From the NCBI RefSeq assembly GCF_004354985.1, contig NZ_SMSK01000011.1, forward strand, positions 62,001-126,000: a DNA stretch of 64,000 nt, written 5' to 3'. Origin of the DNA: Segetibacter sp. 3557_3 (GTDB lineage Bacteria; Bacteroidota; Bacteroidia; Chitinophagales; Chitinophagaceae). The notes beneath the pieces were generated by a model, which saw only the letters and a list, made by a program, of their open reading frames with translations, had not been told where the DNA came from and did not search any database. Positions 1 to 64,000 of this stretch are shown piece by piece; positions within the stretch are counted from its first letter, which is position 1; each line of letters begins with the position of its first letter. The translations under genes and the position numbers were made by a program.

Positions 1-1
1 T

Positions 2-457
2 ATCGTTCGCGAACTGAAGAACGAAAATATCGACGTTATTAACTGGACCAACAACATCAACCTGCTGATACAGCGTTCATTGACTCCCGCCAAGATTACA
101 AGTATGGATATCGATCAGGAAACGAAACACGCCAGTGTTTACCTTAAGCCTGACCAGGTTTCGCTTGCAATCGGCAGACGTGGTGTTAACATCAAACTGG
201 CTTGCGAACTTACCGGCTACGAAATTGATGTTTACCGCGATAATGAAGGAGAGGTTGAAGAGTTTGATATCGATCTTGAAGAATTTGGCGATGAGATTGA
301 AGCATGGATCATTGATGAGTTGAAGCGGATCGGTTGTGATACTGCCCGCAGTGTACTCGAGCTGACCGCCGAAGAGCTGGAACGCCGTACAGACCTGGAA
401 AAAGAAACCATCGACGAAGTTAGAAAGGTATTGAGCGATGAATTCAATAAAGAATAA
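2..457 (+). CDS. nusA: Transcription termination/antitermination protein NusA, C-terminal part
   Basis: The reading frame is open from base 2 and stops at 457, so the gene starts upstream of the window. NusA binds RNA polymerase and nascent RNA and modulates pausing, termination and antitermination. The visible residues start with IVRELKNENIDVINW, followed by LTPAKI and then QVSLAIGRRGVNIKLACELTGYEID, which carries the IGRRG GxxG-type loop of the second KH domain. An acidic stretch and a helical C-terminal segment (TARSVLELTAEELERRTDLE), like the helix-hairpin-helix tails of NusA proteins, complete it. The next gene is infB, the usual nusA-infB order, but here they are separated by 342 bases. 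Confidence 0.93.
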   Translation: MVRELKNENIDVINWTNNINLLIQRSLTPAKITSMDIDQETKHASVYLKPDQVSLAIGRRGVNIKLACELTGYEIDVYRDNEGEVEEFDIDLEEFGDEIEAWIIDELKRIGCDTARSVLELTAEELERRTDLEKETIDEVRKVLSDEFNKE

Positions 458-725
458 CGGATATTTGTATGTAACCGGTTGTCGATAAACTGGCGCATCG
501 TTGCCGCCTCCGACATCCTGGTTGAAATGGGTCACAGCTTCAGCCGCATACAACTTCCATAACAGCCTATTGAGACCATCCTGGCGCCAGGATACTGTTT
601 AAAAGTTTTTTAAACCCACAGGTGCAGCGAAAAGACTGCATTTTGTTGTTATAGAGTCGGAGTATTGAACAACGATGTTAAAGCGAACTGAAAGTATCGA
701 TCTGCGTAAAGAAGCTGTAAAAACA

Positions 726-757
726 TTGGCTTTCCACGTAGTTTCAGATTACTTTTG
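726..757 (+). promoter_or_regulatory. Bacteroidota-type promoter for infB
   Basis: TACTTTTG at 750-757 fits the -7 consensus TAnnTTTG exactly, and a TTG at 726-728 lies 21 bases upstream in the -33 place. The expected start near 761 gives a leader of about 39 nt before the infB ATG. The rest of 458-799 holds no convincing gene. A short inverted pair GCCAC/GTGGC (760-764, 772-776) lies just after the promoter. infB can therefore be transcribed independently of nusA. Confidence 0.6.
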
Positions 758-799
758 GGGCCACCAGTGACGTGGCAATTGAACATATAAAAAAATTGA

Positions 800-3700
800 A
801 TGTCAGAACTTAAATTACCAAGGTTATTAGCGGCTGCAAAAGAGTTTAACGTCGGGCAGGACACCATTGTGGAGTTCCTGGTGGCGAAAGGCTTTAATAA
901 AGATGATCTTAAGCCCACCGCCAAACTTGGCGAAGATATGTACCTCTCGCTTCAGCGTGAGTTCCAGGGAGATAAGCAGGCTAAAAACAAGGCCGACCTG
1001 GTAGAAATACCAAAAGGAGTACAACAGGAAGGACGGAAAAGAAGAGACGAAGAAGAAATTAGCTTTGTTAAGAAAGACGAACGGAAGCCAACAACCGCTG
1101 TTCCTCCTGCACAGCCGGCAGCCCCGGCACCAGCACCTGCTCCGGCCCCGGTTGCAGCAGCACCCGTAGTGGAAGCACCTGCTCCCGCACTGGTTGTTGC
1201 ACCTGAGCCCGCACCAGCACCTGCCCCTGAGCCCGTTATGCAGGCTGAGCCGGTTGTTGTTGAGGCACCTCCTGCACCAGCACCCGTAAACGAAAAGCCG
1301 GTTCCTGCACCTGTGGAAGATCCGCTTCCGCCAACAGGGGCACCAGCAGCACCAATAGAAGAACCCGTTACCGCTCCGAAAGAAGAAGGTGGTGGTACCA
1401 TGCGTATAGAAGCACCTGAAATCGAAGGATTGAAGGTGATCAATAAGATAGACCTTTCTACAATCGACTCTTCTACAAGACCGAAGAAAGGCATGAAAAG
1501 GAGAGATGAGGGCGATGCCCCCGCTCCTGCAGTTGCGCCAAGACCTGCACCTGCTCCCGCTCCTGTATCAGGCCCGGTTGCACCTGCACCGGCGGCACCA
1601 GCACCTGCACCGCAGGTACGGCAGCCTGCACCCATTCCAATGCCACAACAGCAGCCTGCAGCTCCGCTTGCACCCGCTGCAATGGCGCCTGCCGCAAGCC
1701 TTGAAGTTTCAATGCCGGTAGTCACCAACATTAAGGCAGACAGGATTGAAGGTCCGAAAATATTGGGTAAGATAGAATTGCCCGTACACAACGATACCCG
1801 TCCGAAACCCAACCAGGAAAAACGCAAACGCAAACGTATCCCGGTTGACCGTAAGGGCGACGCGCCGGTTCAAAACCCGAACCAGCAAACACAGGGTACC
1901 CCCGGTGGCTTCCGTCCCGGAATTACACCGCGTCAGCCGGACAGGCCACAACCGCAACCCGGCAGCAGACCTCCGATGGGTGGTGGCTTCAACCGTCCGC
2001 CGCAGGGTGGACCAGGTGGTCCACGCCCAGGTCAACCAGCCGGCACGGGTGTTCCACCAAGTGGCAACCGTTTCGGACCACGTTCTTCAGATAATAAGCG
2101 CAGAGAAGATAAAGAGATCGACCAAAAAGAAATCCAGGAGAAGATCCGGGAAACACAGGCAAAACTTGCCGGTGGTGGTGGTCGCGGAAAGAGCCTGAAG
2201 GCAAAATACCGCAAAGCCAAGCGGGATGGAGTTTCCGATCATGCAGGAATGGATGGGGCAGACGACAACAAACTGTTGGTAACCGAGTTCATTAGTGTTA
2301 GTGAACTCGCCAACATGATGGATGTAAGCTTTGCCGAGGTGATTGGTAAATGTATGGGCTTGGGTATCATGGTTTCGATCAACCAGCGTTTGGATGCGGA
2401 GGTTATTGAATTGGTAGCCGGTGAATTTGGCTACGACGTAGAATTCATCGACATGGAGGCGCAGGCCGAACTGGAAGATGAGGAAGACGATGACGACGCA
2501 GATGAACTTGTACCAAGGGCTCCAATCGTTACGATCATGGGTCACGTTGACCACGGTAAAACGTCGTTGCTTGACTATATCAGGAGTGCAAACGTGGTAG
2601 CCGGTGAGGCCGGTGGTATCACCCAGCACATTGGTGCCTACGAGGTAACTAATAGTGCAGGTAAGAAGATCACCTTCCTGGATACACCCGGTCACGAAGC
2701 GTTTACCGCGATGCGTGCAAGGGGAGCCAAGGTAACCGACATATCCGTAATCGTGGTTGCTGCAGACGATGCAGTAATGCCTCAAACAAAAGAGGCCATC
2801 AGTCACTCGCAGGCTGCAAGCGTACCGATGATTTTTGCGGTGAATAAAATTGATAAAGAGGGTGCAAATCCACAGAAGATATACGAACAGCTCGCTTCAA
2901 TGAACCTGCTGGTAGAAGAGTGGGGTGGTAAATTTCAAAGCCAGGAACTGAGTGCGAAGAAAGGCCAGAATGTAGACTTACTACTTGAAAAGATCCTGCT
3001 TGAAGCAGAATTGCTCGACCTGAAAGCGAATCCTAACCGCGAAGCGACAGGTACGATTGTGGAAGCAACCCTCGACAAGGGTCGTGGATACGTTGCTACC
3101 CTGCTCGTTCAAAATGGAACCCTTAAGCAGGGCGACATCATGGTGAGTGGACAGTTTTATGGTAAGATTAAGGCGATGTTCAACGAGCGAAACCAGCGTT
3201 TAACAGAAGCGCCGCCAGCAACACCGGTTCTTGTTCTCGGTTTGAATGGTGCGCCGCAAGCAGGTGAGAAGTTCAAGGTTTACGAAGACGAAGCAGAAGC
3301 AAAGGAGATCGCTACAAAACGTGCACAAATCTTACGTGAGCAAGGCTTAAGGGCAAGGAAACACATTACCCTTGATGAGATTGGACGTCGTTTGGCACTG
3401 GGTAACTTTAAAGAGCTGAACCTGATCATCAAAGGTGACGTGGACGGATCGGTAGAGGCACTGAGTGACTCATTACAGAAGCTTTCTACAGAAGAGATTG
3501 CTGTTCGCGTTGTACACAAAGGCGTCGGACAAATCTCTGAAAGTGATGTATTGCTTGCAACTGCTTCTGATGCGATCCTGATCGGTTTCAACGTACGTCC
3601 TTCCCTGCAGGCTGCAAAAGTTGCGGAAACCGAAGGATTGGAGATCAAGTTGTACTCGATCATCTACACCGCAATCGACGAGATCAAGAGTGCGATGGAA

Positions 3701-4036
3701 GGTATGCTTGAGCCGAAGTTCCAGGAGAAGATTACTGCGAATGTTGAGGTTAAAGAGGTCTATAAATTCGACAAGGCTACTGTCGCAGGTTGTATCGTTA
3801 TCGAAGGAAAGATCTTCAGGAACTCGAAGATCCGTGTCATCCGCGATGGTATTGTTGAACATCCGAAAGGAGAAGGTGCAAGTGCTGAACTTGGATCGCT
3901 TAAACGCTTTAAAGACGACGTGAAAGAGGTAACCACGAATATGGAGTGCGGTCTGACAGTCAGGAATTACAGCGACCTGAGGGTTGGCGACATCATCGAG
4001 GCATTCGAAGAAGAAGAAGTAAAGAGAACATTGTAA
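800..4036 (+). CDS. infB: Translation initiation factor IF-2
   Basis: This 1078-residue cytoplasmic GTPase brings initiator tRNA to the small ribosomal subunit. An IF2_N segment ([20 protein letters not shown]) lies near residues 5-50. Residues about 95-420 form a long linker very rich in Pro and Ala, later Gly, Gln and Arg. The G domain follows with G1 GHVDHGKT (581-588), G3 DTPGH (628-632) and G4 NKID (682-685), then the beta-barrel domains and the C-terminal fMet-tRNA binding region ([10 protein letters not shown] end). The protein is longer than E. coli IF2 (890 residues), mainly because of the linker. The ATG at 800 opens directly into the IF2_N motif. A strong terminator follows. Confidence 0.97.
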
Positions 4037-4067
4037 AATAACCGGAAGCACTAAAGCTTTCTAAACC

Positions 4068-4116
4068 ATAGCTTCGGCAAAGTGATTAATCCCACTTAAC
4101 CGAAGCTATTTTTTTT
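4068..4116 (+). terminator. Intrinsic terminator after infB
   Basis: ATAGCTTCGG (4068-4077) pairs with CCGAAGCTAT (4100-4109). An inner AAGTG/CACTT pair extends the stem, and a T run follows directly at 4110-4116. Confidence 0.9.
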
Positions 4117-4184
4117 GTTAAATCAGTCCTGGCCTGCCGTATTCACTTTTGTAATCAATATTTTTGATACCCTTACAAGTCTTT

Positions 4185-5549
4185 ATGAAATACATTTTTT
4201 CCCTTTTTATTTTACTCTCTGCACTTACCATCACTGCAGTTGCCCAGCCTAAACGGGTGATTGCCGATAAGATCGTTGCGCAGGTGGGTGACAAGATCAT
4301 CCTGCTTTCCGACATCACCAATTCGATTGCCGATATTCAGCGGCAGGGCGGACAACTTCCGCCGGAACCGGAGTGTGCGCTTATTGAGGCACAGCTAATT
4401 CAAAAGGCGCTGGTGCTGCAGGCAGAAAAAGACTCCCTGGTTGTAAGCGACGACGAACTCGAAGCATCGCTGGAAAACCAAATCCGCGGTTTTATCAACC
4501 AATATGGTTCAAAGGAAATCCTGGAAGAGGTTGCCGGAAAATCGGTTTACCAACTAAAAGAAGACTTCCGCGATCCCTTCAGGGAACGTAGTCTTGCTGA
4601 CCAGATGCGTAAGAAGATCATCGACAATATCAAGATTACGCCTACTGAAGTAAAAACCTATTTCGAGACCATACCCAAAGACAGCCTTCCGTATTACGAA
4701 AGTGAACTTGAGGTAAGTGAAATTTTGGTCTATCCCAAGTCAAACCGCGATGTTGAAAGTTATGTAACAAGGGAGTTGAATGATTTCAAACGGGACGTAG
4801 AGGCTGGTACTAAAAAGTTCGAAGTACTGGCACGCCAGTACACCGAGGACCCCGGAAGTAAAGAAAGTGGTGGACAGTATAATATCAATCGCAACGATAA
4901 AATCTGGGATCCTACCTTTCTTTCTGCAGCCTTTAAGTTGAAGGAAGGTCAGATTTCCCCGGTAATCAAATCCAAGTTTGGACTACACATTATTCAAATG
5001 GTAAGTCGTGCAGGCGACGACGCAATCATTCGTCATATTCTTCGTATTCCTCCGGTGACCGATGTCGAGGTAAAAGAAGCCATTGAGAAGATGGATAGTG
5101 TTCGTTCGAAACTTGCAGCAGGGGCGATGTCGTTTGGTGAAGCCGTTAGTAAGTTCAGTGAAGATGAAGGCTCCAAGTTTAACGCCGGCCAAAAGCAAAA
5201 TCGTGAAGGATCAACATATATTACCATCGATCAGCTGGATAAGGATCTGGTGATTGCATTAAAGGATATGAAGGTGGGCGACTACTCTCAACCACTTGCA
5301 TTTACCGACGAAAGAAACAGGAAGGCTGTTCGTATCGTTCACCTGAAAAGCCGAACCGAACCACACCGCGAAAGCCTGAAGGACGACTACAACAAAATAG
5401 CACAAAGAGCACTGGACGAAAAGAGGTCGAATACGCTTGAAAAATGGTTTGCCTCGCATATTCCAGGCTACTATATCCAGATTGATAAAGACTTTACCAA
5501 CTGCAGCACCATAAAAGAATGGGTTAGCAAAGCTGTTGTAAGTAAATAA
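4185..5549 (+). CDS. SurA-like periplasmic peptidylprolyl isomerase
   Basis: This 454-residue exported chaperone/isomerase probably helps fold outer-membrane proteins. The ATG at 4185 is preferred because it opens a clean signal peptide (MKYIFSLFILLSALTITAVA, cut before QPK); an in-frame TTG at 4164 would put an unlikely prefix on it. A SurA_N-like helical region (VAQVGDKIILLSDI) is followed by two parvulin (PpiC) domains. The first lies near residues 170-275 (LARQYTEDPGSKESGG, then FGLHIIQMV) and the second near 280-385 (ILRIPPVTDVEVKEA, FSEDEGS). A perfect -7 box TATTTTTG lies at 4159-4166. The gene is framed by terminators, so it is probably monocistronic. Confidence 0.88.
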   Translation: MKYIFSLFILLSALTITAVAQPKRVIADKIVAQVGDKIILLSDITNSIADIQRQGGQLPPEPECALIEAQLIQKALVLQAEKDSLVVSDDELEASLENQIRGFINQYGSKEILEEVAGKSVYQLKEDFRDPFRERSLADQMRKKIIDNIKITPTEVKTYFETIPKDSLPYYESELEVSEILVYPKSNRDVESYVTRELNDFKRDVEAGTKKFEVLARQYTEDPGSKESGGQYNINRNDKIWDPTFLSAAFKLKEGQISPVIKSKFGLHIIQMVSRAGDDAIIRHILRIPPVTDVEVKEAIEKMDSVRSKLAAGAMSFGEAVSKFSEDEGSKFNAGQKQNREGSTYITIDQLDKDLVIALKDMKVGDYSQPLAFTDERNRKAVRIVHLKSRTEPHRESLKDDYNKIAQRALDEKRSNTLEKWFASHIPGYYIQIDKDFTNCSTIKEWVSKAVVSK

Positions 5550-5574
5550 CTACACCTAAGGTAAATGCCCAAAG

Positions 5575-5598
5575 CCCCGCAAAGTTGCGGGGTTTTTT
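5575..5598 (+). terminator. Intrinsic terminator after the SurA-like gene
   Basis: CCCCGCA (5575-5581) and TGCGGGG (5586-5592) form a GC-rich hairpin with loop AAGT, followed by six T (5593-5598). Confidence 0.93.
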
Positions 5599-6685
5599 GT
5601 TGAATGAAGAACCATTGAACACGGATGACACGGATAGTAGGGATTTGAGACATAGATTGCGTCCTTCAGAGAAAGTTTTATGGACCCGGCTATTGGGGAT
5701 TCTTAAATGCATAACTATGAATGATGAATGCTGAATTATGAACGCAGAACCCTGACTAACGAGTTTTCTACAATAGATAATTAATTTTTAAGGACCAGGC
5801 CACAGGAATGCTATTAGGCATCCTTGCGTCGCACTCTTGTACTTTGTGAGCTTTACGGAGCGGATCATCTCTTTAGGAAATGTAAAATGTAAAATTAAAA
5901 ATGAACCCCTGCCCAGCTTGGATACACGACCGAAAATCACTCTCATCTCTCATCACCCATAACTCATAACTTCTTCCATCCGTTCAATCCGTGTCATCCG
6001 TGTTCCATTAATCCGCCATTCGCCAATCCGTAATCCGCCAATCCAATCACGTCTCATCTCTCATCACCCATAACTCATAACTTCTTCCATCCGTTCAATC
6101 CGTGTCATCCGTGTTCCATTAATCCGCCATTCGCCAATCCGTAATCCGCCAATCCAATCACGTCTCATATCCCATCTTATAACTCATCTCTATTTCCATC
6201 CGCAATTCGCCAACCAGTAATATGCTAATGGAACCTCTGCTTCTCTCATTGTCTGCGGTGGAGAAAATGCAAAATGTAAAATGAAAAATGTAAAAAGGAA
6301 CTTTCTGCACGATTAGCATTTTTAGTGCACGGATGATAAGCGAAGCAAGATTTTCACGTTTCAACTGATCAACCAATCAACATATCAACTATTCCCAATC
6401 CGCACATCCGCAATCCGTAATCCGCCATCCTCGCCTCTGCGCAACCTCTGCTTCTCCCGTTCTCTGCGGTGGTATAATGTAAAATGAAAAATTTAAAATT
6501 AAAAAGAACCCGTGCACAGGATCTGATCGCAAGCAATCCGCACATTCGCCAATCCGTAATCCGCTAATCCAATCACGTCTCATATCCCATCTCTCATAAC
6601 TCATAACCTCATTCGATCCGTTCAATCCGTGGCATCCGTGTTCCATCAATCCACAATTAGGCAATCCGCAATTAGGCAATCTAAA
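5599..6685. repeat. Gene-free region of dispersed intergenic repeats
   Basis: About 1.1 kb without a credible gene. It is a patchwork of recurring phrases. TCATCCGTGTTCCAT occurs near 5994, 6105 and (one base changed) 6631, with an inverted relative at 5614-5637. Variants of CAATCCGTAATCCGC recur. AAATGTAAAATG-like stretches lie near 5880, 6268 and 6475. A CCTCTGCTTCTC...TCTGCGGTGG phrase occurs near 6233 and again near 6447. GGAATGCTATT at 5805-5815 with the bases after it resembles 29675-29710. The 111-bp tandem duplication listed separately lies inside. Confidence 0.75.
5941..6162. repeat. Perfect 111-bp tandem duplication
   Basis: Bases 5941-6051 and 6052-6162 read identically. Each unit starts TCTCATCTCTCATCACCC and ends CAATCCAATCACG. 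A third partial start (TCTCAT) follows at 6163, and a diverged relative lies near 6545-6650. There is no open frame and no CRISPR-like spacer structure. The perfect match implies a recent duplication or an assembly duplication. Confidence 0.9.
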
Positions 6686-6717
6686 TTTGGTAAATTAGAT
6701 GTACGTACATATATTTG
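6686..6717 (+). promoter_or_regulatory. marR promoter with overlapping palindromic operator
   Basis: TTTG at 6686-6689, a 20-base spacer and TATATTTG at 6710-6717 give a full match to the Bacteroidota promoter consensus. The 12-bp palindrome ATGTACGTACAT at 6699-6710 lies in the spacer and touches the -7 box, a place where a bound repressor would block RNA polymerase. The predicted start falls at about 6721, on the GTG start codon. A near-identical core lies before the pirin gene (TGTACATACA, 7197-7206), so autoregulation is likely. Confidence 0.7.
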
Positions 6718-6721
6718 TATC

Positions 6722-7177
6722 GTGAAATTGGAAGAGGCAATTCAAAGTACGAAGTTCAAGGACCAGAAGCATAAGGCAGTATTGAACCTGCTTTATACGG
6801 CATGGTGGCTAAAAACCCTGATGAGCCGCGATCTTAAGGAAGTCGGGCTAACACATGAGCAATATAATGTGTTGCGCATACTCAAGGGTAAACACCCTGA
6901 CCAGATGTGTGTTCGTGATATTGGCTGTAGAATGATAGAAAACAACAGCAATGTGCCCAGGATTATTGATCGTCTGCAGCTCAAGAAATATGTTGAACGC
7001 TCAGTATCCGAAGAAGACAAACGCGAAACAGTGATTACCCTTACCACAGCCGGACTGGATATCTTAAAAGCAGCAAATGAGCGTGTTGACAAGGTTTTTA
7101 ACGAGTTTATCCAATTGGAGGAAAATGATGCAGGCGTACTGAACGATTTGCTGGAGCAGTTGCGTGAAAAACAGTGA
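6722..7177 (+). CDS. MarR-family transcriptional regulator
   Basis: A winged-helix DNA-binding regulator of 151 residues from the GTG at 6722. The segment LTHEQYNVLRILKG, then CVRDIGCRMIENNSNVPRII (recognition helix region), KYVERSVSEEDKRE (wing, with the D-K-R pattern of MarR proteins) and ITLTTAGLDIL are typical. The reading frame extends upstream to 6629, but that part is repeat DNA and lies before the promoter, so it is not taken as coding. No ribosome-binding site precedes the GTG and the promoter predicts a start at the same place, so the mRNA may be leaderless. The downstream pirin and YceI genes are its likely targets. No ligand can be read from the sequence. Confidence 0.88.
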   Translation: MKLEEAIQSTKFKDQKHKAVLNLLYTAWWLKTLMSRDLKEVGLTHEQYNVLRILKGKHPDQMCVRDIGCRMIENNSNVPRIIDRLQLKKYVERSVSEEDKRETVITLTTAGLDILKAANERVDKVFNEFIQLEENDAGVLNDLLEQLREKQ

Positions 7178-7182
7178 TTTTT

Positions 7183-7214
7183 TTTGACCTAATAGGTGTA
7201 CATACACCTAATTG
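7183..7214 (+). promoter_or_regulatory. Pirin promoter region with MarR operator
   Basis: TAGGTGTA (7193-7200) and TACACCTA (7203-7210) are perfect 8-base inverted arms around CA. The core TGTACATACA matches TGTACGTACA in the marR promoter at nine of ten positions. TTTG at 7183-7186 and the weak -7 TAATTGTC (7209-7216) flank it. The site begins 16 bases after the marR stop codon, so a separate MarR-controlled transcript starting here is likely. Confidence 0.65.
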
Positions 7215-7260
7215 TCAAATAAGCGGCCCTGATGACTTAACGATAAAACAAAGGAGTTGT

Positions 7261-8133
7261 ATGAACACATTAAGAACAATCAAGTCCCTGGTATATGCCG
7301 GCACCCTCGATTTGGGTGGAATGCCGGTTCGCCAGGCATTCCCTTCGGCTAAAATCGGCCAGGTAGATCCGTTTTTGCTGCTGCACCATGCTGACCTTAA
7401 AGTTCCATCCCACATACCGGTTAAACAGGCAGGGGTTGGGCCACATCCACACCGGGGATTTTCACCCGTTACCATTGTTTACAAAGGAGGGGTTCAGCAC
7501 CGGGATAGCCGCGGAAATGTGAATGTTGTTTATGAAGGTGGCACTCAGTGGATGAATGCCGGTATGGGGATCATTCATAGTGAGCGTCCACCACAGGACA
7601 TTTTTGATAAAGGCGGCAGACAAGAAATCGTACAACTGTGGGTGAACACACCGGCTGCACACAAGATGGACCAGCCTTCGTATTTCCCCCTTAACGCTGA
7701 AGACACGCCAACAATCATAAGTGAAGACGGGCTTGTAAAAGTCCTGGTTCATGCAGGTGAACATGCAGGTAAAAGGTCGCCCGTTCCAACGCTTTCGCCT
7801 GTTAACGTCATCAGTCTGTTTATTCAAAAGGGTGGCAGGTACCAACTTGAAGTGCCTGTTGAACACAGCGCATTCTTTTATGTGTTAAAGGGCAAACTGA
7901 ATTATAAAGGTGATGGAGAAATTGAGGCGCACTATGCAGCAATCCTAAACAATGACGGAAGCGGCTTTGAACTTGAGGCGTTAGAAGACGCGGTTGTCCT
8001 GCTTGGCAGCGGCACTCCCCTGAACGAAGCCGTTACATCGCACGGACCCTTTGTAATGAATAACCAAACCGAAATCATGGAAGCATTCCGCGATTATAAG
8101 CTTGGTAAAATGGGGGTACTCATCGAAGATTAA
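7261..8133 (+). CDS. Pirin-family cupin protein
   Basis: A 290-residue bicupin. The ATG at 7261 is chosen over the longer frame from 7174 because AAGGAG lies at 7251-7256 and the family fold starts at SLVYAGTLDLGGMPVRQAFP. The metal-site motif GPHPHRGFSPVTIVY and the partner HRDSRGN...GGTQWMNAGMGIIHSE match the pirin N-terminal cupin. The second cupin (VHAGEHAGKRSPVP onward) fills the C-terminal half. Some pirins are iron-dependent quercetin dioxygenases and others are redox-sensing cofactors; the sequence does not decide which applies. YceI follows 43 bases downstream and the MarR operator lies upstream. Confidence 0.9.
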   Translation: MNTLRTIKSLVYAGTLDLGGMPVRQAFPSAKIGQVDPFLLLHHADLKVPSHIPVKQAGVGPHPHRGFSPVTIVYKGGVQHRDSRGNVNVVYEGGTQWMNAGMGIIHSERPPQDIFDKGGRQEIVQLWVNTPAAHKMDQPSYFPLNAEDTPTIISEDGLVKVLVHAGEHAGKRSPVPTLSPVNVISLFIQKGGRYQLEVPVEHSAFFYVLKGKLNYKGDGEIEAHYAAILNNDGSGFELEALEDAVVLLGSGTPLNEAVTSHGPFVMNNQTEIMEAFRDYKLGKMGVLIED

Positions 8134-8176
8134 AGCAAACAACTTATATAAATTTCTAACTACTAAAACAACAAAC

Positions 8177-8707
8177 ATGGCTACTTACAAAATCGATCCT
8201 ACGCACTCCGACATTACTTTTAAGATCAAACACCTGATGATCTCCTCTGTTACCGGGAGCTTCAAAAAGTTTGATGCTACATTCGAAACGAACAGTGCCG
8301 ACTTTACGGATGCTACCATAAACTTCGAAGCGGATGTTAACAGCATTGATACCGGCAATGAGCAACGTGATGCGCACCTGAAAGCCGATGACTTCTTCAA
8401 CGCAGAACAATTTCCTACCCTAAAGTTCTCTTCCACCAACGTAGAAAAGGAATCAGACGAAGAATACAAGGTAACCGGGAACCTCACCGTACGGGATATT
8501 ACAAAGCCGGTTGAACTGAAAGTAGATTTCAACGGAACCATCGTTGACCCCTGGGGACAGGAAAGACTTGGTTTTGAGATTAATGGCAAGATCAATCGTA
8601 AAGAATTTGGCCTTACCTGGAGTGCACTTACAGAAGCCGGTGGACTCGTGCTCGCTGATGACGTGAAGTTGAATATGAACGTGGAAATGGTTAAACAAGC
8701 TCAATAA
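8177..8707 (+). CDS. YceI-family protein, cytoplasmic type
   Basis: A 176-residue lipocalin-like protein that opens with MATYKIDPTHSDITFKIKHL, the standard YceI start without a signal peptide. FEADVNSIDTGNEQRDAHL, FFNAEQFPTLKFSST, VTGNLTVRDITKPVELKV and GRLGFEINGKINRKEFGL-like segments are all in family order. YceI proteins bind polyprenyl lipids such as isoprenoid quinones. The absence of a signal peptide separates it from the two exported YceI proteins at 19473 and 20972. It lies between two pirins and ends at a strong terminator, so it is probably cotranscribed with the first pirin under MarR control. Confidence 0.93.
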   Translation: MATYKIDPTHSDITFKIKHLMISSVTGSFKKFDATFETNSADFTDATINFEADVNSIDTGNEQRDAHLKADDFFNAEQFPTLKFSSTNVEKESDEEYKVTGNLTVRDITKPVELKVDFNGTIVDPWGQERLGFEINGKINRKEFGLTWSALTEAGGLVLADDVKLNMNVEMVKQAQ

Positions 8708-8716
8708 ATTATAACG

Positions 8717-8757
8717 GTGGATGGCAGTTTCCAAAGCTGCCATCCACTTTCATTTTT
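8717..8757 (+). terminator. Intrinsic terminator after yceI
   Basis: GTGGATGGCAG (8717-8727) and CTGCCATCCAC (8737-8747) form a perfect 11-bp stem with a 9-base loop, followed by TTTCATTTTT. The same T-rich tail contains the -7-like box of the next gene. Confidence 0.88.
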
Positions 8758-8758
8758 G
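8751..8758 (+). promoter_or_regulatory. -7-like box of the second pirin gene
   Basis: CATTTTTG differs from TAnnTTTG at one base and lies 7 bases before the ATG at 8765, which predicts an almost leaderless mRNA. No clear -33 element is visible because the upstream sequence is the terminator hairpin. Confidence 0.4.
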
Positions 8759-8764
8759 GCAATT

Positions 8765-9475
8765 ATGCAAAAAGCACTGTTCCCCGCAGCCGATCGCGGG
8801 CAAAAAGATATCGGTTGGTTATTGAGCAAGTTTACTTTTAGCTTCTCTTCGTACCGTAATCCAACCAGGAATGGCTTTGGCCTCTTAAAGGCGTTTAATG
8901 ATGATCGTGTTGAAGCCGGTAGAGGGTTTGGTTTACATCCGCACGGCAATATGGAAATCATCAGTATTATGCTGCAGGGGAAAATGAGCCATAAGGACAG
9001 CATGGGCTATAACGAAGTAGTGGAAAAAGATGGGGTTCAGATCATGAGTGCAGGCTCCGGTTTGCGGCATGAAGAATATAATGTGGGTGACGACGACGTA
9101 AAGTTTCTGCAGATCTGGATAGAGCCAAAATTGCAAAATATTTCGCCGCGTTACCAACGGCGTTCCTTTCCGCGTGAGAACAGGATCAACAAGCTACAAA
9201 CGGTTGTAAGCAACGAAGAAGGCGCCGAACACTGCTGGATAAACCAGAATGCTAAACTTAGCCTGGGCTATTTCGAGGGCGGGCAAACAGCCAATTATGT
9301 GCTTAACCCAACCAATAAGTGTGTTTTTGTGTTTGTTACCGAAGGCGAAGTGGCAATTGATGGGGAGCGGCTGTTGCAAGGAGACGGGCTTGGTATATGG
9401 GAGGCAGATCAATTTGACATCCGAACTGAAGGTGGGGCCCAGTTTATTGTAGTGGAAGTTCCGGTAAATCACTAG
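8765..9475 (+). CDS. Pirin-family protein, YhaK-like
   Basis: A 236-residue bicupin opening MQKALFPAADRGQKDIGWL. The ATG at 8765 is chosen because the longer frame from 8717 reads through the terminator hairpin. The metal motif GFGLHPHGNMEIISIMLQGKM and the partner MSHKDSMG...VQIMSAGSGLRHEEYN match the pirin N-terminal cupin. Then come LQIWIEPK, the pirin signature after the first cupin, and a shorter C-terminal cupin. It is only distantly similar to the pirin at 7261, so this is a second paralogue type and not a recent duplicate. No cotranscribed gene follows. Confidence 0.9.
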   Translation: MQKALFPAADRGQKDIGWLLSKFTFSFSSYRNPTRNGFGLLKAFNDDRVEAGRGFGLHPHGNMEIISIMLQGKMSHKDSMGYNEVVEKDGVQIMSAGSGLRHEEYNVGDDDVKFLQIWIEPKLQNISPRYQRRSFPRENRINKLQTVVSNEEGAEHCWINQNAKLSLGYFEGGQTANYVLNPTNKCVFVFVTEGEVAIDGERLLQGDGLGIWEADQFDIRTEGGAQFIVVEVPVNH

Positions 9476-9797
9476 TACTAGCATTTGATGTCAACAATGC
9501 TCAGCTAAAGATAGAATTGCAGTACAAGCCTTTGGTTTTTCTGGTACCAGCATTGGTTTTCTATGGCATCATCGTCCCGACTTGCCCCGAACTCATTGGC
9601 AAGTTGGGAGCACTTGATCGGCAGGAGCAATAGGCAGCTTCGGTCTTCAACTCAATGCGTTCTAACTTCTCAGGATCTTTTGATATAGCCATTGTTTTAA
9701 AAGTGGGTTTACGTATTTGCGTGCCTGCGATATGAAATCAGCAGTAAGTTTAGCCAAATGGGCTGAGTTGCAAGGCATCTATAATTATTAATGAACT
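9476..9797. other. Intergenic region, one doubtful 43-codon minus-strand ORF
   Basis: No supported gene lies here. A minus-strand ORF from 9692 to 9561 would encode 43 residues beginning MAISKDPEKLERIELK and containing YCSCRSS. Another minus-strand frame stays open to the left of it, so a decayed or frameshifted small gene is possible. No promoter or ribosome-binding site supports either. Confidence 0.35.
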
Positions 9798-10364
9798 ATG
9801 AATATTGAGATTGTTTCGGGAAGTCCAAGAAAGGAGAGCACCACGTTCAGACTGGCTATTTTTCTGCAGGAGCAATTGCAGCAAAAAACACCACATGATG
9901 TTGGCATTTTAGATGTGCGCGAATGGAACTTTCCGACCCTCCAGGAAGAAGTGTATTCGTCTGAACAAAAAACGCCCGATCACTATAAGCCGCTTGCCCG
10001 GCGAATGTTTGCGGCAGATGCATTTATCTTGCTTACCCCCGAATATAACGGCAGTTATACTCCACCACTAAAAAATCTATTCGACCACTTTCCAAAACAG
10101 CTGCACAAACCGTTTGGCATTGTAACCGCGTCAACGGGTTCGCTTGGGGGTATACGGGCGGCATTGCAGTTGCAACTGCTTATATGCGCTTTATTTGGCA
10201 TACCTAGTCCCTACATGCTCATTACACCACAGGTAGATAAAAAGTTTGATGCGTCAGGTAACCTGGTTGATCTGTCGTTTACAAATGCGGTCAACAGTTT
10301 TATTTCCGAATTTCTCTGGCTGGCTGAAAGGTTGAAAACACCTGAGCTGGTTCGAGTAGATTGA
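9798..10364 (+). CDS. NAD(P)H-dependent FMN reductase
   Basis: A 188-residue flavodoxin-fold reductase of the YieF/ChrR/ArsH-type family. The phosphate-binding loop SGSPRKESTTFRLA begins at residue 7, and LTPEYNGSYTPPLKNLFDHF carries the PEYNGS flavin-binding signature. VTASTGSLGGIRAALQLQ matches the third FMN-contacting loop. Such enzymes reduce quinones, azo dyes or metal ions with NAD(P)H. The true substrate cannot be read. It lies between the pirin regulon and purF with its own spacing on both sides, so it is probably a single-gene unit. Confidence 0.9.
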   Translation: MNIEIVSGSPRKESTTFRLAIFLQEQLQQKTPHDVGILDVREWNFPTLQEEVYSSEQKTPDHYKPLARRMFAADAFILLTPEYNGSYTPPLKNLFDHFPKQLHKPFGIVTASTGSLGGIRAALQLQLLICALFGIPSPYMLITPQVDKKFDASGNLVDLSFTNAVNSFISEFLWLAERLKTPELVRVD

Positions 10365-10394
10365 TATATAACATTAATAAAGGAATATTCTTAA

Positions 10395-10402
10395 TACCTT
10401 CG
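10395..10402 (+). promoter_or_regulatory. purF -7 element
   Basis: TACCTTCG matches TAnnTTTG at all but one fixed base and lies 24 bases before the purF ATG, a common leader length in this phylum. A -33 TTTG is not evident. Confidence 0.5.
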
Positions 10403-10425
10403 CGGCTTCTTTTTTAAAACCTTCC

Positions 10426-12273
10426 ATGAGCGACGAAATAAAACATGAATGCGGCCTCGCATTCATCAGGTTGAGGAAATCGTTTTCGTATTATCTGCAG
10501 CAATATGGCACCGTAATGTATGGCTTGAACAAGCTGTACCTGCTGATGGAAAAACAGCACAACCGTGGCCAGGATGGTGCCGGGCTTGCAGCGGTAAAGC
10601 TCAATGTTGAACCGGGTTACCCTTTTTTACACCGGATAAGAAGCAATGCCAATCAGCCGATTGCCGACCTTTTTGCAACAGTTGGAAGGGAGATGAACGA
10701 GCTTGAAAAGTACCAGCCCGATATTCAGAAACATCCCGGATTGTTGAAGGGACACCTTCCTTTTCTTGGCGAACTGCTGTTGGGTCACCTTCGTTATGGC
10801 ACCCAGGGGCGCAACAACGTTGAGTTTTGCCATCCTTTTATAAAACGCGATACCATACCTGCCCGCAACCTTGCACTCGCCGGTAATTTCAACCTTGTAA
10901 ATACAGATGAACTTTTTGACCTGATCAACTTTGATCCGGGGGAGTTCTCAAAGCAAAGCGATCTTGCTGCGATGATCGAGGTTATACATCACTTTCTTGT
11001 TCAGGATGATGGCGCCGGGCAACATGATCTTGATGTTGCTTCTGTTCTCCGGAAGTCTGCTTCTCTGTTTGATGGCGGCTACACCATTGGGGGACTGATC
11101 GGCAATGGTGACAGTTTTGTACTCCGCGATCCACATGGTATCAGGCCCGCATATTATTACATTAACGATGATGTGATTGTAGCTGCAAGTGAACGTGCAG
11201 CCATTCGCACCACCTTCAACGTTGGTGAAAATGAAGTGCTCGAACTGATGCCGGGCAGCGCATTGCTGGTGAAAGACGACGGATCGTATACCATTGAGCA
11301 GGTATTGGATGCGAAAGAACGACGGGCCTGCAGCTTCGAGCGGATCTATTTTAGCCGTGGAAGCGACGAAAAGATATACCGTGAGCGGATTGCACTGGGT
11401 CACCATCTGAGTAAACCTGTGTTGGAATCCATCAATCACGACCTCAAGAATACCATATTCTCGTATATACCCAACACCGCTGAGATTGCCTTTATTGGTC
11501 TTTGCAAAGGCATGGAAGATTACCTGAATCAAACCAAGGTTCAACGTATTATCAGCTGGGGTAAAGACATCGATGAAGAGAAACTTTCTGCTATCATCAA
11601 CCGGAAGATCAGGCAGGAAAAGATTGCGATCAAAGACGTCAAGCTGCGCACCTTTATTACCCAGGATTCGAATCGTAACGAAATGGTGCAACACGTATAC
11701 GATGTAACCTATGGTACGGTTCGCAACTGGGAAGATACACTGGTGGTAATCGACGACTCCATTGTTAGAGGCACCACGTTAAAGGAAAGTATTGTAAGAA
11801 TGCTTGCCCGTTTGAAGCCGAAGAAAATCATTGTGGTATCGTCTGCACCACAGATCCGCTACCCCGATTGTTATGGTATTGACATGAGCAAGCTGGGCGA
11901 CTTTATTGCCTTTAAGGCTGCAGTAGAATTGCTGAAAGAGCGTGGTATGGAGAACCTGATCGATGAACTTTATACGAGGATTAAAGAACTTGCCCGCACC
12001 AACTCGTTACACCTTGAAAACATTGTACGGCAGGTTTACAAGCCGTTTACCACAGAAGAGATTTCCGATAAAATTGCTCAACTTATTACGCCGCAGGATG
12101 TAGACATCGACGTTGAGGTAATTTATCAAACCATCGAGGACCTTCATGAGAGTTGCCCTACCAATACGGGCGATTGGTACTTCACCGGCAATTATCCCAC
12201 ACCGGGTGGCAACCGGGTGGTTAATAAGGCTTTTCTCAACTACGTAGAAGGCCGGAATGTTCGCGGTTACTAA
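10426..12273 (+). CDS. purF: Amidophosphoribosyltransferase
   Basis: A 615-residue enzyme that transfers glutamine-derived ammonia to PRPP, the first committed step of purine synthesis. The class-II glutamine amidotransferase starts at HECGLAFIRL; Cys9 would be the nucleophile after removal of a short propeptide. GLNKLYLLMEKQHNRGQDGAG and LLGHLRYGTQGRNN are standard N-terminal motifs. The phosphoribosyl domain carries the PRPP loop VVIDDSIVRGTT at residues 440-451. The last 110 residues form a Bacteroidota-type C-terminal extension ending YVEGRNVRGY. The other purine gene here, purN, lies 34 kb away, so the pathway is not clustered. Confidence 0.95.
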   Translation: MSDEIKHECGLAFIRLRKSFSYYLQQYGTVMYGLNKLYLLMEKQHNRGQDGAGLAAVKLNVEPGYPFLHRIRSNANQPIADLFATVGREMNELEKYQPDIQKHPGLLKGHLPFLGELLLGHLRYGTQGRNNVEFCHPFIKRDTIPARNLALAGNFNLVNTDELFDLINFDPGEFSKQSDLAAMIEVIHHFLVQDDGAGQHDLDVASVLRKSASLFDGGYTIGGLIGNGDSFVLRDPHGIRPAYYYINDDVIVAASERAAIRTTFNVGENEVLELMPGSALLVKDDGSYTIEQVLDAKERRACSFERIYFSRGSDEKIYRERIALGHHLSKPVLESINHDLKNTIFSYIPNTAEIAFIGLCKGMEDYLNQTKVQRIISWGKDIDEEKLSAIINRKIRQEKIAIKDVKLRTFITQDSNRNEMVQHVYDVTYGTVRNWEDTLVVIDDSIVRGTTLKESIVRMLARLKPKKIIVVSSAPQIRYPDCYGIDMSKLGDFIAFKAAVELLKERGMENLIDELYTRIKELARTNSLHLENIVRQVYKPFTTEEISDKIAQLITPQDVDIDVEVIYQTIEDLHESCPTNTGDWYFTGNYPTPGGNRVVNKAFLNYVEGRNVRGY

Positions 12274-12421
12274 GCTGTCCCCGGTTCGAAATGCAACTTT
12301 TTAAGCAAACAGGTCATCTGACGCATAAGGCTGTTTGCTGATTGCATTTAAAAAACCGGAAGGTTTATGTATTTGTTTTTTAGGAAAATCAGTTATATAG
12401 CCGGTATAACCCTTTTCTACC

Positions 12422-12985
12422 ATGAACCCCGAACCAAGAACAGGAGACAGTCCTGGCCCAACAATGTCCACCGATCTGGAATGTGCAAGCTGCGACTCAC
12501 CTGTAGCCGCTGACGACATTGAGTGCCCACATTGTGGCTACCCCTTAAAAGGTTCATCAGAAGCTCAGGAGAAATTCTTTAGGGACCGTGATAATTGGTT
12601 GCTGAATTTTCAGGACATGAACAGGAAGGTTCGTATCGCAACCCAAACACTTTATGTTTTATCGGGTCTTAGTGCCATCTGGGGTATTGTATTGTATTGT
12701 ATCTCTCCGGCAAATACTCAGCGGGCTTTTACACTGTTCGCTTACCTGCTGGTTGCCTGCATGTACGCAGGATTAGGTTGGTGGAGCAAAAAGCGACCTG
12801 TGGCAGCAGTTGTTTCCGCCTTGGTGATCTACATCATTTTACAGATGCTTGCGTTTATCGACGATCCGGACAACCTTATTCGGGGTGTCATTTCAAGGGT
12901 TATTATTTTGGTCTACCTGGTAAAGGGAGTTCGCGCGGCTGTAGGTGCGGAACGCATCCGGAGGAACTTCCATGCAAATCCCTGA
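12422..12985 (+). CDS. Zinc-ribbon membrane protein of unknown function
   Basis: 187 residues. The soluble N-terminus has a zinc-ribbon of two CxxC knuckles, CASC (21-24) and CPHCGYPL about a dozen residues on. Three or four hydrophobic helices follow (LYVLSGLSAIWGIVLYCI, AYLLVACMYAGLGWW, AVVSALVIYIILQMLAFI, ISRVIILVYLVKGVRAA). An ATG at residue 15 (12464) is an alternative start with the ribbon still complete. No ribosome-binding site separates the two. No function is assigned; the layout resembles small zinc-ribbon anchored proteins. Confidence 0.7.
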   Translation: MNPEPRTGDSPGPTMSTDLECASCDSPVAADDIECPHCGYPLKGSSEAQEKFFRDRDNWLLNFQDMNRKVRIATQTLYVLSGLSAIWGIVLYCISPANTQRAFTLFAYLLVACMYAGLGWWSKKRPVAAVVSALVIYIILQMLAFIDDPDNLIRGVISRVIILVYLVKGVRAAVGAERIRRNFHANP

Positions 12986-13157
12986 TGCAAACCACGCTCG
13001 TCGTTAGACCAACTGATCTATACCTAAGCGCATGGTTAACTAAGTATCAGTCAAAGCCGTCTTCACGTCTGCATAACTAAACTACATGAACAATACAGCA
13101 GGCTAAAACGGCATGGACATCATCAGCCAAATAAGAATTATCTCACTTTTGTCCTTA

Positions 13158-13658
13158 TCATCCGTGTTCCATGGCACCGGCTTCAACAGCACCGAAGCTA
13201 CCCATCAATCCTTCTATCTTCTTCTTTCGATAATTAAATACTTCTTTCAACTTTTTATTTACCGTTAAGGTATTTGCAATATCACCCATAAACCAATAGG
13301 GTATCTTGTAGTGTACAATATCGGTCATTTCAACCCCGCCTTCAATTTCCTTGAAGTGGTGCTGATGATGCCATAAGCTGTAAGGTCCAAACCGTTGTTC
13401 ATCCACGAAATATTTAAGTGGTTCAACATGGGTTATTTCTGTCATCCAATACAAGGGAATACCAAAAAGTGGTTTCACGGTATACTCGATAATCTGTCCC
13501 GGGTACATCTTTTTGCCGTGGTGTTTGCTCCTGACTACAAAGCCAAATGATGGAGGTGTTATTTCTGCGAGATTATCCGGCGAACTAAAATAATCCCAGG
13601 CCCGTTCAAGCGTAACCGGTATTTGTTGTACAAACTTTATTGAATAAACCTTTGACAT
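13158..13658 (-). CDS. SRPBCC-family (polyketide cyclase-like) protein
   Basis: 166 residues beginning MSKVYSIKFVQQIPVTLERA. The longer frame up to 13751 was trimmed because the START-like fold begins here. WDYFSSPDNLAEITPPSFGF, GQIIEYTVKP and WMTEITHVEPLKYFVDEQ are the usual motifs of ligand-binding SRPBCC proteins next to carotenoid or cell-envelope genes. The C-terminus is odd: the last codons (MEHG and stop) are exactly the dispersed repeat phrase TCATCCGTGTTCCAT read backwards, so a repeat has invaded the 3' end of the gene. The ligand is unknown. Confidence 0.8.
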   Translation of the reverse strand: MSKVYSIKFVQQIPVTLERAWDYFSSPDNLAEITPPSFGFVVRSKHHGKKMYPGQIIEYTVKPLFGIPLYWMTEITHVEPLKYFVDEQRFGPYSLWHHQHHFKEIEGGVEMTDIVHYKIPYWFMGDIANTLTVNKKLKEVFNYRKKKIEGLMGSFGAVEAGAMEHG

Positions 13659-13886
13659 ACTGCTGATTTTGCCTATACTAACAAAGCCGTGCACAAAAGG
13701 TTTCGCCATGCGAAAACTGGTGTAGGGCAGGGGTGCAGGAAGATTTACCATTCACCAAGCAATTAGGGTCTGAACGTCGCCGCATGTTGTTCTATTAACG
13801 TGCAAAGAGTTCTAATGATCACACAAATTTTGCGGGTATTGCAACAACACAAACGTACATAAACCACCATGGTATAACTTTAAACA

Positions 13887-15860
13887 ATGGTCGATCACAG
13901 TGGCAAGGAACCAGGGTCTGCACAGTTAAGCCATCCCGAGATCGTAGCTTACAACACAGCAGAAGAAGAATGGAATGGTGTTGGAGTTCGTATCCTGGAG
14001 TTAATTGAATCAGGCATTGCGGTTAATGATATCTGTATTTACCTGCCCGGGGATGAGGTCGGCAGGATGGCTGGCAGCCTCGACCAAAAAGGGATTGGTG
14101 TAATAAGCAATGCTGAGTTCGATGTTCTCCGGGATCCAACTTTGCAACAACTGGTCTTATTGCTCAGGTATTTTGCAGCTGAGCAACATATCACCTATAG
14201 TGGTGATGACCTGCTCTTCCGGCTATTGCATCTTGAGTGGTTTGCAATACCTGCAACAGAAATTTCGAAGCTGGCGATTGAAACTTACCATCCGCAATCA
14301 AAGACGGATATATGTGCCTTACGAAAGAAACTGGCAGATAAAAGTAGCGGGCATGCTACATCACTTTTCGAAGCGGAAATACCTGCTGTACTGAAGCGGG
14401 CTTCAGCAATGCTCGAACAACTTATCGTTGCTGCATCAAAACTAAACCCGGCGCAGTTGGTTGAGAACATCCTTGAACACGAGCTATTCTCCAGCTTTAT
14501 CAGTCGACAACCCGGCAAGGAATGGGTGCTGCAAGTGCTTCGTGGATTTTTAGGATTCGTAAAAAGGGAAACCGCCAACGATCCTGCACGCACATTAGCT
14601 GATATACTCGCCCAGGTTGACTTAATGTTAAAGCAGAAAGTTCCATTACTCATCACGCCATTTTCTGGTAATACCAACGGAGTACAACTGGCTACGGTTG
14701 AGCAAACCCATGTACATCACCCCTATGTTTTCGTGTTGGCCAGCCACGCTGCTCAACCTCAAAAAAGTGAGCTGGCTGGTCAGGTACCGGAGGGACACAA
14801 TTACGGGGACCTTACCCGTAAGTTAATAATCGGAGAAGGAATAGCACAGCTCCATGTTTCTTACCGCCGTTATAGTTTTGGCGGCCGCATAACAGCAGTG
14901 CCGGAACTGGTAACGCAAATCATCCGTCATTACCCGGGTCTTGTTCCGGTCAGGCAATCTTCAGTCTTAAAGAATTTTAAGAAAGAACAACCACTTCAAC
15001 TTAAACCTAAGATTGAAAGCGTTGAAACGGTACTGATCGGCAGGTTGGTCGACAAATTTGTGATGAGCGTATCTGCGCTAAATACTTACCTGCAATGTCC
15101 GTTGTCTTTTTACTATTGCAATATTCTTCGAATTCCATCTGGCAGAAATGAATACATGTCATTTGGCTCGGCAGTGCACTACGCACTGCAACGACTCTTT
15201 GAAAAGATGCAGGGATCTTCAAACCGTTTTCCTTCGGCTAACGAGTTGGTGAGCGACTTTACAGGTTTTATGCACCAGAATAAAATGGGCTTTACTGAAG
15301 AACAGTTTAAACGAAGACTGCAATACGGTGCAACTGTGCTTACCAATTACTACAACCACTATCGGTACAGTTGGAACCATGTGGTGGCGGTAGAGCGCAA
15401 CATCAATAACGTAGTGGTTAAGGGGGTGCCGTTAAAGGGTAAGCTAGACAAGCTCGAGTTTGATGGACGATTTGTAAACATTGTTGATTATAAAACGGGT
15501 GATTGCACAAAGGCATTGCAGCACATGAACCCGCCTAACGCGATTACCCCAAATGGTGGCAACTATTGGCGGCAGGCAGTTTTCTATAAGATCCTGGTAG
15601 ATAATTACCAGCAAAAAAATTGGCAGGTAGTAAGCACAGAATTTGATTTTATTGAGCCGGACAGCGAAGGCGAATATTGCAAACTAAAATTGGTGCTCAC
15701 ACCGGCCGACGTAACAACGGTAACCCACCAGTTTGTAGAAACTTGGACGAAAATCCGGAACCATGATTTTTATACAGGATGTGGCAACCCTTACTGTTAT
15801 TGGTGCGACTTCGTAAAATCGAACAACCTGGTCACAGCTCATTGCACAAGCACTGGCTAG
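13887..15860 (+). CDS. AddB/RecB-like PD-(D/E)XK nuclease, N-terminal helicase half absent
   Basis: 657 residues. The first part (YNTAEEEWNGVGVRILELI, then IAVNDICIYLPGDEVGRMAG) resembles the 2A domain of UvrD-type helicases. From residue 395 a RecB-family nuclease follows: MSVSALNTYLQCPLSFYYCN, FGSAVHYALQRLFE (active-site His), KGKLDKLEFDG and IVDYKTG (the D and K of the PD-ExK core), WRQAVFYKILVDN, and a closing cysteine set GCGNPYCYWCDF that with the earlier LQC could hold a 4Fe-4S cluster. No Walker A motif exists in the protein or in the 135 bases upstream. It is thus half the size of usual AddB-like proteins, either a remodelled single nuclease or the surviving 3' part of a longer gene. 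Confidence 0.75.
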   Translation: MVDHSGKEPGSAQLSHPEIVAYNTAEEEWNGVGVRILELIESGIAVNDICIYLPGDEVGRMAGSLDQKGIGVISNAEFDVLRDPTLQQLVLLLRYFAAEQHITYSGDDLLFRLLHLEWFAIPATEISKLAIETYHPQSKTDICALRKKLADKSSGHATSLFEAEIPAVLKRASAMLEQLIVAASKLNPAQLVENILEHELFSSFISRQPGKEWVLQVLRGFLGFVKRETANDPARTLADILAQVDLMLKQKVPLLITPFSGNTNGVQLATVEQTHVHHPYVFVLASHAAQPQKSELAGQVPEGHNYGDLTRKLIIGEGIAQLHVSYRRYSFGGRITAVPELVTQIIRHYPGLVPVRQSSVLKNFKKEQPLQLKPKIESVETVLIGRLVDKFVMSVSALNTYLQCPLSFYYCNILRIPSGRNEYMSFGSAVHYALQRLFEKMQGSSNRFPSANELVSDFTGFMHQNKMGFTEEQFKRRLQYGATVLTNYYNHYRYSWNHVVAVERNINNVVVKGVPLKGKLDKLEFDGRFVNIVDYKTGDCTKALQHMNPPNAITPNGGNYWRQAVFYKILVDNYQQKNWQVVSTEFDFIEPDSEGEYCKLKLVLTPADVTTVTHQFVETWTKIRNHDFYTGCGNPYCYWCDFVKSNNLVTAHCTSTG

Positions 15861-15970
15861 TGCATTGTGCAACGCCAAACATCGAAACAGTAGCGGTTAA
15901 TCTTGTATGCTGCTAATCCTAAAAAACAGATAAATCCCGCAAATGGAAGCCATTGAGCGTACATAGCACC

Positions 15971-15978
15971 TAAGTTTG
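15971..15978 (+). promoter_or_regulatory. -7 element of the Ig-like lipoprotein gene
   Basis: TAAGTTTG is a perfect TAnnTTTG box. It ends 7 bases before the ATG at 15985, giving a leader of about 3 nt at most. A TTG at 15953-15955 is closer than the usual -33 spacing. Confidence 0.5.
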
Positions 15979-15984
15979 CATGCG

Positions 15985-17394
15985 ATGAAAAAACTTGCGC
16001 CCCTGTTTTATAGTTTACTATTTGCATGTACGGGATTACTCTTCCTGTTAAGCGGTACAGGTTGCGCCAATATCATTCCACCAGGGGGTGGGCCAAGAGA
16101 CAGTATTCCACCGGTTCTCGTTGCTGCTACACCGCCCGACTCGGCTTTTAATGTTTCAACAAACCGGATCACTTTTACTTTCAACGAATTTGTTGAGGTG
16201 CAAAACATCACCGAAAACGTTCTGGTGTCACCTACACCCACTACACCTCCATTCATCGACTATAAACTCCGAAATGTAACGGTTCGGCTCAAGGACACCC
16301 TCGAACCAAATACGACCTATTCCATCAATTTTGGCGACGCCATTCGGGATGTTAATGAAGGCAACATCGTAAGAAATTTTACCTACGTATTCTCGACCGG
16401 TCGTACGGTAGATTACAATACTTTTTCCGGGAAAGTTGTACTGGCCGAAACGGGGCGGATAGATACCACGCTACTGGTTGTGCTGCATCGGAACCTGGAT
16501 GACAGCGCCGTTGCAAATGAAAAGCCCAGGTATATTACCCGGCTTGATGGACAAGGCAACTTTGTTTTCCGAAACCTGCCTACCGGAACGTTTGCCGTGT
16601 ATGCATTGCCAAACGAATACTCCCGCCGTTATGACGATAAAACAAAATTGTTTGCGTTTTCCGACTCTGCTGTGGTGATAAGCGACAGTACCCCACCGCG
16701 TGTCCTGTACGCATATGCTGAAACGGTTAAGCCCCCGGCGGCAAGCCCGGCTGCGGGCACAAGAACAGCCGCGGGTAACCAGGACAAGCTGCTGCGCTAC
16801 GCTACCTCGCTCGAAAGCGGCAAACATGATGTAAACGAGCCGCTCCGCATCGACTTCAACCGAAAGATAACGATGTTCGACAGCACAAAAGTGCAGTTGA
16901 CCAACAAGGACTTTCAACCGGTTACCAATTATACCATCAGCCGGGATACCATTCCAACCCGGTTTTTTGTTCGTCACCCATGGCCCACAAACACGGAATT
17001 CAACCTCCTCATTCAACCTGATGCTTTTGCCGACTCTACAGGCCTGAAGCTCGCAAAAAATGATACCATTGATTTTGCTACAAAAAAGCAGGAAGAATAT
17101 GGGAGTGTGAAAATACGTTTTACGAACCTCGATTTTTCGAGGCACCCGGTGTTGCAGATTATAGAAAATGACGTGATCATTTTATCTGACTCAATCACCC
17201 AACGCGACTGGTCACGTAAGTTATTTAAGCCGGGTGAGTATGGGTTGCGTATACTGTACGATGCAAATCGAAATGGCAAATGGGACGCAGGCGAGTTTTT
17301 TGGTGTGCACCGTCAACCTGAAATCGTTCGTTTTATTGATGCGAAACTTACCGTACGAGCCAACTGGGACAATGAACCGGAGATCAGGCTATAG
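15985..17394 (+). CDS. Ig-like domain surface lipoprotein
   Basis: 469 residues. The ATG at 15985 opens MKKLAPLFYSLLFACTGLL and a lipobox ending SGTGC, so the protein is exported and lipidated. The next part (PPGGGPRDSIPPVLVAATPP, NRITFTFNEFVEVQN) is the SbsA-type Ig-like module typical of Bacteroidota lipoproteins. It is followed by a VFRNLPTGTFAVYALPNE repeat-like segment and a C-terminal beta-rich region. It is probably anchored in the outer membrane. Its role is unknown; relatives occur next to cell-envelope genes in this phylum. An upstream TTG at 15976 was rejected because it lies in the promoter. Confidence 0.83.
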   Translation: MKKLAPLFYSLLFACTGLLFLLSGTGCANIIPPGGGPRDSIPPVLVAATPPDSAFNVSTNRITFTFNEFVEVQNITENVLVSPTPTTPPFIDYKLRNVTVRLKDTLEPNTTYSINFGDAIRDVNEGNIVRNFTYVFSTGRTVDYNTFSGKVVLAETGRIDTTLLVVLHRNLDDSAVANEKPRYITRLDGQGNFVFRNLPTGTFAVYALPNEYSRRYDDKTKLFAFSDSAVVISDSTPPRVLYAYAETVKPPAASPAAGTRTAAGNQDKLLRYATSLESGKHDVNEPLRIDFNRKITMFDSTKVQLTNKDFQPVTNYTISRDTIPTRFFVRHPWPTNTEFNLLIQPDAFADSTGLKLAKNDTIDFATKKQEEYGSVKIRFTNLDFSRHPVLQIIENDVIILSDSITQRDWSRKLFKPGEYGLRILYDANRNGKWDAGEFFGVHRQPEIVRFIDAKLTVRANWDNEPEIRL

Positions 17395-17469
17395 TGATAT
17401 CTCCACACATATATTCAGCGCCTTGTAATTACACATTGCCCGATTGCTGCATGTCAGGGTTATCGGGAA

Positions 17470-17568
17470 CCATGCGCCAGGGATTGAAGCGGATACCCCG
17501 CTGAAGGCTATGCAGCATGGCTTTTGGCGGAGTAGGAGCGAAAAGCCCGGCCCTCCGGGGGCGCCCAG
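17470..17568 (+). ncRNA. Flavo-1-like structured RNA
   Basis: The 353-base gap before recR has no gene but contains an RNA-like block. AGGGATTGAAGCGG (17479-17492) is followed by CCCCGC and, after a small internal hairpin (GCTATGC/GCATGGC), by GCGGAGTAGGAGCGAAAAGC and CCGG. CCGC and GCGG can close the internal stem, and the last part forms GGCCCTCCGGGGGC. This order matches what I recall of the flavo-1 RNA motif of Bacteroidota. A second, diverged copy lies at 46371-46470. The match is from memory of the motif and needs a covariance search; the function of flavo-1 is not known to me. Confidence 0.5.
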
Positions 17569-17735
17569 GACAATAATCCACTGGGTCATTTCCAAAAAAA
17601 GGGCGAGCATACGTACTAACCAGAACTCCCGCCGGGTAAAATCCCCGATTTATGTGTTATACCAACTATCAACGGGTAAGTTGTTAATGCCTTACCAATG
17701 CAGCTTAAAGCCCAATTACATTCCACATCCCGCAG

Positions 17736-17743
17736 TACATTTG
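17736..17743 (+). promoter_or_regulatory. recR -7 element, predicted leaderless start
   Basis: TACATTTG is a perfect TAnnTTTG box. It ends five bases before the recR ATG at 17748, so the transcript should begin on the start codon. A -33 TTTG is not seen. Confidence 0.5.
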
Positions 17744-17747
17744 TATT

Positions 17748-18365
17748 ATGCAACTTCCTTCTTCTCTTTTAGAAAATGCGGTGAATGAATTTTCGAAGCT
17801 ACCGGGTATCGGTAAAAAGACGGCCCTTCGACTTGTACTGCATTTGCTAAAACAGGAGCCTTCAGAAGTGCAGCAATTCAGCGAGACCATCTCACGTATG
17901 CGCGAAGAAATAAAGTTTTGCCAGCGATGCGCAAACATCAGTGATGCTGACATCTGCTCGATATGTGCTAACCGGATGCGCAACCAGCAACTGATTTGTG
18001 TGGTAGAAAATATCCGCGATGTAATTGCTGTAGAGAGCACACAACAGTACAACGGAACCTATCATGTGCTCGGCGGAATCATTTCGCCGCTTGACGGCGT
18101 TGGCCCTGATCAATTGAATATTGATGCGCTCGTAAGTCGTATTCAAAAAGAAGAAACGGAAGAGTTAATCTTTGCCCTTAACCCGAATATACAAGGGGAT
18201 ACCACCATTTATTACATCCAGAAAAAATTGCAGGTGCACTCCTGTAAGATTACAACCATCGCAAGGGGGATTGCATTTGGTGGTGAACTGGAATACGCTG
18301 ATGAAATGACCCTTGCAAGAAGTATTAGCAACCGGTTGCCCGTATCGCAGTATGTTAATGGTTAA
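17748..18365 (+). CDS. recR: Recombination mediator RecR
   Basis: 205 residues, the usual RecR length. A helix-hairpin-helix (LPGIGKKTALRLVLHLL) is followed by a four-cysteine zinc finger beginning at Cys58 (CQRC...CSIC). The Toprim domain follows with ICVVENIRDVIAVEST and YHVLGGIISPLDGVGP, then the C-terminal ITTIARGIAFGGELEYADEMTL motif. RecR works with RecO and RecF in loading RecA on gapped or UV-damaged DNA. The promoter lies immediately upstream. The next gene follows after about 100 bases on the same strand. Confidence 0.97.
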   Translation: MQLPSSLLENAVNEFSKLPGIGKKTALRLVLHLLKQEPSEVQQFSETISRMREEIKFCQRCANISDADICSICANRMRNQQLICVVENIRDVIAVESTQQYNGTYHVLGGIISPLDGVGPDQLNIDALVSRIQKEETEELIFALNPNIQGDTTIYYIQKKLQVHSCKITTIARGIAFGGELEYADEMTLARSISNRLPVSQYVNG

Positions 18366-18469
18366 ACATCAATTCTCCCCCACTCAGTACCTCTTTTTAC
18401 GGTTTCAGTAATTTTATCCCGGCAACTCCGCCTGCGGAATGTTACTTTAGCATTGGTAATAACAACATT

Positions 18470-18883
18470 ATGCGAAAAAAGAACCTGGGTACTATATTGT
18501 TGGTGATCCTTATATTGGCAGTTGCCGGTGCTGTTATCGGCTACAGGATGTGGAACAAACCAAACAGGTCGGTTGCAAACGAAGCGGGGATCGCCATTAC
18601 TGCAGCTGATCTTGTAACAGCATACCAGGCAGATGAAAACGCGGCAAATGCAAAATTTCTTGACAAAGCCATAGAGGTTAGTGGTACCATAAGCGCTGTT
18701 GACAAAAGCCAGGATGGTAAATCAACAATTATGTTGTCTTCCGATGATCCGATGACGGGGGTTTATTGCACTTTGAAAATCGGCGCGGATAATTTGGCCG
18801 TAGGAACCCCGGTTAAAGTAAAGGGTTTTTGCAGCGGCATGCTCAGCGACGTTCGACTCAGGGACGCCGTTATCGTGAAATAA
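18470..18883 (+). CDS. OB-fold (tRNA_anti-like) membrane-anchored protein
   Basis: 137 residues with an N-terminal membrane anchor (NLGTILLVILILAVAGAVIG) and a short exposed domain. ITAADLVTAYQADENAANAKFLDKAIEVSGTIS...VYCTLK...VGTPVKVKGFCSGML is the tRNA_anti-like OB-fold pattern common in Bacteroidota. In this phylum such genes often sit near c-type cytochrome, YceI and DUF5777 genes, as here. A near-match -7 box TACTTTAG lies at 18443-18450. The role is unknown; the group is conserved enough to suggest an envelope redox or cofactor task. Confidence 0.8.
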   Translation: MRKKNLGTILLVILILAVAGAVIGYRMWNKPNRSVANEAGIAITAADLVTAYQADENAANAKFLDKAIEVSGTISAVDKSQDGKSTIMLSSDDPMTGVYCTLKIGADNLAVGTPVKVKGFCSGMLSDVRLRDAVIVK

Positions 18884-19053
18884 CATCAAGAATATTCCTT
18901 AACGGAAAAAAGCCGCACCGGAAATCAGGCGCAAGGCAACTCCGTGTGCTTTAAACTCGTACGGTTATAATTGAATGTTGCGGCTGTTCGGATGTGCCAA
19001 ATTGCCGGCGTCACCAAGCGCAACTGTCTTTTCCTAAATCAAAAATCCTATAC

Positions 19054-19449
19054 ATGAAGAAAATTGGCGGAATGCTCCTGGTAGTGATCATGTTTGCCGC
19101 AGCAGGCTGTTATTACGATAAGGGAGAACTGGTTTACCCACGTGCATCGACCACAACACCTGCCACAGGTTGCGATACAACTTCTGTAATGCGCTACAGC
19201 GTGGAGGTGGTGAATATCCTTTCGGCGCGTTGCTATAGTTGTCATAGCGGGACCGCATCAGGTGGAGCCGGTTTTAAACTTGATACGTATTCATCCGTAA
19301 TGTCCATGGCCAATAATGGCCGGCTCGTTCGTGCAATTACCCATACTGGTCCGCAAAACACCCATATGCCACTTGGCGGAAGCAAGCTTGCAGACTGCGA
19401 TATCGGAAAAATCCGTTCATGGGTAAGAAGTGGCGCATTAAACAATTAA
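19054..19449 (+). CDS. Haem-c binding lipoprotein
   Basis: 131 residues. The ATG at 19054 opens MKKIGGMLLVVIMFAAAGC, a signal peptide ending in a lipobox, so the longer frame from 18994 was trimmed. One haem-c motif CYSCH lies near residue 70, followed by a PLGGSKLADCDIGKIRSWVRSGA end typical of small class-I-like cytochromes. It is likely outer-membrane or periplasm facing. It begins a close run of six genes to 25231 and overlaps nothing. It may deliver electrons to or from the module that follows. Confidence 0.85.
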   Translation: MKKIGGMLLVVIMFAAAGCYYDKGELVYPRASTTTPATGCDTTSVMRYSVEVVNILSARCYSCHSGTASGGAGFKLDTYSSVMSMANNGRLVRAITHTGPQNTHMPLGGSKLADCDIGKIRSWVRSGALNN

Positions 19450-19472
19450 CCTTTAAAAACACCAGTCTAAAA

Positions 19473-20012
19473 ATGAAATCAATTCTCTTGTTTGCTTGTA
19501 TCATCATCGGTACATCCACCTTAAATGCCCAAAAAATCTTAAGTACCAAGTCGGGCCAGATCACCTTTTTTTCTAATGCTCCACTTGAAGACATAGAGGC
19601 TAAAAACAGCGAGGTCGAGAGCAAGCTATTGCCGACAAACGGCCAATTGGTATTTACCCTGTTGATGAAAGGTTTTGAGTTTGAAAACCAGCTTATGGAA
19701 GACCACTTCAACGAAGACTATCTCGAAAGTTCAAAATTTCCCAAATCCAGTTTCAAGGGTTTTATCACCAATGTGAAAGAGATCAATTTCGCGAAAGACG
19801 GAACATACCCTGCAAAAGTAAAAGGCGATTTGACGATACACGGGGTTACCAAGCCAGTTGAAGCAAATGGAACGGTTACCGTAAAAGGAGCCAAGGTTGC
19901 GGCAAAAAGCAAGTTTAATATCAAGCTTAGCGATTATGGGATCGGTGGCAAGATGGTCGGCGACAAGATCGCCCAAAATATCGCCATTACTGTAGATTGT
20001 CAATACGAATAA
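19473..20012 (+). CDS. YceI-family protein, exported
   Basis: 179 residues opening MKSILLFACIIIGTSTLNAQ, a signal peptide, then the YceI fold: ILSTKSGQITFFSNAPLEDI, LMKGFEFENQLMEDHFNEDY, LESSKFPKSSFKGFI, VKGDLTIHGVTKPVE. The start at 19473 is chosen because the upstream frame is the tail of the previous gene. YceI proteins carry polyprenyl chains, so a quinone-like or lipid ligand in the periplasm is likely. It lies 23 bases after the haem-c lipoprotein and 18 before the barrel protein. Confidence 0.9.
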   Translation: MKSILLFACIIIGTSTLNAQKILSTKSGQITFFSNAPLEDIEAKNSEVESKLLPTNGQLVFTLLMKGFEFENQLMEDHFNEDYLESSKFPKSSFKGFITNVKEINFAKDGTYPAKVKGDLTIHGVTKPVEANGTVTVKGAKVAAKSKFNIKLSDYGIGGKMVGDKIAQNIAITVDCQYE

Positions 20013-20030
20013 CCAACTAAAAACTGCTTT

Positions 20031-20969
20031 ATGTTTAGGAAATTTATACTTGTTGTTGTCGCTACGCTTTCAGCAGGCAGTATGATCGCCCAGGACGTTG
20101 ACCTGTTTAAAGTGATGGACGAAGACAGCAAAAAGGCCGACGCAAAACGTACGAATTACAGCACCGCGACATTTAAAACTACCCGCCTGATCAATGGGCA
20201 CTCGGTAGAAAATGTTGGAAAGGGTATACTCGATTTTAAGATATCGCACCGCTTTAATCCTGTCAGCGATGGTATCCGGGAGTTGTTTGGCTTTGACCAT
20301 GCAAGCATGCGTATTGGCCTCGACTATGGCATTACCGACCGGCTGATGATTGGTGCGGGCAGAAGCACATTTCAAAAGCAAGTTGATGGATTTGTAAAGT
20401 ATAAGTTGTTGCGGCAGTCCTCTGGCTACCAGAATATGCCGGTGACGGTAAGTGTACTTGCCTCGGTAATGTTAAATACAATCGCCAACGACACCGTCAA
20501 AAATGCACACTTCAGTGATAACCTTTTCTATTGTTATCAGTTGCTGATTGGAAGAAAGTTCAGCGAGAATACTTCGATCCAGATTATGCCGACCATTATT
20601 CACCGGAACATTGTTCAACGTGAATCAGAACCGAATGACAACATTGCGATTGGAATCGGCGGCAGGCAAAAAATTTCGAAACGCGTAAGCATCAATGCAG
20701 AATACTACTATGTATTGCCCGAATACAAGATGCCCGGAACCAGGAACTCACTATCTTTTGGAGTAGATATTGAGACCGGTGGACACGTGTTTCAGCTGCA
20801 TTTCTCTAATTCAATGGGTATGACCGAGCGCACCTTTATCGCGGAAACCGATGGACGTTGGGGTGATGGCGACATCCATTTTGGTTTTAACATCGCAAGG
20901 GTTTTTGTAATTGGCAAGAAAAACAAAGCCAACAGGCTTAAGCTGATGCAGGCAGGCGAAAAATACTAA
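20031..20969 (+). CDS. DUF5777-family outer-membrane beta-barrel protein
   Basis: 312 residues with a signal peptide (MFRKFILVVVATLSAGSMIA before QDVD). The body is a predicted beta-barrel with regular aromatic/charged alternation: ILDFKISHRFNPVSDG, LFGFDHASMRIGLDYGITDRLMIGAG, TFQKQVDGFVKYKLLRQ. This is the DUF5777 pattern that recurs next to cytochrome and YceI genes in Bacteroidota. The barrel could pass a ligand or host the lipoprotein cytochrome, but no function is proven. The next YceI gene starts 2 bases after it. Confidence 0.85.
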   Translation: MFRKFILVVVATLSAGSMIAQDVDLFKVMDEDSKKADAKRTNYSTATFKTTRLINGHSVENVGKGILDFKISHRFNPVSDGIRELFGFDHASMRIGLDYGITDRLMIGAGRSTFQKQVDGFVKYKLLRQSSGYQNMPVTVSVLASVMLNTIANDTVKNAHFSDNLFYCYQLLIGRKFSENTSIQIMPTIIHRNIVQRESEPNDNIAIGIGGRQKISKRVSINAEYYYVLPEYKMPGTRNSLSFGVDIETGGHVFQLHFSNSMGMTERTFIAETDGRWGDGDIHFGFNIARVFVIGKKNKANRLKLMQAGEKY

Positions 20970-20971
20970 TT

Positions 20972-21529
20972 ATGCCCGTGAAGGCGATACACCTCCTTAT
21001 TGTTTTTATGATTTCAATTACCTCCCTGGTGGCACAGGGAGGTAATTTGTTTTCGACCCGTTCCGGAATAATCCAATTTCAATCCGACGCTCCTTATGAG
21101 CTCATCAAAGCTTCTTCGCGGGAACTTTCAGGTATCCTTGATATCCAAAAAAAGACGTTTGCATTCAAGGTAAACATGCAGACCTTCCAGGGTTTTAATA
21201 GTGCGCTGCAAAAGGAACATTTCAATGAAAATTACCTTGAGAGCAATAAGTATGAAAGTGCCACTTTCAGCGGAAAAATCATTGAGGATATCGACTTTAC
21301 GGCAAATGGTACATACCATGTAAGAGCAAAAGGTACCCTGCTGCTGCATGGGGTTTCGCAGGAGCGAATCATAAAATCTGACATCACCGTCAGGCAGGGA
21401 AGGATTAACATATCTGCTAACTTTACCGTATTGCTGAGCGATCACAATATACCGGTGCCTAAAGTAGTAAAAGACAAACTTGCTTCGGAAATACAAGTGG
21501 ACGTATCCGCCCAATTAACGCCCCGTTGA
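20972..21529 (+). CDS. YceI-family protein, exported, second copy in operon
   Basis: 185 residues. The N-terminus KAIHLLIVFMISITSLVAQ is a signal peptide. The YceI fold (TRSGIIQFQSDAPYELIKAS, NMQTFQGFNSALQKEHFNENY, LESNKYESATFSGKI, AKGTLLLHGVSQE) is complete and parallels the protein at 19473, so the two are paralogues that diverged long ago. The flank is tight: 2 bases after the barrel gene and 1 base before the sensor kinase. Confidence 0.9.
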   Translation: MPVKAIHLLIVFMISITSLVAQGGNLFSTRSGIIQFQSDAPYELIKASSRELSGILDIQKKTFAFKVNMQTFQGFNSALQKEHFNENYLESNKYESATFSGKIIEDIDFTANGTYHVRAKGTLLLHGVSQERIIKSDITVRQGRINISANFTVLLSDHNIPVPKVVKDKLASEIQVDVSAQLTPR

Positions 21530-21530
21530 T

Positions 21531-24467
21531 ATGAAGTGTAATGGCACCTATATCCTTCTAAGCATACTACTTTTTTTTACTTCCTTAACTATCCGGGGCC
21601 AGGTGATGGGGGTAAAAGCCTATGCTATCACCGGGGATGATTTTTCGCCGGGAATATTCTCGGTTGTTCAACATTCAGCAGGCTATATGTTGGTTGGAGC
21701 AGCCGACGGGTTATACCGCTTTGATGGTAATGCCTTCTCGCGCTTTGCTTTTACCGATACCCCGAAAAACAAGGCCGTTACTGCAATTTGCGAAGACAGA
21801 TCGCATACGGTTTGGCTTGGCTTTCAATCCGGTGAAATTGCCCGGTTGGAGCGTGGAAGTATCTGTTTCCTCAACGCAGAAGAAGGCCACCCGAAAGTCG
21901 CCATAAACAAAATCATACAAGACCGTGCGGGCACTTTGTTATTTGCCACTGCCGGAGAGGGAGTCTACTACTATACAAAGAGTCGTTTTTACAACATTAA
22001 CACCGATGATGGGCTTACCGATGATTATGTGTACGACATCGTACTTACGCCAACAAGCCTGCTTGCAGGCACCGACCGGGGCTTGAATGCATTATTGTTG
22101 CCGCTGAGCACGAAAACAATCAAAGCGGTTACATCTGCCCAGGGATTGCGCGACAACATCGTTCGTTGTTTGTATTCCGACCCTGGCAAGAATACACCCT
22201 ATTGGGTCGGTATGCAGGATTTTGGCCTGGGTAGGTTCACCTTTCGAGGTGGCATAAATCAACTGTCATATCCTTCGCACAACTGGAACTTTGGGCAGGT
22301 TAATGCCATTCTTGGTACAGGTGACAATATATGGGCAGCCACGGATGGATATGGGATCATAAGTGTACCTAATCGTCGCGACTCAGGCGCAGTAAGACCG
22401 TCGCAAATAACTGGGTTGAACTATAAAAAAACCGCGAATTTGTTTACCGATGGCGAAGGCAATACCTGGTTTTCTGCCCAAAACCAATTGGTAAAAACAA
22501 ACGGCGCACAGCTGCAGAACATACTTCCGCAAACAGCCAATATTCACGACCAGGTGCATTGCCTGTTGGTCGACGAAAAGGAAAATATATGGCTGAACTA
22601 TAATGGGGGACTAAAAAGGTTCAGCCTTGTTAACGGAAGCTGGGTTGAAAAAAGCTTCCCAATCCCGCAGGTAAATAAGCGTGCTGAAATTACGTGTCTT
22701 TACGAAGACCGTTTTGGACATATCTGGATCGGTACCATGGGTAAAGGCATATTCCTGCTGGATCAAATGACCGGCAGCCTGCGGCAAGTGAATGAAAACG
22801 CTTTGCTCAACAATGGTAGCATCCTGTCTATCCACGGCAAGGATAAAGAAGTATGGCTGTCGGGACTGAGCGGTGCTATATCGGTGCTGCTCACACCTGA
22901 AAACAAGAGCATTTCAAGCCTGTTGCGTTTTAACCGGTTTCCTAACAAATCACAGATAGGAAGCAACTATGTTTATAGCATTATGGTCGACTCGAAAAAC
23001 CGGGTTTGGTTTGCTACCGATGGTGAGGGTATCACGGTAAACGAAGGTGGCAGGTACACCAATTATAATGCAAAGCACGGGATTAAAAGTCCCGTTGTCT
23101 ACAGCGTTTGCGAGGATCATAAAGGCAATATCTGGTTCAGTACCCTTAATGCAGGTGTGTACAAATTTGATGGATCAGGCTTTACAAATTACAATGTTGA
23201 ACATGGATTGAACGATCCGACAATTACCGCGCTGGCGCCTGACAGTTACGGAAACATCGTTGCCATTTCCAAAAAGGGAATGAACATCATCGAACAATCT
23301 ACGGGTACCATCTTTTCGCTTGATGCCGACCAGGGTATCAATGGGATCAACGACGACCTTAACTGTATCGCCACGACGTCTAACGGTAAGGTATTGTCTT
23401 CTTCTGCTAGTGGCATTCTACAATATGCGCCGGCTTACAAACGGTTGCAGCCAAAAATTTTTTTGGAAAATATCCAGGTCTTTGGTGAGTCCATCGACCC
23501 CGATACGAAGCAGCCATTTTCATACGACAACAATAATTTCAGCTTTCTCTTTTCAGGTATATCCTATTCGCATCCCTCCAGGGTAAGGTACCAATACCAG
23601 CTGCAGGGATTGAGCAATCAATGGGTTACCACCAGAGATAATAAGGTAAATTTTCCAAAACTTGCCCCCGGGTACTACACCTTCAGGGTAAGAGCATCAA
23701 TAAACGGAAACTTCGAAAACAGTCAGGTAGCGCTTTATTCATTTTCCATATCCCGTCCATATTATCTCCAGTTGTGGTTTATCGCCCTGGTTGTTTTCGC
23801 TGGTGTTGCTTCAATTTACCGTTACATTAAGCTTCGCGAGAAACGACTTCAACGCCTCGACCGGCTTGAAAAGGATCGTATTCAATCGCAATTTGAAACG
23901 CTGAAGAGTCAGGTAAACCCACACTTTCTCTTTAATAGTTTCAACACCCTTATTGCCGTTATAGAAGAAAGCCCTGAACATGCCGTAGAATACGTAGAGC
24001 ATTTGTCTGATCTATACCGTAAAATTGTATCGTACCGCGATAAGGATGTAATTACGCTGGCAGAAGAACTCGAATTAATTCATGACTACTTTTTTATACA
24101 ACATAAACGCTTTGGTAATAACCTGCGGCTGGATAACCAGGTTACCAGCGAGTTCGCCCAAACCTTTATGATTGCGCCACTTACCTTACAGTTGCTGGCC
24201 GAAAATGCAGTAAAGCACAATTCAATATCCGCCGGCAATCCGCTAACAATCACCATTGCCATTACAGGAGATTACCTGCTGATGACAAATAATCTAAATC
24301 CTAAAATAACGCCTGAAAAAGGGGAGCAGATGGGATTGCAAAATATTCAGAAGCGTTACCTCTTACTCAGTGCAGCGCCTTTGAAGATTGTGCAGGATAC
24401 GAATACTTTTTCGGTTTATATACCTTTGATCTACGGCGAAAGGCTGCATAAAACCAACCGGATTTGA
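21531..24467 (+). CDS. LytS-type sensor histidine kinase with Reg_prop propeller
   Basis: 978 residues. A signal-anchor start (MKCNGTYILLSILLFFTSLT) leads into about 600 periplasmic residues of propeller repeats with DRSHTVWLG, DSKNRVWFATDGEG and EDHKGNIWFST-type Reg_prop blades. A Y_Y_Y domain (FSGISYSHPSRVRYQYQLQG) follows, then one membrane helix near 740-765 (LQLWFIALVVFAGVASIYRY). The kinase part has the H box with His798 in SQVNPHFLFNSFNTL and an ATPase region (QLLAENAVKHNSI, MGLQNIQKRY). It pairs with the LytTR regulator that follows. As its periplasmic sensor is cotranscribed with YceI and barrel genes, it probably senses a condition in that module. Confidence 0.93.
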   Translation: MKCNGTYILLSILLFFTSLTIRGQVMGVKAYAITGDDFSPGIFSVVQHSAGYMLVGAADGLYRFDGNAFSRFAFTDTPKNKAVTAICEDRSHTVWLGFQSGEIARLERGSICFLNAEEGHPKVAINKIIQDRAGTLLFATAGEGVYYYTKSRFYNINTDDGLTDDYVYDIVLTPTSLLAGTDRGLNALLLPLSTKTIKAVTSAQGLRDNIVRCLYSDPGKNTPYWVGMQDFGLGRFTFRGGINQLSYPSHNWNFGQVNAILGTGDNIWAATDGYGIISVPNRRDSGAVRPSQITGLNYKKTANLFTDGEGNTWFSAQNQLVKTNGAQLQNILPQTANIHDQVHCLLVDEKENIWLNYNGGLKRFSLVNGSWVEKSFPIPQVNKRAEITCLYEDRFGHIWIGTMGKGIFLLDQMTGSLRQVNENALLNNGSILSIHGKDKEVWLSGLSGAISVLLTPENKSISSLLRFNRFPNKSQIGSNYVYSIMVDSKNRVWFATDGEGITVNEGGRYTNYNAKHGIKSPVVYSVCEDHKGNIWFSTLNAGVYKFDGSGFTNYNVEHGLNDPTITALAPDSYGNIVAISKKGMNIIEQSTGTIFSLDADQGINGINDDLNCIATTSNGKVLSSSASGILQYAPAYKRLQPKIFLENIQVFGESIDPDTKQPFSYDNNNFSFLFSGISYSHPSRVRYQYQLQGLSNQWVTTRDNKVNFPKLAPGYYTFRVRASINGNFENSQVALYSFSISRPYYLQLWFIALVVFAGVASIYRYIKLREKRLQRLDRLEKDRIQSQFETLKSQVNPHFLFNSFNTLIAVIEESPEHAVEYVEHLSDLYRKIVSYRDKDVITLAEELELIHDYFFIQHKRFGNNLRLDNQVTSEFAQTFMIAPLTLQLLAENAVKHNSISAGNPLTITIAITGDYLLMTNNLNPKITPEKGEQMGLQNIQKRYLLLSAAPLKIVQDTNTFSVYIPLIYGERLHKTNRI

Positions 24468-25231
24468 ACACAAGAATACTCATCATCGAAGACGAAGAAG
24501 CGGCTGCAAGAAGGTTGCAGAAAATGATCCTTGAGGTTGTACCCGATGCCGAGGTATTGCCATTTGTTACAGGTATACAATCAGCCATTAACTGGTTCCA
24601 GGCAAACAGCGCACCCGACCTGATATTCTGCGATATCCATTTGTCAGACGGTAATAGCTTTGAGATATTCAGGCAGGTCAGGATTACGGCGCCAATCATT
24701 TTTAGTACTGCTTACGACCAATATGCCCTGCAGGCATTCAAAGTAAACAGTATTGATTACCTGTTAAAACCGGTAAAGAAAGACGAACTGGATAGGGCAA
24801 TCAAAAAGTTTTTATCGTTGAACCTTACCGCACCGGCAGCGATCGATGTAAATAAATTATTGCAATCCTTGCAGCAGGCCAAACCTTCCTACAAAGAGCG
24901 CTTTGTAGTTAAATATGGTGAACACATAAAGACTATTGAAACTACGGATATCGCCTACCTGTATACCGAAAACAAAATCAATTTCCTGGTAACAAAAGAT
25001 CAGCGTCGCTTTGCTATCGATTACAATCTCGACCAACTGGAAGAACTGCTTGATCCAAAACGGTACTTTCGCATCAACCGGCAATTCATCATTGGTTTCC
25101 ATTCTATCGCCGAGATGCTTACTTACCCGAAGTCACGTGTGCTGGTACATCTAAACCCGCCATCAAAAATCGAAACCATCGTCAGCACCGAACGGGCAGC
25201 CGCATTCAAAACCTGGCTCGATGGCGGATAA
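24464..25231 (+). CDS. LytTR-family response regulator
   Basis: 255 residues from a TTG at 24464 that overlaps the TGA stop of the kinase by four bases, so translational coupling is likely. Receiver domain: IIEDEEAAARRL near residue 7, phosphoacceptor Asp57 in FCDIHLSDG, Thr/Ser switch STAYDQYALQAF and Lys in LLKPVKKDEL. LytTR DNA-binding domain from about residue 150: EHIKTIETTDIAYLYTENKINFL and the FRINRQFIIG signature. It is the partner of the kinase at 21531 and probably controls the operon upstream and/or envelope genes. Confidence 0.94.
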   Translation: MNTRILIIEDEEAAARRLQKMILEVVPDAEVLPFVTGIQSAINWFQANSAPDLIFCDIHLSDGNSFEIFRQVRITAPIIFSTAYDQYALQAFKVNSIDYLLKPVKKDELDRAIKKFLSLNLTAPAAIDVNKLLQSLQQAKPSYKERFVVKYGEHIKTIETTDIAYLYTENKINFLVTKDQRRFAIDYNLDQLEELLDPKRYFRINRQFIIGFHSIAEMLTYPKSRVLVHLNPPSKIETIVSTERAAAFKTWLDGG

Positions 25232-25239
25232 TCCTGCTT

Positions 25240-25277
25240 AAACCCATCCTTGCTATAAACATCACACGGGTTTTTTT
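25240..25277 (+). terminator. Possible terminator of the two-component operon
   Basis: AAACCC (25240-25245) can pair with GGGTTT (25268-25273), and T continues to 25277. The stem is only 6 bp with a 22-base loop, so this is a weak call. Confidence 0.4.
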
Positions 25278-25304
25278 GGCGATCAGGTATTAAAACCTTA
25301 TGAT

Positions 25305-25335
25305 TTTGCAATGCGGCATTGTTATCCTACTTTTG
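25305..25335 (+). promoter_or_regulatory. metH promoter
   Basis: TTTG at 25305-25308, 19 bases of spacer and TACTTTTG at 25328-25335 match both promoter boxes perfectly. The start is expected near 25339, leaving a leader of about 237 nt before the ATG at 25576. Confidence 0.75.
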
Positions 25336-25340
25336 CGCCG

Positions 25341-25575
25341 CAGCAGGAGGATTTGTTTATTGTTCGGCCTGCTGACTTAAGATTACCAACTGAACTAATA
25401 AACGAATCCATTCTGCCGGTCCTCCACAGCTTGAACTCGTTATTAGTTCCAAATATTTCTTCAAGTCAGCATCCCAATAGTTCAATTGATCGTCCGTGTA
25501 CAACCAGGCAGGCGATGCAAGCCCCCGCTGTAGACCCCGTGATGCGCCTTTGGGTCGGGCATAAAACCTAGATGC
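25341..25575 (+). promoter_or_regulatory. Structured metH leader, candidate riboswitch
   Basis: The leader is unusually long and foldable. CAGCAGG (25341-25347) pairs with CCTGCTG (25368-25374). GAACTAATAAACGA (25392-25405) pairs with TCGTTATTAGTTC (25437-25449) over 13 bp with one bulged A. GACCC (25533-25537) pairs with GGGTC (25552-25556) 15 bases before the start codon. Long leaders upstream of metH commonly sense S-adenosylmethionine, cobalamin or homocysteine, but the S-box core, a B12 box and the SAM-II core were looked for and not found. If it is a riboswitch, the class was not recognised by eye. Confidence 0.45.
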
Positions 25576-26592
25576 ATGCAAATACAAAATGAACTCAGCA
25601 AGCGTATTCTTATAATTGATGGTGCAATGGGAACAATGATTCAGCGCCGGAAGCTTGAAGAAGCAGACTACCGGGGAGAACGTTTCAAGGACTGGCATAC
25701 CGATGTAAAAGGAAATAACGACCTGCTTAATATTACGCAGCCACAGATCATCATCGACATCCACAAAGAATACCTTGAAGCTGGTGCAGACATCATTGAG
25801 ACAAATACTTTCAGCTGTACCTCGATTGCGATGGCCGACTACGATATGCAGTCGTTTGCATACGAACTAAACGTAGAGGGTGCTCGTTGCGCCAGGATTG
25901 CGGCAGACGAGTACAATGCCAAAGATCCTTCGAAACCTCGTTTTGTTGCCGGTGCAATCGGCCCGCTTAATAAAACCCTAAGCCTTTCACCTGATGTAAA
26001 CAACCCCGGCTACCGGGCAGTTACGTTCGACGAGGTTGCAATCGCCTATACCGAACAGATCAGGGGCCTCGCAGATGGGGGAGTTGACCTGTTTTTGATA
26101 GAAACGATCTTTGATACGCTAAATGCCAAGGCTGCTATTTACGCCATTAAGAAGTACTTCCGCGAGAATCCCAGCGGCAAGGGAGAGCTGCCTATTATGA
26201 TCAGTGGAACTATCACCGATGCTTCCGGGCGTACCCTCAGCGGGCAAACCCTCGAAGCGTTTTACACCTCCATCAGGCATGCACGACCCATTAGTGTTGG
26301 CCTCAATTGTGCACTTGGTGCAACCCAAATGCGACCACATATCGAAGAACTCAGCCAGATCGCTGAATGTTATACCTCGGCATACCCCAACGCCGGTTTG
26401 CCAAATGCCTTTGGAGAATACGACGAGCAGCCACATGAAACCGCCCACATTATTGAAGATTGGGCTAAAGAAGGTTTTGTAAACATCGTAGGCGGTTGTT
26501 GCGGAACTACCCCCGATCACATTAAACACATTGCCGACCAGGTAAAAAACTATTCACCACGGCAGCTGCCGGTTTTGGAAGCGGTGCTGTAG
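25576..26592 (+). CDS. metH: Methionine synthase, homocysteine-binding subunit
   Basis: 338 residues, matching the N-terminal homocysteine S-methyltransferase domain of cobalamin-dependent MetH. The start ([18 protein letters not shown]) and [15 protein letters not shown]-like motifs are standard. The zinc-binding cysteines are Cys245 in GLNCALG and Cys308-Cys309 in [11 protein letters not shown]. The remaining MetH domains are in a separate gene 152 bases downstream, a split found in other Bacteroidota. In the reaction the zinc-activated homocysteine thiolate takes a methyl group from methylcobalamin. Confidence 0.93.
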
Positions 26593-26744
26593 TACAATAA
26601 ACAAAACCATCGCGATAAGCAATTTTTTGTCTTCCGCCTTAGTCTTTCACTCGTCACTACGTAACACCCAGGTTATAAGTGGCTCTAGTAAGCAAAAATC
26701 ACCTTGCACGTTTTAACCAGCGTGATGTGGATCAGAAATAAAAT

Positions 26745-29468
26745 ATGGAAACGACAGTTATTAAACCTTACCTGCGACTCGCCGGCTTAGAACCACTTGT
26801 GGTTCGCCCTGAAACAAACTTCGTAAACGTTGGCGAAAGAACAAACGTGACCGGGTCAAAGAAGTTTGCCCGGCTGATCAGGGATAATAAGTATGAAGAG
26901 GCCCTTTCAGTTGCCCGGCAGCAGGTAGAAAGCGGCGCCCAGATACTCGATGTAAACATGGATGATGCTTTACTCGATGGTGTTTTGGCCATGACAACTT
27001 TTTTGAACCTCCTTCAGGCAGAACCGGATATTGCCAGGATACCTGTAATGATTGACAGCTCCAAGTTTGAGATCATCGAAGCGGGGTTGAAATGTGTGCA
27101 GGGAAAGTGCATCGTAAATTCCATCAGCCTTAAAGAAGGTGAGGAAAAGTTTATTGACCAGGCATTTATTTGTAAGAGCTATGGCGCCTCAGTAATCGTT
27201 ATGGCCTTTGACGAAAAAGGCCAGGCGGATACGAAAGAACGCAAAATCGAGATCTGCGAAAGAGCTTACAACATTCTAGTTCAGCAAGTCGACTACGATC
27301 CGCAGGATATCATCTTCGATCCCAACATTTTCGCCATTGCAACGGGTATCGAAGAACACAACAACTACGCAGTTGACTTTATTGAAGCTACCCGTATCAT
27401 TAAACAAAAAATGCCCCTTACCAAGGTGAGTGGCGGGGTAAGTAACGTTTCCTTTTCGTTCCGCGGCAACGATACCGTTCGCGAGGCCATACATTCAGTT
27501 TTCCTCCTGCATGCTATTGCTGCAGGTATGGATATGGGTATCGTAAACGCCGGGCAGTTGCAGGTGTACGATGAAATTGAGCCGAGGTTAAGAGAGCTTT
27601 GTGAAGACGTCATACTCAACCGGAATCCCGAAGCGACTGATCAGCTGCTTGCTTTTGCAGAAACCGTTAAAGCAAAAGGTAAAACGGTTGTACAGGACCA
27701 GGCATGGCGCAGCGAGCCGGTTGAGAAGCGTTTGTCGCATTCGCTTGTAAATGGTATTACCGACTTTATCGATGCCGATACAGAGGAGGCCCGGGTTAAA
27801 TATCCCAAGCCACTCGATGTTATCGAGGGTCCGTTGATGGACGGAATGAATATCGTGGGTGACCTGTTTGGTGCCGGAAAAATGTTTTTACCCCAGGTGG
27901 TTAAAAGTGCCCGGGTAATGAAAAAGGCAGTTGCTGTACTTACCCCTTACATCGAGGCCGAAAAGGAGGTCAGAAGATTAGCACATATCGAAGCCGGAAC
28001 TGTAAACGAAGAAGGTGCCGGTGCAGCGAAAATATTATTGGCAACTGTAAAAGGCGATGTTCACGACATTGGAAAAAATATCGTGGGTGTCGTACTGGGT
28101 TGCAACGGTTACGATATTATCGACATGGGTGTTATGGTACCCGCCGATAAAATCCTGGAGACCGCAAAAAGGGAGAAGGTTGACATCATCGGTCTAAGTG
28201 GATTGATCACGCCTTCACTCGACGAGATGGTTCACATAGCAAAGGAAATGAAGCGTCAGAAGTTCGAGCTGCCCTTACTAATCGGTGGCGCAACCACCAG
28301 CCGTATGCATACCGCTGTTAAGGTTGCCCCTGAATACGACGAAGGTGTGGTGCACGTGCTTGATGCGTCAAGAAGCGTTACCGTTGCGGGATCGTTGTTG
28401 AGCAAAGAGCAGAAACCTGACTTTTTGAAGACGTTAAAGGATGAATACAGCAAGCTTAAACAGGATTTCGCCAACAAGAAAACTGCTAAAAGCTACCTGC
28501 CTTTTGCCCAGGCCCAGGAGAATAAAGTAAAGATCGATTGGGACGCATTTACTCCTGTTGAGCCAACCTTCACGGGTACCAGGGGATTTACCGATTACAG
28601 TCTAGAAGAGATTGCTGCCTATATCGATTGGCAACCCTTCTTTATTGCCTGGGAACTGCACGGAAAATTTCCGCAGATACTGAGCGACGAAAAAGTGGGT
28701 GCAGAAGCAACACGATTGTACAAAGATGCGCAGGTGCTATTAAAAAAGATTATCGCCGAAAAGTGGCTTACGGCCAACGGAGCAATTGGATTTTGGCCGG
28801 CCAATTCGAACGGTAAGGATACGATCACCGTTTTAAACGAAGAAAAAAAGGAGTTGGTTTACCTCGAAAGCCTGCGTCAGCAGGTCAAGAAAGCCGGCGG
28901 CCAACCAAACATTTCGCTTACCGATTTTATTGCCCCAACTGAGTCTGGCAAGCAGGATTACCTTGGTGCTTTTGCAGTAACCATACAGGGAATCGAGCCG
29001 CACCTCAAGCGTTTCGACGAACAACACGACGACTATAATAAAATTACGTTACAGGCACTTGCCGATCGCCTTGCCGAGGCATTTGCTGAACTGTTGCATA
29101 AGCGCACCCGTACCGAATTGTGGGGCTATGCAAAAGATGAAAGTCTTACCAACGACGACCTGATTAATGAGTCGTATGTTGGTATTCGTCCTGCGCCTGG
29201 CTATCCCGCATGTCCCGATCATACAGAGAAGTACAAGTTATTCGACCTGTTGGAAGTTACCCGATTAACCGGGATCCAACTTACTGAAAGCCTCGCCATG
29301 TACCCGGCAGCCTCTGTTTGCGGTTGGTATTTTGCTAACCCGCAAAGCAAATATTTCGGCATCGGCAAAGTTGAAAAAGATCAGGTAGTGGATTATGCCA
29401 ACCGGAAAGGTATGGCGCTGGAGGAAGTTGAAAGGTGGTTGAGGCCTGTATTGGAGTACGATGCTTAG
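26745..29468 (+). CDS. metH: Methionine synthase, folate/cobalamin/activation subunit
   Basis: 907 residues. The methyltetrahydrofolate (pterin-binding) domain lies near 20-290 with [21 protein letters not shown] and [16 protein letters not shown] cap and Rossmann cobalamin domain follow: DVHDIGKN with Asp438 and His440, the base-off/His-on motif, and [17 protein letters not shown]. The S-adenosylmethionine-binding activation domain fills about 600-907 ([30 protein letters not shown]). Reductive reactivation is therefore kept in this half. No terminator is seen after it. Confidence 0.95.
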
Positions 29469-30104
29469 TAAGATGAACTATGAATGATAAGAGATGAAAT
29501 ATGAGTGATGAGGTATCATTCGTAAGGTATTAAGAAGCCACAGCTTTGAAGTCATACGATATGCTGTAATGGAGTTAGCAATGAGTAATCGAACGCAAAC
29601 TCCCGGTTTTTAGTATTGTCAAGAAAATGCATTCATACTTCATCATTCATACTTTCTTTTTGTTTCCAGCAGGAGGAATGCTATTTGGCTCCGGTTGTGT
29701 CACTCACTTGTACGGCATATCATTGCTGGGCAAAAATGCTCTCCTTATACCAATTGGCATTTCATGTAAATATAAAGGATCAATCTCCTGGTAACAAAAG
29801 CTGCGGTAAATCTAAGATACAAGCCCGCCCGGCTGACGCCGTTCGGACGGGTGGGCTTGTACGGCATATCGTTGCTGGGCTAAAATGCGCTCCTTATAGC
29901 GAATAAGACTAAATTCCTGTGGAAGGAATCAGTTAGTGTAGATGCAGGAGAATATTCTCTTAAATCGGTAAAAAGGCTAGAGTCAAGGAGCTGCTGACCT
30001 TTCACGTCTCATCTCTCATCGTTCATATCTCATCACTCCTTTCACGTCTCATATCTCCTAACCTTTCATTCAACATCTGGCATTCAACATACAACATAAA
30101 GAAA
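29469..30104. repeat. Gene-free region with direct and dispersed repeats
   Basis: No gene is supported. Two direct copies of a 43-bp sequence beginning CTTGTACGGCATATC lie at 29707-29749 and 29856-29898 with 40 of 43 bases equal. A GGAATGCTATT phrase at 29675-29685 is shared with 5805-5815. The 3' end (29999-30090) has TCATCTCTCAT-type phrases related to the 6-kb repeat field. The palindrome listed separately lies between the direct repeats. Confidence 0.75.
29818..29861. repeat. REP-like palindrome
   Basis: TACAAG+CCCGCCCG (29818-29831) and CGGGTGGG+CTTGTA (29848-29861) are inverted arms that match except for one G-T pairing. The 32-bp core 29824-29855 has the same length and outer arms as three elements in the pseudo-tRNAs at 31.2-33.1 kb. 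This is the only one outside the tRNA array. Confidence 0.75.
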
Positions 30105-30755
30105 CTACCCCGGCACCCGGGTGATGTATTTTTCGATCTCTTTGATTTGATCGACAACCTGCTTGGTGGTTGGCTTAAGCGCTTTGGCTTTACGGAAGAA
30201 ATCTTTTGCCGCGCGGAATTCGCGTTTGTTCATGTAGATCTGGCACATGCTGAGGAAGGCGACGGCCTGGCTTTCTTTGTCGGGGATCCCGGCCCGGATT
30301 GCCTGGCGGATATAGCTTTCGCCATTTTTCATATCACCTTTTTGCAGGGCCATCATACCGAGCTGTAACTTATTCGCACCCTCGGCTTCCGCCATGGGCG
30401 AACCCAGGTCGAGGCTTTTCTTCATGTGCTTTTCAGCAGAGTCGAAATCCTGGTTCATCATCGCCAGGTTGCCTTTGAGTGTATAATAGGTTGAGCGGAT
30501 CGGTTTATACAGGAGGTTTGGAAACCAGATCGAGTCCATTATTTTCTTCACTTCCTCCATATTGCCCTCTTCCATCGGCTTTTGAATCAGCCGGAGGGGT
30601 CCGATAAAGAAATGGCTTGCAATGGCAATAACGCCCAGGAAATAGAGAATGAAAGCAGCCCAGAAGCCCGCGCTGATGTTTACCCAGATGGCGAGGGCGA
30701 TAGCCAATACCCCAAGGTAAAGACGGTATTTTATAAGGAGATTATAGAACTTCAT
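30105..30755 (-). CDS. Membrane-anchored TPR protein
   Basis: 216 residues. Two N-terminal membrane helices (LYLGVLAIALAIWVNISAGF and WAAFILYFLGVIAIASHFFI) are followed by tetratricopeptide-like helices: TYYTLKGNLAMMNQDFDSAEKHMKKSL, GANKLQLGMMALQKGDMKNGESYIRQAI, AVAFLSMCQIYMNKREFRAAKDFFRKAKAL. It is probably a cytoplasmic-face scaffold; the partner is unknown. The promoter TATCTTTG lies upstream on the minus strand. Confidence 0.8.
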   Translation of the reverse strand: MKFYNLLIKYRLYLGVLAIALAIWVNISAGFWAAFILYFLGVIAIASHFFIGPLRLIQKPMEEGNMEEVKKIMDSIWFPNLLYKPIRSTYYTLKGNLAMMNQDFDSAEKHMKKSLDLGSPMAEAEGANKLQLGMMALQKGDMKNGESYIRQAIRAGIPDKESQAVAFLSMCQIYMNKREFRAAKDFFRKAKALKPTTKQVVDQIKEIEKYITRVPG

Positions 30756-30775
30756 ACGAGGTGAAAATTGGCCTG

Positions 30776-30783
30776 CAAAGATA
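30776..30783 (-). promoter_or_regulatory. -7 element of the TPR gene
   Basis: Read on the minus strand, TATCTTTG is a perfect TAnnTTTG box; start expected near 30772, 17 bases before the ATG. Confidence 0.5.
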
Positions 30784-30841
30784 GCGGAAAAGGAGATTAC
30801 AGATTTTCAAATTGAATTGAAGGTTGAATATGTTTAATCTC

Positions 30842-30849
30842 TATTTTTG
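30842..30849 (+). promoter_or_regulatory. -7 element of tRNA-Arg
   Basis: TATTTTTG is a perfect -7 box. TTG at 30817-30819 lies 22 bases upstream. The start is expected near 30853, 26 bases before the mature tRNA. Confidence 0.5.
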
Positions 30850-30878
30850 CCGCCTGAATAGCCAGTTCTTTTTGGTTT

Positions 30879-30950
30879 GGTCCCGTAGTTCAATGGATAG
30901 AATAGAAGTTTCCTAAACTTTAGATACAAGTTCGATTCTTGTCGGGACTA
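30879..30950 (+). tRNA. tRNA-Arg (anticodon CCU)
   Basis: 72 bases fold as a tRNA. Acceptor arm GGTCCCG (30879-30885) pairs with CGGGACT (30943-30949, one G-T), with A73 after it; the CCA end is not encoded. The D arm is GTTC...GAAT. The anticodon arm is GAAGT TTCCTAA ACTTT with CCT at positions 34-36, which reads arginine AGG. The T arm is ACAAG TTCGATT CTTGT. The rare AGG codon makes this often a single-copy gene. It is the only intact tRNA in the array; three partial copies follow. Confidence 0.93.
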
Positions 30951-30965
30951 CTAATTAGGTTGAAA

Positions 30966-31244
30966 ATGTTTTATGCTTATGTGCTGAAAAGCGTCTCGCA
31001 TAACTACTATTACAAAGGTCATTGCCACGATCTGGAGACCAGACTACGCCAGCACAACTCCGGCATGACCCAGTCGACCCGCCCATATCTTCCATTTGTT
31101 ATAGTTTACTTCGAAACCTTCGACACGGAGGTTGATGCTATTGCAAGAGAGAAATACTTTAGACGGCGAGTGGGAGAAAGTTTATTAAAAAGAAGTTGGA
31201 TGAATAAGTCAATGTTAGGTGCTAACGACCGTGAACAGTTGTAG
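30966..31244 (+). pseudogene. GIY-YIG nuclease-family gene, copy 1, frameshifted
   Basis: Starts MFYAYVLKSVSHNYYYKGHC only 15 bases after tRNA-Arg. Up to IAREKYF (about residue 65) it equals the intact copy at 31342. Then one A is missing near 31161 (ACTTTAGACGG against ACTTTAAGACGG), and the frame changes to an unrelated tail RRRVGESLLKRSW ending at 31244. The end therefore overlaps the following pseudo-tRNA. The lost base could be real or a sequencing slip in an A run. Confidence 0.8.
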
Positions 31245-31326
31245 CATAGAGGCTTCCTTAACTTTAGATACACCCGCCCGACTGTACCAGCCGGTACGGG
31301 CGGGAGTTCGATTCTTGTCGGGACTA
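31241..31326 (+). pseudogene. Partial tRNA-Arg, copy 1, with palindrome insert
   Basis: GTAGCATAGAGGCTTCCTTAA and the following ACTTTAGATACA match the D/anticodon part of tRNA-Arg with three substitutions in the anticodon arm and a shortened D arm. AGTTCGATTCTTGTCGGGAC with TA gives the T arm and 3' acceptor. The 5' acceptor strand is missing. A 32-bp palindrome separates ACA from AGTTCG. It cannot fold as a working tRNA. Confidence 0.75.
31273..31304. repeat. 32-bp REP-like palindrome in pseudo-tRNA 1
   Basis: CCCGCCCG (31273-31280) pairs with CGGGCGGG (31297-31304), with an inner TACC/GGTA. It sits between tRNA positions AGATACA and AGTTCG. Confidence 0.8.
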
Positions 31327-31341
31327 CTAATTAGGTTGAAA

Positions 31342-31584
31342 ATGTTTTATGCTTATGTGCTGAAAAGCGTCTCGCATAACTACTATTACAAAGGTCATTG
31401 CCACGATCTGGAGACCAGACTACGCCAGCACAACTCCGGCATGACCCAGTCGACCCGCCCATATCTTCCATTTGTTATAGTTTACTTCGAAACCTTCGAC
31501 ACGGAGGTTGATGCTATTGCAAGAGAGAAATACTTTAAGACGGCGAGTGGGAGAAAGTTTATTAAAAAGAAGTTGGATGAATAA
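31342..31584 (+). CDS. GIY-YIG nuclease-family protein, intact copy
   Basis: 80 residues, the full size of small UPF0213/YhbQ-like GIY-YIG proteins. YAYVLKS stands for GIY/VYIL; YYYKGHCHDLETRLRQHNSG is the YIG-to-HN segment (YIG altered to YKG) with the conserved Arg; VIVYFETFDTEVDAIAREKYFKTASGRKFI carries the catalytic-type Glu and the closing EK-F-K-x-GR motif. The start is taken from MFYAYVLK because upstream sequence is pseudo-tRNA. It is the only complete copy of four. GIY-YIG proteins are DNA-cleaving enzymes; whether this one cuts tRNA-gene DNA is an inference from its position. Confidence 0.85.
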   Translation: MFYAYVLKSVSHNYYYKGHCHDLETRLRQHNSGMTQSTRPYLPFVIVYFETFDTEVDAIAREKYFKTASGRKFIKKKLDE

Positions 31585-31617
31585 GTCAATGTTAGGTGCT
31601 AACGACCGTGAACAGTT

Positions 31618-31703
31618 GTAGCATAGAGGCTTCCTTAACTTTAGATACACCCGCCCGACTGTACCAGCCGGTACGGGCGGGAGTTCGATTCTTGTCGGGA
31701 CTA
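31618..31703 (+). pseudogene. Partial tRNA-Arg, copy 2, with palindrome insert
   Basis: Same as the copy at 31241, displaced by 377 bases, with no base difference seen. It consists of a degenerate D/anticodon part, the 32-bp palindrome and the T arm with 3' acceptor. Confidence 0.75.
31650..31681. repeat. 32-bp REP-like palindrome in pseudo-tRNA 2
   Basis: CCCGCCCG (31650-31657) and CGGGCGGG (31674-31681). Identical to the element at 31273. Confidence 0.8.
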
Positions 31704-31718
31704 CTAATTAGGTTGAAA

Positions 31719-31859
31719 ATGTTTTATGCTTATGTGCTGAAAAGCGTCTCGCATAACTACTATTACAAAGGTCATTGCCACGATCTGGAGACCAGACTAC
31801 GCCAGCACAACTCCGGCATGACCCAGTATATCCGTTCCCATTACAGGTTGCCGATTTAA
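31719..31859 (+). pseudogene. GIY-YIG gene, copy 3, 3'-truncated
   Basis: Begins like the other copies (MFYAYVLKS...HNSGMTQ) but after ACCCAGT at 31827 the sequence departs and the frame ends as YIRSHYRLPI at 31859. The catalytic-type Glu and the C-terminal motif are lost. The last shared 25 bases (31802-31826, CCAGCACAACTCCGGCATG onward) return with three changes at 32853-32877 in copy 4, so the intervening 1 kb looks inserted or joined by recombination. Confidence 0.75.
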
Positions 31860-32005
31860 TGTTTCTTGCCTGGCGAGTTATTGCACATCCCTCGTGAAAA
31901 CCTCATATACCATCTTTGATTGATCGACAACTCGTACTGCGACTGTTTCCCAATAAGCTTTGAAGAAGATGTTATTGGATTGATGACTAAATAAATCCTG
32001 ACGGT

Positions 32006-32449
32006 TCAATTTCTCTGTAACGTATACTTTGTTCTCTCATTCCACGCATAGTATATTCCTGGCTTCAACTTAGATAAGTAAAAAATCGCATAGGGGTAAC
32101 ATCCGCCTTTAAACAGGACCCGGCCCGAAGTAGTGGTTACTTTGTAATATGCACGTCGGGAGCTATTTTCAATTAATAAACTGTGGTTGATTATTTCTCT
32201 TCTTCCAGAAGGGTGAATGAGATAACTGGGGCGCGTTTCACTTGTTTGGTAGTCCGAATGAAAGAGGGTGTCCGGGCCTCCCGAAATAGATTTAGTTCTG
32301 GGATGCTGGGGAAAAAATACCCTGACCTTAGACTTCTCAGGATCGTTAGAGATCCACATTCTACCATGTTTTTCAAAACGAAAAGGCTGCCCAATCGAGA
32401 AAATCGGCACCAGTAAGAGAGCCGCTAATATTTCCTTAATTGGGTTCAT
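32006..32449 (-). CDS. Small exported protein of unknown function
   Basis: 147 residues with a signal peptide (MNPIKEILAALLLVPIFSIG before QPF) and a ribosome-binding-like GGAGGGG (minus strand) before the ATG. The mature part is basic and aromatic (YYKVTTTSGRVLFKGG, YAIFYLSKLKPGIYYAWNE); the closing region resembles a type IX-like C-terminal beta motif (GxYxxWxxxRT) but is not a clear match. It lies inside the GIY-YIG array, between the two broken copies, so it may be cargo of the element or host sequence split by recombination. I do not recognise it. Confidence 0.6.
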   Translation of the reverse strand: MNPIKEILAALLLVPIFSIGQPFRFEKHGRMWISNDPEKSKVRVFFPQHPRTKSISGGPDTLFHSDYQTSETRPSYLIHPSGRREIINHSLLIENSSRRAYYKVTTTSGRVLFKGGCYPYAIFYLSKLKPGIYYAWNERTKYTLQRN

Positions 32450-32852
32450 AAGGTCCCCTCCGGTGCTTTTCTCCTGCTGGTAAGCTCATTTTCGGCAGTC
32501 ACTAACGGCTTTTTACGTAACGTGGTCTTTGTTGACATTTTCTCCCTTTTCCTTTGCCAAAAATAAACGATTTTCAATACTTACACGACCTTCAACACAT
32601 GATACCTTCTCCATCCCGCACTCCGATCCGATCTTGACTGAACCGGGTGGTACTTATTTCCATTCTTCCCCACGCCGAGCGCTTTGCTTTGCGCCAGTAC
32701 TTTGTTATACCGCTTAAACATCGTCAGTGCTTATGACCGCGGATGCGCACAATTTATTCGGCACTTACCGTTTCCAAATGGGACGGTTGCGCAGATCGCC
32801 GGCCGGCGCAGTTGCCGCGTTTAGCTGTCCAAAGTACGGGGAGAATACTGTA
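32450..32852. other. Intergenic region within the array, no gene seen
   Basis: About 400 bases without a supported gene, tRNA or repeat. It ends in ACTGTACCAGC (32847-32857), which is shared with the palindrome inner part of the pseudo-tRNAs and runs directly into GIY-YIG sequence, suggesting a recombination join. Confidence 0.5.
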
Positions 32853-33003
32853 CCAGCACAACTTCGGTATGACACAGCCTACCCGACCTTACATTCCCTT
32901 TGTTATTGTTTACTTTGAGAGCTTCGAAGCGAAAATTGATGCTATTGCAAGAGAGAAATAGTGTAAGACGGCGAGCAGAAGGAAGTTTATTAAAAAGAAG
33001 TTA
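32853..33003 (+). pseudogene. GIY-YIG gene, copy 4, 5'-truncated with nonsense codon
   Basis: Translates as QHNFGMTQPTRPYIPFVIVY, FESFEAKIDAIAREK, then a TAG, then CKTASRRKFIKKKL in the same frame. It is the C-terminal two thirds of the GIY-YIG protein, more diverged than copies 1-3, with the first third missing and one stop (TAC to TAG-type change). It is followed, as the others are, by a partial tRNA-Arg. Confidence 0.8.
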
Positions 33004-33051
33004 GGGGGTAGGTTTATCAGTTGTGTTCAGGGTAGGTTGGAACTGAAGAAC

Positions 33052-33130
33052 GGAAGTTTCCTAAACTTTAGATACACACGCCCAACTGTACCAGCCGGTA
33101 CGGGCGGGAGTTCGATTCTTGTCGGGACTA
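33052..33130 (+). pseudogene. Partial tRNA-Arg, copy 3, with palindrome insert
   Basis: GGAAGTTTCCTAAACTTTAG (33052-33071) and ATACA equal the true tRNA anticodon arm, so CCT is intact here. TTCGATTCTTGTCGGGACTA provides the T arm and 3' acceptor. The 5' acceptor and D arm are absent and replaced by unrelated sequence. The palindrome is again between ATACA and AGTTCG. Confidence 0.78.
33077..33108. repeat. 32-bp REP-like palindrome in pseudo-tRNA 3
   Basis: Same 32-bp element; the left arm is degraded to CACGCCCA while the inner TACC/GGTA and right CGGGCGGG (33101-33108) are kept. Confidence 0.7.
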
Positions 33131-33262
33131 CGTATTGGTTTGAGATGCATTTAAGTCGATCGTCCTTTATGGGTAAAGTAGGTTGCAAAAGACAGAAAGC
33201 AGAACTCTAAATGATCAACCAGCAGCTTTCAAGATTTTATAAATCCACAATGCGCTATCCAG

Positions 33263-34591
33263 CTACCTAGCCACCTCGATCTTCACCTTTTTGTTTTTGA
33301 TCTTTTCATTTTTAATCAACTCCAGCGCGGCACCAAGCTTTGTTTTCCGCACCGCTACAAAGGAGAAGAAATCCTTGACTTCTATCAACCCGATATCTTC
33401 TTTTTTCAGCTTGCCTTTGTTCGACAAAAAGCCTACAACGTCGATCTTGTTGACCTTGTCTTTTTTACCCGCAGCGATATACAACGTGGTCCATTTTGGC
33501 TTGGCGGGAAGCTCTGGCTTTTCTGGTAAATCAATGCGTTCCGGTTCGGGACTAATGTAATCCGGGAGCTTCTCTTCTTCGGATAGGAGTAAGATTGCGG
33601 TTCCGCTGGCATCCATTCTGGCGGTTCTTCCGTTGCGGTGGGTAAACGCATCTTCCGTGTGCGGAAGGTGATAATGAATGATGTACCGGATGTTAGGAAT
33701 ATCAAGACCTCTTGCAGCCAGGTCGGTGGTCACCAGCAGGTTTGTGCTGCCGTTCCTAAACTTCGCCAGGGCACTATCGCGTTGTTGTTGCTCCAATGCG
33801 CCATGATAAAATTCATTGTAGATACCTTTTTGCGTTAACAGCTCACTTGTTCGTTCAACGGCTTCGCGGTGGTTACAAAATACCAGGGTTGAACGATCTC
33901 CCAGGAAACAGATTAACCTGAAAAGGGCGTCAGATTTGTCTTTTTCTTCAGAGAGCACCATCTTAATGGCAAGCTTATTTGGCTCATCTGCTTCGCCATC
34001 CAGGAAATTTAATTTTAATGGCTGTTGTAAGCCAATAAACGGAGGAATCTCAACAGCCTCGGTGGCTGAAGTGAGGATACGCTTATCAATAGCAGGCAAT
34101 GAACCTATAATGAAAGACATTTCTTCCAGAAATCCCAGTTCAATTGACTTGTCAAATTCGTCAAGTACAAGGGTTTTAATGGAGTCCACGGTAATGTTTC
34201 CGCGACGAATATGATCTGCCAGTCGGCCCGGGGTGCCAACCAATAATGCAGGAGGTTGAACAAGGTTGTTTTCTTCAGTTTCCCTCAGGTGTCCGCCATA
34301 ACAACAGGTTACTTTTAATCCGGTACCCATCTGCTTGAATACCTGTTCGATCTGTAAGGCTAGTTCGCGGGAGGGTACAATGATGATTGCCTGGGTCTTA
34401 TTGATCTCTTTATCCAGTAAATCAAGTACGGGCAGGAGAAAAGCAAGTGTTTTGCCGGAGCCGGTTTTCGAAAGCAGGATAACCTCCTGGTGAGATTTAT
34501 TGGCCTCAATTGCAGCAAGCTGCATTTCGTTTAATGCATCAATGTTTAAATTGGCCAGGATTGTTTCCGTGGAGTATGCTTTTTTGTTCAT
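33263..34591 (-). CDS. DEAD-box RNA helicase, DbpA-like C-terminus
   Basis: 442 residues. Motifs in order: Q-like NEMQLAAIEAN, Walker A SKTGSGKT, PSRELALQ (Ia), TPGRL (Ib), VLDEFDKSIE (II, DEFD instead of DEAD), TSATE (III), LVTTDLAARGLD (V) and HRNGRTAR (VI). A C-terminal segment WTTLYIAAGKKDKVNKIDVV...FSFVAVRK is the DbpA RNA-binding fold. Such enzymes remodel RNA in ribosome assembly. The DEFD variant is present in some Bacteroidota members, so it is not a defect. It is divergent from the genes to its right. Confidence 0.92.
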   Translation of the reverse strand: MNKKAYSTETILANLNIDALNEMQLAAIEANKSHQEVILLSKTGSGKTLAFLLPVLDLLDKEINKTQAIIIVPSRELALQIEQVFKQMGTGLKVTCCYGGHLRETEENNLVQPPALLVGTPGRLADHIRRGNITVDSIKTLVLDEFDKSIELGFLEEMSFIIGSLPAIDKRILTSATEAVEIPPFIGLQQPLKLNFLDGEADEPNKLAIKMVLSEEKDKSDALFRLICFLGDRSTLVFCNHREAVERTSELLTQKGIYNEFYHGALEQQQRDSALAKFRNGSTNLLVTTDLAARGLDIPNIRYIIHYHLPHTEDAFTHRNGRTARMDASGTAILLLSEEEKLPDYISPEPERIDLPEKPELPAKPKWTTLYIAAGKKDKVNKIDVVGFLSNKGKLKKEDIGLIEVKDFFSFVAVRKTKLGAALELIKNEKIKNKKVKIEVAR

Positions 34592-34635
34592 GAACAGCGT
34601 GCAGGTTTGGTGAATAGGAATTCACTGCACGTTTA

Positions 34636-34643
34636 CAAAGATA
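34636..34643 (-). promoter_or_regulatory. -7 element of the DEAD-box helicase gene
   Basis: Minus-strand TATCTTTG, a perfect -7 box, starts about 50 bases upstream of the ATG at 34591. The box sits in the centre of an inverted repeat (34630-34647). Confidence 0.55.
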
Positions 34644-34784
34644 AACGTTATGCCTGCTAATAAGCTGTTATGAGCTTCAGCCAATGCTGTTTGTAGATCT
34701 GAAATGCGCCCCCGCGCTCGTTAGTCAAACTGCAACATAATTTCCGTAGAGCCATTAATGGCTGAACCAGTGTTGTTGTGTGCC

Positions 34785-34819
34785 TATAAATAGAAAAGAG
34801 GGGATGTCAAATCCCCTCT
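34785..34819 (-). terminator. Terminator of the gene at 34941
   Basis: AGAGGGGAT (34797-34805) and ATCCCCTCT (34811-34819) form a perfect 9-bp stem with a 5-base loop; on the minus strand a TTTTCTATTTAT tail follows. Confidence 0.75.
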
Positions 34820-34940
34820 CTCAATGATAATCTAATCAGTAAAGTTGGCTTGCAAAGTTGTTACAAGGTCGATCAGGTTGTTATTGAACAACTGATAGTC
34901 ATTACCTGGTTACACAACTTATAAGTTACATACTGAATTA

Positions 34941-35336
34941 TTATTTCCCCTTTTTCTGCTTCAGGATGTCTTTTTGAGCAACCACAACCTGGTCTACCAC
35001 CCCTCCTAACACTGTCACACCAACGACCACCTGGTTACCTGTAATTATATTGGCATCTCGCAACAAGTTGTTTAACACGTTGTCAATAGTCAAATCGTTT
35101 AAAATGTCATTAAGAGCTACGATTGTAACAGTATTATTGTTCAGCACATTAGATACGTCAACTACATCAGTGATAGTGATGTCTTGAACGTTTATGGCTA
35201 CGGTTCCCACCTGAACAGCAATTAGATTGCCTGCTGCAGCCAGAACCTGTTCACCGGTGGTGATTTGAGCCTCTGCTGTTTTAGAACTTAAAGTCAGTGC
35301 CATGCACATTGACAATGCAATCAGTAAACTTTTCAT
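34941..35336 (-). CDS. Small exported Val/Asn/Asp-rich protein, unknown
   Basis: 131 residues. Signal peptide MKSLLIALSMCMALTLSSKT with AEA before QITTGEQ. The mature part is dominated by Val, Ile, Asn, Asp and Thr with repeating motifs VQDITITDVVDVSNVLNNN, IVALNDILNDLTIDNVLNNL, VVVGVTVLGGVVDQVVVAQ and a basic tail KQKKGK. It has no Cys in the mature part. The composition fits a beta-solenoid or surface fibre-like small protein. It stands alone between promoter and terminator. No family is recognised. Confidence 0.65.
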   Translation of the reverse strand: MKSLLIALSMCMALTLSSKTAEAQITTGEQVLAAAGNLIAVQVGTVAINVQDITITDVVDVSNVLNNNTVTIVALNDILNDLTIDNVLNNLLRDANIITGNQVVVGVTVLGGVVDQVVVAQKDILKQKKGK

Positions 35337-35894
35337 GTTTAAATGGTTTTAATCGTTAAAGAATGATTGTCTTAGCGCGCACTAAGGTTTACATGGGTTC
35401 AAGATTGGTGCCGTTAGGGGTATTTAGAACAATGTTGAAGAAAGTTGATCAACTGACCGTATGAATGATCGTTGACAAATGACTCACAGACCACAAGATT
35501 GACATAAGTCACTGACTTGCAATAAGGTACTTCATATTTGTTGTTTTTTGACCCGTTTTGAGCCACATTTCCACACTATGTTTTCATGAGCTAAGCGGCT
35601 CGAATTATTGCTCGACGGACATCACCTATGATCCAACAAAGGTCTAATCTGTTGAACTTTAAAGCCAAACGATGCCAGCTAATAAGCCCGATATCAGAAG
35701 CAACTCCCTTCTATCATTGCTCAGCATCAAACTTCATCAATCGGGTACTGCATGTTGATTGTGGAAAAACCATGTTAAGTGCAATTCAAAATAACAGGCA
35801 CCGTCTTTGTTATGTAGCCGCGCCTCACCTATCATAATATCCTTTGGATCACATGACCGTAATAGTTACCGAACTATCACCAAATCATTAATCC
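35337..35894. other. Intergenic region, no gene or clear signal
   Basis: 558 bases between a minus-strand and a plus-strand gene. Only short frames exist (longest about 69 codons at 35628-35837, no start signals or family). It probably contains the promoters of both neighbours, but no TAnnTTTG box stands out. Confidence 0.5.
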
Positions 35895-36890
35895 ATGAAC
35901 GAAATACATTATGACTTTGTTGACCTGGATAGCGAAGCGGCTTTCCAATTGTTCGGGCAAACGTTAGGTGGTGTTTCGCAAGGAGATTTGTTAGTGTTTG
36001 ATAACCAGCTCGCAACAGGAAAACTCACCATCTCCACCCCGGAAAACGGGTTATGGATGAGAAAGTGGACGTTTACCGTTTTTCAAAAGATTTTGCTACA
36101 CAAACGCCCTGCTCCGGCAGAAAGTGAACGCAAATTCATCCTCATCTATTTTCTAAACCCCGAAATCTTCGGTCTTAAACATAAGAGCCGGAAAATTCAG
36201 GTAAAGGGTGCTGAAAAAAACATCTTTCTCACCAGTAAGGTGGCAATGGATTTCACCGTATTACCAAATCAGCCCTTTTATGTTTTAGACATTGCCTTTA
36301 CAGAAGGGTGGCTTCAAAAGCATTTCATTGATGCTGAGCCCGAACATCTTTCAGCTTTAGCGAAACACTTTGCCCATAACAATTCCAGCGTTGTACAACG
36401 ATGTTGTGTGGATGAATACACGGTGTTGGACGAGCTCGAAAATGCTTCATCACAACAACAGGCTGATCCACTCTTTATACGATCCCGTGTTTACAACCTC
36501 ATCATACTCTTCCTGAAGAAATTGCTGGCAGTCGACAAGCAGCCTGAGTTAGTGAGCACCGTCAGTTATGAACAGCTCATGCATGCAAGGAGCTTGATTA
36601 ATGATCGCCTTGGGACCCAACTTAATATCAAATCCATAGCAAGGGAGGTAAATATGAGCGTGGCTTCACTATCAAGGCAATTCAAAAAAATTTATGGGAA
36701 AAGTATAAGTGAATATCATCTTGGTGAGAAAATGGAATGGGCAAAGAAAATCATCATTGAAAATGATTTTCCAGTAAAGGAGGTGGCGATGATGTTAGGC
36801 TATCATCAACCAAGTTCGTTTATCGATTGCTTTTCAAAATATCATGGTTTTAGCCCGGGAACCCTTAGGGCTGTTACTGCTGACACTTGA
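35895..36890 (+). CDS. AraC-family transcriptional regulator
   Basis: 331 residues. The N-terminal 200 residues form a ligand/regulatory domain without a recognised cupin motif (RKFILIYFLNPEIFGLKHKS). The C-terminal AraC double helix-turn-helix follows: LNIKSIAREVNMSVASLSRQ and FKKIYGKSISEYH, then DFPVKEVAMMLGYHQPSSFI and FSKYHGFSPGTLR. It is paralogous to the next gene. The target and ligand are unknown; the gene pair lies alone. Confidence 0.9.
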   Translation: MNEIHYDFVDLDSEAAFQLFGQTLGGVSQGDLLVFDNQLATGKLTISTPENGLWMRKWTFTVFQKILLHKRPAPAESERKFILIYFLNPEIFGLKHKSRKIQVKGAEKNIFLTSKVAMDFTVLPNQPFYVLDIAFTEGWLQKHFIDAEPEHLSALAKHFAHNNSSVVQRCCVDEYTVLDELENASSQQQADPLFIRSRVYNLIILFLKKLLAVDKQPELVSTVSYEQLMHARSLINDRLGTQLNIKSIAREVNMSVASLSRQFKKIYGKSISEYHLGEKMEWAKKIIIENDFPVKEVAMMLGYHQPSSFIDCFSKYHGFSPGTLRAVTADT

Positions 36891-36931
36891 TTATTGGCAA
36901 AATGGATGGTCTTTTTTTTACTTAAAACAGG

Positions 36932-37867
36932 TTGATCTTGAACATTATAGACAATTCAAAGCCAATCTGTATAGCTTTTGGAGAACTGATACGATTCTTT
37001 ATAAAAAGCTCGGAAACAACCTATGTGCTTGATCCCTTTCTTGGAAGTGGTAATGTTAAGGTGTTTAAACTTGAACACGGCCTATATGTACGTTTGTGGG
37101 ACTGTTCTTTTGATCATGCTATAGAATTGGTTAACGAGGAATTCTTTGATGTCCGAAAACAGTACTACACCCTTGCTTTTTTCCTGGACCTGGCAGGAGT
37201 AAAATTTGCGCATCATGGGACGTATGCCGGTGAGAACAAGATTTGGGACACGGCGTTGATCCCCGCTGATTCGGATTACAAGATTGCGATGGATGCACGT
37301 GCAAAAGTGAACTGTTTTAGTGTTAGTTTTTCAAAGAAATGGTTGGATGCCAATAATATCAACTTAAGTAGTAAGCCGGGTGAAAACCAACATACCTCTA
37401 AGCTTTTTCCAGCAACACTGCAATCCATGACGGTAGCTGAAAAAAAGCTGTTGAGCGAGATCGCCACTAGTTCGTTCAACAACCCTCTTGGATCGTTTTA
37501 CCTTAGATCAGCTGTGTTAAAAATTGTTTGCGATTTTTTTTATAAAATCAGGCTAACAGAACCTGCTAACGGACTTTCTCAAAGTATAACCATTTCTGAT
37601 GTTGAGCGGCACCTTTGCAGCGATCTTTCCGCGGCCTTGCCCAACCTAAAAGCATTGGCCGAAAAATTTTCCAGGAGTGAGGTCACATTGAAAAGGCACT
37701 TCAGGAAGAAATTCGGGGTTAACATGTCAAATTATTTCATCAATAAAAAAATGGAATATGCGCGTAAACTTTTAGGTGAAGGCGGTAAAACCATCGCTGA
37801 GGTAGCAAATATTGTCGGATATAAGAACGTTCATCACTTTGAAAGCATGTTGAAGAAACATAAGTAG
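36932..37867 (+). CDS. AraC-family transcriptional regulator, paralogue
   Basis: 311 residues if the TTG at 36932 is the start; the true start may be further in. The C-terminal domain NLKALAEKFSRSEVTLKRHF, RKKFGVNMSNYFINKKMEYA, KTIAEVANIVGYKNVHHFES is the AraC fold. The N-terminal half (YYTLAFFLDLAGVKFAHHG, VNCFSVSFSKKWLDANNI) follows the same plan as the first AraC protein (KFILIYFLNPEIFGLKHK, VLDIAFTEGWLQKHFI), so this is a tandem duplication of an old date. A bidirectional terminator follows. Confidence 0.88.
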   Translation: MILNIIDNSKPICIAFGELIRFFIKSSETTYVLDPFLGSGNVKVFKLEHGLYVRLWDCSFDHAIELVNEEFFDVRKQYYTLAFFLDLAGVKFAHHGTYAGENKIWDTALIPADSDYKIAMDARAKVNCFSVSFSKKWLDANNINLSSKPGENQHTSKLFPATLQSMTVAEKKLLSEIATSSFNNPLGSFYLRSAVLKIVCDFFYKIRLTEPANGLSQSITISDVERHLCSDLSAALPNLKALAEKFSRSEVTLKRHFRKKFGVNMSNYFINKKMEYARKLLGEGGKTIAEVANIVGYKNVHHFESMLKKHK

Positions 37868-37896
37868 CTCGTCCGGGGTTATCTGATGTTACGAAT

Positions 37897-37930
37897 AAAA
37901 AAGGTCACCTCAATTAAGGTGACCTTTTTT
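37897..37930. terminator. Bidirectional terminator between convergent genes
   Basis: AAAAAAGGTCACCT (37897-37910) and AGGTGACCTTTTTT (37917-37930) are a perfect inverted repeat with a CAATTA loop, so it can end transcription from both sides. Confidence 0.93.
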
Positions 37931-37955
37931 GATTGAACACTAAACCTCTCTAAAG

Positions 37956-38531
37956 TTATTGGGTGTTGTTGGCAGCTGCACGAACCCTCGAATAAGGCAA
38001 GTAGATTTGGAAACCAACCTGTAAGTTGAGGTTGCTGCTTGATACCGCACTTCCAAAACCAACAATGTTGTTGTACTTTAAAAGTCCTTCCAGACCAATG
38101 TTCGGGGTAATAAAATACGCCAAGCCCGGACCGACACCAATACCTAATCCATTGGTATTGTCACCAACAGTTGGGTTATAGCCTTCAATACCAACATTAC
38201 CTTCGAAGAAAAACCTTGAATGTCTTACCAGGTTTAGTTCAGCGTCGTTGATATAGTAGCGGCCGAGTGCACCAACACCATAATTTACACTTGCACCCAC
38301 GCCTTTAGCAGTCGCAAGACCGAAATTCAGGTATGCACCCAAGGCAGTGTTGTTCCTGATAAACCAGGCTGCTTTAGGATTGATTTGCACATTAAAGTTA
38401 CCTCCCCTGTTAAGGCTCAATTGCAAATTGGCAAGATCGGCACCCACCATTACATTCCCCTTCTGAATTTGCGCGTTTAAGATCTGCCCGCTCGCAAACA
38501 CAAATGCGAATACACATAAAATTTTTTTCAT
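37956..38531 (-). CDS. Outer-membrane beta-barrel protein (OmpA-like small barrel)
   Basis: 191 residues from ATG at 38531 (MKKILCVFAFVFASGQILNA before QIQKG; three codons upstream also ATG). It has an 8-strand-like barrel pattern: VMVGADLANLQLSLNRGG, INPKAAWFIRNNTALGAYLNFG, VNYGVGALGRYYI, HSRFFFEGNVGIEGYN, GVGPGLAYFITPNIGLEGLLKY, LNLQVGFQIYLPY. No peptidoglycan-binding domain follows. It is probably a structural or adhesin-like porin-family protein of the outer membrane. Confidence 0.85.
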   Translation of the reverse strand: MKKILCVFAFVFASGQILNAQIQKGNVMVGADLANLQLSLNRGGNFNVQINPKAAWFIRNNTALGAYLNFGLATAKGVGASVNYGVGALGRYYINDAELNLVRHSRFFFEGNVGIEGYNPTVGDNTNGLGIGVGPGLAYFITPNIGLEGLLKYNNIVGFGSAVSSSNLNLQVGFQIYLPYSRVRAAANNTQ

Positions 38532-39022
38532 AAAAATCATTTTTATTGAAGGTTATAAATTTTATGCCATAGTCGTGAACATACAACAGTATTGTAAGGA
38601 TAAACAGATATTAATTTCTCAAGCAACTGCGTTCGGATTTATTGTTGCATAAGCTAATTGCCAGTCTACCAGGCGCTTAAAAAAGAGGTGAGTAGCTAAA
38701 GTCAGGAAAGAAAAGTTTTTTAACGTGGTGTTCTTTAATTCTTTCGCCTGCAATAAATTTTATTTCACCATCAATTACATACAATTGTGTTGCAAGGGGC
38801 CAGGTTCGTCCGCAAGGTTTGGAACAATATGCACCAGGATAACACCACCATTGAGCTTATATGCGGGATCGTTTGTTTGACTGCGTGAAAATCAACATTG
38901 TTGATGCATCACCCGGTGAGTTACCCGATAGGCTACTCCTTAGATTGAATAACCAGCAACAGGAAAAGGTATATACCGGCTTCGTCATCAGGGACGTTGA
39001 TTATCGTATAACAGCCTGCTGC
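38532..39022. other. Intergenic region before the small ORF/membrane gene
   Basis: Mostly without features. The short plus-strand ORF at 38861-39037 listed below is the only candidate. Confidence 0.4.
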
Positions 39023-39037
39023 TTAAAAGGGCAATAA
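38861..39037 (+). CDS. Possible small protein of 58 residues
   Basis: ATG at 38861 reads MRDRLFDCVKINIVDASPGE and continues LPDRLLLRLNNQQQEKVYTG, FVIRDVDYRITACCLKGQ to a TAA at 39035-39037. The composition is protein-like (Leu, Arg, Asp, Asn/Gln runs and paired Cys) but there is no ribosome-binding site, no family match, and the 3' end overlaps the minus gene at 39023. It may be the remnant of a longer gene. Confidence 0.3.
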   Translation: MRDRLFDCVKINIVDASPGELPDRLLLRLNNQQQEKVYTGFVIRDVDYRITACCLKGQ

Positions 39038-39346
39038 AATGTACAGTATGGAAAGCAGCAATTGGATAAGAATAGAAATGGCCAGTGTTGTGCTGAGCAT
39101 GTTTTGAAGTTTTTGTTGCAGGTAAGCTTTTGGGTCCTCCCTTTTGCTCACCTGAAGCGCGTCGAAGTAGACGTAAGTATTTATGTTTGCCTGTTCCCGT
39201 TTGAATATGAAATAGTGAAATGATTTTGCAAACAGCAAGCTGGTGATAGCAATAAGGTTGATATTGATCAATAGGGTAATAGGGCCTTGCATAGCTGGAT
39301 TTTGGAATAAAAACGAATATTTGCGCGGATTATTATTTTGTTGCAA
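39023..39346 (-). CDS. Small two-helix membrane protein
   Basis: 107 residues. Helix 1 near 20-45 (GPITLLININLIAITSLLFA) and helix 2 at the C-terminus (LAISILIQLLLSILYILLPF), with a polar linker of about 45 residues (FKREQANINTYVYFDALQVS). No family is recognised. It is short and isolated, so the call rests on hydrophobic pattern and an intact frame. Confidence 0.5.
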   Translation of the reverse strand: MQQNNNPRKYSFLFQNPAMQGPITLLININLIAITSLLFAKSFHYFIFKREQANINTYVYFDALQVSKREDPKAYLQQKLQNMLSTTLAISILIQLLLSILYILLPF

Positions 39347-39668
39347 CTACGTGTTACTGCCTTGCGTTCTTCATGGCTTAGCAATAGCAGCCACTAACAT
39401 AACACCACTATTTTCAAAGTACCTGCGCAACCGGGGCATTCTTGTACCCTCCTGGACCCGTATGGGGTTTAACTTACCAGCACGACCCGGGTCTCCACTT
39501 ACTAGAATCAGATCTTGAGGCAAAAAAGATGGTTGGTTCCTGCAAGCACCGGCTTCAGCGGACGGGATGCCGTATTATATTTGATCATCTCATTCGTTTT
39601 CATAATTTTATTCCTTCAGTATGGCAGCCGTGCTGAGAACCTTCCCCGCTTAAATTCAATAATCCTCA
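39347..39668. other. Intergenic region, nothing seen
   Basis: 322 bases without a supported gene, RNA or repeat. Confidence 0.5.
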
Positions 39669-41120
39669 TTGCTATTGTATAGTCATTCCCACCCGTTGTT
39701 AACGGCCAGGTATTCTTGTACTTTAAATCATCTATTGTTGAAAAATGCTGTTTATCTTACCAACCTCGTGTTGGTATTAATTTCCATTTACCTGTTTAAC
39801 ATCGCACCACCGACAACACCAAACATCTTCCTGTTTTGGGCACTAGCCATTCTATGGTTGAGTTGTATTCCATTATATCATTTTTTGCTTATTGGCTGCG
39901 AACGTGAAGCCATTCCGTTAATGCCAGTGTGGAGCGGTTTTATTGTTCTCTCATATTCATTGCCGGTATTCCTAATTAAACCTGAAGACTACGAAATCTA
40001 TGATGTTACTGCAGAATGCCTGGAATATTCTTTTTGGAGTTTCCTGTTGTTTTATATTTATTATTATTGTTTATACCATACCCTATCGACTAAGATCCGG
40101 TTTACGCCAATTCAGTTTTCAGTAACGGGCGCGAGATGCCGGTTTTATGCCTTGCTATTTCTTTTAGTAAATATTGTAACGTCAAAAGTTTTCTCAATTG
40201 ATTCAATCCAGTTTATCGGGGTACTTGGTTTCTATTTTTTTGTAGGAACTTATATTGTATTGCAGCATCAAAAAGTAAGGATCACAACAGTTGAGAAAGT
40301 ACTCTTTAATATCATTTTGCTGTATGAATTTATTGAAAGAGTGATCTCGGGACAAATACTTGCATTTGGGTTATTGTTTATCTTTTATGTTTTTGTTTCG
40401 TACGTACTAAAAGCTGGAATGAAAAAATTGGTAATTGTGTGTGTCAGCTTTGTGCTTTTATATTCCTGGTATTCGCAGGTAAAATACAGCTATCGTGAGT
40501 TTATCTGGTTTAGCGACAAAAGCTACAACTTCATAGAGCGGGTACAGCTGCTTGGTGATCTTGCTTTCCATCCCGAAGCCTACAATGCAGGTCCGCCGAA
40601 GGAAACCGAAAAGCAGAACTCACACATCATCTGGAGGTTTTCCTACCAGGCATCAGCTTTTGCTTTAATCATCGACAAAACGCCCAGGGACGTGCCCTTT
40701 TGGGAAGGTAGTACTTACCAGGTGCTGGCGAAATTTATACCGCGAATTCTATGGCCCGATAAGCCGCTAGAAGATGCCAACCTTCAATACAATAAAACGT
40801 ACGGCCTTGTTCCGCCTGAAGCTGAGGTCTCGCCATTTCCACTACCGACGCTGGCAGAGATGTACATGAATTTCGGAACGGCCGGAATAGTTTACGGGAT
40901 GTTCGGGTTAGCCCTTTTGTACTACGGAATGAACAGCTATTTCAATTCGATCAACAATAACCCGATCAATAAAGTTTATGGGATCGGTATCCTTATCAGT
41001 TACATCAATATAGAGGGTAATTTTACGATGACCTTTGGTGTTATTTCTTTGATGATCCTAACTTTACTCGCGTTATTGTACTGCTTCAAACTTCTGGCAG
41101 ACAAGCTTAATATACACTAG
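39669..41120 (+). CDS. Wzy-like polytopic membrane protein (O-antigen/oligosaccharide polymerase type)
   Basis: 483 residues if the TTG at 39669 is used; other TTG codons lie nearby, so the start is uncertain within about 30 residues. About eleven membrane helices are visible. The periplasmic loop with HIIWRFSYQASAFALIIDKT, TYQVLAKFIPRILWPDKP and SPFPLPTLAEMYMNFG resembles oligosaccharide-repeat polymerases, which have the FIPR-type and P-x-E-x-Y-x-N-F motifs. No glycosyltransferase or other polysaccharide gene lies beside it in the window, so it is orphaned. It could polymerise a surface glycan. Confidence 0.7.
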   Translation: MLLYSHSHPLLTARYSCTLNHLLLKNAVYLTNLVLVLISIYLFNIAPPTTPNIFLFWALAILWLSCIPLYHFLLIGCEREAIPLMPVWSGFIVLSYSLPVFLIKPEDYEIYDVTAECLEYSFWSFLLFYIYYYCLYHTLSTKIRFTPIQFSVTGARCRFYALLFLLVNIVTSKVFSIDSIQFIGVLGFYFFVGTYIVLQHQKVRITTVEKVLFNIILLYEFIERVISGQILAFGLLFIFYVFVSYVLKAGMKKLVIVCVSFVLLYSWYSQVKYSYREFIWFSDKSYNFIERVQLLGDLAFHPEAYNAGPPKETEKQNSHIIWRFSYQASAFALIIDKTPRDVPFWEGSTYQVLAKFIPRILWPDKPLEDANLQYNKTYGLVPPEAEVSPFPLPTLAEMYMNFGTAGIVYGMFGLALLYYGMNSYFNSINNNPINKVYGIGILISYINIEGNFTMTFGVISLMILTLLALLYCFKLLADKLNIH

Positions 41121-41567
41121 CGTTTCCGCTTCAGTCTTTTTCTGATTGCCTGCCTGAAACCCTTTAACTTGAGGTAGGTAACCTGCTATATGCAAAGGTG
41201 ATCTTTTGCCTGATACCCCTAGCCCGATTACAGTTCAAAAAATTTAAACTATAGCCCATTTGGGTTTTTGTACTTCGTCGTTTTTATCCCATTTATAACC
41301 TGTTTTTGACCTCCAATGATTCTCGTTTAAAATAGGGTTTAATTAAAGACTAAAACGGGGGATAATATGCCATTTACAGAGGGAAAACGACTTTTTGCAG
41401 TGTTTTAAAAACCCTTCTATTTGGCGGATCGGCTGGTAAGATTTAGAAGATATTTCTTGTCTGAATTCCGCCCCTTTTTTCTGCCAGAATATACCGGCAG
41501 GCCCTATTACAACAGGCAATCTTTTTCCCCGGGTCTCGTTTCATATTTATCCAATATTCTAAATTCC
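41121..41567. other. Intergenic region before the sorting-domain gene
   Basis: 447 bases. A longer frame reaches back to 41421 from the next gene but lacks any export or family sense, and the signal peptide begins at 41568. Nothing else is seen. Confidence 0.5.
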
Positions 41568-42068
41568 ATGAAAGCTAAAATCCTCATGTTGAATGTGCTT
41601 ACCATGCTTACATTCAACTCATTCAGCCAAACCACAACCACGGTTATGGCCGCCGCCGGTGCCACCGGTTCCGCAGAGGGCGTAACCCTCGACTGGATAC
41701 TTGGCGAAACAGTAGCAGGTGCAGTTGAAACCGGGTCGATCATGTTGACACAAGGTTTCGAGCAACCTTCAATCGTTTCTACAAGGATACCTACATTTTT
41801 AAAAAGTGTGAAGGTGCCAGCTCAAACATCTGTATTTCCTAACCCGGTAAACGCCTTGTTAAACGTCAGGGTCCAGTCACAGGAAGAACGTGTTGTATTG
41901 TCACTGTTTGATCTTCAGGGAAATCTTATTATGACAAGGCAAGCGAATGCAAAAAATGATCTTCAGCAGATCGACATGTCAAAGCTTGCTGCCTCTGTGT
42001 ATATCCTTAGAATAACAAATATGAATGGCCTTTTAATCGACAATTTCAGAATTGCTAAACTTAAATAA
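41568..42068 (+). CDS. Small exported protein with type IX secretion sorting domain
   Basis: 166 residues. The ATG at 41568 starts MKAKILMLNVLTMLTFNSFS (signal peptide before QTTTT). The middle is short and low in complexity (TVMAAAGATGSAEGVTLDWI, GAVETGSIMLTQGFEQP). The C-terminal 75 residues are a T9SS type A domain: SVFPNPVNALLNVRVQ, VVLSLFDLQGNLI, ASVYILRITN. It is therefore secreted by the gliding-type secretion system and perhaps cut and attached outside. The next gene starts 17 bases later, so the pair is probably an operon. Confidence 0.85.
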   Translation: MKAKILMLNVLTMLTFNSFSQTTTTVMAAAGATGSAEGVTLDWILGETVAGAVETGSIMLTQGFEQPSIVSTRIPTFLKSVKVPAQTSVFPNPVNALLNVRVQSQEERVVLSLFDLQGNLIMTRQANAKNDLQQIDMSKLAASVYILRITNMNGLLIDNFRIAKLK

Positions 42069-42085
42069 TCCAATAAACCTTTACT

Positions 42086-44032
42086 ATGAAAAAATTATCA
42101 TTTGCGCTACTTTTTGCCCTCGCATCCACTTTTGGTAAAGCACAAACGGTGCCCCAGGGAATGAATTACCAGGCAATTGCACGAAACCTCAATGGCGAAG
42201 TGCTGGTTAACCAACCGGTCTCTTTAAAAATAGATCTTTATAAGGGTCCGCAGGAGTCGTCTTCAGTATTCTATAGCGAAACGCATGCGGCAAACACCAA
42301 CCAACTTGGTCTTTTCACGCTGATCATCGGTTCAGGCAAACCCGTTACAGGTACGTTTTCGAAAGTGCCCTGGAGTACAGAGGAAGTCTGGATCAATATA
42401 TCAATAAAAACAAGCAGCCAGGATAGATACAGTGTTATAAATAGCACGAAGTTATTGGCAGTGCCTTATGCGTTCCACGCAGGAACTGCTGCTGAACTGG
42501 TCGGCAACCAGATCACCGGTCAAAGCCCTGCACCCGCAGCAACTGAAACAAATTTTTGGCGGACTGTAGGCAATGCAGGTCATTCGGAAGGCGACCGTCT
42601 CGGATCTACCGACTCTACAGACCTTGTACTGATTACCAATAACAAACAGCGCATTAAGATTACGGCCGGCGGTAACTTACAACTGGATAAACTTGCACAT
42701 AAGGAGTCTGCTGAGCCGATGCAGGTACTTGCTAATGCGGACGGTGAATTGTTTACCCGGAAGATTAGCGATAATGTTGACAGCCTAGGGGTTAAAATTA
42801 TAGGCGGTAAAAACCTGGACGTTTCGGGTGATGGAACTGCAAGCAAGCCATACGTAATTAATGCAAACATGGATAGTATCACTGCTTCGCCGCTTGACCG
42901 TGTTATTGCAACAGGTAATACGACTACCGGCAACATAGTATTCGAAAATGATGACAACTTCATTGAAACCAAACCCAGCAACTACAACGAATCCGTGAAA
43001 CAGGGCAAGTTTAGTATGGCTGTAAAAGAGTTCCCCGGTGTAAATGGCTCTGGCAGCAGGAGTAATGTAGTTGGTAGCTTTTGGGGATACAATACTACCC
43101 CGGGTGGTGGTCAGTCAATACAAGGTGAGGCTGCGTATCGCTTTGCAGGTGAAACCTTTTTTGATGTAGGTGGCCGTAAAGTGATGGAGTTCCACTTACC
43201 GGAAATGCACACGAATTCAGGTCATGGTCTTCGCCCCTTCTCAATGTATATTGATCGCGAAACCGGTATTGGTTCAGCCGACTACCAAATGCACCAGTTT
43301 AATTTCAAAAAGGTTAACGACGCCAGTATCGACTGGATGAGGATGCGGAATGATGCGGGCGACATTCGCATAGAGATGCAGCCGGAAGCGGGAGGTAGTT
43401 CTTACCTGGAGATGAATGGCCGTGGTGAAACAGCGCCGGGTTCTGCCAACCATAACAAAGCATTTATTGTAAACAGTGGCAACGGTTTATCTTTTGTAAA
43501 CAGTTCCGGTAATTTCAAGTTCAACAATGGTCTCGAAATAGAAGGTGGTGTTAGTCACGGTAGTACCTATGCCAATAATACCGACGCCAGCACTGGTTCT
43601 ACTGCACACACGTTCCTTGGAAGGCAGACAAACAATCGCCTGCTTTCAATTGGTGACGATGCGTATTCTGAGAAGTTCTACATTACACCTACAAGTGTTA
43701 TTTCAAGCCTTAACTTCCTCAGCATGGGTAAGTTGGAGATTGGTGGTTCAATTGCACCTGCAAATTCAGGCGACCTGAACATCAAGTTCAACACAGCAGG
43801 AAACAATGCAAAACTGAATTTTGTAAGCGATGCCGGCAACGTAATGGGTGGACAGGTATCCGTAGAAGGTGTATATGCAAAAACGATCCAAACCGAAAAG
43901 CCTTTGGGTGCTGAAAGTGCAGCGAAACTTAAGGTCGGAAACGTTGTAAGCGCAACCATCAGGAACATTACAAGTAAGTTTCTCCAGATTGAAATTGATG
44001 GCGTGAGCTATAAAATACCTTTAATAGACTAA
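42086..44032 (+). CDS. Large exported surface protein with tail-fibre-like body
   Basis: 648 residues with a signal peptide (MKKLSFALLFALASTFGKA). VPQGMNYQAIARNLNGEVLV, TNQLGLFTLIIGSG and STKLLAVPYAFHAGTA form the N-terminal module seen in many Bacteroidota fibre-like proteins. A long beta-rich, Gly/Asn-rich region follows (GDGTASKPYVINANMD, ADYQMHQFNFKKVNDASIDW), without a chaperone (peptidase S74) domain at the end. The C-terminal part has KLKVGNVVSATIRNITSKFL-like strands. It is probably a surface fibre secreted with its neighbour. It is not a prophage gene, since no phage genes are near. Confidence 0.75.
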   Translation: MKKLSFALLFALASTFGKAQTVPQGMNYQAIARNLNGEVLVNQPVSLKIDLYKGPQESSSVFYSETHAANTNQLGLFTLIIGSGKPVTGTFSKVPWSTEEVWINISIKTSSQDRYSVINSTKLLAVPYAFHAGTAAELVGNQITGQSPAPAATETNFWRTVGNAGHSEGDRLGSTDSTDLVLITNNKQRIKITAGGNLQLDKLAHKESAEPMQVLANADGELFTRKISDNVDSLGVKIIGGKNLDVSGDGTASKPYVINANMDSITASPLDRVIATGNTTTGNIVFENDDNFIETKPSNYNESVKQGKFSMAVKEFPGVNGSGSRSNVVGSFWGYNTTPGGGQSIQGEAAYRFAGETFFDVGGRKVMEFHLPEMHTNSGHGLRPFSMYIDRETGIGSADYQMHQFNFKKVNDASIDWMRMRNDAGDIRIEMQPEAGGSSYLEMNGRGETAPGSANHNKAFIVNSGNGLSFVNSSGNFKFNNGLEIEGGVSHGSTYANNTDASTGSTAHTFLGRQTNNRLLSIGDDAYSEKFYITPTSVISSLNFLSMGKLEIGGSIAPANSGDLNIKFNTAGNNAKLNFVSDAGNVMGGQVSVEGVYAKTIQTEKPLGAESAAKLKVGNVVSATIRNITSKFLQIEIDGVSYKIPLID

Positions 44033-44086
44033 GCGCTTAATTGATTACAACAAACGGGTTCATCTTTAACCACGAACCTATCTTTT

Positions 44087-44126
44087 AAAATGCAAAAACC
44101 GGAACGTGTTCCGGTTTTTGCATTTT
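44087..44126. terminator. Bidirectional terminator
   Basis: AAAATGCAAAAACCGGAAC (44087-44105) and its exact reverse complement (44108-44126) form a 19-bp stem around GT. It lies between convergent genes. Confidence 0.93.
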
Positions 44127-44205
44127 AAATATACCTCCTCCACTAGTGAATGGGATTACAAACCCGATACACCAAGATTGGAGAAAGGATGAAGAACCAG
44201 GCTAT

Positions 44206-45783
44206 TTACCGGGTATGTCCCGGACCGTACAGGATGTTGCCTGCCCTTGTGCCATTGTGCACCCCATTATCAACGGTAATGGCCCCGTTTACCAGTACAT
44301 ATTTAAAACCTGTGGAATATTGGTGTGGCTTATCAAAGGTGGAAAGATCGGCAACGGTTTTTTCGTCGAACACCACGATATCTGCAGCATATCCTTCCTT
44401 CAATAATCCCCGGCCATTCAGTTTAAACTTTTGCGCAGGCAAAGAGGTCATTCTCCGGATTGCTTCTTCTAGTATGATAACCCGTTCGTCGCGTACATAC
44501 TTGCCCAGGACGCGTGCGTTTGTGCCGTAGCCGCGTGGGTGAGGTGCACCCTGGTTAAAGATGCGGATACTTGCATCGGAGGCAAACATGTTAAACGGGT
44601 ATTGCATGATCTCCTTTACATCATCTTCGCTCATGCCATGGAAGACCATACCTGCACCACCATGCTCCATCATTTGGAGGATTGTTTCCGTTTCGTCAAG
44701 CGCCTTGTGTTTGCGTTCCTTTAAGAGGTTTATTGCCTCGATGCTTTTTCCGTTTAGCGTGGTGTCGTACTTATGGTAAGCAACCATTGCGTAACTAAAA
44801 TGCTTCAAACGGCGTTTCTTCAGGCTCGTCAACATCTTTTCCTTTACACTTTTCCTAACATCCGGCCTGGAAAGCCGAGCGATCAATGAGTCCTGGCCAT
44901 CTGCAAGCACCCACTCAGGCAAAAGTGTACTTAGCGACGTACTACTGGCGGTATACGGGTATTGATCTATGGTGACATCCAAACCCTCGTTGCGGGCATT
45001 GCGTACCATTTCAAGGGTTTGTTTACTTCGTCCCCAGTTTTGCTGGCCGCTTACTTTGAAGTGCGAAATCTCAACCGGCATATTGGCCTGCCTGCCAATG
45101 TTAATTGCTTCTTCAATGGCCTGGACAACACTGTCGCCTTCATCGCGCATATGTGAGGCATATACCCCATTGTATTTTGAGGCGGCTTTTGCAAGTGCAA
45201 CTACCTCCGGCGTTTTTGAATATGTTCCGGGAATATAGATGAGTCCTGTTGACAAACCGGCAGCGCCATCTTTCATCGCCTGTTCCACCATCTGGCTCAT
45301 CTGCGCCAGCTCAGCAGGATTGGGATCGCGGTTAGCGGAACCAATAACTGCTCTTCGAACTGTATTGTGCCCAACCAGCGAAGCGACGTTTACGGACAAC
45401 TTTAAACTGTCGAGGCTTTTCAAGTACTGGTTGAGGTCTGGCTGAGATGATCCGCAGTTTCCGGTAACTACTGATGTAACACCATCGTAAATAAAGTTAT
45501 TCGCCTCCGGGTTTTCCCGCTCATCGCCTTCAATATGCGTATGCACATCAATAAAGCCCGGGGCTACAATAAGGCCGTTTGCGTTGATTATCCTGGTAAA
45601 GCCCACACTATCCAGCTTTCCAATGGCGACAATCTTCCCGTTTTTTACCGCGACATCGCCATAATACCAGGAGTTGCCGGTGCCATCAATAATTTTTCCA
45701 TTCCTGATCAGCAGGTCAGGACCCTGCCGGCATGAAGCCACCACCGGAACCATTAAACACAGTATAAGCCACCGCATAAACAA
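44206..45783 (-). CDS. N-acyl-D-amino-acid deacylase (D-aminoacylase) family amidohydrolase
   Basis: 525 residues. It begins MFMRWLILCLMVPVVASC, a lipobox, so the enzyme is exported and lipid-anchored. ILLIRNGKIIDGTGNSW-type start (DLLIRNGKIIDGTG), metal ligands in DVHTHIEG, SHMRDEG and FASDASI, and VTSVVTGNCGSS match the D-aminoacylase branch of amidohydrolases. The protein would hydrolyse N-acyl-D-amino acids or N-acylated peptides, probably for peptidoglycan or D-amino acid recycling. It is divergent from the GNAT gene and ends beside the terminator at 44087-44126. Confidence 0.9.
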   Translation of the reverse strand: MFMRWLILCLMVPVVASCRQGPDLLIRNGKIIDGTGNSWYYGDVAVKNGKIVAIGKLDSVGFTRIINANGLIVAPGFIDVHTHIEGDERENPEANNFIYDGVTSVVTGNCGSSQPDLNQYLKSLDSLKLSVNVASLVGHNTVRRAVIGSANRDPNPAELAQMSQMVEQAMKDGAAGLSTGLIYIPGTYSKTPEVVALAKAASKYNGVYASHMRDEGDSVVQAIEEAINIGRQANMPVEISHFKVSGQQNWGRSKQTLEMVRNARNEGLDVTIDQYPYTASSTSLSTLLPEWVLADGQDSLIARLSRPDVRKSVKEKMLTSLKKRRLKHFSYAMVAYHKYDTTLNGKSIEAINLLKERKHKALDETETILQMMEHGGAGMVFHGMSEDDVKEIMQYPFNMFASDASIRIFNQGAPHPRGYGTNARVLGKYVRDERVIILEEAIRRMTSLPAQKFKLNGRGLLKEGYAADIVVFDEKTVADLSTFDKPHQYSTGFKYVLVNGAITVDNGVHNGTRAGNILYGPGHTR

Positions 45784-45827
45784 AATTTTCCCAAGTTAAG
45801 GATTGTGCCATTTCCTGTTTTGTAATT

Positions 45828-45835
45828 TAAATTTG
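45828..45835 (+). promoter_or_regulatory. -7 element of the GNAT gene, leaderless start
   Basis: TAAATTTG is a perfect TAnnTTTG box that ends four bases before the ATG at 45839, predicting a start on the ATG itself. TTG at 45803-45805 stands 22 bases upstream. Confidence 0.5.
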
Positions 45836-45838
45836 AAT

Positions 45839-46333
45839 ATGCTCGAGATTAAAACAGCAGAGCCGGTGGCTGACCGGCAGGTAATACAACAGCTTTTTAA
45901 AGAATATGCCGATGGTTTGCAGGAAGACCTATGTTTCCAGGGTTTCACCGATGAACTGAATGAACCATTTAAAAAGTATTCACCCCCGCTTGGTTGTATT
46001 TTCATTGCCTATTATGAAGGCTTGCCTGCCGGTTGTATTGCTTTGCAGCCGCTGACAGCAGCAGGTGTGTGCGAAATGAAAAGGTTGTATGTACGACACG
46101 AATACCGGTCGAATGGTATAGGTGATAAGCTGGTGGCCCGTTTACTTATTGCTGCGGCAGCTATGCGTTATCACACGATGGTACTCGATACCCTCGACCG
46201 TTTACAACCCGCCATCAGGCTTTACGAACGACATGGCTTTGTAATAACAGAACCCTACTATGCCAATCCGCTTCCCGGAGTGGTATATATGCAACGGGGA
46301 ATTAGCGCCTCCGCGGTGACTGATCTCGTTTAA
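45839..46333 (+). CDS. GNAT-family N-acetyltransferase
   Basis: 164 residues from the ATG at 45839; an upstream frame from 45803 lies in the promoter. LEIKTAEPVADRQVIQQLFK and MKRLYVRHEYRSNGIGDKLV (motif A with R-x-x-G-I-G) are the acetyl-CoA binding part; YHTMVLDTLDRLQPAIRLYERHGF is motif B. The substrate is not predictable. It ends just before the flavo-1-like RNA. Confidence 0.9.
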   Translation: MLEIKTAEPVADRQVIQQLFKEYADGLQEDLCFQGFTDELNEPFKKYSPPLGCIFIAYYEGLPAGCIALQPLTAAGVCEMKRLYVRHEYRSNGIGDKLVARLLIAAAAMRYHTMVLDTLDRLQPAIRLYERHGFVITEPYYANPLPGVVYMQRGISASAVTDLV

Positions 46334-46370
46334 GTGTCGTGCAGGTGCTTGTTGTAGTTATAAGGGCGAA

Positions 46371-46470
46371 GGGCTGCCGGATGGAAATGGAAAACACGCT
46401 GAAGGCTCCTGTGCCTGGCTTTGTGGCGGATTTGGAATGAACAGCCGGAACCGCTGTTGACGGAGAACCC
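46371..46470 (+). ncRNA. Second flavo-1-like structured RNA, diverged
   Basis: CCGGATGGAAATGGAAAAC (46378-46396), CGCTGAAGGCT (46397-46407), TGGCTTT, GGCGGATTTGGAATGAACAG and CCGG follow in the same order as the element at 17470-17568; CGCTGAAGGCT is identical and GGCGGA recurs. The 5' GAAATGG is degraded against GAAGCGG in the first. GGCTCC...GGAGAA pairs loosely after it. It is intergenic and on the plus strand. It may be functional or a decaying copy. Confidence 0.45.
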
Positions 46471-46548
46471 CCGGATGAATGCCCCAAAAAAGAATCGTGT
46501 TAAAAGCAAAAGCACTTAGATCGTCGATTGCACTGGTATGTCGGGCAC

Positions 46549-47208
46549 TTAATGCGAAAGCTGAAAGGTTTGTGTAACTACCTTATCGATAACAACAGGA
46601 TAGTGCAGGTGCTCCAGTGCATGTATCTTGTTTGCGAGGGTGCCTGGTGTATCAGTGTGTTCGACCTTGCAACGTGCCTGGAAGATGATGTCGCCGGAGT
46701 CGTAATGTTCGTCCACATAATGGATCGTGATCCCGCTTTCTTTGTCGCCTGCCGCCAGCACACTTGTATGAACGTGTTCGCCATACATGCCTTTACCACC
46801 ATAAAGGGGAAGTAGGGCCGGATGAATGTTTATGATTTTGCGTGGGTAAGCAGCGATAAGTGCAGCCGGAACCTTCCACAAAAAGCCGGCAAGTACAATA
46901 AAATCGATTCCGAAAGCTTTTAGTTCATCTGTATAAGCATTACCCCGGAAAAAGGGTTCCTTATCAATCAACAGCACGGGCACCTTGTTTGCGTTCGCTA
47001 TGCCAATGACACCAGCACCAGGCTTGTTGCTGACGACCATGGCCACACGGGTAGTTTTATGATCGCGAAAGTGGTCGATGATCTTTGCTGCATTGCTTCC
47101 GGCACCCGACGCAAAAACAGCCAGACGAAAATGTACTTTGGCCTCAGCTTGTGAAGAATGCAATGCACTTACGTTTTGGGAAACCATGCTTCCGGCATCC
47201 TCAGTCAT
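46549..47208 (-). CDS. purN: Phosphoribosylglycinamide formyltransferase
   Basis: 219 residues. LAVFASGAGSNAAKIIDHF (nucleotide loop), VLAGFLWKVPAALIAAYP, then IINIHPALLPLYGGKGMYG with the catalytic His in HPALLP, and ESGITIHYVDEHYDSGDII with the formyl-folate Asp. It transfers formyl from 10-formyl-tetrahydrofolate to GAR in purine synthesis. The first 28 residues (MTEDAGSMVSQNVSALHSSQ onward) are an extension; a shorter start at residue 8 is possible. It is not clustered with purF. Confidence 0.93.
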   Translation of the reverse strand: MTEDAGSMVSQNVSALHSSQAEAKVHFRLAVFASGAGSNAAKIIDHFRDHKTTRVAMVVSNKPGAGVIGIANANKVPVLLIDKEPFFRGNAYTDELKAFGIDFIVLAGFLWKVPAALIAAYPRKIINIHPALLPLYGGKGMYGEHVHTSVLAAGDKESGITIHYVDEHYDSGDIIFQARCKVEHTDTPGTLANKIHALEHLHYPVVIDKVVTQTFQLSH

Positions 47209-47795
47209 AACATGCTGTATTTAGTACGTACCAAAGGCTGGGGTTTCTGCAATGTTAAAACCTGTTTGTCTTACAACAGCACTTTTAAGAAAGAAAAATA
47301 GAGGCTTGGGCTTCATTATGCGCCTACTTCGCTTGTAAATAACTGTTGAAAGATGATGAATAGTGGTGCGATGGCCTTTTCTTTTCACCAAATTCTGGTT
47401 TTGTTTCAGGCTTCCTACGGTTGCCCCGGATGAACAAAACAGCCAAAAAAAGGGGCAGGCCCCAAAAAGGTTAAACAGTGCCGATGAACGTTGAAATGGT
47501 ATGCCCGGGTTGGTGATTGTAAACGGCTGTACAATACGGCTCAGCGCGTGTTTGCACCCGTTTTTACAGCTTTCAAAAGTGTTCAAAAACACACAAAATT
47601 TTAACAGGAATATTGAACAAATTCGAGTTACAAAAAAATGACAATCAAAAAATGTTCAACACCGAAATCGGCTCAAACTCAAGCCAGACAAGGGAAAATT
47701 TTTTTTTTGTATGTTGATAATATGTGCAGTTCCTGCGCTATTTTTGCCACGCACTTTAGGAAATTTTTCCACTCAAAGCACAATCTTTTGTGTAT
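47209..47795. other. Long intergenic region before actA
   Basis: 587 bases between divergent genes. It has short frames only. Poly-A/T stretches precede the actA promoter (47713-47745). Short inverted arms TGCCCC/GGGGCA lie near 47425 and 47455. No other gene or known RNA was recognised. Confidence 0.5.
47713..47745 (+). promoter_or_regulatory. Promoter of the respiratory operon
   Basis: TATTTTTG at 47738-47745 is a perfect -7 box and TTG at 47713-47715 lies 22 bases upstream. The start is near 47749, about 47 bases before the actA ATG at 47796. It can drive the long act/cox run. Confidence 0.6.
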
Positions 47796-49070
47796 ATGAT
47801 CCATCATCGCCGAATTGCCAATACCCTTGTACTTAGTTTAATTTTATTCTTTACTGTAGCTGTTAGAACCAATGTAATTGCCCAAAACGGCCAGTCATTA
47901 TTCAACGCAAACTGTGCTTCCTGCCATAATCCTCACCGGGATCTTACAGGTCCGGCATTGTATAAAGTTGAAGAACGTTGGCCTGATAAAAAGAAGCTTT
48001 ACGCATGGATACGCAACAACCAGGAAGTGATCAAATCTGGCGACCCTTATGCCAATGAACTCTACCTTAAGTGGAACAAAGTTGCGATGAACCTGTTTCC
48101 ACAACTTACCGATCCTGAGATTGACGCAATTCTTGCTTATGTAAACAGTGTTCCTGATCCTAAAGCTGCTGCTGCAGCAGCTGCAACCCAGGGTGGTGGT
48201 GGAACATCAGGTGGCGGTGGTAGCGACAATACCCTGCTTTTTGGTATTCTTACGCTTATACTTGCAGTGGTTGCGATGATCTTGCTACAGGTAAATGCTA
48301 ACCTGAAGAAGTTGTCGGATGAAAGAGAAGGTCTGCCTGCTTTAGAGCCTATTCCATTCTGGCGTAACAGGGCTTACATTGCTTTGGTTGCGATAGCGTT
48401 TTTCTGTGTGGGTGGTTACTTTACCGTAAAAGGTGCTATCGGGCTTGGTCGAAACAAAAACTATCAACCTGAACAGCCGATCTACTATTCACATAAGGTT
48501 CACGCGGGTGTAAACCAGATCTCTTGTCTGTATTGTCATACCGGTGCGCAGGAAGGCAAGCACGCCAATATACCTTCGCTTAACGTATGTATGAACTGCC
48601 ACATGGCAATTAACGAGTACACCGGTACCGAAAAAATATACAAAGAAAACAACGTAGAAGTAAACGGTACAGCCGAGATACAAAAGCTGTACGAGTATGC
48701 AGGCTACGATCCTTCTGTAAGCAAAATATGGGATCCAACAAAGGCAAAGCCGGTTGAATGGATACAGATACATAACCTTCCGGACCACGTTTATTTTAAC
48801 CACTCTCAACACGTAAAAGCCGGCCAGGTAGCTTGTCAAACCTGCCATGGCGAAATCCAGAAGATGGACGAAGTTTACCAGTTTAGCGACCTGAGCATGG
48901 GCTGGTGTATCAATTGCCATCGCGAAAGCAAGGTTCAATTTAAAGAGAACGGTTTCTACAGCATTTACCAGAAATTTCAACACGACCTGAATAGCGGTGC
49001 AATGGACAGTACCAAAGGTGTGACTGTTGAACAGATCGGGGGAACAGAATGTATGAAGTGCCACTATTAA
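47796..49070 (+). CDS. actA: Alternative complex III subunit A: mono-haem plus penta-haem cytochrome
   Basis: 424 residues from the ATG at 47796 (a GTG two codons before, at 47790, is possible). After a signal peptide an N-terminal class-I cytochrome has CASCH near residue 40 and KVAMNLFPQ as its Met ligand. A Gly/Ala-rich linker and two membrane helices follow near 145-165 and 187-207. The C-terminal part has five more CxxCH motifs: CLYCH, CMNCH, CQTCH, CINCH and CMKCH. ACIII oxidises menaquinol and passes electrons to cytochrome c or directly to the oxidase. The fusion of the mono-haem domain and the penta-haem ActA is the notable point. Confidence 0.92.
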   Translation: MIHHRRIANTLVLSLILFFTVAVRTNVIAQNGQSLFNANCASCHNPHRDLTGPALYKVEERWPDKKKLYAWIRNNQEVIKSGDPYANELYLKWNKVAMNLFPQLTDPEIDAILAYVNSVPDPKAAAAAAATQGGGGTSGGGGSDNTLLFGILTLILAVVAMILLQVNANLKKLSDEREGLPALEPIPFWRNRAYIALVAIAFFCVGGYFTVKGAIGLGRNKNYQPEQPIYYSHKVHAGVNQISCLYCHTGAQEGKHANIPSLNVCMNCHMAINEYTGTEKIYKENNVEVNGTAEIQKLYEYAGYDPSVSKIWDPTKAKPVEWIQIHNLPDHVYFNHSQHVKAGQVACQTCHGEIQKMDEVYQFSDLSMGWCINCHRESKVQFKENGFYSIYQKFQHDLNSGAMDSTKGVTVEQIGGTECMKCHY

Positions 49071-49171
49071 TATTGCCTCTTTTACTTTTCAGGAATAGGC
49101 TGAGTTCTTAGATCTCTTACAACAATCAACGCATGTATTTAAAGCCCAACGGTTGGGTTAAAAGATAAATT

Positions 49172-52100
49172 ATGGAGCAAAAAAAGTACTGGCAAAGTTT
49201 TGGGGAGTTGAATAGTATAAATGCTACTGATGCCGCTGCTGGCGACGAGTTCCAGGAAGACCTTCCACTTGAAGCTGATGATAAAGGTTTTCTCGAGGCT
49301 AAAACACCACGAAGAGACTTCCTAAAATATATGGGATTTAGCACCGCTGCTGCTGCTGCCGTTGCGGGTTGCCAGATACCTGTAAACCATGCCATTCCTT
49401 ATGTAAATAAACCCGAAGAAGTTACCCCGGGTGTCTCAAACTGGTTTGCTACTACCTATGTTCAGGATGGCGACGCTGTTAGTGTTATTGCCAAAGTTAG
49501 AGATGGTCGTCCCATCAAGATAGAAGGTAATGAATTATCACCCATCACCTATGGTGGTACCTCTGCCAGGGTGCAGGCTTCGGTTCTTGACCTTTACGAC
49601 ACGGCCCGTGTTCGTTTTCCAATGCGCCGGTCCGGTAACGAGTTCAAAGAAGTCAGCACCTTTGATGCACTGGATAAGATGGTTACAAGTGAAATGGCCG
49701 GACTAGGTGGTGCGCCAATTGTACTGCTAACTGAAACAATCACGTCGCCAACCACACGCAACATTATCACCCAGTTCTTAAGCAGGTTTCCTGGAAGCCG
49801 CCATGTTACTTACGATGCAGTAAGTAACAGTGGTATGTTACTTGCGAACGAAGCTTCATATGGCCGTCGTGCAATTCCTTCTTATCGCTTCGATAAAGCA
49901 AAAGTTATTGTCAGCCTTGGTGCCGATTTCCTGGGTACATGGTTAAGCCCGGTTGAGTTTACCAAGCAATATGGTAAAACCCGGAAGATTAACGAGAAGA
50001 ACCCCACCATGAGCCGCCACATTCAGTTTGAAAGCATCATGAGTGTAACCGGTGCGAATGCTGATGAAAGGTTCAACCACAAGCCATCAGAAACCGGCGC
50101 CGTTGCAATGGCCATTTATGCAGGTCTTGGTGGAGCCGTTACAGCACCTCAGGTAAGCGAAAGTGTAAAAAAGGGTATCGCAAAAACAATACAATACCTC
50201 AATGCAAATAAAGGTGCGGCACTTGTCGTATCGGGCAGCAATGATCCGAATGTACAGGTAATTGTAAACGGCATAAACGAACTAGTCGGTGCAGGTGGAA
50301 ACACCATCGAATGGTCATCAACATTTAATGGTCGCCAGGGTATCGACAGCGATATGGTGCGGCTTGTTGCTGATATGAACGCAGGCTCCATTGGTGCTTT
50401 GCTCATTCACGGCGCTAACCCGGCTTATAATTATTTCCAGTCAGCCAACTTTGTAAACGGGTTAAAAAAGGTCAGGCTGTCGATTTCATTCAACCAAAAA
50501 CGGGATGAAACAAGTCAGCTCTGCAACTTCATCATTCCCGATCATCACTACCTCGAAAGCTGGGGTGATGTGGAGCCTAAGTCTGGCTTCTTTTCTCTAA
50601 TTCAACCAACGATTTACCCCCTGTTTAAAACCAGGCAGTTCCAGGAAAGCCTGTTAAGGTGGAGTGGTAACACCACCCCCTATTCGGCATACCTGCGTAC
50701 CTACTGGAGTGAAAGACTGGGTGGTCAAAGTAACTTCGATAGAGCATTACAAGATGGCGTAATTACGCCTGCAGGGTTCAGGCGTGATAATTACACTGCA
50801 ATGAGCCCGCACTCTACAGGTAGTGTACACGGTTCAACAGGTATAGACTCCAGCCAGGCACATTCAGGAGCGGCACCGGCAGCAGCAGCTGCACAAGCAG
50901 GCGCCGCCAACACGAATACTGGTGCAACCGCCCCTGCTGCAATTGCTGCTACACCGGTTACAGCACCGGTAATCCGGAGCACCGGATTCAACAGTGCTGG
51001 TGTTGCTGCTGCAGCTACCGCCATCACTGGTGCCAAAAAAGGTGGCAAAACTGAACTGTTTCTATACGAAAAAATCTCAATTGGTAGTGGAACCCAGGCA
51101 AACAATCCCTGGTTACAGGAGATGCCCGACCCGATCACCAAAGCTACCTGGGATAACTATGCCGTGATTTCACCTGCCATGGCGCTGGATATGTTTGGCA
51201 TCGACCTGACCAAGAATGGTGATATCGACGCCTACGAGGTACACCCTGAAAAGCCAAGTTTAAAAATCACCGTTAACAATATAGCTCTTGAATTGCCAAT
51301 CATCATTGTACCGGGTACAAACCCTGATACAATAGGCGTTGCGCTTGGTTATGGCCGCAGCGAGCAAATTGGAAAGGCAGCCAATGGTGCAGGTCAGAAT
51401 GCTTTTCCATGGGTTGGCTTCAACGGCACAACACGTGAATACGGTTTAAACAATGTCGCTGTTGAGAAGGGCGCAAAGAAATATACCGTTGCCCAAAACC
51501 AGACACACAATACACACGAAGGCAGAACAGAAGTTGTACTCGAAACAACCCTTGCTACTTTAAGCAAAAGTCCAAAAATGTTTGCTGGCATGCGGGAGGA
51601 GTTACACAAAGACTTCGCGCCAAAAACAAACAATTTCGAACAGGAGGCTACCCTTTACCCGGTTTATGATAAGCCCGGGGTTAAATGGGGCATGAGTATA
51701 GATTTAAACAGTTGCGTTGGTTGTGGCTCATGCGTAGTTGCATGTATGGCTGAAAACAACGTAGCGGTAGTTGGTAAAACAGAGGTGGCACGTTCACATG
51801 ATATGCACTGGATGCGGATCGACCGTTACTTCTCGGGTGACCTCAATAATCCAAATGTTGTCTTCCAGCCCATGTTGTGCCAGCACTGCGATAATGCGCC
51901 ATGCGAAAACGTATGCCCGGTATCTGCAACCAACCACAGCAGCGAGGGTTTAAACCAGATGGCTTACAATCGTTGTATCGGTACAAGGTATTGTGCAAAC
52001 AACTGCCCATATAAAGTACGTCGTTTCAACTGGTCTGATTACATGGGTGCAGATAGCTTTCCCGATAACCAGAAAGAGGTGCTTACTGATGCCTCGATGA

Positions 52101-52531
52101 TGATGAACGACGATCTTACCAGGATGGTGCTTAACCCTGATGTAACGGTGAGGAGCCGTGGTGTTATCGAAAAATGTACTTTCTGCGTACAACGTTTGCA
52201 GGAAGGAAAACTGAAAGCTAAAAAAGAAAGCCGGCCTTTAAAAACGGGTGCAAACAACGAGTGGGATGTTAAAACTGCGTGTCAGCAGGCTTGTCCGAGC
52301 GATGCAATTGTATTTGGTAACGCAAACGACAGTCACAGTGCGCTTACTTACCATCGTGGTACCAACAACGGTCGCCTGTTTTATGTACTCGAAATGCTGC
52401 ATACGCTGCCAAACGTCAGCTACCTGGCAAGGGTTCGCAACACCGACGAAATACTGCATACTGAACCACAGCAGTCTACCGTAGGAGGAGAGGAGAATAA
52501 AGAAATGGATCATCAAAGTGCGCCGCACTAA
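49172..52531 (+). CDS. actB: Alternative complex III subunit B: molybdopterin-like and Fe-S ferredoxin protein
   Basis: 1119 residues. A Tat-like signal (RRDFLKY at residues 47-53, then AAAAAVAGC at 59-67) targets it to the periplasm. The first half is the MopB-like domain without molybdenum. The second half begins with the cluster cysteines CVGCGSCVVAC (from Cys848), then CQHCDNAPCENVC, CIGTRYCANNC and CTFCVQRLQ with ACQQACPSDAI; it therefore holds the four-cluster Fe-S domain. An Ala/Thr/Gly-rich insertion at about 558-627 lies between the halves and is unusual in length. Confidence 0.94.
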   Translation: MEQKKYWQSFGELNSINATDAAAGDEFQEDLPLEADDKGFLEAKTPRRDFLKYMGFSTAAAAAVAGCQIPVNHAIPYVNKPEEVTPGVSNWFATTYVQDGDAVSVIAKVRDGRPIKIEGNELSPITYGGTSARVQASVLDLYDTARVRFPMRRSGNEFKEVSTFDALDKMVTSEMAGLGGAPIVLLTETITSPTTRNIITQFLSRFPGSRHVTYDAVSNSGMLLANEASYGRRAIPSYRFDKAKVIVSLGADFLGTWLSPVEFTKQYGKTRKINEKNPTMSRHIQFESIMSVTGANADERFNHKPSETGAVAMAIYAGLGGAVTAPQVSESVKKGIAKTIQYLNANKGAALVVSGSNDPNVQVIVNGINELVGAGGNTIEWSSTFNGRQGIDSDMVRLVADMNAGSIGALLIHGANPAYNYFQSANFVNGLKKVRLSISFNQKRDETSQLCNFIIPDHHYLESWGDVEPKSGFFSLIQPTIYPLFKTRQFQESLLRWSGNTTPYSAYLRTYWSERLGGQSNFDRALQDGVITPAGFRRDNYTAMSPHSTGSVHGSTGIDSSQAHSGAAPAAAAAQAGAANTNTGATAPAAIAATPVTAPVIRSTGFNSAGVAAAATAITGAKKGGKTELFLYEKISIGSGTQANNPWLQEMPDPITKATWDNYAVISPAMALDMFGIDLTKNGDIDAYEVHPEKPSLKITVNNIALELPIIIVPGTNPDTIGVALGYGRSEQIGKAANGAGQNAFPWVGFNGTTREYGLNNVAVEKGAKKYTVAQNQTHNTHEGRTEVVLETTLATLSKSPKMFAGMREELHKDFAPKTNNFEQEATLYPVYDKPGVKWGMSIDLNSCVGCGSCVVACMAENNVAVVGKTEVARSHDMHWMRIDRYFSGDLNNPNVVFQPMLCQHCDNAPCENVCPVSATNHSSEGLNQMAYNRCIGTRYCANNCPYKVRRFNWSDYMGADSFPDNQKEVLTDASMMMNDDLTRMVLNPDVTVRSRGVIEKCTFCVQRLQEGKLKAKKESRPLKTGANNEWDVKTACQQACPSDAIVFGNANDSHSALTYHRGTNNGRLFYVLEMLHTLPNVSYLARVRNTDEILHTEPQQSTVGGEENKEMDHQSAPH

Positions 52532-52785
52532 CAAATAGGCCGGTGCACAATAATGCATTTTTTGTCACCAGCCGGGTCACTTTAAGAAACATCGTTGCGT
52601 CGCAGTACGTTCATCCGTATCGCTTCAGGCAGCGGGGGACAAAACAGGATCAAACACAGAAACAGGAATAAGGATCGTTTGATTGAACGTTATCATGGCC
52701 CCGGAAGGATGATTTGCGTTGATTGTGGGAAAACGAATACCTCATATACGATCGGTCGTTAAAGGCTGATGTTAAACCAAACCAG

Positions 52786-54270
52786 ATGCAGTTAAAGTAC
52801 GAATCACAGATCAGGGAACCACTGGTAGATGGTAATAAGAATTACCACCAGGTAACGGAAGACATCATAAGCCCGATTGAAGCCAAGCCAGGCAAGCTTT
52901 GGTATGTTGGTTTTTTTATATCACTTGCATTGCTGCTATTCGGTGTTTATAGCGTTTACCGCGAGGTGACTTATGGCATCGGGCAATGGAACCTGAACAA
53001 AACTGTGGGTTGGGGTTGGGACATCACCAACTTCGTATGGTGGGTTGGTATTGGTCACGCCGGTACACTAATTTCGGCGATCCTTTTACTCTTCCGCCAG
53101 GGTTGGAGAACAGGGGTTAACCGTGCAGCTGAGGCGATGACGATCTTTGCGGTAATGTGTGCGGGTCAGTTCCCGATATTTCACATGGGTCGTGTTTGGG
53201 TGGCCTTCTTTACACTTCCTTACCCAAATACACGTGGTCCCGTATGGCCTAACTTCGCTTCTCCGCTCCTTTGGGACGTATTTGCGATCTCTACTTACTT
53301 TACGGTATCATTACTCTTCTGGTATTCAGGTCTTATTCCTGATATGGCAACAGTAAGGGATCGTGCTAAAACAAAACTTCGCAAACTTTTATACGGTATT
53401 GCATCATTTGGCTGGACAGGTAGTACAAAACACTGGCAACGTCATGAAAGCTTATCGCTTGTACTGGCTGGTTTAAGTACACCACTTGTACTATCGGTGC
53501 ACACCATTGTATCCTTCGACTTTGCCACTTCGGTTATTCCCGGATGGCACACCACCATCTTCCCTCCTTACTTTGTTGCGGGTGCAATCTTCTCCGGTTT
53601 TGCAATGGTGCAAACACTGCTGATCATTGTAAGAAAGGTACTGTCATTGCAGGAGTATATTACGGTTGGTCACATTGAAGCGATGAACAAGGTTATCGTG
53701 TTAACAGGTACGATCGTAGGTTGTGCATACCTTACTGAGCTCTTCGTAGCATGGTATAGTGCCAACGATTACGAACAATATGCATTCTTCTACAGTCGTG
53801 GTAATATCTTCAGTCCATACGGTTGGAGTTACTATGGAATGATGTTCTGTAACGTGGTTTCGCCACAGTTGTTCTGGTCTCAGAAGCTCAGGAGAAACAT
53901 TGCCTTCACATTCTTTATGAGCGTTCTCATAAACATTGGTATGTGGTTCGAGCGTTTCGTGATCATCGTTACTTCGCTCTACCGCGATTACCTGCCTAGC
54001 AGCTGGCCCTATTACTATAGTCCAACCATTTGGGAAATCGGATTTTACCTCGGTACGTTCGGGTTGTTCTTTACCTGTTTCTTCCTGTTCTCCAAATACT
54101 TCCCGGTTATTGCGGTAGCAGAGATCAAACATGTTCTTAAAACCTCAGGTGAAAACTACAAGGCTAAGGTTACTCCAATTGAAGAGTTGCCGGCAAGCGA
54201 ATTTGCACATGAGTATGCTCATGTGGCACAGCCGGAACATGGCAGGGCCTCTTCGGGAATGGAGCATTGA
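52786..54270 (+). CDS. actC: Alternative complex III subunit C, NrfD-like quinol-binding membrane protein
   Basis: 494 residues from ATG at 52786 (MQLKYESQIREPLVDGNKNY); a TTG at 52723 would add 21 residues without family sense. Around ten membrane helices with WWVGIGHAGTLISAILLLFR, GQFPIFHMGRVWVAFF and SPLLWDVFAISTYFTVSLLF match NrfD/ActC, the part that binds menaquinol. It faces the membrane beside ActB. The gene lies 254 bases after actB, the longest gap inside the block; this gap shows no terminator or promoter box. Confidence 0.92.
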   Translation: MQLKYESQIREPLVDGNKNYHQVTEDIISPIEAKPGKLWYVGFFISLALLLFGVYSVYREVTYGIGQWNLNKTVGWGWDITNFVWWVGIGHAGTLISAILLLFRQGWRTGVNRAAEAMTIFAVMCAGQFPIFHMGRVWVAFFTLPYPNTRGPVWPNFASPLLWDVFAISTYFTVSLLFWYSGLIPDMATVRDRAKTKLRKLLYGIASFGWTGSTKHWQRHESLSLVLAGLSTPLVLSVHTIVSFDFATSVIPGWHTTIFPPYFVAGAIFSGFAMVQTLLIIVRKVLSLQEYITVGHIEAMNKVIVLTGTIVGCAYLTELFVAWYSANDYEQYAFFYSRGNIFSPYGWSYYGMMFCNVVSPQLFWSQKLRRNIAFTFFMSVLINIGMWFERFVIIVTSLYRDYLPSSWPYYYSPTIWEIGFYLGTFGLFFTCFFLFSKYFPVIAVAEIKHVLKTSGENYKAKVTPIEELPASEFAHEYAHVAQPEHGRASSGMEH

Positions 54271-54365
54271 TCCCCCGTTGTGTAACATTACCAGGAATAA
54301 AGCTCTCCGGAGCATAACTGAATAAAGGGAGCCTCTTCGGGGGTAACCGGTCAAAGCTTAAAATT

Positions 54366-54956
54366 ATGGCAAGAAAAAAATTTGTAGTTGGAAGTTTCGA
54401 TGATGAGGAGGTTTTGTTTCCGGCAGTAAAGAAGATGCGGAACGCCGGCTATAAGATACACGATGTGTATACCCCCTTTCCAGTGCATGGTCTCGACCAC
54501 GCTATTGGTCAACGCGAAACAAGCCTACATACCGCAGGTTTTATCTATGGTGCTACAGGTACCATCACTGCGCTTTCCTGTATGAGCTGGATCTTCACTG
54601 CCGACTGGCCTTTAAATATCGGTGGAAAGCCCCATTTGCCATTACCTGCTTTTATTCCAATCATCTTCGAAACCACGGTTTTGTTTTCAGCAGTGGGCAT
54701 GGTACTCACATTTTGTTACCTCTGTCAATTGGCGCCTTTTGTAAAAAAGCACCATTTTCACCCACGTGCTACCGACGACTTGTTCGTGATGGTAATTGAG
54801 TGTACATCTAAAACAAATGTTGAGGACCTTAAGGGTTTTATGGCAAGTACAGGGGCGGTTGAAGTAAATGAACAAAACGTAGAGGCCGGCTGGTGGCTTG
54901 GCAGGTACGATAAGGATCAGAAATTGTATGCTGACGAAAGTGCTGCTATTGCCTAA
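54366..54956 (+). CDS. actD: Alternative complex III subunit D (DUF3341)
   Basis: 196 residues. KKFVVGSFDDEEVLFPAVKK and IHDVYTPFPVHGLD are the DUF3341 opening; two membrane helices follow (FIYGATGTITALSCMSWIF and FIPIIFETTVLFSAVGMVLT). The soluble C-terminal part (ATDDLFVMVIECTSKTNVED) completes the fold. It is a small integral part of ACIII. Its stop overlaps the actE start by one base. Confidence 0.92.
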   Translation: MARKKFVVGSFDDEEVLFPAVKKMRNAGYKIHDVYTPFPVHGLDHAIGQRETSLHTAGFIYGATGTITALSCMSWIFTADWPLNIGGKPHLPLPAFIPIIFETTVLFSAVGMVLTFCYLCQLAPFVKKHHFHPRATDDLFVMVIECTSKTNVEDLKGFMASTGAVEVNEQNVEAGWWLGRYDKDQKLYADESAAIA

Positions 54957-55672
54957 TGAACTTTAAGATCAAGAAAATGAAGAAACTATTTATAATAAGC
55001 CTTTTTTCCTCTGCTGTTGTGCTTTTTGGTTGCGAAACCTACCAACGTAAGCCGGCCAGGCAATATATGCCGGACATGGGTGCGAGCCGGGCTTATGAGA
55101 CCTATTCTCAAAACGGCCGGCCAGAAAACCAGAATTTCAATTACAACAACATGCCGGTTTCTGGTACAGTCAACAGGGGTGAGGAACTACCTTATCACCT
55201 GGGTAACGACAGCGCGGGTTATAGCATGAGCGCTACAGTTACAAATCCGCTTAAGCCGGTTACCGGTAAGGATAGCATAGAAACACAGCGTCTTTATATG
55301 ATCAACTGTGCTATATGCCACGGATCAAAACTTGATGGTAACGGACCATTGTATGCCAGCGGTAAATACCCGGCCAAACCTGCTACCCTTGTTGGTGATG
55401 CGAACATTGAGAAACTTAGTGAAGGCACCATTTTTCACGTTCAGACATATGGTAAAAACCTGATGGGCAGTTATGCTTCACAGCTCACCCGCAAACAGCG
55501 GTGGATGATTGCGAACTATATCAAGCAAATGCAGGCAGCAGGTAAAGGCAGTAATGCTACAGGAAGCGAGACGGCCGCTACCGATACTTCAGCAACAGGT
55601 ACAGGCGGAGGAGCAGCTACAGGTACCGGCACAGGAGCAGCAACGGGCACAACCACAGGTGGGGGTAGATAA
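54956..55672 (+). CDS. actE: Alternative complex III subunit E, mono-haem cytochrome c lipoprotein
   Basis: 238 residues if the ATG at 54956 is the start; ATG at 54977 (MKKLFIISLFSSAVVLFGC) fits the signal peptide and lipobox better. CAICH near residue 120 is the haem site, KNLMGSYASQL supplies the Met ligand. The last 50 residues are a low-complexity Gly/Thr/Ala tail (ATGTGTGAATGTTTGGG-like), perhaps a linker. It delivers electrons from ActA/B toward the oxidase. Confidence 0.92.
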   Translation: MNFKIKKMKKLFIISLFSSAVVLFGCETYQRKPARQYMPDMGASRAYETYSQNGRPENQNFNYNNMPVSGTVNRGEELPYHLGNDSAGYSMSATVTNPLKPVTGKDSIETQRLYMINCAICHGSKLDGNGPLYASGKYPAKPATLVGDANIEKLSEGTIFHVQTYGKNLMGSYASQLTRKQRWMIANYIKQMQAAGKGSNATGSETAATDTSATGTGGGAATGTGTGAATGTTTGGGR

Positions 55673-55710
55673 CTTATACGAAAAACTAACGGCAAACAAA
55701 ATTTTCTACA

Positions 55711-56946
55711 ATGGCATCTATAAGAGGGCAATTTGAAGTAACGGGACGAATGAGAACCTGGTCTATGGGATTGATAGCAGTGGGACTGCTTGCATTTCTT
55801 ATAGGTCTTTTCACCCGCGGCTTTAGCTCAAATGCTGAGGAGCAGGGCGTGTTTTGGGGAACTGTTCTTTACAACAGCGTGTTCTTCATGTTGGTTTGTA
55901 ATGCAAGCATGTTTTTTATCTGTGTAACTACACTAGCACATGGTGGTTGGCAGGTGGCGTTTCGCCGGGTTCCGGAAGCGATTTCAGCTGTTGTACCCAT
56001 TTTTGGAACAATAGCAGCAGTTGTGTTGTTATACATTGTATTCGGTGTTGGACATGGCGGGCATCACCATCCGGTCTATCATTGGCTCACACGTGGTGAC
56101 GACCAGATATTGGCTGAAAAGAAGGGGTTTCTTAATGCACCATTTTTTGTGATCTGGACTTTGTTGTCGATTGGTTTGTGGAGTTACCTGGGTGCACGCA
56201 TGCGGAAGTTGTCGAGAGAGTCTGATGAAGGCAGCATGACGCTTGAACAAGGTAAACGCTGGATCTGGAGAAATACCGTTATGGCGTCCTTGTTTACCGT
56301 GTGGTTTGGTTTAACAGTTGGTTCGACTGTACCGTGGCTGTGGATGATGAGTATAGATGCGCACTGGTATAGCACCATGTACAGTTGGTATACATTTGCA
56401 AGTTCTTTTGTTTCGGGTGTTGCGTTGATAGCACTTTGGGTAATATTCCTGAAGAACAGGGGTCTGCTCGAATATGTTACTGAGGAGCACCTTCATGATC
56501 TCGGTAAGTTCATGTTCGCGTTTTCAATATTTTGGACCTACCTCTGGTTTTCTCAGTATATGTTGATTTGGTATAGCAATATGCCGGAAGAGACCATATA
56601 CTTTAAACACAGGGTGCAGGGAGCCTGGAGGGGCGTGTTTTTCTTCAATTTAATCGTGAACTTCGTCTGTCCTTTGCTAATTTTGATGAAGCGTTCAACC
56701 AAGCGGAATTATACGCTTATGACCTTTATGGCGGTACTGATTTTATTTGGTCACTGGATCGATTTCATGCAGATGGTAATGGGAAGTGTGTCTAAAGATC
56801 ACCTGACGTTAAGCTGGCTCGACTTCGGTATTCTTGCCCTCTACATTGGAATGATTATCCTTTTTGTAGGCAAAGCACTTACCAAAGCGCCATTGGTTGC
56901 AAAGAACCACCCTTACCTGAAAGAGAGCATCATACATCATACATAG
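55711..56946 (+). CDS. actF: Alternative complex III subunit F, quinol-oxidising membrane protein
   Basis: 411 residues with about ten membrane helices. Motifs FWGTVLYNSVFFMLVCNASM, AHGGWQVAFRRVPEAISAVV, GHGGHHHPVYHWL, WFSQYMLIWYSNMPEETIY and HWIDFMQMVMG match the ActF/NrfD-like second quinol subunit. It completes ACIII. It lies 38 bases after actE and 42 before cox2, so it belongs to one transcript. Confidence 0.93.
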   Translation: MASIRGQFEVTGRMRTWSMGLIAVGLLAFLIGLFTRGFSSNAEEQGVFWGTVLYNSVFFMLVCNASMFFICVTTLAHGGWQVAFRRVPEAISAVVPIFGTIAAVVLLYIVFGVGHGGHHHPVYHWLTRGDDQILAEKKGFLNAPFFVIWTLLSIGLWSYLGARMRKLSRESDEGSMTLEQGKRWIWRNTVMASLFTVWFGLTVGSTVPWLWMMSIDAHWYSTMYSWYTFASSFVSGVALIALWVIFLKNRGLLEYVTEEHLHDLGKFMFAFSIFWTYLWFSQYMLIWYSNMPEETIYFKHRVQGAWRGVFFFNLIVNFVCPLLILMKRSTKRNYTLMTFMAVLILFGHWIDFMQMVMGSVSKDHLTLSWLDFGILALYIGMIILFVGKALTKAPLVAKNHPYLKESIIHHT

Positions 56947-56988
56947 AGAACGGACGGGATTGTATTTAGTAAGAAAATTTAAGAAGTA

Positions 56989-58107
56989 ATGTCACTTTAT
57001 TTTACCATCGCAGCAGTCATTCTACTTTTTGTGATCATTTTCCAGATTGCAAAAGCGAGTGAGTATGTTGATATATTGAAGGGAGAAGAGCGGTCGCGTA
57101 AGCACAACAATAAGATCAATGGTTTCCTGATGATCGTTTTCCTGGTGCTAGGGCTCATCGGTGTATATTATTGCCATGAGATATTGAAAGGAAGGTTACT
57201 GGGGGAGAGTGCTTCGGTTGAAGGTGAAAAGGTAGACTCGATGATGAACCTGACCATCATTGTGACCGGTATCGTGTTTTTTATTACGCAAATACTTTTA
57301 TTCTGGTTTTCTTACAAGTACCAGGAGAAAGAGAACCGGAAAGCCTTCTTCTTCCCGCACAACAATCGTCTTGAAGTAATCTGGACCGTTATTCCAACCA
57401 TTGTTCTCACCGTTCTTGTGATTATCGGTTTACGTAACTGGTTTTTGTTTACCGGCGATGCCCCTCAAAACGCAATGGTTGTTGAGGTTACGGGTAAGCA
57501 ATTTGGCTGGATCTATCGCTACCCGGGTAAGGATAATGAATTTGGTAAGAAGTATTTTCGCAACATCGACGATGCAACAAACTGGGTCGGTCTTGTTTGG
57601 GCAGATAATGCCGAAATGAATCAAAAGGCTGATCCTGCTGCGAAAGATGATATCGTGCTTCAGCAAACGATGTACGTCGTGAAGAACAAGCCGGTTAAAC
57701 TGGTTATCGGTTCGCGTGATGTAATTCACGATGTTGGTCTTCCTCACTTCAGGCTGAAAATGGATGCTGTTCCTGGTATTCCAACATCGCTTTGGTTCAC
57801 ACCTAAGTTTACTACCGCAGAAATGCAGAAGAGTTCAGGTAATCCAAACTTTGAATACGAGATTGCTTGCGACCAGATTTGTGGAAACAACCACTTTGCC
57901 ATGAAAGGCATCATCAGGGTTGTAACCCAGGAAGAGTTTGATGTTTGGCTGGCGCAGCAAAAGCCGCTTTACTTAACTGCTTTCCCCGATAATAACCCGG
58001 CTACTGTGCCTGGATCCCCGGCAACAAACCCGGCGGGAGCTGCACCTGCGGATAGTGCTAAAAATGCAACGGCAGTAACCATGGTTTCAAACGAAAGAAA
58101 AAACTAA
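56989..58107 (+). CDS. ctaC: Cytochrome c oxidase subunit II
   Basis: 372 residues. It starts with an extra membrane helix (SLYFTIAAVILLFVIIFQIA), more than the usual two, followed by EVIWTVIPTIVLTVLVIIGL. The CuA domain carries C294, C298, H302 and M305 in CDQICGNNHFAM, with the first His in DVGLPHFRLKMD. There is no fused cytochrome c domain, so electrons must come from ActE or ActA. The C-terminus is a short Ala/Pro/Asn-rich tail. Confidence 0.94.
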   Translation: MSLYFTIAAVILLFVIIFQIAKASEYVDILKGEERSRKHNNKINGFLMIVFLVLGLIGVYYCHEILKGRLLGESASVEGEKVDSMMNLTIIVTGIVFFITQILLFWFSYKYQEKENRKAFFFPHNNRLEVIWTVIPTIVLTVLVIIGLRNWFLFTGDAPQNAMVVEVTGKQFGWIYRYPGKDNEFGKKYFRNIDDATNWVGLVWADNAEMNQKADPAAKDDIVLQQTMYVVKNKPVKLVIGSRDVIHDVGLPHFRLKMDAVPGIPTSLWFTPKFTTAEMQKSSGNPNFEYEIACDQICGNNHFAMKGIIRVVTQEEFDVWLAQQKPLYLTAFPDNNPATVPGSPATNPAGAAPADSAKNATAVTMVSNERKN

Positions 58108-58161
58108 AAGAATCCAAACAATTGTTTTTGCCCGGCGGTTTAAACAAATAAATAAATTGGT

Positions 58162-59985
58162 ATGAATAACGAAGGAGTTATAGGCACACAAACGGATGTA
58201 GGACACGTTCATGCTGCTCACCACGATCATGATGGCGATCATCATCATCACCACGAAACTTTTATTTCCAAGTACATCTTTAGTATGGATCACAAGATGA
58301 TCGCTAAGCAATTCCTGATTACCGGAATGGTTTGGGCTATCATCGGTGGATTAATGTCGGTATTGTTCCGGATGCAATTGGGTTACCCCGGGGAGTCTTT
58401 TCCAATATTGGAGACCCTGCTTGGTAAATGGGCCAAAGGCGGTACAATCACTCCCGAAGCATATTATGCATTGGTAACAACCCACGGAACCGTGTTGGTG
58501 TTTTTTGTACTGACAGCAGGTTTAAGTGGAACTTTTGCAAACTTTCTCATCCCGCTTCAAATTGGTGCAAGGGATATGGCTTCACCCTTTATGAATATGC
58601 TTAGCTACTGGTTCTTCTTTGCAGCAGGTGTAGTTATGTTGTCTTCAATCTTTGTTGAAACTGGTCCATTTAGCGGAGGTTGGACAGCCTATCCACCGTT
58701 AAGCGCACTCGGATCGGCTTCTCCCGGATCTAAGACCGGTATGGACCTGTGGCTGATTAGTATGGCCCTGTTTGTAGTGAGCAGTTTGTTGGGTGGTTTG
58801 AATTACATAGCTACAATCCTTAACATGCGTACCAAAGGTATGAGTATGACCAGGTTGCCGCTTACCATCTGGGCCCTGTTCTTTACTGCAATCCTTGGTG
58901 TATTATCTTTCCCGGTATTGTTATCAGGATTTATCCTCCTGATCTTCGATCGTAACTTTGGTACCAGCTTTTACTTAAGCGATATATTTATTCAGGGTGT
59001 GGGTGCTTTACCTAACGAGGGTGGAAGTGCTATTCTTTACCAGCACTTGTTCTGGTTCCTGGGTCACCCCGAGGTATACATCATCATCCTGCCAGCGATG
59101 GGTATTGTGTCGGAGGTAATGAGTACCAACGCCCGTAAGCCGATCTTCGGTTACATGGCGATGCTTGGTTCCCTCTTTGCTATTGCTGTTCTTGCGTTTG
59201 TGGTTTGGGCGCATCATATGTTCGTATCTGGTCTCAATCCGTTTCTTGGCTCCTTCTTCGTACTCCTTACCTTGTTGATCGCGGTACCTAGTGCAATTAA
59301 GGTGTTCAACTGGTTAACGACGTTGTGGCGCGGTAATCTTCGCTTTACTGCAGGAATGCTTTATTCCATTGGGTTTGTAAGCATGTTTATTTCGGGAGGT
59401 CTAACGGGTATCTTCCTTGGAAACTCTGCCCTTGACATTCATCTTCACGATACTTACTTCATCATTGCCCACTTCCATATCGTAATGGGTGTAGCTGGTA
59501 TATTCGGGATGTATGCTGGTATCTATCATTGGTTTCCTAAGATGTTTGGCCGTTATCTGAACAATACCCTGTCTTATATCCACTTTTGGGTTACACTTGC
59601 CGGTGCTTACCTTATCTTCTGGCCAATGCACTACGAAGGTTTGGCGGGTATGCCGAGAAGGTATTATGACTATTCCAACTGGGAAAGCTTCAAGCAGTTT
59701 GTTGGCCTTAACCAGTTTATTACGATCGTAGCCATTATCGTATTTGCAACACAGTTATTGTTCTTGTTCAACTTCTTCTATTCTATGTATAAGGGTAGAA
59801 AAGTGACTTCGCAAAATCCGTGGGGTTCTAACACACTTGAGTGGACCACACCAATCAATCCAGGTCACGGAAACTGGGTGGGTGAAATTCCGGAAGTTCA
59901 CCGTTGGGCTTACGACTACGGTAAAGATGGTCATGATTACATTTCACAAACAACACCGGTTGGGGCTGACGAGAGTAGACACTAA
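58162..59985 (+). CDS. ctaD: Cytochrome c oxidase subunit I
   Basis: 607 residues. An N-terminal His-rich stretch (GHVHAAHHDHDGDHHHHH) precedes the twelve-helix core. Haem/CuB ligands: TTHGTVLVFF, HLFWFLGHPEVYIIILPAMG (HPEVY with the Tyr-His pair and the E of the D channel), WAHHMFVSG and HFHIVMG. This is an A1-type haem-copper oxidase. The His-rich leader, before the first helix, may bind copper or zinc during assembly; its role here is inference. Confidence 0.95.
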   Translation: MNNEGVIGTQTDVGHVHAAHHDHDGDHHHHHETFISKYIFSMDHKMIAKQFLITGMVWAIIGGLMSVLFRMQLGYPGESFPILETLLGKWAKGGTITPEAYYALVTTHGTVLVFFVLTAGLSGTFANFLIPLQIGARDMASPFMNMLSYWFFFAAGVVMLSSIFVETGPFSGGWTAYPPLSALGSASPGSKTGMDLWLISMALFVVSSLLGGLNYIATILNMRTKGMSMTRLPLTIWALFFTAILGVLSFPVLLSGFILLIFDRNFGTSFYLSDIFIQGVGALPNEGGSAILYQHLFWFLGHPEVYIIILPAMGIVSEVMSTNARKPIFGYMAMLGSLFAIAVLAFVVWAHHMFVSGLNPFLGSFFVLLTLLIAVPSAIKVFNWLTTLWRGNLRFTAGMLYSIGFVSMFISGGLTGIFLGNSALDIHLHDTYFIIAHFHIVMGVAGIFGMYAGIYHWFPKMFGRYLNNTLSYIHFWVTLAGAYLIFWPMHYEGLAGMPRRYYDYSNWESFKQFVGLNQFITIVAIIVFATQLLFLFNFFYSMYKGRKVTSQNPWGSNTLEWTTPINPGHGNWVGEIPEVHRWAYDYGKDGHDYISQTTPVGADESRH

Positions 59986-60026
59986 ATTTGTCTGTTTTGC
60001 CTTCGGGTTAAGGCAGCTATCATACT

Positions 60027-60057
60027 CAATGCCCTGAATATTCGGGGCATTGTTTTT
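60027..60057 (+). terminator. Hairpin with T run between cox1 and ctaB
   Basis: CAATGCCC (60027-60034) and GGGCATTG (60045-60052) pair, followed by TTTTT (60053-60057). It can act as a terminator or attenuator inside the run. Confidence 0.75.
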
Positions 60058-60079
60058 AAAAAAGGGTACTTGGTTTTTT

Positions 60080-60976
60080 ATGATGAGTACATCAGAACAT
60101 ATCTCAACGAGTTATAGGGTTGCTGCCAAGGTGAAGGATTACTTTCAGCTCATTAAGTTCACACTTAGTTTTACTGTAGTATTTTCCTGTGTTGTTTGTT
60201 ACCTGTTGGCTCCCAATGTTGAGTATAATCTTAAGATGGTCATCCTGTTGTTTGTGGCAGGTATGCTCATTACAGGCAGTGCAAATGCAATCAACCAGGC
60301 GGTAGAGAAAGATACTGATGCAATGATGAAGCGTACTTCCAAACGCCCGGTTGCGGAAGGAAGAATGACGCAGCAGGAAGCATATGCGTTTGCCCTGATT
60401 GCAGGGTTGCTTGGGGTTTTGATGATGTGGAAATTCTTCAATTTCTCTTCAGCATTGTTATCAGCACTAAGTCTTTTTCTCTATGCTTACATCTATACTC
60501 CGTTAAAAAAGATCAACTCAATTGCGGTGTTGGTCGGTGCCTTTCCCGGAGCTCTTCCCTGCCTTATCGGTTGGGTGGCCGGTACAGATTCGTTTAGCGC
60601 AGGGGGATGGATCCTTTTTGCAATGCAATTCCTGTGGCAGTTCCCACACTTCTGGGCAATTGCTTGGGTTGCACACGGCGATTATAGTAAAGCCGGATTC
60701 AAATTACTGCCTGCTGATAAGGGCCCCAACAAGTTCACTGCCCTACAGGCGGTGATCTATTCGTTGATAATGTTGCCGGTAGGACTGTTACCCTATTACG
60801 CAAACATGTCAGGAATTGTAAGTTTATGGATCGTTGTAGCATGTAACCTGTTTATGGTTATTCAATGCATCCGGCTGTTAATGAATATGGACATCAAGTC
60901 GGCCAGGCGTGTGATGTTCAGCAGTTATATCTATCTGCCTATTGTACTCCTGGCATTGTTGGCAGATAAAGCTTAA
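60080..60976 (+). CDS. ctaB: Protohaem IX farnesyltransferase (haem O synthase)
   Basis: 298 residues from the ATG at 60080 (MMSTSEHISTSYRVAAKVKD); an upstream frame from 60050 covers the terminator. NAINQAVEKDTDAMMKRTSK carries the first Asp-rich prenyl-binding motif; the second is in PHFWAIAWVAHGDYSKAGFK. Eight to nine helices. It adds the farnesyl chain of haem O, the precursor of haem A needed by cox1. Confidence 0.94.
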   Translation: MMSTSEHISTSYRVAAKVKDYFQLIKFTLSFTVVFSCVVCYLLAPNVEYNLKMVILLFVAGMLITGSANAINQAVEKDTDAMMKRTSKRPVAEGRMTQQEAYAFALIAGLLGVLMMWKFFNFSSALLSALSLFLYAYIYTPLKKINSIAVLVGAFPGALPCLIGWVAGTDSFSAGGWILFAMQFLWQFPHFWAIAWVAHGDYSKAGFKLLPADKGPNKFTALQAVIYSLIMLPVGLLPYYANMSGIVSLWIVVACNLFMVIQCIRLLMNMDIKSARRVMFSSYIYLPIVLLALLADKA

Positions 60977-61023
60977 AGACAGGCAGCCCGGTTTGAAAGC
61001 CTGTCACAATTAACCTTGTTGAA

Positions 61024-61602
61024 ATGATGGCAACTTATAGTGATCAAAGAAAAAGAATTCATCCCCACAAATTTACCATGTGGGTGGCACTCGGAAGTAT
61101 TGTAATGATGTTTGCGGGTTTAACGAGTGCTTATGTCGTAAAACGAAATCAGAGCAATTGGCTGGAATTCGATTTACCTATTGTTTTCTGGTACTCTACT
61201 GCTGCAATACTTGCGAGCAGCCTTAGTATTTACCTTGCGGGTCAGGCGTTTAATGCACGGGAAATGCGCCGGTATCGTTTGCTAATGTCGGTAACAGTTG
61301 TGCTTGGGTTGGTATTTACTGCTTTGCAACTCGTAGGATTTTCGCATATCGGCGAAAATGGCATCAAGCTGATCGGTACCAACAGTAATCCTGCCGCATC
61401 GTTCCTGGCGGTACTAACTGGTGTACACATTTTACACGTGCTTGGCGGGGTAGTTGCACTCGTAATTATGTACATACGGGCGTACACTGCCAAGCAAAAG
61501 ACATACAGCAGCATTTCGCTCGAAATTGTAAGTACCTATTGGCATTTTGTTGATGTGCTCTGGATTTACCTGTTCATATTTTTTCACGTGGTACAGGTAT
61601 AA
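61024..61602 (+). CDS. Cytochrome c oxidase subunit III, first copy
   Basis: 192 residues with five helices. HPHKFTMWVALGSIVMMFAG, LVFTALQLVGFSHI, GVHILHVLGGVVALVIMYI and TYWHFVDVLWIYLFIFFHVV match the shorter five-helix type III subunit. Two different copies in tandem are common in Bacteroidota and may form different oxidase variants or a heteromer. Confidence 0.92.
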   Translation: MMATYSDQRKRIHPHKFTMWVALGSIVMMFAGLTSAYVVKRNQSNWLEFDLPIVFWYSTAAILASSLSIYLAGQAFNAREMRRYRLLMSVTVVLGLVFTALQLVGFSHIGENGIKLIGTNSNPAASFLAVLTGVHILHVLGGVVALVIMYIRAYTAKQKTYSSISLEIVSTYWHFVDVLWIYLFIFFHVVQV

Positions 61603-61688
61603 CCGAAATAATACAAACTATTTCATGTTGGACGGATAGAAATTGAACGTCATCAAATAAATTTGCATACCAAACTTAAACAGCACAA

Positions 61689-62363
61689 ATGGCAACAACA
61701 GCAATCACAACGGATACCAAATGGTGGGGTGGGGGAAAGAGCCCTTTTAATGTAGAGTACGGAAAATTAATGATGTGGTATTTTTTAATGAGTGATGCCT
61801 TCACATTTGGGGCTTTTCTGATTGCTTACGGTACAATTCGGTTTAGTAGCACAGGATGGCCTGATCCAAACGAAGTTTTTCAATCCTTCCCGGGTTTAGG
61901 TAGCGGGTTGCCGTTGATGTTCGTGAGTTTGATGACTTTTATCCTGATCATTAGCTCAGTTACCATGGTGCTTGCTGTACGTGCAGGACATGAAAGAAAC
62001 AAAGCAGCTGTTGTAAAATATCTTTTCTGGACAATTATCGGAGGTATTGCCTTCCTGAGTTGCCAGGCATGGGAATGGCACCATCTTCATGAAGAAGGTG
62101 CATGGTGGGGACGTAATCCGTTTGTTAACCAGGACGGAACCGCATCTTCAACCAACTTTACCAACTTCTTTTTTACCATCACCGGTTTTCATGGTTTCCA
62201 CGTTTTCTCAGGTGTTGTCATCAATATTATTATGTTGATCATGGCAATGACTGATACCTTTGAAAGGAGAGGTCACTACCTGATGATTGAGAAGGCCGGT
62301 CTTTACTGGCACTTTGTTGACCTAGTTTGGGTATTCGTGTTCACTTGTTTTTACCTTATTTAA
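61689..62363 (+). CDS. Cytochrome c oxidase subunit III, second copy
   Basis: 224 residues. LMMWYFLMSDAFTFGAFLIA, LSCQAWEWHHLHEEGAWWG, ITGFHGFHVFSGVVINIIML and LYWHFVDLVWVFVFTCFYL match subunit III with seven-helix-like ordering. It is only distantly similar to the first copy, so the pair is ancient. The first gene of the pair ends 86 bases upstream. Confidence 0.93.
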   Translation: MATTAITTDTKWWGGGKSPFNVEYGKLMMWYFLMSDAFTFGAFLIAYGTIRFSSTGWPDPNEVFQSFPGLGSGLPLMFVSLMTFILIISSVTMVLAVRAGHERNKAAVVKYLFWTIIGGIAFLSCQAWEWHHLHEEGAWWGRNPFVNQDGTASSTNFTNFFFTITGFHGFHVFSGVVINIIMLIMAMTDTFERRGHYLMIEKAGLYWHFVDLVWVFVFTCFYLI

Positions 62364-62398
62364 TCAAAACCAATTCTGCAACATTTCAATTAAAGTAT

Positions 62399-62824
62399 AT
62401 GGAACATCAAATGGCACATAGCGATCACGATTCGGCGAACAAAAACGAGGTGCGGAATGTAACTATCATACTCTCTGTGCTTACCATAGTGGAGCTTGCA
62501 TTGGGTTTCCTGATGTATAAATCGTTTAATGACCCTGGATTTATGCGTTCGGCGATCAAAGGCATAATCATCATCCTGATGTTGGCTAAGGCGTTTTATA
62601 TTGTTTCTTACTTTATGCACCTTGGACACGAATTGCGGAATATGATTATGACGATCGTAGTGCCTCTGGGTCTTTTCTTTTGGTTTATCATCGCGTTTCT
62701 ATATGATGGTCATACGTACAAAGTGAGCAGGTTAACTTATGACAAATACAAAGCTGAAAGCGCTAATGTTAAGCAGCCGGCGATAGAGAAAAACGAAGAA
62801 AAACGATCAGAAACTGGACATTGA
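62399..62824 (+). CDS. Cytochrome c oxidase subunit IV family protein
   Basis: 141 residues from the ATG at 62399; an upstream frame from 62327 overlaps subunit III. Three helices (ILSVLTIVELALGFLMYKSF, IIIILMLAKAFYIVSYFMHL, IMTIVVPLGLFFWFIIAFLY) match the CoxIV family. It stabilises the oxidase. A polar, Lys/Glu-rich tail follows. Confidence 0.88.
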   Translation: MEHQMAHSDHDSANKNEVRNVTIILSVLTIVELALGFLMYKSFNDPGFMRSAIKGIIIILMLAKAFYIVSYFMHLGHELRNMIMTIVVPLGLFFWFIIAFLYDGHTYKVSRLTYDKYKAESANVKQPAIEKNEEKRSETGH

Positions 62825-62855
62825 TTTTTACCATACAAGATTGTAAATAAGTTAA

Positions 62856-62882
62856 ACCATCGCGGGTGCGATGGTTTTTTTT
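62856..62882 (+). terminator. Intrinsic terminator after cox4
   Basis: ACCATCGC (62856-62863) and GCGATGGT (62868-62875), loop GGGT, with a T run to 62882. Confidence 0.9.
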
Positions 62883-62902
62883 AAATAAAGAGGAGTACTG
62901 AA

Positions 62903-63625
62903 ATGTCGAAGAATGCCGTGCTGGCGCTTATGGTTGCCCTACTCGTGCCGGTTATATGTTATTGGCTGGTGAAATGGAGGAGTGAAGCTGATATTATAAT
63001 GCCCCGGAGATATTATATGGACTCGGTGGTAGAGAAGTCTACAGACGGAAAAACCAGCAGTGATACGGTATGGCACAAAACCGCTAACGTAACATTGGTA
63101 AACCAGTTGGGTGATACTGTTAGCCTTTATGACATACAGGGAAAAGTAATCGTAGCTGATTTTATTTTCACAAGGTGTCCCAACATCTGCCCTGCGTTAA
63201 CCCGGAACATGGCAAAGCTGCAGCAGTCCTTTTCGCATTACAACGAGGGACGCAAGGTTATCGACTCATCAATTGTTCGCTTTGTTTCTTTCACCATCGA
63301 TCCCGAACGAGACTCTGTGAGGGCGCTAAAGAATTACGCGGACAAGTTTGGTGTGGACCACGATAACTGGTGGATGCTTACCGGACCTAAAAAGACGATT
63401 TACGACTTTGCACTTAATGAGTTGAAGATGGCAGTGGTTGATGGCGAAGGGGTTGATACGTCATTTATACACACGCAAAAGTTTGTTTTGTTGGATAGGG
63501 AATATGTAGTTCGCGGGTATTATGATGGTTTGGATACTACTTCCCTCGCCCGGCTTGCTTCCGATGTTGGATTGTTGATGTTAGAAAAGGATAGAAAGAA
63601 GAAAAGAAATTTGTTCAGAAAGTAA
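62903..63625 (+). CDS. SCO-family copper chaperone
   Basis: 240 residues, anchored by an N-terminal helix (AVLALMVALLVPVICYWLV). The thioredoxin-like fold holds the copper motif CPNIC with Cys92 and Cys96 and the His of SFIHTQKFVLLD. SCO proteins insert copper into the CuA site of subunit II. The gene follows a terminator, so it may have a separate start, but it belongs to the oxidase assembly set. Confidence 0.92.
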   Translation: MSKNAVLALMVALLVPVICYWLVKWRSEADIIMPRRYYMDSVVEKSTDGKTSSDTVWHKTANVTLVNQLGDTVSLYDIQGKVIVADFIFTRCPNICPALTRNMAKLQQSFSHYNEGRKVIDSSIVRFVSFTIDPERDSVRALKNYADKFGVDHDNWWMLTGPKKTIYDFALNELKMAVVDGEGVDTSFIHTQKFVLLDREYVVRGYYDGLDTTSLARLASDVGLLMLEKDRKKKRNLFRK

Positions 63626-63632
63626 CTTAGTT

Positions 63633-64000
63633 ATGCCGGAAAGTTTTCCATTACCCTCCCTGTTACGTAATGATAAAAAGGCCTACTGGCTGATCGGGAT
63701 TTTCTCGGTGGTTGTATTTGCAGTTATTGTTGCGCTTGGCCGTTACAAACTTGATGTAGACTTAGGCTTTGATGTACACATTTTTGCAGCGGTGAATGCA
63801 GTGATCAATTCGATGGTGGCAATCTTGCTGGTATGCGCTTTAGTTTCCGTAAAGCAGCGTAAATACCAGTTACACAAACAGCTGATGTTTGCCGCGTTGT
63901 TCTTATCCATAGTTTTCCTCGTCTTTTACATCAGCCATCACCTGCTCGCCCCCGAAACAAAGTTTGGTGGTACCGGAACCATTCGGCTGATCTATTTCCT
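63633..64000 (+). CDS. DUF420-family membrane protein, 3' end outside window
   Basis: The ATG at 63633 follows the SCO stop by 7 bases and the frame is open to the window edge (122 codons). MPESFPLPSLLRNDKKAYWL and helices GIFSVVVFAVIVALGRY, FAAVNAVINSMVAILLVCAL, LMFAALFLSIVFLVFYISHH match DUF420, which sits next to oxidase genes and is thought to help haem-copper oxidase assembly. YISHHLLAPETKFGG is the His-containing signature. Confidence 0.88.
   Translation, partial: MPESFPLPSLLRNDKKAYWLIGIFSVVVFAVIVALGRYKLDVDLGFDVHIFAAVNAVINSMVAILLVCALVSVKQRKYQLHKQLMFAALFLSIVFLVFYISHHLLAPETKFGGTGTIRLIYF

Follow-up and report, generated by a model that had tools for sequence, protein, structure and literature searches.

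Integrative islands at the 3' ends of tRNA genes insert at the gene by means of a tyrosine integrase, make the tRNA whole and displace the tRNA end beyond the insert. The small GIY-YIG elements described here resemble them in apparent insertion at a tRNA gene, in a tRNA made whole and in a displaced end beyond. They differ in that an integrase was not seen, the units are a few hundred bases long, the 5' side is also used and a hairpin lies at the displaced part. In the accessible part of its description, phage T6 SegB is a GIY-YIG homing endonuclease whose cuts fall within tRNA genes, which it amplifies (PMC13096335). Within that text, shared features are a nuclease of GIY-YIG type, gene positions close to tRNAs of numerous isotypes and local amplification of tRNA and nuclease, and a comparison made here finds the SegB motif RAWTSGAAC to be the complement of the tRNA T-loop sequence, where many of the present hairpins sit. 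Unlike phage-borne SegB, the present elements are chromosomal, encode an isolated domain of some 80 residues, with lineages largely tied to one tRNA identity, and are accompanied by hairpin-bearing tRNA copies, which that part of the SegB paper does not mention (PMC13096335).

Two further systems offer partial parallels, as far as the available portions of the papers go. REP/RAYT elements and REPINs (PMC2817692, PMC3116915) also pair a small nuclease gene with palindromes, some copies of which lack the gene; their enzyme is a Y1 transposase rather than a GIY-YIG nuclease, and the present hairpins sit within copies of the neighboring tRNA. Y1 (HUH) transposase is absent from the element protein, the Pfam matches of which are GIY-YIG only. 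Group I introns in tRNA genes (PMC3984707) share a homing-endonuclease-like protein and insertion into a tRNA arm, but here an intact tRNA persists, in place of splicing, and an intron was rejected because Rfam at gathering threshold gives only tRNA, with no intron match, in eight loci. The GIY-YIG superfamily paper (PMC1564403), in its accessible text, uses "tRNA" three times, never concerning gene neighborhood. The literature searched, with few subscription journals and no bioRxiv preprints, held no description of these elements.

The window analyzed is a 64,000-nucleotide stretch of Segetibacter sp. 3557_3 (contig NZ_SMSK01000011.1, positions 62,001 to 126,000). Its array (30879–33131) consists of an intact tRNA-Arg(CCU) followed by four GIY-YIG gene copies, one of them intact, and three partial tRNA-Arg copies, with repeat copies spaced by 376/377 nt (Table 1). 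The initial annotation had proposed an intact tRNA, which the ARAGORN call bears out, and had correctly assigned the states of the gene copies (frameshifted, open, 5' part only, 3' part only with TAG); copies 1 and 2 are 88% identical over residues 1–76. It had also described tRNA 3' halves. Partial tRNA copies are indeed present, although each runs from about nt 20 to nt 73, with a 32-nt palindrome breaking the T arm behind nt 50. Three copies of this palindrome were found in a search confined to the window, where 100 shuffles gave a chance expectation of 0.00 palindrome matches and 0.00 tRNA 3'-end matches. Within the array no non-GIY-YIG ORF exceeds 147 aa, and the 147-aa ORF, the only one scanned, has no Pfam family.

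Table 1. Features of the tRNA-Arg/GIY-YIG array, in window coordinates.
Feature	Position	Strand	Evidence or remarks
Intact tRNA-Arg(CCU), putative invaded or restored gene	30879–30951	+	ARAGORN; RF00005 66.4 bits
GIY-YIG gene copy 1, frameshift	30966–31207	+	ATG at 30966; 1 base short near 31161 relative to copy 2
Modified tRNA-Arg copy 1	about 31242–31327	+	about tRNA nt 20–73
32-nt palindrome, T arm of modified tRNA copy 1	31273–31304	+	fold −20.7 kcal/mol
GIY-YIG gene copy 2, intact, 80 aa	31342–31584	+	Pfam PF01541 E 1.5e-11; conserved residues
Modified tRNA-Arg copy 2	about 31619–31704	+	
32-nt palindrome in modified tRNA copy 2	31650–31681	+	
GIY-YIG gene copy 3, 5' part only	31719–31834	+	
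GIY-YIG gene copy 4, 3' part only	32846–33002	+	in-frame TAG; more diverged
Modified tRNA-Arg copy 3	about 33047–33131	+	
Palindrome in modified tRNA copy 3	33077–33108	+	2 mismatches

Ten genomes of the genus were searched, including that of the window, and the orthologous TPR gene was present in seven others. The comparison of congeners suggested in the initial annotation yielded empty sites throughout: tRNA-Arg(CCU) adjoins the TPR gene in 7/7 and stands there without the array, with no GIY-YIG match behind it in any of the seven (558–1281 nt inspected in six; 112 nt to the contig end in L077). Similar tandem arrays occur in the single-contig genomes G347, G291, G243, and G225, which makes it unlikely that the pattern is an artefact of short-read assembly.

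GIY-YIG is the sole Pfam family matched by the 80-aa protein, and no NCBIfam, PHROGs or PADLOC family reaches E 0.001. Residues Y5, Y16, G18, R26, H30, and E62, which we take to be the catalytic residues, are invariant in the alignment of related proteins. Among 27 of these, 13 match TIGR01453 (group I intron endonuclease) and nine a phage homing endonuclease PHROG. A search of solved folds gave no match at E 0.001; the best by E-value is UPF0213 BH0048 (E 1.8e-3), one of the small stand-alone GIY-YIG proteins, and the closest include the structure-selective nuclease Slx1. Estimates of dN/dS, available for 4/15 pairs, are 0.01–0.09, denoting strong purifying selection. Carriage as phage or plasmid cargo was rejected: a Met-type query matches 12 phage records and one plasmid record, all at <48% identity. 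At least three short matches to the Met-type alignment lie in viral contigs.

The association with tRNA genes extends far beyond the window. GIY-YIG loci numbering 164 were assembled from the genome itself and its relatives (57, with the window protein alone as query) and from a draw across the phylum (107, being the best-scoring places listed minus the last two and three duplicates). tRNA-like sequence lies within 250 nt on the same strand in 138/164, compared with 0/164 antisense and 8/164 at 1,000–1,250 nt, counts that are biased by the phylum profile having been built mainly from tRNA-linked proteins. Linkage holds for 41/57 loci of the genome itself and its relatives and for 97/107 of the best-scoring phylum loci, and the possibility raised at the outset, that related GIY-YIG genes would prove unconnected to tRNA ends, is not borne out for most of the loci examined. 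A first pass over 74 ORFs had given 52 linked, against none antisense, none shuffled, and two in distal windows of 1,150–1,400 nt. An intact tRNA lies within 200 nt in 131/164 loci, and on the other strand in none; 31 named isoacceptors are represented. By the criteria used 26/164 loci are unlinked, some in other repeats and some at contig ends.

The usual layout has the ORF in the same orientation as the tRNA, with an intact tRNA on one side and, on the other, a copy whose D, anticodon or T arm often contains a hairpin or is replaced by one. Of 47 hairpin-like inserts, 36 fall within or border a D, anticodon or T loop (expected fraction 0.35). A cassette bordered by tRNA sequence and lacking a visible integrase, as first proposed, recurs beside many tRNA genes, but its border is a hairpin-bearing tRNA copy and not a plain 3' half. 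The nearest intact tRNA is downstream of the ORF in 37/132 loci, 27 of which have a partial copy upstream of the ORF. Partial copies flank both outer sides in 25/132.

The protein lineages correspond to the amino acid that the adjoining tRNA carries. On a tree of all 127 loci that combine a sufficiently long and strong match with an intact tRNA of named type, isotype changes 59 times, compared with 100.6 ± 2.3 for shuffled labels (lowest of 200: 93) and 96.9 ± 2.6 (lowest 90) for labels shuffled within host family. Nine further queries, six Met-linked and three Asn-linked proteins, retrieved 79 loci, of which 69 were linked, 66 of these to tRNA-Met. Five records had been seen before, so that this test is not fully independent; a recount without them gives 74 loci, 65 linked, 62 to tRNA-Met, and 55 with an intact gene.

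Filled and empty sites can be compared at tRNA-Ala, where 18 loci of one genus hold the tRNA, seven with a GIY-YIG gene and 11 without. An element terminator follows the intact tRNA in 7/7 filled sites and 0/11 others, the far tRNA copy has a native-type terminator behind it in all filled sites that keep this copy (6/6), and the hairpin-bearing 5' copy stands on the native leader in 6/7, all by terminator and hairpin patterns written after the sequences had been inspected. Site L216, which lacks the gene, has a similar-looking terminator and yet does not match the pattern, and the hairpin pattern was recognized in only 4/6 far copies. Read from these sequences, the arrangement is a true insertion, with native leader and terminator outside, and intact tRNA, foreign terminator and ORF inside. 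The tRNA is thus whole, and its displaced end lies on the far side of the insert, as the initial annotation had anticipated. No resistant tRNA allele was seen in the filled sites, the ACGC stem occurring in 2/7 filled and 6/11 other sites. Synonymous divergence at the locus is high (pS 0.34–0.91), and recent transfer is therefore not seen.

Other loci are less instructive. For the tRNA-Met locus of G225, 29 other loci of its genus were retrieved, 16 with tRNA-Met, none of which has a GIY-YIG gene, and 13 without tRNA-Met. At G225 the intact and the modified copies are followed by terminators that resemble each other and the native one, so plain tandem duplication explains this locus equally well. 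At a Ser locus in another genus, the retrieved stretches of the other 15 loci contain no tRNA.

On balance, the array in the window is probably one case of a widespread selfish family that invades tRNA genes in Bacteroidota and allied phyla, each element combining a gene for a single-domain GIY-YIG nuclease with sequence by which one complete copy of the tRNA is kept or restored. The best reading, and a somewhat favored one, is a homing-like element that carries spare tRNA sequence and a putatively cleaving nuclease. The nuclease would cut or nick the tRNA gene already at the site, in the arm that later bears the hairpin, and recombination on the tRNA halves would copy the element in, as in homing. 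Hairpin-bearing arms may be remnants of targets that can no longer be cut, or folded DNA recognized by the nuclease, and unequal recombination could generate tandem arrays such as that of the window. Purifying selection, tRNA linkage, isotype tracking, the placement and covariation of the hairpins, the tRNA-Ala insertion, the homing kin and the SegB precedent count in favor of this reading. As in homing families, a homing-endonuclease-type nuclease with conserved residues is present, and alleles without the element exist at Arg(CCU) (7/7 congeners), Ala (11 loci), and Met (16 loci). In filled alleles the flanking tRNA copies are hairpin-interrupted, yet an intact tRNA, the supposed target, remains beside an intact nuclease gene, which counts against homing, as do the failure to see a resistant allele at tRNA-Ala, the hairpin pattern in only 4/6 far copies there, the high pS at Ala, the native-like Met terminators of G225, the window protein's want of an NCBIfam, PHROGs or PADLOC match, the few and distant phage, plasmid and viral-contig matches to Met-type queries, and the 26/164 unlinked loci.

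It is possible, though we hold this only tentatively, that these elements form a new selfish class in which each nuclease lineage is locked to one tRNA identity, initiator tRNA included, the invaded arm is exchanged for a folded hairpin in the flanking copies and a spare tRNA saves the host; a structure-reading GIY-YIG enzyme would, on the same tentative footing, unite the element with dispersed palindrome families. The GIY-YIG cassettes are common across Bacteroidota, where they apparently act as selfish elements, invading tRNA genes but sparing the cell one working tRNA copy. If the homing reading is true, it accounts for a common pattern in this phylum of small GIY-YIG genes by tRNAs, extra tRNAs, and tRNA fragments, so far unexplained in the literature searched, and makes an essential gene class a homing target that requires neither splicing nor integrase. 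It would supply dozens of natural nuclease–target pairs whose specificity could be read off from the tRNA concerned, as well as a force that may drive change in tRNA genes. Annotation pipelines would need care where altered copies are counted as tRNAs (as at L023 and L043).

The hairpins bear on a rival that is unlikely but deserves weight, in which a REP/RAYT-like mobilizer with a GIY-YIG enzyme reads folded or cruciform palindromes and spreads hairpin repeats, tRNA genes being favored since they fold. Structure is kept while sequence varies, the double hairpins (n = 14, picked by eye) having a covariation score of 0.442 against 0.100 ± 0.029 (0/500), and the presence of Slx1 among the closest folds, albeit above E 0.001, points the same way. 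So do repeats beyond the tRNA-linked genes: in G347, 11 hairpin units without an ORF form an array behind tRNA-Thr, another of the window genome's GIY-YIG loci, the fourth, sits in a cluster of a 108-copy repeat, and the palindrome CCTGCCTGCCGGCAGGCAGG is dispersed in 8/20 genomes at 1–15 copies each, mostly outside GIY-YIG loci. Only 5 of 36 copies in four relatives lie inside the GIY-YIG loci found there, and of eight places viewed one is such a locus and two others are near tRNAs. However, the lack of a known GIY-YIG gene alongside most copies also speaks against mobilization by this enzyme, as does the tracking of tRNA identity by protein lineages, and the recurrence of hairpins at one and the same tRNA position across host families fits a sequence target.

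Domestication, whereby the host would use the nuclease and the modified tRNA copies, for instance to increase tRNA dosage or to decoy toxins that cut tRNAs, is improbable. The purifying selection, strong in those few pairs for which dN/dS is available, is compatible with it, as are weak PADLOC matches to candidate PDC-S14 (5/27 proteins) and UzuA (4/27) and, in the accessible text on SegB, the amplification of tRNA-Tyr against Septu (PMC13096335). Against it, presence is patchy, congeners have empty sites, and the modified copies are without parts that a tRNA needs. Folding of 69 inserts was no better in the sense than in the antisense strand (means −12.3 and −12.7), and by the Wilcoxon test the difference runs the opposite way (P 0.03); since the tRNA strand is no more stable, an RNA role for the hairpins has no support and was rejected.

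Passive tandem duplication beside a tRNA, or an assembly artefact, with no mechanism tied to the tRNA, would fit the near-identical tandem units of the window and suffices for the Met array in G225, but as a general account it is very improbable and was rejected, given the same layout at 31 isoacceptors phylum-wide with 0/164 antisense, a protein tree that tracks tRNA identity, the Met-linked test, and arrays in single-contig genomes.

In the window, an intact tRNA-Arg(CCU) gene is followed by tandem units of 376/377 nt, each pairing a GIY-YIG gene with a partial tRNA-Arg copy. The partial copies span approximately tRNA nt 20-73; after nt 50, in the T stem close to the loop, each is interrupted by a 32-nt palindrome. 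Nuclease copy 2 and the copy 4 fragment differ with dN 0.13 and dS 0.73. In all seven same-genus genomes where the orthologous TPR gene was found, tRNA-Arg(CCU) lies beside it, and in none of the seven is there a GIY-YIG match in the stretch covered behind the tRNA (only 112 nt in L077). Between the 5' fragment that is copy 3 and the 3' fragment that is copy 4 lies approximately 1 kb of unrelated sequence (31835-32845); the 147-aa ORF within it (32006-32449, minus strand) matches no Pfam family. Upstream of the array is a 43-nt direct repeat (29707-29749 and 29856-29898, 93% alike). At locus L135, in another host family, a near-identical form of the 32-nt palindrome at 31273-31304, which in the window lies in the T arm of tRNA-Arg copies, occupies the D loop of a partner tRNA-Ala gene's copy.

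Coordinates of array and repeat features (window positions, or genome:contig:positions; G000, the window's genome)
Feature	Position	Size	Remarks
tRNA-Arg(CCU), intact	30879-30951		
GIY-YIG copy 2	31342-31584	80 aa	Sole intact nuclease gene of the array; Pfam GIY-YIG match
Array behind tRNA-Thr(TGT) (L201)	G347:C1:2803003-2804155	11 units of ~112 nt	No GIY-YIG gene
CGTCATTGCGAGGNACGAAGCAATC repeat clusters	G000:C30:186315-189732 (L009); also C6, C11, C22, C35		One cluster contains a GIY-YIG gene

The window protein has nine matches in four loci of its own genome, the window array included. Behind tRNA-Asp, three tandem GIY-YIG copies are flanked on both sides by hairpin-bearing tRNA-Asp copies. 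A further gene lies within 114-nt repeats that, read by eye, are hairpin-bearing tRNA-Pro copies with terminators, a locus classed as unlinked by the automatic criterion. The fourth locus has no tRNA and sits inside a cluster of the dispersed repeat CGTCATTGCGAGGNACGAAGCAATC, which is present in 108 copies (up to 2 mismatches) in this genome and 0-26 in 12 others searched. Since 39 tRNAs in the genome exceed the Rfam cut-off, the chance of a random site falling within 200 nt of one is, by arithmetic estimate, well below 1%.

Linkage of small GIY-YIG genes to tRNA genes, on the same strand, extends across the phylum. The window protein has matches in 24 of 59 relatives (E 1e-6), and in an even, phylum-wide draw of 296 genomes a profile of 27 proteins has matches in 189 (E 1e-10). 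Among 164 loci examined, tRNA-like sequence lies on the same strand within 250 nt of the gene at 41/57 from the window's genome and relatives (distal control 2/57) and at 97/107 from the phylum draw, these being among the best-scoring matches of a profile built mainly from tRNA-linked proteins (control 6/107). Antisense tRNA-like sequence within 250 nt was found at 0/57 and 0/107. An intact tRNA, representing 31 named isoacceptors, lies within 200 nt at 131/164 loci (upstream only, 89; downstream only, 30; both, 12). Five loci coincide with named records: Gracilimonas, Balneolaceae, a Rhodothermia MAG, and a MAG of the Chitinophagales, the order to which the window's host belongs. Six loci (L030, L059, L060, L064, L065, L066) have GIY-YIG genes without a tRNA and with other repeat-like flanks, as judged by eye.

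The genes are accompanied by modified, hairpin-bearing tRNA copies. Where an intact tRNA is present (132 loci), part of it is repeated beyond the ORF in 106 and on the tRNA's other side in 30, with both in 25 (far control, 2). Copy alignments score at least 40 at 109/132 loci, where shuffles reach at most 22; an insert of at least 10 nt is present in 75 of the 109. Of 95 inserts, 47 count as folded, with an energy at or below -4 kcal/mol that also beats 95% of mononucleotide shuffles; 36 of these are within or border on the D, anticodon or T loop (against an expected fraction of 0.35), and 11 are in stems or junctions. Insert positions recur: in four host families (f1, f9, f24, f35) Arg and Leu tRNAs have the palindrome CCTGCCTGCCGGCAGGCAGG, or a close variant of it, after nt 21-23, and a 22-nt double hairpin in the Ser tRNA T loop parts GGTTC from GAATCC. 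Fourteen T-loop double hairpins, selected by eye, show covariation. The hairpin-bearing arm tracks the protein tree beyond amino acid, with 11 changes over 32 rows against 15.7 ± 1.4 when shuffled (11 or fewer in 1/300 shuffles).

Nuclease lineages follow tRNA identity. On a tree of 127 proteins and 76 columns, in which most forks are unresolved, isotype changes 59 times, against 100.6 ± 2.3 when shuffled and 96.9 ± 2.6 when shuffled within host family; host family changes 72 times (shuffled, 91.3 ± 2.5). Proteins linked to different anticodons of one amino acid intermingle; the tree has Ser, Leu and Met groups, and Ser-linked proteins fall into three or more distinct groups. A named genome collection, queried with six Met-linked and three Asn-linked proteins, gave 79 loci from the best 80 of 349 matches. 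Of these best-scoring loci 69 are tRNA-linked and 10 are not: intact tRNA-Met(CAT) accompanies 59, partial tRNA-Met seven, and Asn, Val and an odd tRNA one each. Without five records already seen, 65 of 74 are linked (tRNA-Met 55 intact, seven partial). By an anticodon-stem signature that we take to mark initiators, 52 of the tRNA-Met genes at the 79 loci are initiator-like and 19 are not. By NCBI name, the hosts of the 79 are 67 Bacteroidota, nine Balneolota, one Rhodothermota, one Cloacimonadota and one KSB1 record of unassigned phylum.

At tRNA-Ala the element has inserted. Searching 121 genomes of one genus with the downstream flank of one locus gave matches in 26; 18 of these have tRNA-Ala within the fetched stretch, with the GIY-YIG gene in seven and without it in 11. 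Among the other eight, L211 has the gene without a tRNA and seven show neither. Using patterns drawn up after viewing the sequences, a TACCC..GGGTA terminator follows the intact tRNA-Ala at 7/7 filled sites and 0/11 sites without the gene, 10 of which have the native terminator pattern. A native-type terminator stands behind the far tRNA-Ala copy at all six filled sites retaining that copy, with the hairpin still recognizable in four. At 6/7 filled sites a hairpin-bearing 5' copy occupies the native leader and the intact tRNA-Ala begins later. The element seems also to be lost, as a 5' remnant persists at L216 and L219, both among the 11 gene-free sites. The nuclease at this locus is under selection (orthologue dN 0.005-0.14; dN/dS 0.01-0.09 in the 4 of 15 pairs with a dS estimate). 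Two forms of the tRNA-Ala(GGC) anticodon stem, with several base pairs different, occur in this genus (L207-L227) at filled and empty sites alike. At a tRNA-Met locus in genome G225, which has five GIY-YIG matches where 16 other loci have the tRNA without the gene, tandem duplication explains the layout as well as insertion does: similar terminators follow the intact and the modified copies, and two empty genomes (L333, L354) have terminators resembling them. For the Ser locus in genus g128, the stretches fetched at 15 other loci contain no tRNA to compare.

The AlphaFold2 model of the window protein is a single, confident GIY-YIG domain (mean pLDDT 95.8) without a DNA-binding extension. In comparison with solved folds, UPF0213 BH0048, Slx1 and I-TevI ranked best, none at E 0.001 or better. 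Slx1 is a structure-selective nuclease, and such a mode would fit hairpins conserved in fold and variable in sequence. The nuclease may cut the tRNA gene and the element may home through recombination, with the hairpin as a dead target or recognition fold; amplification would then yield arrays. The main difficulty for this proposal is that an intact tRNA persists beside an intact nuclease gene. In their working the elements look homing-like, and they may be a variant of homing elements. The nearest known system is SegB of phage T6 (PMC13096335), whose motif is given there as RAWTSGAAC; by our own comparison, the T-loop break of hairpin copies falls within its complement. No description of tRNA-linked GIY-YIG elements was found in the literature searched, whose scope excluded most subscription journals and all bioRxiv preprints.

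The main rival to a tRNA-homing element is a mobilizer of palindromes, favored by palindromes dispersed in genomes, by GIY-YIG genes sitting in other repeats, and by the hairpin array without an ORF at L201. Each L201 unit comprises a T-loop double hairpin, a tRNA 3' end and a terminator, and a different terminator follows the last unit.

L191 (G023:C2:62342) and L192 (G043:C5:112515) are copies of CCTGCCTGCCGGCAGGCAGG that have no GIY-YIG gene and lie a short way upstream of tRNA-Pro and tRNA-Gly genes. At L023 and L043, the additional tRNAs (Phe, Arg) called by ARAGORN are copies that are altered or bear a hairpin; tRNA counts of such genomes may therefore be inflated.
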